Part shown: positions 1 through 33,218 of the stretch, piece by piece
Position numbering within the stretch: position 1 is the stretch's first letter
Layout: every line of letters starts with the position of its first letter
DNA from: Clostridiales bacterium
Lineage (GTDB): Bacteria > Bacillota > Clostridia > Christensenellales > Borkfalkiaceae
Direction of reading: 5' to 3'
NCBI GenBank assembly: GCA_022508245.1
Contig: JAFLVO010000011.1
Span: 1 to 33,218, forward strand
Length of the DNA stretch: 33,218 nt
Translations under genes and position numbers: made by a program
Notes under the pieces: model-generated
The model's database searches: none
What the model was told of the DNA's origin: nothing
What the model saw: the letters and a program-made list of their open reading frames with translations, nothing else

Positions 1-184
1 CGCTCGGTTTCTTTGTCTCAAACCATTTTCCACTCCCAAAACTGCAAAGCATCCACAGTAGCGCATTTTTTAGGTGTTTCAAGTGAAGTGAGTGCAGTTG
101 TACAGTGACGTACTACAAACGAGCTGAGCGCAGAAAGAACAAAAAAGGCGCCTTGTGGACTTATGTTGTTCTATTCTCGTGTGG
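1..184. other. No gene recognised at left edge
   Basis: This stretch follows the 3' end of the minus-strand cardiolipin synthase gene and runs to the window edge. Short open frames exist, but none has a convincing start, ribosome binding site or recognisable protein. I see no intrinsic terminator for the synthase gene here. Confidence 0.4.
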
Positions 185-1600
185 CTACATCAGCGGGGAA
201 AAGATTTTGAGTATAAATACTGCAAATTTTTTCATCGGCGAAATTTTTATTTCGGAAAAGGGAGAGGAGAGCGCAAGGCATTTTTCAAAGTCTTTTTCGG
301 CTTCGCACGTCATTTCGTCCTCGAACATAACCCCGCACTCGTGGTTGAAGTGGGTGGAGCGAAAATCGAAATTATAGCTCCCAATGAAGCACCTGTTGTC
401 GAAAATAGCGTTTTTTGCGTGCATAAAGCCGGGGGTATATTCGTAAAATTTTACCCCGCAAGGGATAAGTGAACGGGCGTACGCCTTGGAAATTTCAAAT
501 GCGTATTTCTTGTCGGGGATATGTGGCAGAATAATTTTTACGTCCACACCCCGACGGGCGGCGAACGCAAGTGCGGATAAAAGCTTGTCGCTCGGGCAAA
601 AATAGGGGGTCATAATATGAATACGCTTCTCGGCGGAGCAGATTGCGCACGCGTAGGCGTCCTCGCAGATTGAATTTAAAGGCGGACTGTCGCAGATTGG
701 CAGGCAGTTCTTTTTACCTTTTTGGGGCGCGGGAATTTCCAGGCAGTTTCCCTCGAACATTGCAAGAAACATCCCCTCGAAAATTTTTGCCGCCTCCCCG
801 TACACGGCTACGCCCGTATCCTTCCAATAGCCGTAGGGGCTGTTAATATTTATATACTCGTCGGCAAGATTAACTCCCCCCGTAAACGCAACCTTTCCGT
901 CAACCGTTATAATTTTTCTGTGGTCGCGCAAATTGAGCTTGGCGCGGGGCAGCGGAGTAATTTTGTGAAAAATCCTGACCTCGATGGCCTCGTTTTTAAG
1001 CCGTTTTATCTCCCTTTTGCGCAGTCTGAACGCCGAACCCACGCCGTCGGAGATAATTTTAATCTCTGCGCCCCCTTCGCGCGCCTTCTTTAAGGCGGCA
1101 AGCACCCTTTCGAACAGATTTCCGCGTTCGATTATAAAAAACTCGACACATACGCTCTTTTTTGCCCTTTCAATCTCGGAAATTGCTGCGGAGAAAAAGC
1201 TTTCTCCGTCGGGGAAATACACAGCCTTGTCATAGCCCGCCAAAGCAGTCCCGCACAGCAAATTTGCTGCTCCGTTCAAGCCCGTTTTGTTCTCGTTCTC
1301 GATTTTAAGCGTGCCGCACGGCCTCTTATACGACGAGGCGCAAAGATATATTATCGCCCCCACTACGGGCAGGGCGGCAATCAATAGAAACCACACGCAC
1401 TTTACTTCGGGTGCGCCCCTTTTTGAAAAGAGTATAAGGGCGCATATCCCGTCCAAAATCCAAACCGCGGCAAAGGCGAGCGCAAGAGGCAGGGTGGAGG
1501 GGATATACACGCACAAAAAAATAATTGCGGCAACCTGTGCCGCAATCAGAATTATATATAAAAAATTTAGTGAAAATATAACCTTCAAAAACTTTGGCAT
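185..1600 (-). CDS. cls: Cardiolipin synthase (phospholipase D family)
   Basis: Membrane phospholipid enzyme that condenses phosphatidylglycerol into cardiolipin by phosphatidyl transfer. Counting from the ATG at 1600, three hydrophobic segments lie near residues 6-28, 32-58 and 67-87, which is one more than the usual two-helix N-terminal anchor. The two HKD motifs of the phospholipase D superfamily are intact: H227-x-K229-x4-D234, followed by the GG of TGG, and H394-x-K396-x4-D401, followed by GSYN. The length of about 471 residues is normal. A TTG at 1615, one base after the upstream stop codon, is an alternative start; neither start has a clear ribosome binding site, so translational coupling to the dehydrogenase gene is likely. 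It is the second gene of a two-gene minus-strand operon. The family is sure; substrate preference is inferred from the family. Confidence 0.9.
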   Translation of the reverse strand: MPKFLKVIFSLNFLYIILIAAQVAAIIFLCVYIPSTLPLALAFAAVWILDGICALILFSKRGAPEVKCVWFLLIAALPVVGAIIYLCASSYKRPCGTLKIENENKTGLNGAANLLCGTALAGYDKAVYFPDGESFFSAAISEIERAKKSVCVEFFIIERGNLFERVLAALKKAREGGAEIKIISDGVGSAFRLRKREIKRLKNEAIEVRIFHKITPLPRAKLNLRDHRKIITVDGKVAFTGGVNLADEYININSPYGYWKDTGVAVYGEAAKIFEGMFLAMFEGNCLEIPAPQKGKKNCLPICDSPPLNSICEDAYACAICSAEKRIHIMTPYFCPSDKLLSALAFAARRGVDVKIILPHIPDKKYAFEISKAYARSLIPCGVKFYEYTPGFMHAKNAIFDNRCFIGSYNFDFRSTHFNHECGVMFEDEMTCEAEKDFEKCLALSSPFSEIKISPMKKFAVFILKIFSPLM

Positions 1601-1616
1601 AAACAAAATGCGCAAG

Positions 1617-2639
1617 TCAGAGAACCATTTTGAGTATCTTCATAGTGCTTTCCTTGGACTGCGCTATGTCGTTTGCGCGCTCCTCCAAAAGGGCGGCGGG
1701 GTCGAACGAAGTCAGCGTTTCTCGCTCAAAGAAATCAAGGTTTACCGCATTGTTTACGAGCATATTTATTACGGTGTCGGTATAAGTAAATGCGTTGCTT
1801 ATTCCGAATACGGTAAGGTTCTTGTCGAACAGCTTGCCCGCGTCGAGGGTAGAGCCGAAGCCCGTCTGTCCGCACAAAACTACCTTTTTGCCGTAACCCG
1901 CTATGTTTATGGCGGTATTTATAGGCAGGTTGGAGTTTGCGCAGTACACAACCGCGTCACACATATCCCCGCTTGTGGTGTTTACAATGCAGTCCTTCAG
2001 CTTGTCGTCCGCTTCGTAAGTGAAGTAGATACCGCACCTTCTTGCCCTTTCTAGCTTGGAAATATCGCTGTCTATAACTATGGGAATAATCTTGTGGTAC
2101 AATAGAACCTGGGCAATTACGTTGCCTTCGAAGCCTGCGCCTATAACAGCAACTCTCTGACCTGCGGAGAGATTGAGTTTGTTATAGATATTTTCGGCTA
2201 TTCCGATAGTTTCTATGCAAAGGGCGCGGAATTCGTCAACCGATTGAGGCAGAGGAGCAATTTCGGACTGGTCGCAGACCACGAAATCACGCAAGAACCC
2301 GTTAAAGTCCCTGCCTGCGAGTTTCAAGGTGGTGCAATCCCTCTTCTTGCCGCCGAGGCAGGAAAGACAGCTACCGCAAGCGCGTGTTGGTTTGAAATAA
2401 ACCCGCATGCCCTTTTCCATGCCGTAGCAGTTTTCTCCGACTTCGGTTACGATGCCGACTGCAGCGCGCCCCGGAATAATGGGGTAATCCGTCTTGATTT
2501 TGCCGCTGTACAGCATTGCGTCGTAGTCGGTAATCATCAGGTGCGATACCTTGACCTTTACCTGTGTGGGAGAGGTAATGTTTACACTCTCCTGTACATC
2601 TTCAAGCGTGTTAACGTCTTTTAATAACCAATTTGACAT
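1617..2639 (-). CDS. Zinc-ribbon medium-chain dehydrogenase (alcohol dehydrogenase-like)
   Basis: Medium-chain dehydrogenase/reductase with an N-terminal GroES-like domain and a C-terminal Rossmann domain (GAGFEG near residues 167-172). The structural zinc site is complete: cysteines at about 88, 91, 94 and 102 in a CxxCxxCx7C arrangement. The catalytic zinc ligands look lost. The usual GHE reads G-R-A near residue 57, and the usual first cysteine position reads ITDYD. It may therefore act without catalytic zinc or on an unusual substrate, which the sequence does not reveal. I chose the ATG at 2639 rather than the upstream GTG at 2648, because a strong promoter (-10 box 2649-2654) puts the transcript start near 2642. 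The GTG would then not be transcribed and the message would be almost leaderless. First gene of an operon with the cardiolipin synthase gene. Confidence 0.82.
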   Translation of the reverse strand: MSNWLLKDVNTLEDVQESVNITSPTQVKVKVSHLMITDYDAMLYSGKIKTDYPIIPGRAAVGIVTEVGENCYGMEKGMRVYFKPTRACGSCLSCLGGKKRDCTTLKLAGRDFNGFLRDFVVCDQSEIAPLPQSVDEFRALCIETIGIAENIYNKLNLSAGQRVAVIGAGFEGNVIAQVLLYHKIIPIVIDSDISKLERARRCGIYFTYEADDKLKDCIVNTTSGDMCDAVVYCANSNLPINTAINIAGYGKKVVLCGQTGFGSTLDAGKLFDKNLTVFGISNAFTYTDTVINMLVNNAVNLDFFERETLTSFDPAALLEERANDIAQSKESTMKILKMVL

Positions 2640-2648
2640 TATACGCAC

Positions 2649-2677
2649 ATTATACGCTTAATTTTTTATATTTGCAA
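2649..2677 (-). promoter_or_regulatory. Promoter of dehydrogenase-cls operon
   Basis: On the minus strand, -35 TTGCAA (2672-2677), a 17-bp spacer and a perfect -10 TATAAT (2649-2654). The ATG begins 10 bases after the -10 box, and there is no Shine-Dalgarno, so the mRNA would have a leader of about 0-3 nt. Confidence 0.8.
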
Positions 2678-2756
2678 CTAAAAATTAGGAACTTTCCGTA
2701 AATTGCAGGCGTAGCGCAAATACTCAGCTTTTTTTGTTAAATGCGGCTAAAATCGT

Positions 2757-2786
2757 TTGACTGCTTCGCGCGACTTGTTATATAAT
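2757..2786 (+). promoter_or_regulatory. Promoter of rpmE
   Basis: -35 TTGACT (2757-2762), an 18-bp spacer and -10 TATAAT (2781-2786), with a leader of about 57 nt before the rpmE start. Confidence 0.8.
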
Positions 2787-2849
2787 GACTTATGTATGGG
2801 GCGCAAGTATATTTGGCGTCCGTAAGTCAAAATTAAGCGAGGTGAAAAG

Positions 2850-3053
2850 ATGAAGCCCGAAATACATCCTAACTATCATGATGTAACGGTTGTTTGCGCA
2901 TGCGGGGCTACTTTCAAGACTGGTACCACCAAGAAGGTTGACACGCTGAAAGTGGACATTTGCAACAAATGCCATCCTTTCTTTACCGGCAAGCAGAAGT
3001 TGGTAGATACAGGCGGCCGTGTAGATAAGTTCAAAAAAAGATACAGCATTTGA
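2850..3053 (+). CDS. rpmE: 50S ribosomal protein L31, zinc form
   Basis: Small protein of the large ribosomal subunit that helps bridge the two subunits. The 67-residue sequence begins [19 protein letters not shown], typical of L31. Zinc-binding cysteines at 16, 18, 38 and 41 (CxC plus CxxC) mark the zinc-containing type rather than the zinc-free paralogue made under zinc starvation. A ribosome binding site (GAGGTG) lies just before the ATG. It has its own promoter and terminator, and is followed by the DUF1385-prmC and prfA genes, a conserved clostridial neighbourhood. Confidence 0.97.
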
Positions 3054-3067
3054 TTATGGTCTGCGAA

Positions 3068-3095
3068 TACGGCTCAAAAGAGCCGTAATTTTTTT
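3068..3095 (+). terminator. Intrinsic terminator after rpmE
   Basis: An 8-bp stem TACGGCTC / GAGCCGTA (3068-3075, 3080-3087) with an AAAA loop and a T run at 3089-3095. It lies between rpmE and the next gene, so it probably trims rpmE transcription while allowing some read-through. Confidence 0.85.
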
Positions 3096-3115
3096 AAACG
3101 TAGCGGTGTTGTGAT

Positions 3116-4942
3116 ATGGGAAAGAAAAAAATAAAAAAGTGCGGAACCTATATAGGCGGGCAGGCTGTGCTCGAAGGCGTTATGATGCTGGGCAAGACCT
3201 CTATGGCAACCGCCGTCCGTGACCCCGACGGACAAATTCAGATAGAGTCCAAGAGGCTGAATAAGGGCGTTCACGCGCAGAGGGCGTCTAAAATCCCCTT
3301 TGTGCGCGGCGTCGTCAACCTGTTTTCTTCGCTTGTGCGCGGAAGCAAAACGCTTATGCGCTCTGCCGACGTCTACGGTGACGACGACGAGGAGGCGGGC
3401 AAGGTAGAAAGCTTCGTTGCCTCCAAGTTTAAGGTAAGCCTGTCCTCGATTCTTTCGTGGTTTGCAATAGTCGTCGGCATAGTGCTCGCGGTCGGCATAT
3501 TTATCGTTGTGCCCAATATACTTTTAAACCTTCTGCAAAAGGCTTTCCCCGCGCTTAAACAACACGAGCTTGCGGGGCTTTGGTCGGGACTTATTCTCGG
3601 CGGAATAAAGCTTGTTATATTCATAATTTATCTTGCGGCAATACTCCTTATGAAGGATATACGCCGGCTGTATATGTACCACGGCGCCGAGCATAAGACT
3701 ATTAACGCCTACGAACACGGCATAGAGCTCGTTCCCGAAAAGGTTAAGGAGGCTTCCCGAATACACGACAGGTGCGGAACCTCGTTTCTGTTCATAGTAG
3801 TAATAATCAATATTTTTATATTTTCTTTCTTCGGCTGGCTCACGGGCATAGACGGTATTGAAAACGGCGTTTTAAAAGCCTTTGCCCGCATAGGTATGGA
3901 GATAGTGTTGCTTCCCGTTATAACGGGCATTTCCTACGAAATTTTAAAATTTCTGGCAAGGTTTGACAACCCTTTTGTAAATATATTCAAAGCGCCCGGA
4001 ATGCTTCTTCAGAAGCTTTTAACCACCCGCGAACCCGACGAAGAGATGCTTGCCGTTGCAATAGCGGCGTTCAACAAGGTGCTTGAAATGGACGCGGACG
4101 AAAGCGTTCCCGAAACGAGCTTCGTGACGAGCGGACTGCTTACCAAAATGCTTGATAAGACCAAGAAAAAATTCTGGGCGGAGGGCATTGACGATAGCGA
4201 TGCGGAGTGGATATACTCGCTCGTTTTAAACGTAAACCGCAGTCAGCTTTCTATAGAGCGCAAGGTAATAGTTTCGGATAGCAAACGTATTGACGCAATA
4301 GTTCAAAAAAGGCTTTCGGGTATTCCCCTTTGGTATATATTCGGCGACACAGAGTTCTACGGCTGTACGATAAAGGTGGACGAACGCGCGCTCATCCCCC
4401 GCCCCGAAACGGAAATTCTTGCCGACATAGTGGTAAAGACCGCCGAAGAGGGCAATAAAATTCTCGATTTGTGCACGGGCAGCGGCTGTATCGCCGTGGC
4501 GGTTGCAAAGGCGAGAGAGGATTTAATGGTAACCGCCTCGGATATTTCGGAAGAAGCAATATCCCTTGCGCGGGAAAACGCCAAACGCAACGGCGTTGTA
4601 ATAGACTTTGTAGTAAGCGATTTGTTTACAAAGGTAAGGGGCAGGTTCGATATAGTAGTCTGCAATCCTCCGTATATAAAGAGCGGAGAAATTCCCCATC
4701 TTCAGCGCGAAGTGCGCGAGCACGAGCCTAAGATTGCACTCGACGGCGGCGAGGACGGACTTGAGTTCTACCGCAGAATAGCAAAGGTTATTAAAAGCTA
4801 CCTCGTAAGCGGCGGTATGCTTATTATGGAGTGCGGAGAGGGTCAGGCAAACGATATAATCAAGCTCTTCCCCAAGCGCGACTTCGCAATGGTTCAGAAG
4901 GACCTTTCGGGCGTAGACAGGTTCGTAAAAATAGCATTTTAA
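3116..4942 (+). CDS. prmC: Fusion: DUF1385 membrane protein + release factor methyltransferase PrmC
   Basis: One uninterrupted 608-codon frame joins two normally separate proteins. Residues 1 to about 325 are a DUF1385 (YqhQ-like) protein: the family signature GGQAVLEGVMM at 14-24, membrane segments near 112-135, 155-178, 222-245 and 258-275, and a conserved YHGAEHKTINAYE at 188-200. Residues about 340-608 are PrmC, which methylates the glutamine of the GGQ motif of release factors. They contain the N-terminal helical domain with IPLWYIFGDTEFYG (403-416), the S-adenosylmethionine motif DLCTGSGCIA (451-460) and the catalytic NPPY (517-520). The substrate gene prfA follows directly. In many clostridia DUF1385 and prmC are neighbours but separate; here the stop between them is gone. 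The PrmC activity is well supported; the DUF1385 role is unknown. Confidence 0.92.
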   Translation: MGKKKIKKCGTYIGGQAVLEGVMMLGKTSMATAVRDPDGQIQIESKRLNKGVHAQRASKIPFVRGVVNLFSSLVRGSKTLMRSADVYGDDDEEAGKVESFVASKFKVSLSSILSWFAIVVGIVLAVGIFIVVPNILLNLLQKAFPALKQHELAGLWSGLILGGIKLVIFIIYLAAILLMKDIRRLYMYHGAEHKTINAYEHGIELVPEKVKEASRIHDRCGTSFLFIVVIINIFIFSFFGWLTGIDGIENGVLKAFARIGMEIVLLPVITGISYEILKFLARFDNPFVNIFKAPGMLLQKLLTTREPDEEMLAVAIAAFNKVLEMDADESVPETSFVTSGLLTKMLDKTKKKFWAEGIDDSDAEWIYSLVLNVNRSQLSIERKVIVSDSKRIDAIVQKRLSGIPLWYIFGDTEFYGCTIKVDERALIPRPETEILADIVVKTAEEGNKILDLCTGSGCIAVAVAKAREDLMVTASDISEEAISLARENAKRNGVVIDFVVSDLFTKVRGRFDIVVCNPPYIKSGEIPHLQREVREHEPKIALDGGEDGLEFYRRIAKVIKSYLVSGGMLIMECGEGQANDIIKLFPKRDFAMVQKDLSGVDRFVKIAF

Positions 4943-5011
4943 GTAATTGTTTTGTACGGGCTAAACGTTAGGTTTGCCCGTAAAACATATCTGTTGGAGT
5001 TGAATAGCCGT

Positions 5012-6091
5012 ATGGCAGATAAAATGATTGAAAAACTTGCCGATATTTACGCGAGATACGGGGAGCTCACAAAGCAAATGAGCGACCCCGCAATCATTTC
5101 GGATACAAAGCTTTGGACGGATACGGCAAAAGCGCAGGCGGAAATTTCGGAAACGGCGTTAAAGTACGCCGAATACGCCGAGTGCGAAAAGCAATTAAAG
5201 GATGCCGAGGAGGCGGAAAAGACAGAGACCGACCCCGAGATGCGGGCAATGTTTTCCGAGGAGGTGTACTCCTGCCGAGAAAAGCTTGCCTCTATTCGTG
5301 AAGAGCTCAAAATACTGCTCCTTCCCAAGGACAAAAACGACGACAGAAACTGTATCGTAGAAATTCGTGGCGGCGCAGGCGGAGAGGAGGCGGCGCTCTT
5401 TGCCTACGAGCTTTACAGAATGTATTTGAACTACTGCGAGAGACACAGACTCAAAGCAGAGATTGTAGATTTAAATCAAACCGAGCTTGGCGGCGTCAAG
5501 GAAGTTGTCTTTAACGTCAGCGGCAAAAACGCCTATAAACAGCTCAAATTCGAGAGCGGAGTTCACCGCGTTCAGCGCGTTCCCGAAACGGAGTCGCAGG
5601 GCAGGGTTCACACCTCCACGGCAACGGTTGCGGTATTGCCCGAAGCCGAGGACGTAGAGGTGGAAATCAAGGACGAGGATATAAGAGTGGACGTATACCG
5701 CTCCTCGGGCGCTGGCGGACAGAAGGTAAACAAGACCGAAACCGCCATCCGTATTACCCACTTCCCCACGGGGCTTGTGGTAACCTGTCAGGACGAGAGA
5801 AGTCAGCTTAAAAACAAGGATAAGGCGTTCAAGGTACTCCGTTCAAGGCTGTACGACTACTACAATTCGCAGAACCGCTCTGCATACGACGAACACAGAA
5901 AATCGCTTGTCGGCACAGGGGACAGAAGCGAGAGAATCAGGACGTATAACTTCCCGCAGGGCAGAGTCACCGACCACAGAATAGGGCTTTCGCAGTACAA
6001 CCTTACGGAATTCATTATGGGCGATATAGACAGTATGGTAGAGGCTTTGACGGTTGCCGACAGAGAGGCTCAGCTCGCGGGGGAAGAGTAA
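5012..6091 (+). CDS. prfA: Peptide chain release factor 1
   Basis: Class I release factor that reads UAA and UAG at the ribosomal A site and triggers peptide release. From the ATG at 5012 the protein has 359 residues, the usual RF1 length. The codon-recognition tripeptide P-E-T lies at 191-193 (RF1-type PxT) and the catalytic GGQ at 235-237 within SSGAGGQKVN, the glutamine that the upstream PrmC would methylate. A GGAG at 4996-4999 sits somewhat far from this start (12 nt). An in-frame TTG at 4952 would add 20 residues unlike RF1, so I rejected it. The gene follows the prmC stop by 69 bp. Confidence 0.96.
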   Translation: MADKMIEKLADIYARYGELTKQMSDPAIISDTKLWTDTAKAQAEISETALKYAEYAECEKQLKDAEEAEKTETDPEMRAMFSEEVYSCREKLASIREELKILLLPKDKNDDRNCIVEIRGGAGGEEAALFAYELYRMYLNYCERHRLKAEIVDLNQTELGGVKEVVFNVSGKNAYKQLKFESGVHRVQRVPETESQGRVHTSTATVAVLPEAEDVEVEIKDEDIRVDVYRSSGAGGQKVNKTETAIRITHFPTGLVVTCQDERSQLKNKDKAFKVLRSRLYDYYNSQNRSAYDEHRKSLVGTGDRSERIRTYNFPQGRVTDHRIGLSQYNLTEFIMGDIDSMVEALTVADREAQLAGEE

Positions 6092-6095
6092 AAGT

Positions 6096-6310
6096 GTTCA
6101 CAAAAATTCAATTTTATTCTGCAAATTGAATTTTTCGTGATTTGGGGAACTAAGTTCCCCTTTGCTCAATATTTAAGGGCACACAATAATAAGATTGCGC
6201 AAATTCCCCTCCACGGAGGCGTAGGCATACGCAAATTGGGTGCGAAAGGGAAAAGCGTGATTTTTCCTTTCGCCGATAAATATCAGAAATTGTGCACAAA
6301 AATTAAAAGC
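6096..6310 (+). repeat. Structured intergenic repeat, copy 1
   Basis: First of three copies of a multi-hairpin element (others at 18332-18568 and 25686-25922, both in the opposite orientation). In order: H1, 6096-6140, a long hairpin with loop TATTCTGC (6115-6122); H2, GGGGAAC/GTTCCCC (6144-6160); H3, TTTGCTCAAT/ATTGCGCAAA (6161-6170, 6194-6203); H4, GCGTA/TACGC (6219-6232); H5, GCGAAAGG/CCTTTCGC with loop containing GCGTGA (about 6238-6273). A degenerate end, GTGCACAAAAATT, follows near 6292. The single-stranded parts ATTCCCCTCCAC and GCAAATTGGGTGCG are conserved in copy 2. It fills the prfA-to-regulator gap and may also terminate prfA transcription. It resembles no repeat family I can name. 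Confidence 0.85.
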
Positions 6311-6329
6311 TGTAAACGGGGGAAAACAT

Positions 6330-6695
6330 ATGAAAAGGAGTCAGTCGGCAGAGGACTATCTTGAATGTATTTTATTGCTCTCGCGCGAGACGGAGTTCGT
6401 TCATCGCGTCGACGTGGCAAGAAAGATAGGCGTTTCACAGCCCGCCGTGCAAAAGGCGGTGCGCATACTCGTTGAAAACGGCTATATAGAGTGCGACGGT
6501 ATGCACATCTATCTGACTTCCAAGGGCAAAAATTACGCCGAGGAGATTTTTGACAGACACTGCACCATACGCGAATTTTTAACCTTGCACGGTGTCAACT
6601 TAAAGGACGCGGACGAGGACGCGTGCGAGCTTGAACACGTCGTATCGAAGGCAACCTTTGATATGATGAGGGACTATGTCAAGGAACACAAATAA
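6330..6695 (+). CDS. DtxR/MntR-family metal-dependent regulator
   Basis: Short transcription regulator of 121 residues with the N-terminal winged helix-turn-helix of the DtxR/MntR family (SAEDYLECILLL at the start, then VDVARKIGVSQPAVQKAVRIL as recognition region). The dimerisation/metal-binding region follows. Its likely metal ligands are the aspartate and glutamate of the AEDYLE segment, a histidine in DRHCTIREFL, and E/E/H in CELEHVVS. There is no C-terminal SH3-like domain, which fits MntR (manganese) rather than DtxR/IdeR (iron). The purine-rich GGGGGAAAA just upstream serves as ribosome binding site. No metal transporter gene is adjacent, so the regulon cannot be read from context. Confidence 0.8.
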   Translation: MKRSQSAEDYLECILLLSRETEFVHRVDVARKIGVSQPAVQKAVRILVENGYIECDGMHIYLTSKGKNYAEEIFDRHCTIREFLTLHGVNLKDADEDACELEHVVSKATFDMMRDYVKEHK

Positions 6696-6759
6696 AATTA
6701 AGGGGTCAAACCCGTTTTAGGGCGGCAAATTTTGTCGTCCGTTTGTTTATAGAGGGATT

Positions 6760-8850
6760 ATGAAAAAATCAAAAAACCTGTTTGCTGCGTTTTTAGCGCT
6801 TGCGCTCATTTTATTAGCGCTTATCTGCGTAACTTTTAACAGCTCTTACGTTTCGACAGACGTCGCCTATGCCGCATCGAGCAGCTGGGAGGATAAAAAC
6901 TTCAAGTTCAAGCAGATTGACGTTGAAATAGAGGTTGGAAAGGATAAAGTTTACACGGTAAAAGAAACCCTTAAAACAAAGTTTTTCCGTTCAGACATCA
7001 ACAGAGGAATTATAAGGGATATTCAGCATCAGACCACAACAACCCGGTACATAAACGGCAAAAAGGTAAAGGGTAAGAGCTTTTTTACAAAGCTTGACAA
7101 CGTCAAGGCAAGTTTTGAAGGCATTTCCATTAAGCCCGACATTGAAGTAAACTCGGAAATGTACTCAATATATATACGCAAGCCGGGCGGATATATTGAA
7201 GGAAGAGAAGAACCTTATACTTTCGTGCTCGAATATACCTACGATATGAGCGACGATAAAGTATCGGGCTACGACGATTTCGTCTTTGACATTCTCGGCT
7301 ACGAGATGAATGAAACCGAGCTGTTTAACGCCATAATAACTTTTCCCGAAGAAATTCCCGCAGACAAAGTTTCTGTAAGAACTAACAACGCGGGACGCTC
7401 TTACGTTTACGAATGGGAACCCGATGAAGGGGAGAGCGTGACAATAGAGGGTAGCGTTATAACAATTTCGGCGCAACCCTATGCGGCGGAGAAGGGCTAC
7501 ACCGTGCAGGTAATTCTGCCCGACGGATATTTTTCCGAGGCTTCCCTCACGTTCTATTGGTACTATATAATTGCAATAATCTGTGCAGTCGGCGGTATTG
7601 CGATTGCTTTGACACTCTTTTTAAAAAATTTCTTGCAGGGCAAGACGCTTGAAGTAGTCGAATTCTATCCCCCCGAGGGGATGTCGGTTATGGAGTTTTC
7701 CTCAATATGGCACAGGGGCGCGAGGGCAAAGGACTCGGCGGCGCTCATCTTAAAGTGGGCAAACCTCGGACTTTTGACAATAGAAAAGGATGGGGAGAAA
7801 AACTTGATACTTCGCCCTACGGATATATACGATTTTAATACCTTCGGCTTAAAGGGTGCCGCGCAGGCAACGTCTGCCTATCCTTCGCAAAACCCGGGTG
7901 CGGAGCCCAAGGACGAAAACGGCACGGCTGCCAACGCCGCGTACACGGTCGCCGACAAAAAATACTTCGACAGCGTTATAGAGAAAAAGTTCTATTTCCG
8001 TCTGTTTGCGGGTATCGGCGGCGAAAGGGTTTTTTCGACCAAAGTATTCAAGGACAGATCCGCCACTCAAAAGTCGGCTTTCTTTGACAATATAAAGGAG
8101 CTTACCGACGAAGGCAAGGACAAGGAGCATATAAAGGGCGATAGTGAAAAGGTGCGCAATGCACTTCCCTTTATAGGGCTTATCCCCACGCTCGCAATTA
8201 CAGTATATTACTGTGTGCTCACTTCGCAATTTATGCCTGCGCTGCTCCTGATTTTTATGGCGGCGGGAACATTCGTCGGCGTTATGTGGAGAAAAACTCC
8301 GCAAGTGTATATGATGCTTTTATTCCCCGTAGTTTTCTACGGCGCAACCTACGGCATATTTGCGGGTATGTTTGCGCTTACGGCGTACGACTACGCATTC
8401 TTTTTGTGGATAGCTCCCGTAATCTGGGCTGTTTGCGTGTTCGTTTTACCCTTCTTTGTAAAGGGCGTAAGGACGGAGGAGGCTCAAAAGACTTACGGCA
8501 GATTAAAAGGCTTTGAAACTTTCCTTTTAAAGGCTGAACTGCCCAAAATACAACTTTTGTTCGATGAAAACCCCGAATATTTTTCGGATATTCTCGCCTG
8601 GTGCGTTATTATGGGCATAAGCGATAAGGTCGAAAAGAGATTTGCTTCTTTGAGCTTCAAAGTGCCCGATTATATGAGCAACGGCATCAAAGTAAGGTGG
8701 ATTTGCCATTGTATGTATCACTCGCATTTCCACGTTTCGCCCATCAGCCACAGCTCGTCGTCACACGGAAGTTCGCATTTCAGCGGCGGAGGCGGTCATC
8801 ACGGCTCTCACGGAGGCGGCGGAGGCGGCGGCAGAAGCAGGGGCTGTTAA
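6760..8850 (+). CDS. DUF2207 domain membrane protein
   Basis: Predicted surface-exposed membrane protein of 696 residues, matching the DUF2207 family (function unknown). An N-terminal signal sequence or anchor lies at about 8-25. Then comes an extracellular beta-rich domain to about 262, a membrane helix at 268-289, a cytoplasmic domain, and membrane pairs near 467-509 and 516-566. The C-terminal soluble region ends in a serine, histidine and glycine-rich tail (about 658-696). Such a glycine-rich tail is typical of the family; the several histidines and the final cysteine are less usual. A ribosome binding site (GAGGG) precedes the ATG. It may be co-transcribed with the metal regulator 65 bp upstream. 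Confidence 0.82.
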   Translation: MKKSKNLFAAFLALALILLALICVTFNSSYVSTDVAYAASSSWEDKNFKFKQIDVEIEVGKDKVYTVKETLKTKFFRSDINRGIIRDIQHQTTTTRYINGKKVKGKSFFTKLDNVKASFEGISIKPDIEVNSEMYSIYIRKPGGYIEGREEPYTFVLEYTYDMSDDKVSGYDDFVFDILGYEMNETELFNAIITFPEEIPADKVSVRTNNAGRSYVYEWEPDEGESVTIEGSVITISAQPYAAEKGYTVQVILPDGYFSEASLTFYWYYIIAIICAVGGIAIALTLFLKNFLQGKTLEVVEFYPPEGMSVMEFSSIWHRGARAKDSAALILKWANLGLLTIEKDGEKNLILRPTDIYDFNTFGLKGAAQATSAYPSQNPGAEPKDENGTAANAAYTVADKKYFDSVIEKKFYFRLFAGIGGERVFSTKVFKDRSATQKSAFFDNIKELTDEGKDKEHIKGDSEKVRNALPFIGLIPTLAITVYYCVLTSQFMPALLLIFMAAGTFVGVMWRKTPQVYMMLLFPVVFYGATYGIFAGMFALTAYDYAFFLWIAPVIWAVCVFVLPFFVKGVRTEEAQKTYGRLKGFETFLLKAELPKIQLLFDENPEYFSDILAWCVIMGISDKVEKRFASLSFKVPDYMSNGIKVRWICHCMYHSHFHVSPISHSSSSHGSSHFSGGGGHHGSHGGGGGGGRSRGC

Positions 8851-8866
8851 TATTTACAATATAAAT

Positions 8867-8896
8867 AAAAGGCGCGGCTTTCAAGCCGCGCCTTTT
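8867..8896. terminator. Bidirectional terminator
   Basis: A 13-bp GC-rich stem AAAAGGCGCGGCT / AGCCGCGCCTTTT flanked by A and T runs, in the gap between two converging genes, so it can stop transcription from both sides. Confidence 0.9.
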
Positions 8897-9827
8897 AATT
8901 TTCTACGGGGTAGATATTGGTTATTTTTCCCGCCTTGGAAATTTCGGTTGCAAAATATTTGACTTCGAAAAGGTTTGACCCTTTGGGGTAGACCAGCCCC
9001 GCCGACTGTTCCGCAGGGTGTTCTGCGTAAAACTTTTCGGTGGGAACGGTTACGCTGACAAACTCGCCGAGATAGCTTTTAAGGGAGCTTGCCTTATCCT
9101 TTAAGCTTTCGTCAAGATATTCGGCAAAATTTCCGCAAGTCAAGACGCACTCGAAGAAAGCAAAGTGCAAAATTCCTCTCTCCGGCGGACGGGTTTCAAC
9201 CGTTTCAGAGGATACAAGTGTCAATTTTTCGCCGTCATAGGAGTAGGAGCACACGGCTTTCGCGGCGGTGCAGGTTTCAAATTCTGCCTCGATTTCAAGA
9301 GTCTCTTTATATTCGGCTTTTAAAACGCGGTTCATAAAAATACGCTTGCCCCTGTCGGAGAGTATTAAAAGGGCGTTTCCGCTCTTTATTTCGAGTACTG
9401 GCAGATTGGCTATTGCTTTTTCTTCGAGCTTTGCGCCCGCAAAACTTGCAGGCAGGGGTAAAAGAGTGTATTCTTCGCCCTCCACGGAGAGGTAAATCCC
9501 TCCCTGCGAAAACAGTGTTACAAAGTTTCCGTAAAACCTCGTCTGAGCAATAATCTTAAGCCCCGCGTCTTTGTTACCGTACGCCCTTATATATATCAGC
9601 GCCTCTCCGCCCATAAGGTAGACGTCCATAAACTCGGGAGGATGGCTAAGCAGCTTATCGTTTATGAAAAAATTGACGGGCTGCAGATTTTCGCCCGGCA
9701 CAATTTCGGCAAGCACGCTGTCGGCAAGGTCAATTTCAATGTGCCTTTCAAATAAATCTATGCCCCCGACGTACAGCCCGTTCAGCTTTAAAATTGCCGC
9801 CTTGTATGACAAAAAATAAACTCTCAT
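8895..9827 (-). CDS. Uncharacterised protein
   Basis: I do not recognise this 310-residue protein. It has no signal peptide or clear membrane helix and appears cytoplasmic, rich in beta-strand-like alternation of hydrophobic residues (for example LKLNGLYVGGIDLFERHIEI near the start, which looks like a small beta sandwich). The start is the ATG at 9827 with a GGTGT sequence upstream. It is divergently transcribed from the gene at 9905 across a 77-bp AT-rich region. Codon use matches the core genes, so it is probably a lineage-conserved gene rather than a recent arrival. Confidence 0.7.
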   Translation of the reverse strand: MRVYFLSYKAAILKLNGLYVGGIDLFERHIEIDLADSVLAEIVPGENLQPVNFFINDKLLSHPPEFMDVYLMGGEALIYIRAYGNKDAGLKIIAQTRFYGNFVTLFSQGGIYLSVEGEEYTLLPLPASFAGAKLEEKAIANLPVLEIKSGNALLILSDRGKRIFMNRVLKAEYKETLEIEAEFETCTAAKAVCSYSYDGEKLTLVSSETVETRPPERGILHFAFFECVLTCGNFAEYLDESLKDKASSLKSYLGEFVSVTVPTEKFYAEHPAEQSAGLVYPKGSNLFEVKYFATEISKAGKITNIYPVEN

Positions 9828-9904
9828 TTTACACCTTTTTTATTAGTTAATGAATATCAATAAAAAATTATGTCAATAAATTGGGTGTAAAGGAGAAAAG
9901 TATT

Positions 9905-10507
9905 ATGAATAAAATCAACGGCTACACGGAGGAAGAGGCAAAAAACCTTGTAGAGTACATTTATAACGGCAAAAAGGAGGGGAGAACTCTGTCGGGGCTG
10001 TTCGCCTCCTACGCGCAGAAGACGGGCAGGGCAAAGGGAAGCGTAAGAAATTATTACTACGCACTCCTCAGAAGTACGGGCGACGAGAGAGTAAAAAAGA
10101 TGCTGCAGGGCAAAGACCTTGCGGCGGAAAAGATTATGCCTTTTTCGGAGGCGGAGACAGACGAAATTTTAAAGAAGATTTTGGAGCAAAAGTCAAGAGG
10201 CGTTTCGGTGCGCCGTGCCGTTTTAAATCTTTCGGGCGGTAACGACAAGCTAATGCTCCGCTATCAGAACAAGTACCGCAACGTATTGAGCAAGCAGCCC
10301 GAGCGCGTTGAAAAGATAATGCGCGAAAACAACATTTCGGGCGGTGGCGACGAGATAAGAAAGAAGATAGAGGACGAAATAAACGGGCTTTATAACCGCC
10401 TCGCTTCGTCTTTAAAAGAGGAGAATAAAAAGCTTACGGCGCTTTTAAAAAAGCTGACCGACGAAAACTCACTTTTAAGACTTCAAATCAAAAATCTGCA
10501 AAATTAA
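9905..10507 (+). CDS. Putative DNA-binding protein with C-terminal coiled coil
   Basis: Uncharacterised 200-residue protein. The first part (YTEEEAKNLVEYIYNGKKEG ... SVRNYYYALLRS) is basic and helical and resembles a Myb/SANT-like or RsfA-type DNA-binding segment. A second similar helical unit follows (FSEAETDEILKKILEQKSRG ... SVRRAVLNLS), so the protein may hold two related repeats. The last 40 residues (LYNRLASSLKEENKKLTALL onward) form a leucine-zipper-like coiled coil. The start is the ATG at 9905, which has a good AGGAG site at 9890-9894; an upstream TTG at 9881 does not. It is divergent from the uncharacterised gene at 8895-9827. A transcription regulator role is inference from shape only. 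Confidence 0.72.
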   Translation: MNKINGYTEEEAKNLVEYIYNGKKEGRTLSGLFASYAQKTGRAKGSVRNYYYALLRSTGDERVKKMLQGKDLAAEKIMPFSEAETDEILKKILEQKSRGVSVRRAVLNLSGGNDKLMLRYQNKYRNVLSKQPERVEKIMRENNISGGGDEIRKKIEDEINGLYNRLASSLKEENKKLTALLKKLTDENSLLRLQIKNLQN

Positions 10508-10519
10508 ACAATAAACTAA

Positions 10520-10548
10520 CAAAACGGCGGGGTAATCCCCGCCGTTTT
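10520..10548 (+). terminator. Bidirectional terminator
   Basis: A 12-bp stem AAAACGGCGGGG / CCCCGCCGTTTT with a TAAT loop between two converging genes. The same GC core recurs in the hairpin at 14739-14770. Confidence 0.9.
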
Positions 10549-10598
10549 TCAGATTGTCGGCAAAGCGGAATTACTCCCGCTAACGTAATTTTGCGCAA

Positions 10599-11732
10599 TT
10601 ACTTGATTGTGATTTCGGTATCTTTGTAATACAGTTTGAAGGATGTAGGCGCTTTTCTCAGCTCGGGGAAATAGAAAGTGCAATCAATTGCGTCAGTGTC
10701 AAGGCTGACATTTCTCTTATAATAGTCTGTCTCTATCTTCTGCCCCTCACATTTAATATATCTGAAATCCATATCTTTGTATTTGTCGATATCCAAGAGG
10801 AAACGCGTGTCCTGGAGCTCAGAATTGTTCACGATTTTCGAATAGAGCCCGGAGGGTGTGTATTTATTTTCGCCGACCACCAGACTGAAGTCGTCAAAGG
10901 TTGCCGAGGTATACTGTGTAGCGCTTATTCCCTTGATTTCGACTAGACACTCGGTATGTGTCAACTCTTCTGCGACCGCAGTATCGTAGGTTTGGGTCGT
11001 GGCACCGTAGGTGACCTCATAAGAGTGGTTGTCGTCGATAAACATTTGAAGATTGGACGAGCCGAACTTATAGCTGTTGGAAGGGAACATCTCGGAGTTG
11101 CCGACCCCGAAGATATTCTGACCTTTATACTGGATTGCGCTTGAAAGGTTCTCTTCTTCAAATTCCAATGCATATCTTTGGAAACGGCCCGGCGCAAGGT
11201 CGGCGGCGGTAAACTGATAGTAGGAGGTGCCGGTCGTAACGGTATAGCCTCCCCGATTTAATTTCTCTTCTTTTTCGGAACGTTTGGAAAGATAAGGTTT
11301 TTGGCCGTTCAGATACTCTTGAACGTTTGCATATACTTTATACCTGTTTTCGGTGGAAGTAAGCTCTAATCCCGATACGGAATAGGCTTCGTCCACTGCA
11401 TGGATACTGACCGGCTTCCCGTTGGTCGCCGTAAAGTCCTCTGTCCTGATTTCCACAAACCCCGGCGCACTGCTTTCGGCATAGACGTAGAGGTCGACGC
11501 AGTGCAGCGTGCGTTCCCCGCTTGTTTGGGTATCTGTCAAGCCCCAGCCGGAAAGGGTGGCATTCAGCGATACCTCTTTTACCTCAATTGAGGAAGCTGT
11601 AACGGCGAATACTTTACTGCCGCCGCCATTGTTACCGTTACCGCCACCGAACAGGTCGCATGCGGCAAGAGGAGCCGTACATGTCAGCGCGATGGCGAGT
11701 GCAAGGCCGGTACCTAAAAGTTTCTTTTTCAT
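10599..11732 (-). CDS. Putative lipoprotein of unknown function
   Basis: From the ATG at 11732, which has a strong GGAGG site, the 377-residue product starts MKKKLLGTG, followed by a hydrophobic stretch and the lipobox LAAC. It is thus predicted to be lipid-anchored on the outer face of the membrane. A glycine/asparagine-rich linker (GGGNGNNGGG) follows the cysteine. The rest is beta-rich with no domain I recognise. Upstream, on its coding strand, lies a phased direct repeat identical over 34 bp to that between the kinase gene and the small membrane protein gene. It therefore probably belongs to the regulon of the two-component system at 12575-14727. An accessory gene by context. Confidence 0.8.
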   Translation of the reverse strand: MKKKLLGTGLALAIALTCTAPLAACDLFGGGNGNNGGGSKVFAVTASSIEVKEVSLNATLSGWGLTDTQTSGERTLHCVDLYVYAESSAPGFVEIRTEDFTATNGKPVSIHAVDEAYSVSGLELTSTENRYKVYANVQEYLNGQKPYLSKRSEKEEKLNRGGYTVTTGTSYYQFTAADLAPGRFQRYALEFEEENLSSAIQYKGQNIFGVGNSEMFPSNSYKFGSSNLQMFIDDNHSYEVTYGATTQTYDTAVAEELTHTECLVEIKGISATQYTSATFDDFSLVVGENKYTPSGLYSKIVNNSELQDTRFLLDIDKYKDMDFRYIKCEGQKIETDYYKRNVSLDTDAIDCTFYFPELRKAPTSFKLYYKDTEITIK

Positions 11733-11790
11733 AAATATCCTCCCTGCGTAGTTGCTACGCAAAATAATGTTATCTCAATGTTACTTTTTG

Positions 11791-11835
11791 AAGCGTTAAA
11801 AAAGCGTTAAAATCAGCGCTTTTTTCAAAAAAGCT
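11791..11835 (-). promoter_or_regulatory. Direct-repeat operator upstream of lipoprotein gene
   Basis: Two perfect tandem AAGCGTTAAAA units (11791-11801, 11802-11812), each 11 bp and so one helical turn apart, followed by a third diverged unit TCAGCGCTTTTT. The run is repeated at 12495-12540. Read on the minus strand, it ends at the position expected for the -35 box of the lipoprotein promoter, which itself is poor. That is the layout of a promoter needing an activator. Binding by the response regulator at 13945 is inference. Confidence 0.65.
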
Positions 11836-11871
11836 TAAAAAAGCGTTCACGTTGGGTTACGTGAACGCTTT
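11835..11871 (-). terminator. Terminator of small membrane protein gene
   Basis: A 13-bp stem AAAGCGTTCACGT / ACGTGAACGCTTT (11840-11852, 11859-11871) followed on the minus strand by a T run. It lies directly downstream of the gene ending at 11887. Confidence 0.85.
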
Positions 11872-11886
11872 ACGGTTATGCAATTA

Positions 11887-12420
11887 CTAAAAATGCACAG
11901 AAATATTGGCGGAAGCGCCCAATCGCGATACGGCTGTTTGCGCTTGGTCTACAACTGCGTTGACGTGCGTTTCAAGCATATCGTCTTCGCCCGTTTTGTT
12001 ACACAGAGTGAGTACAATGTCAAATTCATTTATCCCTGTTTCGTTAACAGAAGCGTCTTTCACATATACTTGGCCGTATGATAAATTTCTTACTGCTTTG
12101 AAAATATCACTGCGCCAAACCTTTCTCTTTTCCGTTTCTGTCGATTTCTGAGGGTGCCCGAAACGTTTCGGCGAATCGGACGAATAACTTGAACCTGAAG
12201 AGGAACTTGATCTCGGAGAGGTAGGAGTCGTGTTGTTTTTCTTGTTATGGATAATCAAACCGAGTCCCGTCAAAAAGGCCGGTACACCAATCACCCAACA
12301 GATGATTGCAAAGGGCAGCACCTCAAGCCAGATAAATCCGATGATAATCAGCAATCCGCCGACGCCACCGAAAATAATACCTTTAACATAGTCCTTAAAG
12401 CGTCCCCATTTGTTTTCCAT
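11887..12420 (-). CDS. Small two-helix membrane protein, unknown
   Basis: A 177-residue protein with two adjacent membrane helices near residues 14-32 and 35-58 (FGGVGGLLIIIGFIWL and PFAIICWVIGVPAFLTGLG). A serine-rich linker (about 67-85) and a C-terminal domain of about 75 residues follow (FKAVRNLSYGQVYVKDASVN onward); I do not recognise that domain. A strong AGGAGG ribosome binding site precedes the ATG. Its promoter has a phased direct repeat abutting the -35 box, and it is divergent from the histidine kinase gene. This suggests it is a target, and perhaps a partner, of that two-component system. Confidence 0.75.
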   Translation of the reverse strand: MENKWGRFKDYVKGIIFGGVGGLLIIIGFIWLEVLPFAIICWVIGVPAFLTGLGLIIHNKKNNTTPTSPRSSSSSGSSYSSDSPKRFGHPQKSTETEKRKVWRSDIFKAVRNLSYGQVYVKDASVNETGINEFDIVLTLCNKTGEDDMLETHVNAVVDQAQTAVSRLGASANISVHF

Positions 12421-12466
12421 AAATTTTTACCTCCTGTGTCAAATATAGACGACTACATATAAATTT

Positions 12467-12495
12467 TTTATATGCATACTCACTATACTAATCAA
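12467..12495 (-). promoter_or_regulatory. Promoter of small membrane protein gene
   Basis: Minus-strand -35 TTGATT (12490-12495), a 17-bp spacer and -10 TATAAA (12467-12472). The -35 box touches the direct repeat at 12495-12540, the usual arrangement for activation by an OmpR-like regulator. Confidence 0.72.
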
Positions 12496-12540
12496 AGCGT
12501 TAAAAAAGCGTTAAAATCAGCGCTTTTTCCAAAAAAACTT
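12495..12540. promoter_or_regulatory. Direct-repeat operator between divergent kinase and membrane-protein genes
   Basis: AAGCGTTAAAA twice in tandem (12495-12505, 12506-12516), then TCAGCGCTTTTT, the same as at 11791-11835. A further AAGCGTTAA half-site lies inside the start of the kinase gene (12583-12591). The operator sits between the two divergent promoters and could control both. Confidence 0.65.
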
Positions 12541-12567
12541 GAAAGAATTTTATCAATATAGTATAAT
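12539..12567 (+). promoter_or_regulatory. Promoter of histidine kinase operon
   Basis: -35 TTGAAA (12539-12544), a 17-bp spacer and -10 TATAAT (12562-12567). The ATG at 12575 is 7 bases after the -10 box, so the predicted transcript starts at or next to the A of ATG. Confidence 0.78.
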
Positions 12568-12574
12568 TAACCTG

Positions 12575-13948
12575 ATGAATAACAAAGCGTTAACTTTTAC
12601 AATTATCGGACTGCTTATAGCGTCTGTTGCGGGAATAGCTATCGCGCTGATTATAACCTTGCTTGGCGTAGTTACTACACCTAATTTGGCGGTGGGGATA
12701 GTATTTGTTGTAATAGTGGGCTTAATGTTTATAGTTTTGATTGTGGAAATCGTTTCGGTATTTAAAATAGACGACTCCACGTTTCACACAGCATTGCTTG
12801 CGGGCTGTCTGGCAATGCTGTATGCCTTTTCAACGGATATGCACCTGTTTTTTGCAGTATTCGGTATTTATATCTCCGAAATTGCATGCGCAATTGTAAG
12901 CGAGGTTGCCCTTATTCTTACCACTATATGTTGCTGTTGGTACATAATTTATTTATATAATTTATCTGTAAAGAAAAAACCGTTTATTGCAACCGCAGTA
13001 ACGATATTGCCCGTATTGTTGATTGCCCATTTGATTATATCCTTCTTTGGATACGGATATATCACACACTTTATCATTGCTGCGCTTATGGCGATTGCTT
13101 TCTGCACAATTTTGTGCTTGGCGGCAAGGAAACAAAAAATCGGCTCAACTACATATTTTACAGCGGCAGTTTTCTGTTTTAGTGTGGGTGTGCAGAATGT
13201 CAATGCCTTGTCTTACAGCAGTCGCGCGGTGGCTGTGCCGGGAATTTCCCTTGCTTATGCCGTATTTACGCTTTCAATGTTTGTAGTCATATATTTGATG
13301 TTCTCGATTCGCACCGACAGTAAGGCAGTAAAGTCCAAGGAATACAAGCACCAAGCCGAATTGTTTGAAACAAAGGCTCTTTCGGGACAGATAAAACCGC
13401 ACTTCATTTTTAATTCTTTGGAGGCGGTAAGAGCTTTGTATCATAAGGATACGGCTTCGGGTGACGCGGCGGTAAATCTTCTTTCGGAGTTTTTGCGCGG
13501 GAGCATCAATGCGTTTGATAGTGAGCTTATCCCATTTGAAACGGAAATAGACAATGTGTTCAGTTATACCGAGTTTGAGAACTTAAAACGACAGAAGAAA
13601 ATTGAGGTAATTTTTAATATAGATTTTACCGAGTTTTCCGTGCCGCCTTTCTCCGTTCAGCCGTTCGTTGAAAACGCAATGAAGTACAGCGGCGTGGATG
13701 AAATCGAAAACGGCAGTATCATTATTACGTCTTACAAGAGCGGAGATTGCGCGGTTGTGGAAATTGCCGATAACGGAAAAGGCTTTGATATGTTAAAGGT
13801 GTCGGAAAGCTCGCACGGAATAAAAAATGCCAGCGGACGCTTTGCATTGACGCTTGGTTGCGTTCCTGAAATCACAAGCTCTGTCGGCAATGGCACACGT
13901 GTAAAAATTTTGATAGACTTGAATCAACAAGGGGCAGACAACAAATGA
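12575..13948 (+). CDS. Sensor histidine kinase, LytS/YehU type
   Basis: Membrane-bound sensor kinase of 457 residues from the ATG at 12575. The first 230 residues hold about seven or eight membrane helices with no extracellular domain, so the signal is probably sensed in or at the membrane. The kinase part has the His_kinase-family H-box QIKPHFIFNSL (histidine about 276), an N-box FVENAMKYS, and a G-box DNGKGFD, as in LytS/YehU kinases. A TTG at 12539 could give a longer form, but it overlaps the -35 box of the promoter, so I reject it. There is no Shine-Dalgarno, which suggests leaderless translation. The stop overlaps the response regulator start (ATGA). Confidence 0.88.
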   Translation: MNNKALTFTIIGLLIASVAGIAIALIITLLGVVTTPNLAVGIVFVVIVGLMFIVLIVEIVSVFKIDDSTFHTALLAGCLAMLYAFSTDMHLFFAVFGIYISEIACAIVSEVALILTTICCCWYIIYLYNLSVKKKPFIATAVTILPVLLIAHLIISFFGYGYITHFIIAALMAIAFCTILCLAARKQKIGSTTYFTAAVFCFSVGVQNVNALSYSSRAVAVPGISLAYAVFTLSMFVVIYLMFSIRTDSKAVKSKEYKHQAELFETKALSGQIKPHFIFNSLEAVRALYHKDTASGDAAVNLLSEFLRGSINAFDSELIPFETEIDNVFSYTEFENLKRQKKIEVIFNIDFTEFSVPPFSVQPFVENAMKYSGVDEIENGSIIITSYKSGDCAVVEIADNGKGFDMLKVSESSHGIKNASGRFALTLGCVPEITSSVGNGTRVKILIDLNQQGADNK

Positions 13949-14727
13949 AAATAGTCGTAGTTGACGATGAAATGTACGCTTTGCAGTCGTTTCTGAATGA
14001 GATAATTGATTGCGGCGTGGAATATAAATTTTTCAAGGACGATGAAAACGCCGTATTGGATTATGTAGGTAAAAATACCGTAGACGCGGTTTTTTCTGAC
14101 ATAGGTATGCCTTCAATAAACGGGCTTGAACTGGCGGAAAAGCTTATTGCTCTGCGCCACGATATAGCAATCGTTTTTATTACGGGTATGCCGATAACAA
14201 TGTCTGATTTGAACGAAACAGTAAAGGCAAACACGCTCGGCTTTTTGTATAAGCCGTACAATGCCGATAAGCTCGCGGAGTTTTTGAATTTAATCAAAAA
14301 AAGAACGCCTCTTCTTTCCGTAAAGATGTTTGACGGGTTCAACTGCTTTGTGGACGGCAAACTCGTTATATTTTCGTCGGCAAAAGCTAAAGAGCTGTTT
14401 GCGCTACTCATAGCATATAACGGCAATAGCCTGTCAATGACGGACGCTATCAACCACCTTTGGGAAAATTCCGACGCGGAAAAAGCCAAAGTTTTATATC
14501 GCAACGCAGTGTTCAGACTTCGTAAAACTTTAACCGACGTAGGCTTGAACTGCATAAACTTTGGGCGGGCATTGCTCACTTTAGATAAAACTTATATTCA
14601 ATGCGACTATTGGGATTATTTGCAATCCGGAGAGGGAGCATACCGCGGAGAGTTCTGCAAGAGCTTTGATTGGAGCTTAGAATACTTACCTGAACTCGAT
14701 AGAATAGCTGAAAAATCGAAAAAGTAA
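13945..14727 (+). CDS. Response regulator with SARP-like winged-helix output
   Basis: A 260-residue transcription factor. The receiver domain (1 to about 120) has the acidic pocket (VVDDE), the phospho-acceptor D52 in SDIGMP, and the conserved lysine in YKPYN. The output domain (about 128-225) is a winged helix of the Trans_reg_C/SARP type (KAKELFALLIAYNG ... AVFRLRKTL), not the LytTR domain usually paired with LytS kinases. This pairing is known in clostridia but less common. OmpR/SARP winged helices bind direct repeats about one turn apart, matching the 11-bp repeats upstream of nearby genes. The start overlaps the kinase stop by 4 bp, so the two are translationally coupled. Confidence 0.87.
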   Translation: MKIVVVDDEMYALQSFLNEIIDCGVEYKFFKDDENAVLDYVGKNTVDAVFSDIGMPSINGLELAEKLIALRHDIAIVFITGMPITMSDLNETVKANTLGFLYKPYNADKLAEFLNLIKKRTPLLSVKMFDGFNCFVDGKLVIFSSAKAKELFALLIAYNGNSLSMTDAINHLWENSDAEKAKVLYRNAVFRLRKTLTDVGLNCINFGRALLTLDKTYIQCDYWDYLQSGEGAYRGEFCKSFDWSLEYLPELDRIAEKSKK

Positions 14728-14738
14728 TATAGAAATGC

Positions 14739-14770
14739 AGGAACGGCGGGGAAGATTCCCCGCCGTTCCT
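14739..14770 (+). terminator. Terminator-like hairpin after response regulator
   Basis: A 15-bp stem AGGAACGGCGGGGAA / TTCCCCGCCGTTCCT. It is followed by few T residues, so it may need help to terminate or may mainly protect the 3' end. Confidence 0.6.
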
Positions 14771-14859
14771 GTTGAGTCGCCCATAGGGTGTATGCCAGCA
14801 TTATAATTTTAGTTTTTTAAAATGTCCTATAAAACACATTTTAATATTGGAGGCTAATT

Positions 14860-15024
14860 TTAGATTTGAGTTACCGTAATCTGAAAGGCTTGTCCGCTTT
14901 CGGTAGTATATGTAATTGTGTTCTTTTCTACGGTAATTTTACCGCAGAAATATTCGCCCAATAAAGGCTTTAATGAAGCTATGATATCGTTTTCTGTTAC
15001 TTTGATGTCTTGTGTGTTTGTCAT
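14860..15024 (-). CDS. Small uncharacterised protein (54 aa)
   Basis: A short minus-strand gene with a complete expression signal set: promoter TTGCCG-17-TATAAT, GGAGG ribosome binding site, ATG at 15024 and TAA at 14860. The product begins MTNTQDIKVTENDIIASLKP and ends TTESGQAFQITVTQI. It is soluble, with a central beta-like segment (YFCGKITVEKNTITYTT). I cannot assign a function. It is convergent with the two-component operon and may be co-acquired with it. Confidence 0.68.
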   Translation of the reverse strand: MTNTQDIKVTENDIIASLKPLLGEYFCGKITVEKNTITYTTESGQAFQITVTQI

Positions 15025-15050
15025 TTTTTTATCCTCCGTTTTTTTATTAT

Positions 15051-15079
15051 ATTATACATTTTCAGGCAAATTTCGGCAA
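15051..15079 (-). promoter_or_regulatory. Promoter of 54-aa gene
   Basis: Minus-strand -35 TTGCCG (15074-15079), a 17-bp spacer and -10 TATAAT (15051-15056), followed by a short leader with a GGAGG site. Confidence 0.75.
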
Positions 15080-15233
15080 GTAATGCAAGGGCAAAACGCG
15101 TGTCTTATAAAGCGGTAAAATGTCTTTGTTTGTCGAATTATGTCTGACGTCAAAAAGAATAATTTCTGTCTATAACTGTATAAATTTTACATACATATCA
15201 CTATTTTTCCGGCACAAACTAATTGCAGAGGGA

Positions 15234-15302
15234 CGGCAGATTATTGACTGCCGGCAACCTCAATAGAGCGTTCTGTTGGGGTATCGGCAGTTGCCTCCCC
15301 AA
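15234..15302 (+). promoter_or_regulatory. Structured leader with alternative pairings
   Basis: The leader before the GTG-start gene at 15314 has CGGCAG (15234-15239), CTGCCG (15248-15253) and a second CGGCAG (15285-15290), so the middle segment can pair with either side. If it pairs left, the right copy is free to join a hairpin TTGGGG/CCCCAA (15276-15281, 15297-15302) with an inner GGCA/TGCC stem. That hairpin ends just before the GGAG ribosome binding site. This looks like a two-state switch, but no known riboswitch class is recognised. Confidence 0.4.
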
Positions 15303-15313
15303 AGGAGAAAAAA

Positions 15314-15496
15314 GTGGAAAAATTTATTTTCGGGCTCGCACTTGGTATGGCGGGCGGAGCGCTTATTGTGGCGAACAACTGCAAGCTTTTGAATCTTGTT
15401 AAAAAGAATCAGGAAGATTTAATGAAAAAGGCAGAAAATTATATCGACACAAAGCTTGAAGAAATGGAAAAGAAAGTTGAAACCGAGGAAGAATAA
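15314..15496 (+). CDS. Small membrane-anchored YtxH-like protein
   Basis: A 60-residue protein with one N-terminal membrane helix (FIFGLALGMAGGALIVAN) and a charged, coiled-coil-like C-terminus (KKAENYIDTKLEEMEKKVET). The shape resembles YtxH-type small proteins, but at this length homology cannot be judged. The GTG start has a strong AAAGGAG site. It lies behind a structured leader, so expression is probably controlled. Confidence 0.72.
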   Translation: MEKFIFGLALGMAGGALIVANNCKLLNLVKKNQEDLMKKAENYIDTKLEEMEKKVETEEE

Positions 15497-15562
15497 TCCA
15501 TACAGGAACCGAACTGCTCACGGTTCGATTGCTGAATGGTTAACCGCCTTTTTCTTTTCTTG

Positions 15563-15589
15563 TTGCCGCAGGCGGAACGCCTGCGGCAA
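15563..15589 (+). terminator. Strong hairpin, possible terminator
   Basis: A 12-bp perfect stem TTGCCGCAGGCG / CGCCTGCGGCAA with a GAA loop, between the 60-aa gene and the ruvX promoter. It is followed by ATACTTTT rather than a clean T run, so termination strength is uncertain. Confidence 0.55.
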
Positions 15590-15605
15590 TATACTTTTAA
15601 AATAC

Positions 15606-15634
15606 TTGTAATATGCAAAATTTAATGTTATAAT
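15606..15634 (+). promoter_or_regulatory. Promoter of ruvX
   Basis: -35 TTGTAA (15606-15611), a 17-bp spacer and -10 TATAAT (15629-15634). The ruvX ATG begins exactly 7 bases after the -10 box, at the expected transcript start. The bases TATAATGTGCGTAT are identical to those at the dehydrogenase promoter near 2650. Confidence 0.8.
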
Positions 15635-15640
15635 GTGCGT

Positions 15641-16066
15641 ATGGAAAGATACGTCGCGTTCGATATAGGCGATAAAAGAATTGGCGTTGCCGTCTCCGAT
15701 CCCTTCAACACCTATGCCCTGCCCTCACAAACCTACTTTCGAAAGAAATTCGAAGAGGATTTGGAGGCAATTATAAAGATTGCGCAGGAGAAGGGCGCAA
15801 CCAGAATTATTTGCGGACTGCCTGTCAACTTCGACGGCACGGAGGCAGTGCAGACGGTAAAAACACGCAATTTTATCGAGGCGCTTAAGGGTCGCACGTC
15901 TATCCCCGTGGAGTGCTGCGACGAGCGGTTTACAACTCAAATGGCGCACCAGACGCTGATAAGCGAGGGTATGAGAAGGGAAAAGCGCAAAAACTTTGTG
16001 GACGCGCTTGCGGCTGCCAATATTTTGGACGGGTATCTTGCCACAATTAACAAAAAAGGAGTTTAA
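15641..16066 (+). CDS. ruvX: Holliday junction resolvase-like RuvX/YqgF
   Basis: RNase H-fold nuclease of the YqgF/RuvX family, proposed to resolve Holliday junctions and to help 5' maturation of 16S rRNA. The 141-residue product shows the first acidic catalytic strand FDIGDKRIGVAVSDP, the mid-protein GLPVNFDG, and the late DERFTT and FVDALAAANIL motifs. A GTG at 15635 would add two residues but overlaps the transcript start, so the ATG at 15641 is preferred. There is no Shine-Dalgarno. The next gene (DUF1292) starts 1 bp after the stop, reproducing the Firmicute yrrK-yrzB pair. Confidence 0.95.
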   Translation: MERYVAFDIGDKRIGVAVSDPFNTYALPSQTYFRKKFEEDLEAIIKIAQEKGATRIICGLPVNFDGTEAVQTVKTRNFIEALKGRTSIPVECCDERFTTQMAHQTLISEGMRREKRKNFVDALAAANILDGYLATINKKGV

Positions 16067-16067
16067 T

Positions 16068-16370
16068 ATGAGCGACGAAATTCTTGAAAACGAGGACGAA
16101 GTACTTGAAGAAGACGGAGAGGAGATTGTTGAACTTATCGACGATAACGGCAACGTGCTCAAATTCAAGCTGTTGGATGTAACTGAATACAAGGGAGTAA
16201 AATATACCCTTCTACTTGCCGCCGAACCCAACGAGGAAATCGCTGAGGACGAAGTGGTAATTTTCCGCCTGAACGAGGTGGAGGAGGTCTTGGAGCCCAT
16301 CGAGGACGACAAGCTTTTAGAGGAAGTCTTTGAATTTTACCAAAACGAAATAGATGACGACGCAGAATAA
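16068..16370 (+). CDS. DUF1292 acidic protein (YrzB-like)
   Basis: A 100-residue, very acidic small protein of the DUF1292 family, whose function is unknown. The start is the ATG at 16068 with an AAAGGAG site. An earlier in-frame start inside ruvX gives an unlikely extension. The core motif is VELIDDNGNVLKFKLLDVTEYKGVKYTLL shortened by family standards, followed by EVVIFRLNE. Gene order next to ruvX matches that of B. subtilis yrrK-yrzB, which supports the call. A strong terminator follows. Confidence 0.9.
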   Translation: MSDEILENEDEVLEEDGEEIVELIDDNGNVLKFKLLDVTEYKGVKYTLLLAAEPNEEIAEDEVVIFRLNEVEEVLEPIEDDKLLEEVFEFYQNEIDDDAE

Positions 16371-16383
16371 TTTCAAGTAAAAT

Positions 16384-16419
16384 AAAACCGCGGCGGGTAA
16401 CACCCGCCGCGGTTTTTAA
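16384..16419 (+). terminator. Terminator after DUF1292 gene
   Basis: A 14-bp stem AAAACCGCGGCGGG / CCCGCCGCGGTTTT with a five-base loop and trailing T run. Confidence 0.92.
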
Positions 16420-16479
16420 AATGCAAAAACAATTTGCGCAAAGTAGCAAGTTAATTTTGTGAATACGGCTTATATTTGC

Positions 16480-16508
16480 TTTACAAAGCAGTTAAATTTT
16501 GCTAAAAT
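16480..16508 (+). promoter_or_regulatory. Promoter of rpsB-tsf
   Basis: -35 TTTACA (16480-16485), a 17-bp spacer and -10 TAAAAT (16503-16508). Confidence 0.72.
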
Positions 16509-16514
16509 ACAAAG

Positions 16515-16627
16515 GCTGTAAAAAAATTCACACCCGAGAGGCGGGCAGTCCGTGACGGTAAATCTTTTCTATGCCGTTATAAATGCCGAAAAAGCCGCGC
16601 TTTCGGGGAGGCAAACGGAGGAATTAA
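16515..16627 (+). promoter_or_regulatory. rpsB 5' leader, possible autoregulatory RNA
   Basis: About 113 nt of untranslated leader with short paired segments (for example GCCG...CGGC and CCGTGACGG). Ribosomal protein S2 often represses its own operon through the leader. I cannot match this sequence to a known S2 leader, so the role is inferred from position. Confidence 0.35.
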
Positions 16628-17404
16628 ATGGCAGTTATAACAATGAAGCAACTGCTCGAAGCAGGCGTGCATTTCGGGCATCAGACGAGAAAATGGAACC
16701 CCAAGATGGCAAAGTATATCTATGCCGCTCGTAACGACATTCACATTATCGACCTTTCTTTGACGGTCGGTCTTGTAGAAGAGGCATACAGATTTGTATG
16801 CGATGCGGTTAAAGAAGGTAAGTCCGTTCTCTTCGTCGGCACAAAAAAGCAGGCGCAGGACGCAATCAAGGAAGAGGCTCTGCGCTGCGGTATGTACTAT
16901 GTAAACTCCCGTTGGCTGGGCGGTACGCTTACCAACTTCAAGACCATTCGTTCACGCGTTGACAGAATGGTTAAGATTGAGAAAATGGAACAAAACGGCG
17001 AGTTCGACCTCCTTCCCAAAAAGGAAGTTGCAAAACTCAAAGAGGAATACGACAAGTTGCAGACCAACCTCGGCGGTATAAGGGATATGAGCAAGCTCCC
17101 CGGCGTTATGTTCATAGTCGACCCCAACTGCGAAGATATTGCGGTTGCGGAAGCCCGCAAGCTCAACATTCCCATCGTTGCAATTACCGACACGAACTGC
17201 GACCCCGACCTTATCGACTGCGTAATCCCCGGTAACGACGACGCTATAAGAGCGGTTAAACTCATCTCGTCGGTTATCGCAAACGCCGTAATAGAGGCAA
17301 ATCAGGGCGAGGCTTACGCAGTGCCCGAAGATACTGCGGAACCCACATCTATCGAAGAAGTAGTAGAGGCGGCTGAACTTCCCGCAGAAGAAATAGAGAA
17401 GTAA
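16628..17404 (+). CDS. rpsB: 30S ribosomal protein S2
   Basis: Small-subunit protein that joins late in assembly near the S1 site. The 258-residue product has the diagnostic start [20 protein letters not shown] and the conserved [22 protein letters not shown] and [15 protein letters not shown] segments. The acidic C-terminal tail is species-variable. An AGGAGG-like site (GGAGGAATT) precedes the ATG. tsf follows after 17 bp, the near-universal order. Confidence 0.98.
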
Positions 17405-17421
17405 TTAAAGGAGAATAGATT

Positions 17422-18324
17422 ATGGCATTCACAGCACAGGACGTTAAAGATTTGCGCGAAAAGAGCGGCGCAGGCATGCTCGATTGCAAGAAGGCGCTTC
17501 AGGACGCTGACGGCGATATGGAGAAGGCTGCCGAGCTTTTGAGAGAGCGCGGCATTGCAAAGGCTGTCAAAAAGGAAGGCAGAGTTGCTGCAGAGGGCGC
17601 AGTAGGCGCGTTCGTTTGCAAAGAGTGCGGCACGGGCGTTCTTTTGGAAATTAACTGCGAGAGCGATTTCGTTTCCCGCGGCGATAAATTCCACGAAATA
17701 ATCGATACGGTTGCAAAGGTAGTTGCTCAGAACAAGCCCGCAGACGTTGCGGCGCTCGAGGCTTGCAAGCTCGGCGACGGTACCGTTAAAGATTATATCA
17801 CGGCGCAGACGGCTGTTATCGGCGAAAAGATTTCTATCCGCCGCTTTGAAATTTATACAACGAAGGGCAAGCTTGAAACCTATATCCACATGGGCGGCAA
17901 GGTCGGCGTTATGGTCGAGGCTGTTGACTATAAAGACGGCTCGGAAGAAATTTTACACGACGTAGCTCTGCAGATTGCGGCTTCCAAGCCCTATTACGTT
18001 AAAGAGAGCGACGTTCCCGCCGAAGTAATTGAAAAAGAAAAGGAAATTATGCTCGTTCAGATGCAGAACGACCCCAAGAATGCAAGCAAGCCCAAGGAAA
18101 TTCTCGAAAAAATCGTTATGGGCAAGATGGGTAAGTTCTATTCGGAAAACTGCCTTTTAGAACAGCCCTACGTAAAGGACGATACGCAGAAGGTTTCCGC
18201 CGTTATCGGCAACAAGTTCACGGTTGCCCGCTTTGCCCGCTTTGAAATGGGCGAGGGTCTTGAAAAGAAGAGTGAAAATCTTCAGGACGAGGTCGCTAAA
18301 CAAATCGAGTCAATGAAGAAATAA
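17422..18324 (+). CDS. tsf: Elongation factor Ts
   Basis: Nucleotide exchange factor that recycles EF-Tu from GDP to GTP form. The 300 residues begin with the UBA-like domain (VKDLREKSGAGMLDCKKAL), followed by the core contact motif CESDFVSRGDKF, which corresponds to the TDFV loop that opens the EF-Tu nucleotide site. The length is normal. It is co-transcribed with rpsB. In most Firmicutes pyrH comes next; here a structured repeat and thiT intervene and pyrH lies 7 kb away on the other strand. Confidence 0.98.
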   Translation: MAFTAQDVKDLREKSGAGMLDCKKALQDADGDMEKAAELLRERGIAKAVKKEGRVAAEGAVGAFVCKECGTGVLLEINCESDFVSRGDKFHEIIDTVAKVVAQNKPADVAALEACKLGDGTVKDYITAQTAVIGEKISIRRFEIYTTKGKLETYIHMGGKVGVMVEAVDYKDGSEEILHDVALQIAASKPYYVKESDVPAEVIEKEKEIMLVQMQNDPKNASKPKEILEKIVMGKMGKFYSENCLLEQPYVKDDTQKVSAVIGNKFTVARFARFEMGEGLEKKSENLQDEVAKQIESMKK

Positions 18325-18331
18325 TTGAAAC

Positions 18332-18568
18332 TCACGAAAAATGAAAACGCAGAATAGTTTTTAATTTTTGTGAAATAAAAACGCTTTACGGCGCCCCCTA
18401 AAACCACGCTTTTAGGGGGCGCACTCAATTTGCGAAAGCTTTCGCCTCCGTGGAAGTGAATGTCCGCAATTCAGCGTTTGTTTGCCCCCGAATTATTGCG
18501 GGCAGAGAAACATAGTTTCTCAAGTCACGAAAAATTGAAAACGCAGAATAGTTTTTAATTTTTGTGAA
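18332..18568 (-). repeat. Structured intergenic repeat, copy 3
   Basis: Same multi-hairpin element as at 6096 and 25686, read on the minus strand. It has two terminal H1 hairpins in the same orientation (18332-18374 and 18525-18568), each with loop GCAGAATA (18349-18356, 18543-18550). Between them are H5, GCGCCCCCTAAAA/TTTTAGGGGGCGC with loop CCACGC; H4, GCGAAA/TTTCGC (18432-18445); H3, CCGCAAT/ATTGCGG (18464-18470, 18495-18501); and H2, GAGAAAC/GTTTCTC (18505-18521). Almost every stem differs from the other copies by paired changes. It directly follows tsf and probably also ends rpsB-tsf transcription. Confidence 0.85.
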
Positions 18569-18582
18569 ACAGTTATAAAAAT

Positions 18583-18615
18583 CGGCGCGAAAAAGATCTC
18601 GCGCCGGTTATTTTT
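18583..18615 (+). terminator. Intrinsic terminator before thiT promoter
   Basis: Stem CGGCGCGA / TCGCGCCG (18583-18590, 18599-18606) followed by GTTATTTTT. It would stop transcription arriving from tsf before the riboswitch-controlled unit. Confidence 0.7.
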
Positions 18616-18628
18616 AAGCGAAATATGA

Positions 18629-18657
18629 TTGACATTATATATGTTACATAATATAAT
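18629..18657 (+). promoter_or_regulatory. Promoter of thiT
   Basis: Consensus -35 TTGACA (18629-18634), a 17-bp spacer and perfect -10 TATAAT (18652-18657), one of the strongest promoters in the window. Confidence 0.88.
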
Positions 18658-18680
18658 TTAATTACAAATAAATTTAATAC

Positions 18681-18753
18681 CGTCGTGGGTGCTGTAAAAA
18701 GCTGAGATTATACCATTGGAATCGGCAACGTAATTGTTGAGCGAAAGATGATA
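18681..18753 (+). promoter_or_regulatory. TPP riboswitch (THI element)
   Basis: RNA sensor for thiamine pyrophosphate. The diagnostic GGGTGCTG ... GCTGAGATTATACC segment (pyrimidine-binding arm) is followed by the second arm CAACGTAATTGTTGAGCGAAAGA, which I split as CAAC, GTAATT, GTTG and GCGAAAGA; it has the conserved TAAT loop and GCGnAnGGA-like end. Closing helix P1 can form from GTCGT (18682-18686) and ATGAT (18748-18752). It is followed by an intrinsic terminator and then thiT, which fits ligand-induced transcription termination: high TPP stops expression of the thiamine importer. Confidence 0.88.
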
Positions 18754-18767
18754 AAGAAAAGTTTTCT

Positions 18768-18796
18768 ACGCACCGTTTACGGTGCGTTTTTATTTT
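18768..18796 (+). terminator. Riboswitch expression-platform terminator
   Basis: Stem ACGCACCG / CGGTGCGT with TTTA loop (18768-18787) and a T-rich tail, between the TPP sensor and thiT. Confidence 0.85.
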
Positions 18797-18833
18797 AAAC
18801 GGAACTTTTACGGCGGTAAAAGGAGAAAGTTTT

Positions 18834-20060
18834 ATGGTTTCAAGTCTGCTTTCTTTCGGCACTATGCTGGAAGACACAAAAAGGTACTTTGCCAATTTTG
18901 ACGGTACCTCGAACATTTGCCGCACAATAGCTCTGTGGATTGCCATTGCGCTCGTGCTTGCGTTTGCCGCAACGAAGATTTATTTTGTAGTTCTTGGTAA
19001 AGTATCCAAAAAACACAGCGCTGAGAGCATTGCAAACGCCAACAGCCTTTCTAACGGCGCCTGGCTTGCAATTGCATTGCTCTTTGCGGTGGCACTGATT
19101 ATAACCTTTTCAAGCTGCTATTTTGTTGACGTAGCAAAAGATAAGGACACGCTGTTCCCTATACTTTTTTATCCCTTATTTGTGCTTTCCATCGTGATTG
19201 TCGCAAGCGCAGTGGTAATAGCTATTAAGCCCTTAAAGCTCGTCAAAATAATTTGTTTGGCAGTTTGCGGTGCGGCGCTTGTTGCCGTTCTCGTATGCAT
19301 GGTAATCTACTACGCAAGCGGTGACGCCGGCGAGGCTTGGAGTGATTTAGGGCTCTACATTTCCGCGGTTGTTCTTATTGCCGGTATCGTTGTGCTTGCA
19401 TTCTTCTCGGACAGAAATTATAAGCCCTTTGACTCGCGCTCGTTGGCATTTGCCGCAGTCTGCGTTGCGTTGAGCTTTGCTCTTTCATACGTTCGCGTAT
19501 TCAAAATGCCTATGGGCGGAAGTATTACCTTTGCCTCTATGTTGCCTATTATACTGTACTCGTTTATGTTCGGGACAAGAAAGGGTGTGCTTGCAGGACT
19601 TGTCTGCGGTATTTTGCAGGCGGTGCAGGAGCCTTGGATTCTTCATCCGGCACAGTTCTTACTTGATTATCCCGTAGCTTTTGCGGCGGTGGGACTTGCA
19701 GGTTGCATACGCGGGTTCAACCTTTTCAAAGATAAAATACGCGTTCAGTTTGTGCTTGGCGCGTTGATTGCGTGCGCTTTAAGATTTATAAGCCACTATT
19801 TCTCGGGCGTGTTCGCGTTCGGTGCGTACGGCGCGGGCTATGCGAGCGAGTACGGCATTTCTCTGCTTGCAAACGAATACTTCTATTCGTTCGTATATCA
19901 GTGCCTGTACGTCATTCCCGAATTTATTATAGTAACGGTTGCCGGAATACTGCTTCTAACTTTCGGCAATTTCAGAAAACAGATAGAAAAGTACTCGGAA
20001 ATCAAAACAACCGTTAACACTGAAACGGCGGAAGAGCTTGCAACGGAAAACAAAGAATAA
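18834..20060 (+). CDS. thiT: Thiamine ECF transporter substrate-binding subunit ThiT, N-terminally extended
   Basis: Membrane S-component that binds thiamine and works with a shared energy-coupling module encoded elsewhere. Residues about 199-395 match ThiT: MPMGGSITFASMLPIILYSF, then GTRKGVLAGLVCGILQ, and HPAQFLLDYPVAFAAVGLAG, the segments lining the thiamine pocket. Residues 1-198 are an extra domain with about five predicted membrane helices (near 29-50, 74-96, 105-127, 131-155, 166-188), which normal ThiT (about 190 residues) lacks. The frame is continuous and has a good AAGGAG site before the ATG, so this is a real fusion or extension. The TPP riboswitch upstream independently supports thiamine transport. 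Confidence 0.9.
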   Translation: MVSSLLSFGTMLEDTKRYFANFDGTSNICRTIALWIAIALVLAFAATKIYFVVLGKVSKKHSAESIANANSLSNGAWLAIALLFAVALIITFSSCYFVDVAKDKDTLFPILFYPLFVLSIVIVASAVVIAIKPLKLVKIICLAVCGAALVAVLVCMVIYYASGDAGEAWSDLGLYISAVVLIAGIVVLAFFSDRNYKPFDSRSLAFAAVCVALSFALSYVRVFKMPMGGSITFASMLPIILYSFMFGTRKGVLAGLVCGILQAVQEPWILHPAQFLLDYPVAFAAVGLAGCIRGFNLFKDKIRVQFVLGALIACALRFISHYFSGVFAFGAYGAGYASEYGISLLANEYFYSFVYQCLYVIPEFIIVTVAGILLLTFGNFRKQIEKYSEIKTTVNTETAEELATENKE

Positions 20061-20073
20061 ATTTAAAAAACAA

Positions 20074-20100
20074 CCCCCGCGCGACGCGCGGGGGCTTTTT
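20074..20100. terminator. Terminator between thiT and rseP
   Basis: A 9-bp GC stem CCCCCGCGC / GCGCGGGGG with a GAC loop and CTTTTT tail, between converging genes. Confidence 0.9.
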
Positions 20101-20103
20101 ATT

Positions 20104-21222
20104 TTAAACAAATTGCAGTATATCTACAAGGACGGCGAAGCCGAGAATGAATATGAAGCCTACGGCGTGGATAACCGCCTCTATTTTGCGCGGGACGGGT
20201 TTTCTGAATATCCACTCAATCGTGCAGAACACGACTTTACTGCCGTCGAGCGCGGGTATGGGCAAAAGGTTGAACACCGCCAAATTCACGCCGATATAGG
20301 CGGCAATTTCTAAAAAGCTCTGAACACTTTGCGAGGCAATCTGCGAGGTCAGCTTGATAGTAGTGACGGGCCCGCCCATTGCGCTTAAGCCGAGCTTGCC
20401 TGTAAGTAGCTCGCCCAAGACTTTGAAGATAGTTCCCGCAATTCTTCCCGAATATACAAACGCGCGTCCGAGCGCGGGGAAAAAGGAAAATCTGTAGTTT
20501 ACCGAGGACAGGTTCCAATAGATGTTTCCGTCCTCTCTTTCAACAGTCTCTATGCCGAGGGCGCGCCAGACCCTGCCCGTTTGCGATGAGTTTTCGAATT
20601 TACAGTCTGCGCGGAGCATAACCTGAATATCCTGTTCCTTGCCGTCGCGGAATACGGTAAAACCCACCTTGTCGCCCTCGTTTTTGCCGTTCAACGCAGA
20701 CATTAAATCGGTAACAAGGTAAACTCCGTGACCGTCCGCCTTTAAAATAAGGTCGCCCTCTTTTAGGGAATTTTCGGCGTAAATTTCCGCATTTGCCTCG
20801 GGGGGTGCAATGCTGCCCACCTTAAAAACGGGCTGTCCGAACGCGAACATCGAAACAATTATGAGCAATAGGGCGATTAAATAGTTTGCAAGCGGACCTG
20901 CAACGAGTACTATTATACGCTTCCAGGGCGCTTTTTTAGTGAACGCGCCGTCGTCGTCACTGGCAGTATCCTCGCCCTCGAACGCGCAGAATCCGCCGAG
21001 AGGGAGAGCCCTTACCGAGAAAATTTCCCCGCTTTTTTTGGAAGTACGTTTAAAAAGGCGGGGTCCGAAGCCTATTGCAAACTCGTTTATTTTAAATTTT
21101 AACGCTTTCCCAGCGAGGTAATGTCCAAATTCGTGCACGGTAATCATTACAAGCAATATTAGTATTGCCAGCAGTACAGAGCCGATTATTTGCATTACCG
21201 ATGTAAAGGAAAGTAGTGTCAT
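20104..21222 (-). CDS. rseP: Site-2 metalloprotease RseP/RasP
   Basis: Intramembrane zinc protease that cleaves membrane-spanning anti-sigma factors and signal peptide remnants. The 372-residue protein has the zinc site H30-E31-x2-H34 in the first helix, a central PDZ domain (GDLILKADGHGVYL onward), and the third zinc ligand motif LDG at 325-327 in NLLPIPALDG. No Shine-Dalgarno precedes the ATG. A TATAAT formed by the dxr stop region lies 15 bp upstream, but without a clear -35 box. It is last in the minus-strand block pyrH-frr-uppS-cdsA-dxr-rseP, as in most Firmicutes. Confidence 0.95.
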   Translation of the reverse strand: MTLLSFTSVMQIIGSVLLAILILLVMITVHEFGHYLAGKALKFKINEFAIGFGPRLFKRTSKKSGEIFSVRALPLGGFCAFEGEDTASDDDGAFTKKAPWKRIIVLVAGPLANYLIALLLIIVSMFAFGQPVFKVGSIAPPEANAEIYAENSLKEGDLILKADGHGVYLVTDLMSALNGKNEGDKVGFTVFRDGKEQDIQVMLRADCKFENSSQTGRVWRALGIETVEREDGNIYWNLSSVNYRFSFFPALGRAFVYSGRIAGTIFKVLGELLTGKLGLSAMGGPVTTIKLTSQIASQSVQSFLEIAAYIGVNLAVFNLLPIPALDGSKVVFCTIEWIFRKPVPRKIEAVIHAVGFIFILGFAVLVDILQFV

Positions 21223-21238
21223 AAAATTAAAATGTGCA

Positions 21239-22333
21239 TTATAGCCGCTTTATAATCTCTTCAGCCTTTTGTCTTGCCGCGCGGTCAACCTCCGCGAGCT
21301 GTTCAAAGGACTTTATATTCTCGCGCACGGTGGCGGAAATAACCTCGGAAACGACGCTATAAATGCGTGTAAATGATATTTTTTTATTTAAGAAAGCGTG
21401 AACGGCAACCTCGTCCGCACCGTTCAGAGCGCAGGGCAGAGTTCCGCCCGCCTCGCCGCAGCTTAGTGCGAGGTCGTAGAGAGGGTAATTCTTGCGGACA
21501 AGGGGCAAAAATTCCAGATTAAACGCCTTTGTAAAGTCAAGAGGGGTAGTTGACCCCTTAATTCTTTCGGGGTATGTAAGCGCAAGGGTTATGGGCAGCT
21601 CCATACTCGGCGTGCCCATCTGCGCCAGTATTCCGCCGTCCTCGAACTCGACGAGGGAGTGTATTATGCTCGTGGGCTGAAGCACTGTCTGAATTTTTTT
21701 GTAGGGACAGTTGTACAGCTCGTGCGCCTCTATGACCTCGTAGCCCTTGTTCATTAGCGTTGCGCTGTCCACCGTAATTTTTGCACCCATCTTCCAGGTG
21801 GGGTGGTTGAGGGCTTGTTCGGGCGTCACATTTTCAAGCTCGTCTTTTGTAAGATTGCGAAAAGCTCCGCCGCTCGCCGTAATTATAAGCTTTTTGAAGG
21901 GTGTGTTAAGATCGTAATTAAGGCACTGCCAGATTGCCGAGTGCTCGCTGTCAACGGGCATAATTTCCGCGCCTGTCATTTCCGCGCTAGACTTAATAAG
22001 ACTTCCCGCACACACTAGAGTTTCCTTGTTGGCAAGCGCAAGTCTTTTGCCGTTTTCCACAGCTGTTAAGCTGTATTCGAGCCCCGCAAAACCGCCCGCA
22101 GCATTGAAAACTATATCGGCTTCGTCAAGGCATGCTGCCTTCACGGCATTTTTGTCCTGCGAGGCTATGTAGGCGTAGGCGGGCTTGAACTCTTCGACCT
22201 GCCTTTTAAACTCCTCCGAAGGGGAGTTGCAGACGAGTGCGCAAATTTTAAACCTGTCGGGGTTTGCCCGCACCACGTTTAAAACCTGTTTGCCGATTGA
22301 GCCCGTTGAACCTATCAGCGAAATATTTTTCAT
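21239..22333 (-). CDS. dxr: 1-deoxy-D-xylulose 5-phosphate reductoisomerase
   Basis: Second step of the non-mevalonate isoprenoid pathway: NADPH-dependent conversion of DXP to MEP. The NADP-binding GSTGSIG lies at residues 8-14. The metal and substrate-binding region includes PVDSEHSAIWQ and ATLMNKGYEVIEAHELY, both characteristic. The 364-residue length is slightly short of the usual 380-400. It supplies the isoprenoid units that UppS (same block) turns into the undecaprenyl carrier. A TATAAT lies only 4 bases before the ATG and no ribosome binding site is visible, so its start signals are unusual. A terminator separates it from cdsA. Confidence 0.97.
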   Translation of the reverse strand: MKNISLIGSTGSIGKQVLNVVRANPDRFKICALVCNSPSEEFKRQVEEFKPAYAYIASQDKNAVKAACLDEADIVFNAAGGFAGLEYSLTAVENGKRLALANKETLVCAGSLIKSSAEMTGAEIMPVDSEHSAIWQCLNYDLNTPFKKLIITASGGAFRNLTKDELENVTPEQALNHPTWKMGAKITVDSATLMNKGYEVIEAHELYNCPYKKIQTVLQPTSIIHSLVEFEDGGILAQMGTPSMELPITLALTYPERIKGSTTPLDFTKAFNLEFLPLVRKNYPLYDLALSCGEAGGTLPCALNGADEVAVHAFLNKKISFTRIYSVVSEVISATVRENIKSFEQLAEVDRAARQKAEEIIKRL

Positions 22334-22365
22334 AATTATTATACCCGTTAAAAAATAAAAAATGA

Positions 22366-22392
22366 CAAAAACGCCGCATAGCGCGGCATTTT
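22366..22392 (-). terminator. Terminator between cdsA and dxr
   Basis: Minus-strand stem AAATGCCGC / GCGGCGTTT with loop GCTAT and a T-rich tail. It implies that dxr-rseP can be transcribed separately from pyrH-cdsA. Confidence 0.72.
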
Positions 22393-22419
22393 AATCTTTT
22401 TATAAAGTTGTGCGTTTTA

Positions 22420-23403
22420 TTAAACGATAATCGTGCCGAAGCAGAGCAGAACAACGCAGCTGCAGTAGAGCATACTGTCAAATCTGTCCAGGACTCCGCC
22501 GTGTCCGGGCAGGCAGTTTCCCATATCCTTTACGCTGCACTCGCGCTTGATTGCGCTCTCGAACAAATCTCCTATCTGCGCCATTATCGAGGTAGCAAGT
22601 CCCACGAGAATAAAGGAAACAATGGGATGAATTTTATCGCTTGAGAAAGTGAGGTAAACGCTGAAATTGGAGCCCAGGATAATGGACTGTCCGTTTACGC
22701 CGCCGAAGATGTATATCGTATAATATGCAAGAATTCCGCCGATTATGCCGCCAAGAATTCCGCCTATCGCGCCGATGACCGTCTTGTTGGGGGAAAGCTG
22801 GGGCGCAAGCTTCAAGGGCAATACCTTCTTGAGCGCCGTACCTATTGCAAACGCACCCGTATCCGTTAAGACGGTGGACATAAACAGAACCAAAATTGCC
22901 ACCATGGAATTGGTTTCAAGATGGTTGATGGATGAAAGTATGGTTGAGAGCACGCCGCAGTACAGCATACAGAATATGCAGTAAATTGTGCCCTTTACGG
23001 TGCTCTTTTGGTGGTCGAATACCGACGCCGCCGCAAGGAACATTACGTAAATAGTAAACGCGCAGGCAACGGCTAAAAGTCCGGCGCCCATAGTGAGCTG
23101 TACGAGTGTGTGTAGGGGCACGACGAGCGCGCAGAACGCCATTGTAAAAGTGTGTTGAGGGGAGGAGATTGTGCATTGACCGCTTTCGGGACGGTTTACG
23201 GCTCTTAAAAATTCATAACAGCCTATGACGGATATTGCCGTGAACGCCGCATCAAAGCCCAACGCACCCCAATTACCGGGTACCGTCCATTTGAGGGCGC
23301 ACAGCCCTACCCATACAACGAGATAAATTGCCGCAGTTATGCATCTTTTTTGCATAGAGGAAAGTCCCTTGGTTTGTGCGGTCTTCATTTCCGAATTGTT
23401 CAT
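22420..23403 (-). CDS. cdsA: Phosphatidate cytidylyltransferase
   Basis: Membrane enzyme making CDP-diacylglycerol from phosphatidic acid and CTP, the precursor for all anionic phospholipids, including the cardiolipin made by the synthase at the left of the window. The 327-residue protein has about eight membrane helices. The CdsA signature (S-x2-KR-x4-KD-x5-PGHGG-x2-DR-x-D) runs at about 282-309. The length exceeds the common 260-280 owing to an N-terminal extension of about 30 residues. An AAAGG site precedes the ATG. Confidence 0.95.
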   Translation of the reverse strand: MNNSEMKTAQTKGLSSMQKRCITAAIYLVVWVGLCALKWTVPGNWGALGFDAAFTAISVIGCYEFLRAVNRPESGQCTISSPQHTFTMAFCALVVPLHTLVQLTMGAGLLAVACAFTIYVMFLAAASVFDHQKSTVKGTIYCIFCMLYCGVLSTILSSINHLETNSMVAILVLFMSTVLTDTGAFAIGTALKKVLPLKLAPQLSPNKTVIGAIGGILGGIIGGILAYYTIYIFGGVNGQSIILGSNFSVYLTFSSDKIHPIVSFILVGLATSIMAQIGDLFESAIKRECSVKDMGNCLPGHGGVLDRFDSMLYCSCVVLLCFGTIIV

Positions 23404-23438
23404 TTTGTTACCTTTTAAATGTTATGTTTTTATAAATG

Positions 23439-24134
23439 TTATATTGTTTTTATTTTTCCGAAGCGTCTGTCGCGCCGTGCGTACTCGTCGAGCGCCTTAT
23501 CAAGCTTTTTGGGCGTGAAGTCGGGGAAGAGTACGTCTGTAAAATACAGTTCGGCATACGCTGCCTGCCATAAGAGGAAGTTTGAAAGCCTTACTTCGCC
23601 CCCCGTGCGTATCACAAGGTCTGGGTCGGGTATTCCGTCCGTATATAAGAGTGAGGAAAAGGAGGTGGCATCCACTTTCTCGCCTCGTTCGACTGCGGCG
23701 TTTACTGCCCTTATAATTTCGGGTCTCGAACCGTAGTTTATGGCAAAAATTATGGTAAAATCCGCGTCCTTCGGCGAATTTTTTTGACTGTCCTCCAAGA
23801 CCCTTGCGCAATCTTGGGGCAGAGCAGAAATATCGCCGATTATTTTAACGGCAGAATTGCTTTCATAAAGCTCTTTTAAATTTTTTGTAAAGTATTCGCG
23901 AATTAAATTGAATAAGCCTTCAAGCTCGTCCTTGGGGCGGAAAAGATTTTCCGAGGACAGCGCGTACACCGTAAAGTATTTAACGCCGCGCTCCTTCGCC
24001 CGCTTTGCGAGGGCAATCATTGCCCTCATGCCCGCGCTGTGCCCTAATGTTCGGGGCATAAGTCGCCTTTTTGCCCATCTGCCGTTGCCGTCCATAATTA
24101 CCGCAACATGCAGGGGCGTTTCTCTATCCTGCAT
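23439..24134 (-). CDS. uppS: Undecaprenyl diphosphate synthase
   Basis: Cis-prenyltransferase that adds isopentenyl units to farnesyl diphosphate to make the lipid carrier for peptidoglycan precursors. The catalytic aspartate is D15 in MDGNGRWAKRR, with the HSAGM region close behind and the C-terminal LIRTGGEVRLSNFLLWQAAYAEL signature in two parts (RTGGEVRLSNFLLWQ and AYAELYF). The 231-residue length is typical. The start overlaps the frr stop by one base (TAATG), so the two are translationally coupled. Confidence 0.97.
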   Translation of the reverse strand: MQDRETPLHVAVIMDGNGRWAKRRLMPRTLGHSAGMRAMIALAKRAKERGVKYFTVYALSSENLFRPKDELEGLFNLIREYFTKNLKELYESNSAVKIIGDISALPQDCARVLEDSQKNSPKDADFTIIFAINYGSRPEIIRAVNAAVERGEKVDATSFSSLLYTDGIPDPDLVIRTGGEVRLSNFLLWQAAYAELYFTDVLFPDFTPKKLDKALDEYARRDRRFGKIKTI

Positions 24135-24706
24135 TAAACGGTCATAATCTCCTTTTCTTTCTGGGACATTAAGTTATCAATCGAAGTCATTGTATCGGTT
24201 ACGTACTTTTCAACGTCCTTTTCGCACTGGGCGTGTTCGTCCTCTGAAATTATTTTATCCGTTTTAAGCTTTTTAAGTCCGTCCATAGCGTCGCGGCGGA
24301 TATTTCTTGCCGCAACCTTGGAATCCTCGCCCGTCTTGCGCACCTGCTTGCACAGCTCCTTTCTGCGCTCCTCGGTAAGCTGAGGGAATACAAGGCGGAT
24401 AACCTTGCCGTCATTGGTGGGGTTAATGCCTAAGTTGGAAACCTGCAACGCTTTTTCAATAGTTTTCAAAAGGGAAGAATCCCAAGGCGAAATTACAAGG
24501 CATCTGCCCTCCTGAACGGAGATATTCGAAGTCTGCGGAATAGGGGTGGGTACGCCGTAGTAGTCCACCATAACTTTATCAAGGATATGAGGATTAGCTC
24601 TGCCCGCGCGGACTGCCGCATACTCTTCCTTGAGCACGCTTACCGTTTTTGAAAGCTTGTCGTCGAGAGTTAGAATTATTTCTTCAACCTGTTCGTTATC
24701 AATCAT
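24134..24706 (-). CDS. frr: Ribosome recycling factor
   Basis: Splits the post-termination ribosome together with EF-G. The 190-residue protein (usual about 185) shows the family features VRAGRANPHILDKVMVDYYG, the VSPWD-like VISPWDSSLLKTIEKAL segment and RNIRRDAMDGLKKL. A GAGGT site precedes the ATG. It lies 197 bp after pyrH with its own possible promoter, unlike the tight pyrH-frr spacing usual in other bacteria. Confidence 0.97.
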   Translation of the reverse strand: MIDNEQVEEIILTLDDKLSKTVSVLKEEYAAVRAGRANPHILDKVMVDYYGVPTPIPQTSNISVQEGRCLVISPWDSSLLKTIEKALQVSNLGINPTNDGKVIRLVFPQLTEERRKELCKQVRKTGEDSKVAARNIRRDAMDGLKKLKTDKIISEDEHAQCEKDVEKYVTDTMTSIDNLMSQKEKEIMTV

Positions 24707-24734
24707 AATTTACCTCTTTTAATTTAGTTCTTGT

Positions 24735-24762
24735 ATTATAAACTGCGCAATAGTTTGTCGAA
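24735..24762 (-). promoter_or_regulatory. Possible promoter of frr
   Basis: Minus-strand TTCGAC (24757-24762), a 16-bp spacer and TATAAT (24735-24740) in the pyrH-frr gap. The -35 box is weak. Confidence 0.45.
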
Positions 24763-24903
24763 CTCCGCTTTTCTCGGGTCATTTACCATCAAGTAAACTC
24801 CCCTCAAAAATGCTCGTTTTCCTGCTCTTGCTTGTTTCTAATCCAAGGGAAGTACAAGGGGACACAAGGGAAAGTACGAGGAACCCCGAGGGAGTGAAAG
24901 AAT

Positions 24904-25614
24904 TTAATTATTGTCTATAATGGTACCGGATATATCGCCGAATACGGCGCGGATAATAGAGTCCTTTGCGTCAAGTCCGAAGGCGAGGACGGGGATATTA
25001 TTTTCCATGCACATTGTAGCGGCGGTTGTATCCATTGCCTTTATGCCGTTCTTGATAATATCCAAATATTTAATATGCGTGTATTTTTTTGCGTTGGGGT
25101 TAAGCTTGGGGTCGCTGTCGTAGATGCCGTCAACGTTTTTCGCCATCAGAACAACGTCTGCCTGAATTTCGCAGGCGCGCAGGGCAGCGGCCGTGTCGGT
25201 GGAAAAATAGGGGTTGCCCGTACCGCAAGCCATAATCACTACCCTGCCCTTTTCAAAGTGGCGGAGGGTCTTTCTTAAAATATAGGGCTCGGCAACCGAG
25301 GTCATAATAAGCGCCGTCTGAACGCGTGTGGGTATGCCGCGCTGTTCGAGCGCGTCCATCATTGCAAGCGAGTTCATAACGGTGGCAAGCATTCCCATAT
25401 GATCGGCAGTCGTTCTGTCCATCTGCTTGCCTTGACGTCCCCGCCAGAAATTTCCGCCGCCGATTACAAGCCCTACCTGAACGCCCATTTCGTGAATTTT
25501 GTAAATCTGCTCGACTACGCCCGATACGACGTTTTCGTCAAGCCCGTGGCCGCTTTCGCCCGCAAGAGCTTCACCGGAAAGTTTTATAAGAACTCTTTTG
25601 TATTTGGGTTTCAT
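24904..25614 (-). CDS. pyrH: UMP kinase
   Basis: Hexameric bacterial UMP kinase (amino acid kinase fold), converting UMP to UDP for nucleotide and cell-wall precursor synthesis. The 236-residue protein begins MKPKYKRVLIKLSGEALAGE, with GGGNFWRGR and the DHMGMLATVMNSLAM and GTGNPYFSTDTAAALRA segments that mark PyrH. A GGAG site precedes the ATG. First gene of the minus-strand block; normally it follows tsf on the same strand. Confidence 0.97.
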   Translation of the reverse strand: MKPKYKRVLIKLSGEALAGESGHGLDENVVSGVVEQIYKIHEMGVQVGLVIGGGNFWRGRQGKQMDRTTADHMGMLATVMNSLAMMDALEQRGIPTRVQTALIMTSVAEPYILRKTLRHFEKGRVVIMACGTGNPYFSTDTAAALRACEIQADVVLMAKNVDGIYDSDPKLNPNAKKYTHIKYLDIIKNGIKAMDTTAATMCMENNIPVLAFGLDAKDSIIRAVFGDISGTIIDNN

Positions 25615-25642
25615 ATAATCTCCGTATATAAACTTCTATATG

Positions 25643-25671
25643 ATTATATCAAACAAAAAGCTAAATTGCAA
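25643..25671 (-). promoter_or_regulatory. Promoter of pyrH block
   Basis: Minus-strand -35 TTGCAA (25666-25671), a 17-bp spacer and perfect -10 TATAAT (25643-25648), leaving a leader of about 22 nt. Confidence 0.8.
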
Positions 25672-25685
25672 CATAAAAAAAGCCT

Positions 25686-25922
25686 GTTCACAAAAATAGT
25701 CGGTGCAGAATAGAGGCATATTTTTGTGAACTTTTTAAATATTTTATGGCGCAAGGAGGGTTTCCCTCCGCCGGCGCACCCAATTTGCGCATACTTGCGC
25801 CTGAGTGGAGGGGAATTTACGCGATTTAATAATTGTTTGCACTTAATAATCGCGTAAAGGGGAACTTAGTTCCCCAAATCACGAAAAATTCAATTCGCAG
25901 AATAGAATTAAATTTTTGTGAA
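25686..25922 (-). repeat. Structured intergenic repeat, copy 2
   Basis: Full-length copy of the element, read on the minus strand. H1 25879-25922 has loop GCAGAATA (25897-25904). H2 is GGGGAAC/GTTCCCC (25859-25875), H3 TTTACGCGATT/AATCGCGTAAA (25816-25826, 25848-25858), H4 GCGCA/TGCGC (25787-25800) and H5 GGAGGG/CCCTCC within an outer GGCGC/GCGCC stem (about 25748-25777). A second H1-like hairpin, 25686-25731, has the same loop at 25705-25712 and an outer stem GTTCACAAAAATA / TATTTTTGTGAAC. It lies between the pyrH promoter and the terminator of the small RNA gene. Confidence 0.87.
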
Positions 25923-25925
25923 TAT

Positions 25926-25953
25926 AAACAAAACCCCGCGCAACCGCACGGGG
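25926..25953 (-). terminator. Terminator of the structured small RNA
   Basis: Minus-strand 8-bp stem CCCCGTGC / GCGCGGGG (one T-G pair) with GGTT loop, then TTTTGTTT. Confidence 0.85.
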
Positions 25954-26316
25954 TAATATATTATGTATTTAGTTGTGGTTTCGAGGTCGCCTCCTCACGG
26001 TGCTTTAAAAGGCACATCGGTTCAAAAACCACTCGGCAATCTGCCGCAAACTTATAACCGTGTTTGGAATTAAACCTCATCTGTAAACTTGTACATTGGA
26101 GTTTACCATCCTTTATCTTTAATCGTGTAGGTGTAAAGATTTCCCATTGGACTTTACCTCCTCAACACATTAAATTTTTTCCCTTATCAGATAGAGTCGG
26201 CTAAATTCAACTCAAATAAATTAAACCTTGACCCGCTCTCGCGGCTACGTATCCTTCATTGGAACACCTCAATAATGTTGCGCGCTAACATTTTTTGAAA
26301 GTTTCTTTCTTTTTGT
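25934..26316 (-). ncRNA. Structured small RNA with three hairpin/micro-ORF units, class unknown
   Basis: An independent transcription unit of about 385 nt with consensus promoter and terminator. The 5' part contains three related hairpins in which TCCAATG follows the left stem arm: GTGT/ATAC (loop at 26257-26263), GTAAAG/CTTTAC (26145-26151) and GTAAAC/GTTTAC (26094-26100). Each ATG opens a tiny frame behind a purine-rich site: MKDT (26245-26259), MGNLYTYTIKDKGW (26103-26147) and MYKFTDEV (26070-26096). Between them are CCGC-GAGA-GCGG and other stems. The 3' part has CGGCA-GAT-TGCCG and a three-way junction closed by GTGGTTT/AAACCAC. I do not recognise it as tmRNA, RNase P RNA, 6S or SRP RNA. 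It may be a regulatory RNA, a sponge for an RNA-binding protein, or a micro-peptide message. Confidence 0.72.
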
Positions 26317-26322
26317 ACTTTC

Positions 26323-26350
26323 ATTATAACATCAAAATCTCGCTTGTCAA
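26323..26350 (-). promoter_or_regulatory. Promoter of the structured small RNA
   Basis: Minus-strand consensus TTGACA (26345-26350), a 16-bp spacer and TATAAT (26323-26328); predicted start near 26316. Confidence 0.87.
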
Positions 26351-26412
26351 TAGGTTTTTTAAAAATTTTTTCAATTTTTTTAGAAGTGGCAAAATCAACC
26401 TTTTCAAATTGC

Positions 26413-26441
26413 TTAACTTTTAAAGTAATTGATACTATAAT
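26413..26441 (+). promoter_or_regulatory. Promoter of antiporter gene
   Basis: -35 TTAACT (26413-26418), a 17-bp spacer and -10 TATAAT (26436-26441). The leader of about 100 nt includes a GCCCG/CGGGC hairpin near 26510; no known riboswitch is evident. Confidence 0.6.
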
Positions 26442-26551
26442 AGCAGATGTAAATACTTGCCTGTAACGGTATTTAAACGGCGTATTCAAAGGCTGTAAAA
26501 AGTGACGCCGCGCCCGTGCGGGCATGCGCTTATTGAGAGGTATGAATTTGT

Positions 26552-28006
26552 ATGACGCTTCCTTTTGAGGGAAATTCGGCGCTCGGCTTTGTAGCCGTGC
26601 TTGCCATAATATTATTTTCAACTAAATTTTTGGGGCTTGTGTTCAGACATTTCGGTCTGCCGCAGGTTCTCGGATTTATTATTGCAGGTATACTCATTGG
26701 TCCTGCTGTCTTCGGCGAATTTGCGCATGTTTCACTGATTGGCTTTGAAGAAGCGCAGGAGGCAGGCAAATACGGCGCCCTCTTCGTTCTGCCGACGGAC
26801 AACAACGGGTTGAGTATATTTTCCAAGATAGGCGTACTGCTTCTGATGTTTTCAACAGGGCTGGAAACCAACTTAAAGGAATTGAAGAACACTGGACTTA
26901 CCGCCCTGTTGGTGGCGCTTGCCGGCGTTTTTGTGCCCCTTTTGTTCGGATTTTTAATCTCTCTGCCGTTTAGCGAACTCGGATTCGGGTTTGCCTCGCG
27001 CGACAATATTTTCAGAAGCCTGTTCATAGGCGTAATCCTAACTGCCACAAGCGTTGCAATAACCGTTTCGGTTTTGAAGGAGCTCGGGAAAATAAATACC
27101 AAGCTGGGCACCACGATCGTCTCTGCGGCAATTATAGATGACGTCATAGGCATAGTGCTGCTGTCCGTAGTTACCGGTATGGCAAAGTCGGGCGCGGTTG
27201 AAAGCGATAATCCATTCGAGGCGTTTAAAGCTACTCCCTACGGAACCATTATAATGATTGTGTGTTTCTTCATCTTTGCTGTTACGGCGGGCTGGGTGGT
27301 TTCAAAATGCTTTAAATGGATGGATAAACGCTGGCCAACCCATCACCGTATACCAATTTTCTCGCTTGCCGTGTGCTTCGGTTACAGCTGGCTCGCGGAA
27401 CATATTTTCGGCGTTGCGGATATAACGGGCGCATTCCTTGCGGGCGTAGTGCTTTCAACCGACATCCGCGAGAGCAAATACATAGACAGTCAGATAGAGG
27501 TGGACACATATACCGTATTTGCACCCGTGTTCTTTGCAAATATAGGCATTTCAAGCATCTCTTTCGGCGACCTCGACTATAAAATCCTGCTCTTTGCCGT
27601 CCTTGCGGTTGTTTTGGGCATAATAGGCAAAATCGTCGGGTGCGGAGGCGTGTTTAAGGCGTTCGGCTATAATGTGCGCGAAAGCGCGATAGGCGGCACG
27701 GGCATGGCGGCGCGCGGCGAGGTTGCTCTTATCGTAACGGCGGCAGTAACGGATTCGGGATTGAAGTCTGCACAGCTTGACCCCAAGTTTATGTTTATGA
27801 CCGTGCTTTTAATACTCGTTTCGTCAATTCTGACGCCGATACTCTTAAAAGTTTTGTACGGCAAAGAGAAAAAGCCTCCCGAGGAAAGCGGTGGCGGCGG
27901 AACGGAAGAGAGTGCACATACCGTGCTTGCCGAAAGCGCCGCTACGGAGGACAGTCCTGTAACTGAAAACTCTAACGGTGTCGAAAGCCCCACTTCAACT
28001 CAATAA
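26552..28006 (+). CDS. Cation:proton antiporter, CPA2/KefB type
   Basis: Membrane antiporter exchanging a monovalent cation (K+ or Na+) for protons. The 484-residue protein has about 12 membrane helices and typical CPA2 segments: FRHFGLPQVLGFIIAGILIGP near the N-terminus, ILTATSVAITVSVLKELG, AAIIDDVIGIVLLSVV with the paired aspartates of the ion site, and ITGAFLAGVVLS. It ends in a low-complexity Gly/Glu/Ser/Thr tail (about 448-484) and lacks the RCK/TrkA-N nucleotide-binding domain of full KefB/KefC. The ion is not predictable from sequence. Single-gene unit with its own promoter and terminator. Confidence 0.9.
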   Translation: MTLPFEGNSALGFVAVLAIILFSTKFLGLVFRHFGLPQVLGFIIAGILIGPAVFGEFAHVSLIGFEEAQEAGKYGALFVLPTDNNGLSIFSKIGVLLLMFSTGLETNLKELKNTGLTALLVALAGVFVPLLFGFLISLPFSELGFGFASRDNIFRSLFIGVILTATSVAITVSVLKELGKINTKLGTTIVSAAIIDDVIGIVLLSVVTGMAKSGAVESDNPFEAFKATPYGTIIMIVCFFIFAVTAGWVVSKCFKWMDKRWPTHHRIPIFSLAVCFGYSWLAEHIFGVADITGAFLAGVVLSTDIRESKYIDSQIEVDTYTVFAPVFFANIGISSISFGDLDYKILLFAVLAVVLGIIGKIVGCGGVFKAFGYNVRESAIGGTGMAARGEVALIVTAAVTDSGLKSAQLDPKFMFMTVLLILVSSILTPILLKVLYGKEKKPPEESGGGGTEESAHTVLAESAATEDSPVTENSNGVESPTSTQ

Positions 28007-28012
28007 ATATAA

Positions 28013-28041
28013 AAATCGGTTTACTTTGCGTAAACCGATTT
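28013..28041. terminator. Terminator between antiporter and small gene
   Basis: A 12-bp stem AAATCGGTTTAC / GTAAACCGATTT with TTTGC loop and a T-rich tail, between converging genes. Confidence 0.87.
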
Positions 28042-28056
28042 GTATTTTTATGCGTT

Positions 28057-28287
28057 TTATCTGGACATCATCCAATTTTTTACGTCCTCCCGCGCAATGG
28101 GAACCACGTTTTCCACGGGATATTTTGATTGATAACCGCCGTAGGTGTAAATAAAATATCTGCCGTCGCTAGTAATATATAAAGTCTCTTCATAGCCGTA
28201 GGGGTCGCCGGGTACACCGTAGGTGAATTTCTTGTCAATCGTGGAAGAAGCGGTATCATAGATGACGCCGTCAATTTCTTTACACAT
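28057..28287 (-). CDS. Small uncharacterised protein (76 aa)
   Basis: Begins MCKEIDGVIYDTASSTIDKK from the ATG at 28287, which has an excellent AGGAGG site 8 nt upstream; an earlier start at 28320 has none. The protein is tyrosine and glycine rich in its middle (YGVPGDPYGYEETLYITSDG, then YFIYTYGGYQSKYP), predicted as a small beta-sheet protein without membrane helices. I recognise no family. It is alone on the minus strand between a terminator and the divergent ylxM promoter. Confidence 0.75.
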   Translation of the reverse strand: MCKEIDGVIYDTASSTIDKKFTYGVPGDPYGYEETLYITSDGRYFIYTYGGYQSKYPVENVVPIAREDVKNWMMSR

Positions 28288-28450
28288 CAACTCATCCTCC
28301 TGTTGATTTGATTTTAACACTTTGAATTTTTTATGTCAATTTAAAAATTTTTCGACAGTGACCTGACTTTCTTTTGTTAAAAACTAAATTATTCTGTTAA
28401 AAACTATTAAAAAAAGAGCAAATTTATGCAAAACCGTCAAGATAAATTGC

Positions 28451-28479
28451 TTGACAAATGTATTCCGAAAGGGTATAAT
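28451..28479 (+). promoter_or_regulatory. Promoter of ylxM-ffh operon
   Basis: Consensus -35 TTGACA (28451-28456), a 17-bp spacer and -10 TATAAT (28474-28479), about 23 nt from its likely transcript start to ylxM. Confidence 0.88.
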
Positions 28480-28508
28480 TTTTGTAAAGTTAAAGGGCTT
28501 GACAGACT

Positions 28509-28898
28509 ATGAATAAAACCGAGTTTATGAGGCTTTGGGACATATATAGCGGAATTTTGACCGAGACCCAGCGGGAGTTTACCGATTTGTATTTCAATTT
28601 CGATTTAACGGTTTCGGAAATTGCCGCAGAAAAGGGCGTGACCCGTCAAGCCGTTTCTGAGTGTTTGCAAACCTGCAAAAAACAGCTTGAAGACCTTGAA
28701 CAAAAGCTTGGTTTTGCAAAGAATACCGATAAAATTTCGCTCGAAATTTCATTTATGTTGACGGATTTAAACAAGTGGGCGGAAGATTTCAAAACCGCAC
28801 ACCCCGAAATTAAAGAAGACATACAAAAGCTTTTTGAAATTCTCGATAAGGACTATTCGGACGAAGTAAACGAGACTTTAAAAAAACAAGGTAAATAA
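28509..28898 (+). CDS. ylxM: YlxM/p13-like helix-turn-helix protein
   Basis: A 129-residue SRP-associated protein of the UPF0122 family. It has a sigma-factor-like helix-turn-helix (LTVSEIAAEKGVTRQAVSEC, residues about 37-56) preceded by the family pattern LTETQREFTDLYFNFD, and a C-terminal extension of about 45 residues. The family is linked to the SRP GTPase Ffh by constant adjacency and, in streptococci, by binding SRP. Its stop overlaps the ffh start by one base (TAATG), so translation is coupled. Confidence 0.93.
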   Translation: MNKTEFMRLWDIYSGILTETQREFTDLYFNFDLTVSEIAAEKGVTRQAVSECLQTCKKQLEDLEQKLGFAKNTDKISLEISFMLTDLNKWAEDFKTAHPEIKEDIQKLFEILDKDYSDEVNETLKKQGK

Positions 28899-30208
28899 TG
28901 GCACTTTTTGCATCTCTTTCAGAAAGATTAAATCATATATTTTCAAAACTTACAAAGCGCGGCAGACTGACGGAGCTTGAAATTAAAACTGCCATGCGCG
29001 AGGTTCGCGTTGCGCTCCTGGAAGCCGACGTAAATATTCAGGTTGCCAAAAAATTCTGCGCCGACGTCTCCGAAAAGGCGGTAGGGCAGGAGATTATGAA
29101 GAGCCTCAACCCCGCCCAGCAGGTTATAAAAATTGTGAACGAAGAGCTCATCGCGCTGATGGGTTCCTCAAATCAAAAGCTCAATATCGCGCCCAAACCC
29201 CCTACGGTCATAATGATGTGCGGCTTGCAGGGTGCGGGCAAGACGACGCTCTGCGGCAAGCTTGCAATAAATTTAAAAAAGAGCGGCAAGAAGCCCCTTC
29301 TTGTCGGCTGCGATATATACAGACCCGCCGCAATCAACCAGCTCAAAGTGGTGGGCAGAAACGCGGGTGCCGAGGTCTATGAAAAGGGCACGCAGAACCC
29401 CGTAAAAACTGCCAAAGAGGCTGTTGAATACGCCCGCTCGATGGGCTTTGATACTGTAGTCATCGACACGGCGGGCAGACTTGAGATTGACGAGCCTCTT
29501 ATGCGCGAGCTTGAAGAAATTAAGTCGGCAGTCGACGTTTGCGAAATTCTTTTGACCGTGGACAGCATGATGGGTCAGGTAGCGGTCAACGTTGCCAAAA
29601 CCTTCAACGAAAGGCTGGAGGTCACGGGCATAATCTTAACCAAGCTTGACGGCGACACGAGAGGCGGTGCATGCCTTTCAATAAAGGCTGTTACGGGCAA
29701 GCCCATTAAGTTTATCGGCGTGGGCGAAAAGCTGACCGATTTAGAGCCCTTCTATCCCGATAGAATGGCATCGAGAATTCTCGGTATGGGCGACGTCCTG
29801 ACGCTCATAGAAAAGGCGCAGGAGGCAGTCACGGAAGAGCAGGCAAAAGCCATGCAGAAGAAGATGCTTGAAAACACCTTCACGCTTGAGGACTACTTGG
29901 AGCAGTTCGAGAGTATGAAAAAAATGGGCGGTGCGCAGGCATTACTTTCTATGATGCCCGGCATGGGCGGAAAGGTAAAAGCCGACGATATAGACGAAAG
30001 GAAGATAGAAAAGACTAAAGCAATAATTCTTTCGATGACAAAGAGAGAGAGAATAGACCCCTCGATTATAAACTCGTCGAGAAGAAAGAGAATTGCCGCT
30101 GGAAGCGGTACAAGCGTGCAGGAAGTCAACCAGCTTTTAAAGCAGTTTGACCAGACAAAGCAGCTTATGAAACAGTTTAAAAACGGCAGAAGAAGATTGC
30201 CTTTTTAA
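28898..30208 (+). CDS. ffh: Signal recognition particle GTPase Ffh
   Basis: Targets membrane and secreted proteins to the translocon together with 4.5S/6S SRP RNA and FtsY. The 436-residue protein has the N domain (1-90), the G domain with P-loop GLQGAGKTT (109-117), DTAGR and TKLDGD, and a methionine-rich M domain (about 325-436). The M domain ends in the RNA-binding helix-turn-helix (SSRRKRIAAGSGTSVQEVN). The gene is coupled to ylxM and followed by rpsP, the usual Firmicute order. Confidence 0.97.
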   Translation: MALFASLSERLNHIFSKLTKRGRLTELEIKTAMREVRVALLEADVNIQVAKKFCADVSEKAVGQEIMKSLNPAQQVIKIVNEELIALMGSSNQKLNIAPKPPTVIMMCGLQGAGKTTLCGKLAINLKKSGKKPLLVGCDIYRPAAINQLKVVGRNAGAEVYEKGTQNPVKTAKEAVEYARSMGFDTVVIDTAGRLEIDEPLMRELEEIKSAVDVCEILLTVDSMMGQVAVNVAKTFNERLEVTGIILTKLDGDTRGGACLSIKAVTGKPIKFIGVGEKLTDLEPFYPDRMASRILGMGDVLTLIEKAQEAVTEEQAKAMQKKMLENTFTLEDYLEQFESMKKMGGAQALLSMMPGMGGKVKADDIDERKIEKTKAIILSMTKRERIDPSIINSSRRKRIAAGSGTSVQEVNQLLKQFDQTKQLMKQFKNGRRRLPF

Positions 30209-30209
30209 C

Positions 30210-30341
30210 GCAAAAAGTTAAATTACCCCCAATATATGCTTGATTTACCGCATATACAGATAAAAAATTGCGGGCGCAACAAAAAGCGGATTTTTAAAGC
30301 AAAAATTAAATTGACCCCCATATATGCCTTAAATAACGCAT
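30210..30341 (+). repeat. Imperfect 44-bp direct repeat in the rpsP leader region
   Basis: Copies at 30210-30253 and 30299-30341 share GCAAAAA, TTAAATT, CCCC and ATATATGC blocks and end in CGCAT. Each can form a hairpin ATGC/GCAT; the second is extended by CCCC/GGGG pairing (30315-30318 with about 30346-30349). The pair lies in the 181-bp gap between ffh and rpsP, which otherwise holds only AT-rich sequence. Possible role: rpsP operon control by two tandem protein- or ribosome-binding hairpins. Confidence 0.65.
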
Positions 30342-30389
30342 TTTTGGGGTTAAAATATAAGATAATAATTTTTAAGGAGTTTTACTAAA

Positions 30390-30686
30390 ATGGCAGTTAA
30401 AATGAGACTTACAAGAATGGGCGACAAGAAGCATCCCTTCTACCGTGTCGTCGTAACGGATTCGCGCAAGGCGCGCTCGGGAGAGTATATCGATCAGATC
30501 GGTTACGTCGATCCTCTTAAATCGCCTGCGGAAATTCACCTCGACGTGGAGAAGGCCAAGGATTGGCTTTCCAAGGGTGTTCAGCCTACGGAAACGGTTA
30601 AAAGCTATCTTGTAACCGTCGGCGCTATTCAAAAGAGCGACAAGCTTTCCGCTCCCAAGACCAACAACAAAAAGAAGAAGAGCTAA
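30390..30686 (+). CDS. rpsP: 30S ribosomal protein S16
   Basis: Small-subunit protein important for 30S assembly. The 98-residue product starts MAVKMRLTRMGDKKHPFYRV, the diagnostic S16 beginning, with RSGEYIDQIGYVDPL and a lysine-rich tail. A strong AAGGAG site precedes the ATG. It leads the rpsP-khpA-rimM-trmD group. Confidence 0.98.
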   Translation: MAVKMRLTRMGDKKHPFYRVVVTDSRKARSGEYIDQIGYVDPLKSPAEIHLDVEKAKDWLSKGVQPTETVKSYLVTVGAIQKSDKLSAPKTNNKKKKS

Positions 30687-30705
30687 TTTGTAACGGGAAA
30701 TTAAA

Positions 30706-30951
30706 ATGGATAATATTTTAGAACTTATAAAGTACGTCGTGGGCACTTTTGCCGAGAAAAAGGACGAGGTCGAGTACAATGTAGAGGAAAAGGAAAACGC
30801 GTACGAGGTTACCGTTTTGCTTGACCCCAGCGATATGGGAAAGGTCATCGGCAAGCAGGGCAAGATTGCAAAATCACTTCGGACGCTCGTTGCTGCGGCT
30901 ACGCCCAGAACCAGCAAGCGCTATATAATCGAAATAAAAGAAAAAGCGTAA
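30706..30951 (+). CDS. khpA: KH-domain RNA-binding protein KhpA (YlqC)
   Basis: Small RNA chaperone (81 residues) of a single KH domain with the RNA-binding loop G-K-Q-G at 49-52 in MGKVIGKQGKIAKSLRTLV. In other Firmicutes it pairs with KhpB/Jag and affects cell elongation and small-RNA function. The conserved place between rpsP and rimM supports the call. The start lies 19 bp after rpsP. An attenuator-like structure follows the stop. Confidence 0.94.
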   Translation: MDNILELIKYVVGTFAEKKDEVEYNVEEKENAYEVTVLLDPSDMGKVIGKQGKIAKSLRTLVAAATPRTSKRYIIEIKEKA

Positions 30952-30955
30952 CGCG

Positions 30956-30998
30956 GGTTGCGCTGTGCAACCGGGGTGTTTACTCGGTTGCAATTTTT
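30956..30998 (+). terminator. Attenuator-like alternative hairpins between khpA and rimM
   Basis: GGTTGC (30956-30961) can pair with GCAACC (30967-30972). The same middle segment, as GCAACCG (30967-30973), can instead pair with CGGTTGC (30985-30991), which is followed by AATTTTTT and so forms an intrinsic terminator. The two hairpins exclude each other. The T run ends 8-10 nt before the rimM ATG, which has no Shine-Dalgarno. Confidence 0.65.
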
Positions 30999-31004
30999 TA
31001 AAAT

Positions 31005-31502
31005 ATGGAAGAAAAATTAAACGTCGCTACGGTATTAAAGCCTCAAGGTATCCGCGGCGAGATTAAAGTTAAGGTCTTTTTGGACTATCCCGAGGACTTC
31101 AAGTCATTCAAGCGCATATTCATCGGCGGGGAGGAGTACTCCGTTTTGAGCGTGCGCACGCAGGGCGATTTTGCCTTCGCCGCAGTTAAAGGCATAGCCG
31201 ACAGAAACGCCGCCGAGCTGTTGCGCGGAAAGGAAATCGAAGTTCTGCGTTCGGACTGCCCGCCCCTGCCCGAAGGCAGGTATTATATCGCAGATTTGCT
31301 CGGCTGCGAGGTTTTCTACACCTCGGGCGAGAAAATAGGCGAGGTTAAAGAGGTGGTACCCGCGGGGACGGACATTTACGTGCTCTCAACCGCGAAGGGA
31401 GAGGTCAGCTTTGCGGCGGCGGACGGTGTTATTGAGGACGTGGACGTAGAGACCAAGAAAATCACGGTAAATAAAAAAAGGTTTAAGGAAGTATCGGTTT
31501 GA
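31005..31502 (+). CDS. rimM: 16S rRNA processing protein RimM
   Basis: Assembly factor that binds S19 and helps mature the 30S head. The 165-residue protein begins MEEKLNVATVLKPQGIRGEI, the typical RimM start, with the PRC-barrel half later (YYIADLLGCEVFYTSGEKIG). The start is clear by homology but has no ribosome binding site; the preceding bases are the T run of a terminator-like hairpin. It overlaps trmD by 4 bp. Confidence 0.95.
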   Translation: MEEKLNVATVLKPQGIRGEIKVKVFLDYPEDFKSFKRIFIGGEEYSVLSVRTQGDFAFAAVKGIADRNAAELLRGKEIEVLRSDCPPLPEGRYYIADLLGCEVFYTSGEKIGEVKEVVPAGTDIYVLSTAKGEVSFAAADGVIEDVDVETKKITVNKKRFKEVSV

Positions 31503-32173
31503 AAATTACCGTTCTCACACTCTTTCCCGAAATGTTTACGCCCCTATTTACAAGTATTACGGGCAGGGCGCTCAAAGCGGGAAAGCTCGATATCAGCATT
31601 GTCAATATCCGCGACTTCGCCGACAACAAGCACTTCAAGTGTGACGACTATCCCTTCGGCGGCGGCGCGGGTATGGTTATGATGCCACAGCCCATAGGTT
31701 CGGCAATAAACGCTGTTGACCCCGAACATAAGGCGCACCGCATCTACCTCTCGCCCAAGGGCGCAACCTTTAAGCAGGATAAGGTGTTCGGGCTTCTGCA
31801 ATACGAACATATCGTCCTTCTGTGCGGGCACTACGAGGGGATAGACCAAAGGGTTATCGACCTCTATATAGACGAGGAAATTTCCATAGGCGACTACGTG
31901 TTGACGGGCGGCGAGCTGCCCGCCATGGTCGTCTGCGACTGCATTTCGCGGTATGTGGACGGGGTAATTTCGGACAAGTCGCTGGCAGACGAAACCTTCG
32001 GCGAGGGCGGACTTGAATATCCGCAGTACACCCGTCCTGCAGTCTACGAGGGTCTGTCTGTTCCCGAAGTGCTTCTTTCGGGCAATCACGCCGAGATAGA
32101 CAAGTGGCGCAGAGAGCAAAGCGAAGAACTCACAAAAAAACTGCGTCCAGACCTTTTAAATAAAGGCAACTAA
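31499..32173 (+). CDS. trmD: tRNA (guanine-N1)-methyltransferase TrmD
   Basis: Methylates G37 next to the anticodon to prevent frameshifting, using a trefoil-knot S-adenosylmethionine site. The 224-residue protein shows YPFGGGAGMVM, LCGHYEGIDQRVID and the knot segment EISIGDYVLTGGELPAMV. It is slightly shorter than the usual 240-250 at the C-terminus. The start is TTG at 31499, overlapping the rimM stop (TTGA), with AAGGAAG upstream. Beginning MKITVLTLFPEMF confirms the frame. Confidence 0.96.
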   Translation: MKITVLTLFPEMFTPLFTSITGRALKAGKLDISIVNIRDFADNKHFKCDDYPFGGGAGMVMMPQPIGSAINAVDPEHKAHRIYLSPKGATFKQDKVFGLLQYEHIVLLCGHYEGIDQRVIDLYIDEEISIGDYVLTGGELPAMVVCDCISRYVDGVISDKSLADETFGEGGLEYPQYTRPAVYEGLSVPEVLLSGNHAEIDKWRREQSEELTKKLRPDLLNKGN

Positions 32174-32214
32174 GCGGCCTTTTAAGGCAATTTATATAGT
32201 AACCAGATAGATTT

Positions 32215-33069
32215 ATGAAGACAATACAGTGGTTTCCGGGGCACATGACGGGAGCAATGCGCATGATGGAGCAGAATTTGTCCCTCGTGGACGGAGTTAT
32301 TTTCGTGCTCGACGCCCGTTGCCCGGCTGCCTCGTTCAACGCAAAACTTAAAAAGCTTTTAAAGTCAAAACCCGTTTTGTACGTGTTCAATAAAGCCGAC
32401 CTCGCGGACGAAAGAGCCGATATTTTACTGTCTGCGGTAAAGAGCACGGGCGCGGTCTGCGTTAAGGCGAATTCCGTAAATACGGGCACGCGCAGGGCTT
32501 TGACCGAAGCTATAAAGTCGCTCGTCGCGCAAAAGCGAGAGGCGGCAGCCGCAAAGGGCTACAACAGGGTATTCCGCTTTATGGTTGCGGGCGTTCCGAA
32601 TACGGGCAAGAGCACGCTTATAAACGCGCTTGCGGGTTCTAAGCGTGCGGAAACGGGCGACAAAGCGGGAGTTACGCGCGGAAAACAGTGGATAAAGTGC
32701 GACGGGTTCGAGCTCTTGGATACCCCCGGCACAATGCCCCCCGCGTTTGAAAATCAGTATCTTGCAAGACATCTTGCATACGTCGGCAGCATAAACGACG
32801 ATATTTTGGAAATGGACGAAATTGCTCTTGCCCTTCTGGAGGAGCTTGCAGCAAACTATCCCAAACGCCTCGAGGAGAGGTATTCTGTAAAACTTGGTCA
32901 GCCCCTTGAAATGCTCGAAGGGGTCTGCGCTCGCAGAGGCTTTATTCTGCGTGGAGGCGAATACGACTATGAAAGGGGAGAGCGGGCAATAATCGACGAC
33001 TTCAGAAAGGGCAGGCTTGGCAGAATTACGCTCGACAGCGTTGAAGATATAACTTCACTTGAATTTTAA
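32215..33069 (+). CDS. rbgA: Ribosome biogenesis GTPase RbgA/YlqF
   Basis: Circularly permuted GTPase for late 50S assembly. The motif order is G4 NKAD (59-62), then G1 GVPNTGKST (126-134), then G3 DTPG (169-172), the permutation that defines the family. The N-terminal QWFPGHM motif is diagnostic, and the C-terminal ANTAR-like RNA-binding region is present (residues 205-284). It follows trmD directly; rplS (L19), normally between them, is absent here. The ribosome binding site is weak. Confidence 0.96.
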   Translation: MKTIQWFPGHMTGAMRMMEQNLSLVDGVIFVLDARCPAASFNAKLKKLLKSKPVLYVFNKADLADERADILLSAVKSTGAVCVKANSVNTGTRRALTEAIKSLVAQKREAAAAKGYNRVFRFMVAGVPNTGKSTLINALAGSKRAETGDKAGVTRGKQWIKCDGFELLDTPGTMPPAFENQYLARHLAYVGSINDDILEMDEIALALLEELAANYPKRLEERYSVKLGQPLEMLEGVCARRGFILRGGEYDYERGERAIIDDFRKGRLGRITLDSVEDITSLEF

Positions 33070-33073
33070 TAGT

Positions 33074-33113
33074 GTTCACGAAAATAAGCTTCTATTCTGC
33101 GTTTACGGGTATT
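33074..33113 (+). repeat. Partial copy of the structured repeat (terminal module)
   Basis: GTTCACGAAAATA then TATTCTGC (33093-33100), same orientation as copy 1 at 6096. The left arm and the invariant loop are kept, but the right arm does not pair. It begins 5 bp after the rbgA stop; the rest of the element may be degenerate or lie beyond the window. I see nothing recognisable in 33114-33218. Confidence 0.6.
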
Positions 33114-33218
33114 CAGCCCTAACAGATACATTTTTACGGGCAATCTATCGGTCCATACACCCAAACCGCCGCTCGGCGTGTGCCAAACACGCTTTCGCGC
33201 CGTTTCGTGCGCCTATCC

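What the first reader, a model, noticed from the sequence alone, without database searches (positions are those of the whole stretch)
25686..25922. Three-copy intergenic element with compensatory changes in four or five hairpins
Copies at 6096-6310 (+), 18332-18568 (-) and 25686-25922 (-) align through their single-stranded joints, yet their stems differ by paired changes. H2: GGGGAAC/GTTCCCC in two copies versus GAGAAAC/GTTTCTC in the third. H4: GCGTA/TACGC, GCGCA/TGCGC, GCGAA/TTCGC. H3: TTTGCTCAAT/ATTGCGCAAA, TTTACGCG/CGCGTAAA, CCGCAAT/ATTGCGG. H5: GCGAAAGG/CCTTTCGC, GGAGGG/CCCTCC, GCGCCCCCTAAAA with its complement. So many paired substitutions in only three copies mean that the folded form is selected, as an RNA or as single-stranded DNA. 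It could be a multi-copy structured RNA family, a mobile element moved by a trans-acting transposase or recombinase, or a nucleoid/RNA-processing site. I know of no described family with this architecture.
Basis: seen in the sequence. Interest (0 to 1): 0.88.

Follow-up and report, generated by a model that had tools for sequence, protein, structure and literature searches.

The report
Five-hairpin mobile DNA repeat family
A gut bacterium of the Clostridia carries dozens of copies of a 180- to 240-base DNA element whose hairpins are kept by matching changes on both arms, which moves between sites and tends to sit right after the ends of genes; it matched no family that we searched, and the enzyme that moves it is unknown.

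Summary
The three window copies belong to a family of 62 matches in the 1.66-Mb genome, found in 34 of 37 sampled genomes of the genus. In an order-wide sample (6 candidates scored per genome) it appears only in the own family: 24 of 34 genomes, 0 of 362 others. Covariation is overwhelming: 36 of 49 pairs change on both sides, 0 of 500 shuffles reach the score. In H1-H4, G-U (0.8%) is no commoner than A-C (2.1%), while RNase P of the genus shows 9.0% and 0.6%: the pairing is kept in DNA, not as a sense-strand RNA. It is mobile: a sister species lacks the copy after tsf, and one copy splits a gene's 3' end. At some shared sites copies are swapped or mosaic. The left end lies within 9 nt of a sense stop codon in 29 of 33 testable copies, 9.0 expected. 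It works like REP elements, but this genome has no Y1 transposase and no Rfam family matches. Best reading: a new composite, REP-like, non-autonomous mobile DNA family; mobiliser unknown.

The parts
25686..25922 (-). copy 3 of the element, whole, including the right-hand repeat of H1 (model core 25745-25923)
25879..25922 (-). copy 3, H1: TTCACAAAAAT...loop TATTCTGC...ATTTTTCGTGA, with an unpaired C in the 3' arm
   Evidence: covariation
25859..25875 (-). copy 3, H2: GGGGAAC/GTTCCCC
25816..25858 (-). copy 3, H3: TTTACGCGAT/ATCGCGTAAA around the conserved loop AAGTGCAAAC
25787..25800 (-). copy 3, H4: GCGCA/TGCGC
25748..25777 (-). copy 3, H5
25687..25730 (-). copy 3, right-hand repeat of H1 (sixth hairpin), with a different stem from the left H1
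18332..18568 (-). copy 2, whole, between tsf (EF-Ts, 17422-18324 +) and a putative TPP riboswitch; absent at this place in the sister species G035
18525..18568 (-). copy 2, H1
18332..18374 (-). copy 2, right-hand repeat of H1, nearly the same stem as its left H1
6096..6311 (+). copy 1; starts 5 nt after the stop codon of a peptide-chain release factor gene (4952-6091 +, PCRF and RF-1 domains); right-hand H1 only a remnant (6292-6311)
6097..6140 (+). copy 1, H1
6144..6160 (+). copy 1, H2
6161..6203 (+). copy 1, H3
6219..6232 (+). copy 1, H4: GCGTA/TACGC
6242..6273 (+). copy 1, H5: GCGAAAGG/CCTTTCGC

Best explanation
It is a non-coding, non-autonomous mobile DNA element of about 183 bp: five hairpins joined by conserved single strands, in some copies followed by a second H1. 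Shown: the family spans several genera and in the samples is restricted to one bacterial family; stems are free to change but stay complementary; the pairing in H1-H4 shows no RNA-strand bias; copies are gained, and one lies inside a coding end; some resident copies are swapped or recombined; the H1 end sits just after sense stop codons. Inferred: the folded single DNA strand is what a trans-acting enzyme recognises (H1 as left end, H5 plus tail as right end), so a copy that can no longer fold is not copied. Tandem units about 191-193 bp apart and the repeated H1 would fit a circular or concatemeric intermediate. After landing, copies exchange hairpins by gene conversion. Copies in sense right after a stop codon would put H1 into the mRNA there and probably tune termination or decay of the upstream gene, as described for REPs.
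For: Covariation: 36 of 49 pairs change on both sides, 94.6% of cells paired against 76.3% in shuffles, score 0.477 against 0.144, 0 of 500 shuffles for each. DNA rather than RNA: H1-H4 G-U 10 and A-C 26 of 1256 cells; RNase P of the same genus 267 and 17 of 2967, Fisher p 5e-19; counting only departures from each pair's commonest type, 10 and 17 against 81 and 17, p 9e-6; genus-level element 12 and 12 of 876. Swapping: of 15 shared sites, 4 carry a different element and 3 a mosaic. Placement: 29 of 33 against 9.0 expected.
Against: No mobilising enzyme was found. Y1 is absent from this genome and present in 18 of 61 genus genomes; of the 9 genus genomes with 25 or more scored matches only one (G028) has it, and genomes with Y1 have fewer matches, not more (median 3 against 15). 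No target motif beyond GT at the left foot; target-site duplication unresolved. No orientation link to local GC skew (p 0.78), which lagging-strand transposition might predict. The sense-stop placement suggests an mRNA-level effect, in tension with a purely DNA-level role. H5 shows more G-U than A-C (122 and 27), partly from an asymmetric internal loop of one subfamily. One of the five covariation measures, the number of further pair types, is only slightly above shuffles (76 against 70.7, 28 of 500). Swapping of whole hairpins could keep pairing without selection on each copy. Most shared sites (11 of 15) do not carry a wholly different element.
Confidence: 0.7

Rival explanations
1. It is a structured RNA family (sRNA, 3' UTR element or riboswitch-like) in many copies, with selection on the RNA fold.
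For: Strong covariation, low folding energy, left end right after sense stop codons, conserved loops and joints, G-U above A-C in H5.
Against: G-U is no commoner than A-C in H1-H4, unlike RNase P from the same genus. Splitting own-genome copies by neighbour-gene direction shows no G-U excess in sense copies: 2 G-U and 8 A-C in 16 copies with a sense upstream gene (small numbers). Copies lie in both orientations to neighbours, some differ at the same site between sister species, and no Rfam family matches.
Confidence: 0.12
2. It is a host-functional DNA site (nucleoid, gyrase or termination site, like some E. coli BIMEs) kept for its function and spread mainly by gene conversion and duplication, with little true transposition.
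For: Copies are swapped or mosaic at 7 of 15 shared sites; five shared copies are nearly unchanged (7 of 920 differences against 134 of 2944 in flanks, but these pairs were chosen because they were near-identical; a sixth pair in that call differs at 25 of 172); present in three genera of the family.
Against: Matches per genome run from 0 to at least 43 within one genus, empty sites and an insertion in a coding end exist, and orientation does not follow local GC skew.
Confidence: 0.15
3. A special case of the best reading: it is a remnant or satellite of an IS200/IS605-type or REPtron system whose Y1 transposase has been lost or acts only at times.
For: Hairpins near both ends, DNA-level structure, an unpaired base in the H1 stem, no coding capacity noticed; Y1 genes occur in 18 of 61 genus genomes, among them G028 with 29 scored matches.
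Against: No Y1 in the own genome nor in 8 of the 9 genus genomes with 25 or more scored matches; genomes with Y1 have fewer matches; no GTAG or CGTC tag at the foot of H1; much larger than a REP.
Confidence: 0.12
4. Another special case: it moves by site-specific recombination between H1 sites, as folded single strands in the manner of attC, or via Xer-type recombinases, giving circles and tandem arrays.
For: A start of H1 with up to 2 mismatches recurs on the right in 22 of 75 copies against 4 in an upstream control stretch; tandem units; two tyrosine recombinases in the genome.
Against: Two tyrosine recombinases are the ordinary Xer complement (recalled); H1 does not begin with the attC core GTTRRRY (core recalled); H1 stems differ between copies.
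Confidence: 0.1

Closest known systems
REP / BIME / REPIN elements with TnpA-REP (RAYT) transposases
   Same: Multi-copy intergenic palindromes that form hairpins, mobile, persisting across related genomes, singly or in clusters, part of them just after stop codons (passages of PMC12306157, PMC6006769, PMC8049555).
   Different: Five different hairpins in one 183-bp unit instead of a 21-65-nt REP or an inverted pair; no GTAG/CGTC tag; no Y1 gene in this genome; arrays are head to tail.
IS200/IS605 ends and their non-autonomous derivatives
   Same: Hairpins near both ends; in that family the transposase recognises subterminal secondary structures of single-stranded DNA (PMC6006769, passages).
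   Different: No Y1 and no TnpB-type domain in the genome; no insertion motif seen at the left foot.
Enterobacterial RU-1/RU-2/RU-3, ERIC, BOX, NEMIS (small intergenic repeats or MITEs)
   Same: 100-250-bp mobile intergenic units (RU: abstract start of PMC2759123 in the listing; the others recalled).
   Different: No sequence relation tested; multi-hairpin covariation with freely varying stems is, from memory, not their hallmark.
attC sites of integrons
   Same: Sequence-variable, structure-conserved folded single-strand DNA recombination sites with unpaired bases (recalled).
   Different: No gene cassette seen between tandem copies, no attC core at the left foot, five hairpins; integron integrase not specifically tested.
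HEARO / omega RNAs
   Same: Repeated, about 200 nt, several stems (recalled).
   Different: Rfam scan negative at gathering score, no TnpB-type domain PF07282 in the genome, pairing lacks RNA strand bias.

Membership tests
REP/REPIN-RAYT | high-copy palindromic intergenic DNA hairpins | tested here: met
   62 matches, covariation, no RNA-strand bias in H1-H4; 35 of 47 own copies overlap no ORF of 70 aa or more
REP/REPIN-RAYT | GTAG or CGTC tetranucleotide at the foot of the hairpin | tested here: not met
   left-foot column counts give GT before TCAC and no tag; tags per title and abstract start of PMC3733652 (listing)
REP/REPIN-RAYT | Y1 (PF01797) transposase in the genome | tested here: not met
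   0 in own genome, 97.6% complete; 18 of 61 in the genus; 1 of 9 genomes with 25 or more scored matches (G028)
REP/REPIN-RAYT | frequent location within 15 nt of a stop codon | tested here: met
   29 of 33 within 9 nt, 9.0 expected; REP fact from passages of PMC12306157
IS200/IS605 derivative | Y1 TnpA or TnpB present | tested here: not met
IS200/IS605 derivative | insertion 3' of a fixed short motif, no target duplication | tested here: inconclusive
   AT-rich left flank, no motif; exact target not resolved
structured RNA family | covariation tolerant of G-U on the transcribed strand | tested here: not met
   H1-H4 G-U 10 and A-C 26; RNase P control 267 and 17; H5 goes the other way
structured RNA family | match to a known Rfam family | tested here: not met
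   no match at gathering score; best permissive match in window 25600-26000 is 23.4 bits against 50
DDE-type MITE | terminal inverted repeats and fixed target-site duplication | tested here: inconclusive
   H1 is itself an inverted repeat and its start recurs at the right in 22 of 75 copies; possible AAC duplication at the tsf site only
HEARO / omega RNA | IscB/TnpB partner or Rfam match | tested here: not met
   PF07282 0 in own genome; Rfam negative; IscB itself not searched
attC | integron integrase and attC core sequences | not tested
   only the general tyrosine recombinase family was counted: 2
retroelement | reverse transcriptase in the genome | tested here: not met
   PF00078 0 in own genome

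The most novel reading that the evidence does not exclude
A new class of mobile DNA that transposes as a five-hairpin folded single strand, moved by an enzyme other than the Y1 transposases known for hairpin elements, and delivered in one orientation to the few bases after stop codons.
Probability: 0.25. Interest if true: 0.88.

Novelty: new variant of a known kind. Interest (0 to 1): 0.66.

Why it matters
Covariation is usually read as a sign of RNA structure. This family shows strong covariation with, in four of its five hairpins, no RNA-strand bias, so it is a worked example of DNA-level structure conservation and a warning for RNA discovery pipelines, with a simple control (G-U against A-C beside RNase P). 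It is also a population of about 60 mobile elements in a 1.66-Mb genome without the Y1 transposase known for such hairpin elements, so the mobilising enzyme can be sought by comparing low-copy and high-copy species of one genus. Its bias for sense stop codons offers what may be an independent case of the REP-like link between hairpins and translation termination.

Tried and rejected
Y1 transposase as present mobiliser: absent from the own genome; in the genus it goes with fewer matches, though G028 has both. TnpB-type domain, reverse transcriptase: absent. Phage or plasmid carriage: no match; 0 exact pattern hits in viral contigs. Physical contact between H2 and the ATTCMCTTCC joint suggested by mutual information: read instead as subfamily linkage, because H2, one H3 pair and the joint vary together as two types. 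Autonomous version with a gene between H1 and H4-H5: none recognised in 1.52 Mb held (with overlaps), but my H1 finder flagged 75 of 207 halves as lacking H1, many wrongly, so this is weak. Orientation against local GC skew: none; a post hoc split of contig C1 (p 0.005, same call) I treat as chance. Slow evolution of unswapped copies is not used as proof, since I picked near-identical pairs. tRNA control: only 7 tRNAs (parsing failed). One pair used the wrong window copy and was redone. In one search two panels (L014, L011) aligned badly and were not used; the tsf site is read. A sixth short-gap site (L205:2772) proved to be an internal deletion in the G035 copy, not an empty site. Paper searches for a description listed none of this family; of papers I saw listings, and passages of PMC12306157, PMC2864571, PMC6006769 and PMC8049555.

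Full report
WHAT IS THERE. The unit is GTTCAC-H1-TTT-H2-H3-ATTC(M)CTTCC..-H4-AAATTGAGTGCG-H5-tail. H1 has a conserved loop TATTCTGC in this species and an unpaired C in its 3' arm.

HOW MANY. The H1 pattern (up to 2 mismatches) occurs 46 times in the genome, 0 for the reversed pattern. A covariance model from 34 full copies (A2; copies with nested inserts, truncations or an altered H4 left out) finds 62 matches at E <= 1e-3, partial copies included (150 of 906 candidates scored). In 61 genomes (own plus 60 relatives) it is present in 34, all of the own genus (34 of 37; none in G008, G012, G025), and in 0 of 24 genomes of other families. In an order-wide sample it occurs in 24 of 396 genomes, all in the own family (24 of the 34 listed), 0 of 362 elsewhere. 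In a class-wide sample, partly the same genomes, it occurs in 4 of 391, all in the own family. These wide scans score only 6 candidates per genome, so absence is approximate. An exact pattern in named GTDB genomes gave 67 stretches, all titled Clostridia or Clostridiales MAGs, Candidatus Coproplasma stercoravium or Candidatus Gallimonas gallistercoris. G035 matches MAG HAN108 by its contig lengths (inference).

STRUCTURE IS CONSERVED. In A2 36 of 49 pairs show changes on both sides; 94.6% of cells pair (76.3% shuffled); the covariation score is 0.477 (0.144 shuffled); 0 of 500 shuffles reach any of these, though a fifth measure, further pair types, is only slightly raised (76 against 70.7; 28 of 500). 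Sliding the partner by 1-3 columns lowers pairing to 34-51%. In one H4 pair all four Watson-Crick types occur in 34 copies without a mismatch. Distant members (15 inspected by eye) mostly keep H1 and a recognisable H4-H5 part with unrelated stems and a variable middle.

DNA, NOT RNA. RNA selection tolerates G-U but not A-C, and the bias flips on the other strand. With one pipeline (MAFFT plus RNAalifold), H1-H4 of the element have G-U 10 (0.8%) and A-C 26 (2.1%) of 1256 cells; RNase P from 28 genomes of the same genus has G-U 267 (9.0%) and A-C 17 (0.6%) of 2967 (Fisher p 5e-19). Counting only departures from each pair's commonest type, so that fixed G-U pairs of RNase P do not count, it is 10 and 17 against 81 and 17 (p 9e-6). 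A genus-level MAFFT set of 24 copies (5 of 29 dropped for length; H5 not in its structure) has 12 and 12 of 876, and the model-fitted set of 111 unique copies has 52 and 41 in H1-H4 (sums over four helices). Seven tRNAs have 13 and 0. H5 goes the other way (G-U 122, A-C 27 in the 111 copies; 25 and 14 in A2), partly because an asymmetric internal loop of one subfamily is counted as pairs (my reading). I conclude that pairing in H1-H4 is maintained in DNA; cells count copies, which are related, so the p-values are optimistic.

IT MOVES. Sister species G035 (EF-Ts 97% identical) has no element after tsf, where the window has copy 2; of 30 tsf loci read, only the own one and that of G083 have a copy directly behind tsf. 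Four further sites look occupied in one species only (alignments for three of them). One G035 copy splits the end of a gene: the G000 protein ends ...KKTADGDGEPKKAPAKKTTAKKS, the G035 protein ends ...KKTTTKKAQ, and codons for the old tail lie beyond the element (tail read by eye). Of 15 sites occupied in both species, 5 carry near-identical copies, 4 a different element (one is window copy 1, about 71% identical), 3 a mosaic (the H1 stem, H1-H3, or from the H3 3' arm to H5 exchanged), and 3 are diverged, deleted or truncated. Copies also occur head to tail, in the clearest cases 191-193 bp apart. A right-hand H1 start (up to 2 mismatches) is seen in 22 of 75 copies, 4 in a control stretch.

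WHERE IT LANDS. With a simple ORF caller on 47 own and 28 G035 copies, 43 had a sense upstream gene; 33 of these had both neighbours, no overlapping ORF and an upstream distance up to 400 nt (10 dropped). In 29 of 33 the left end was at most 9 nt past the stop codon or overlapped it; uniform placement in the intergenic gap predicts 9.0 (0 of 200000 simulations). Each species alone shows it (18 of 21, 4.7 expected; 11 of 12, 4.3 expected); some sites are shared, so the two are not independent. The right end shows no such excess at convergent stops (8 of 29, 5.8 expected), nor the left end at divergent starts (5 of 22, 4.3 expected). The flank has no motif beyond GT at the foot, and orientation does not follow local GC skew (53 copies, p 0.78).

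MECHANISM. Shown: DNA-level hairpins, gain at new sites, exchange between copies, end-specific placement at sense stops. [quoted passage not shown] I recall it as Liang et al. 2015). The enzyme is not identified: Y1, TnpB-type and reverse transcriptase domains are absent from the genome and only two tyrosine recombinases are present; DDE, IS91-type and other enzymes were not searched. Across 37 genus genomes Y1 goes with fewer matches (median 3 with, 15 without; p 0.01), but one high-copy genome, G028, has it.

COMPARISON. It works like REP/REPIN elements but fails two of their defining tests (tag, Y1 in the genome), so I do not file it there. Rfam has nothing at gathering score (permissive scan gives only weak matches), nor do the phage and plasmid collections. 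Weinberg et al. discuss a motif that might act as single-stranded DNA (STAXI, passages of PMC2864571), so the idea has precedent. Four paper searches listed no description of this family; only open PMC papers were searchable.

VERDICT. A real, abundant, apparently family-restricted, mobile multi-hairpin DNA repeat; new as a family as far as these searches go, and unusual in its DNA-level covariation; mobiliser unknown.

Noticed in passing
window 18675-18763 (+): Divergent TPP riboswitch (33.7 bits, below the gathering score 54.3, E 3.6e-5) upstream of a thiamine transporter gene (Thia_YuaJ, 18834-20060 +); the sister species has nearly the same sequence there.
   Followed up: partly
L001, L003, L008, L019, L026, L032, L193, L199 and others (own genome): A second repeat of about 62 bp (GCGAGCGNAGCG...TTTGCACACCTTATTGTAAAA...GTGCAAA) is nested in H4 of several copies, and in inverted orientation in H3 of one (L001): a hairpin repeat nested inside hairpins.
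   Followed up: partly
window 16359-16464 (-): Weak model match (20.7 bits, E 9e-4, L213:438-543) containing TATTCTGC: probably a decayed copy.
   Followed up: no
window 526, 4773, 32943, 33093: Four further TATTCTGC motifs outside the three copies and the 16.36-kb remnant; chance predicts about 1.1 in the whole window.
   Followed up: no
A2 columns 124 and 129: A covarying pair flanks four bases just before H4 (C-G 23, G-C 8, wobble 3 of 34): a possible one-pair mini-loop or tertiary contact.
   Followed up: no
L217:2407-2586 (G083): A copy sits within a few bases of the tsf stop codon in another species, on the opposite strand to the window's copy, so the same gene end was apparently hit twice.
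   Followed up: no
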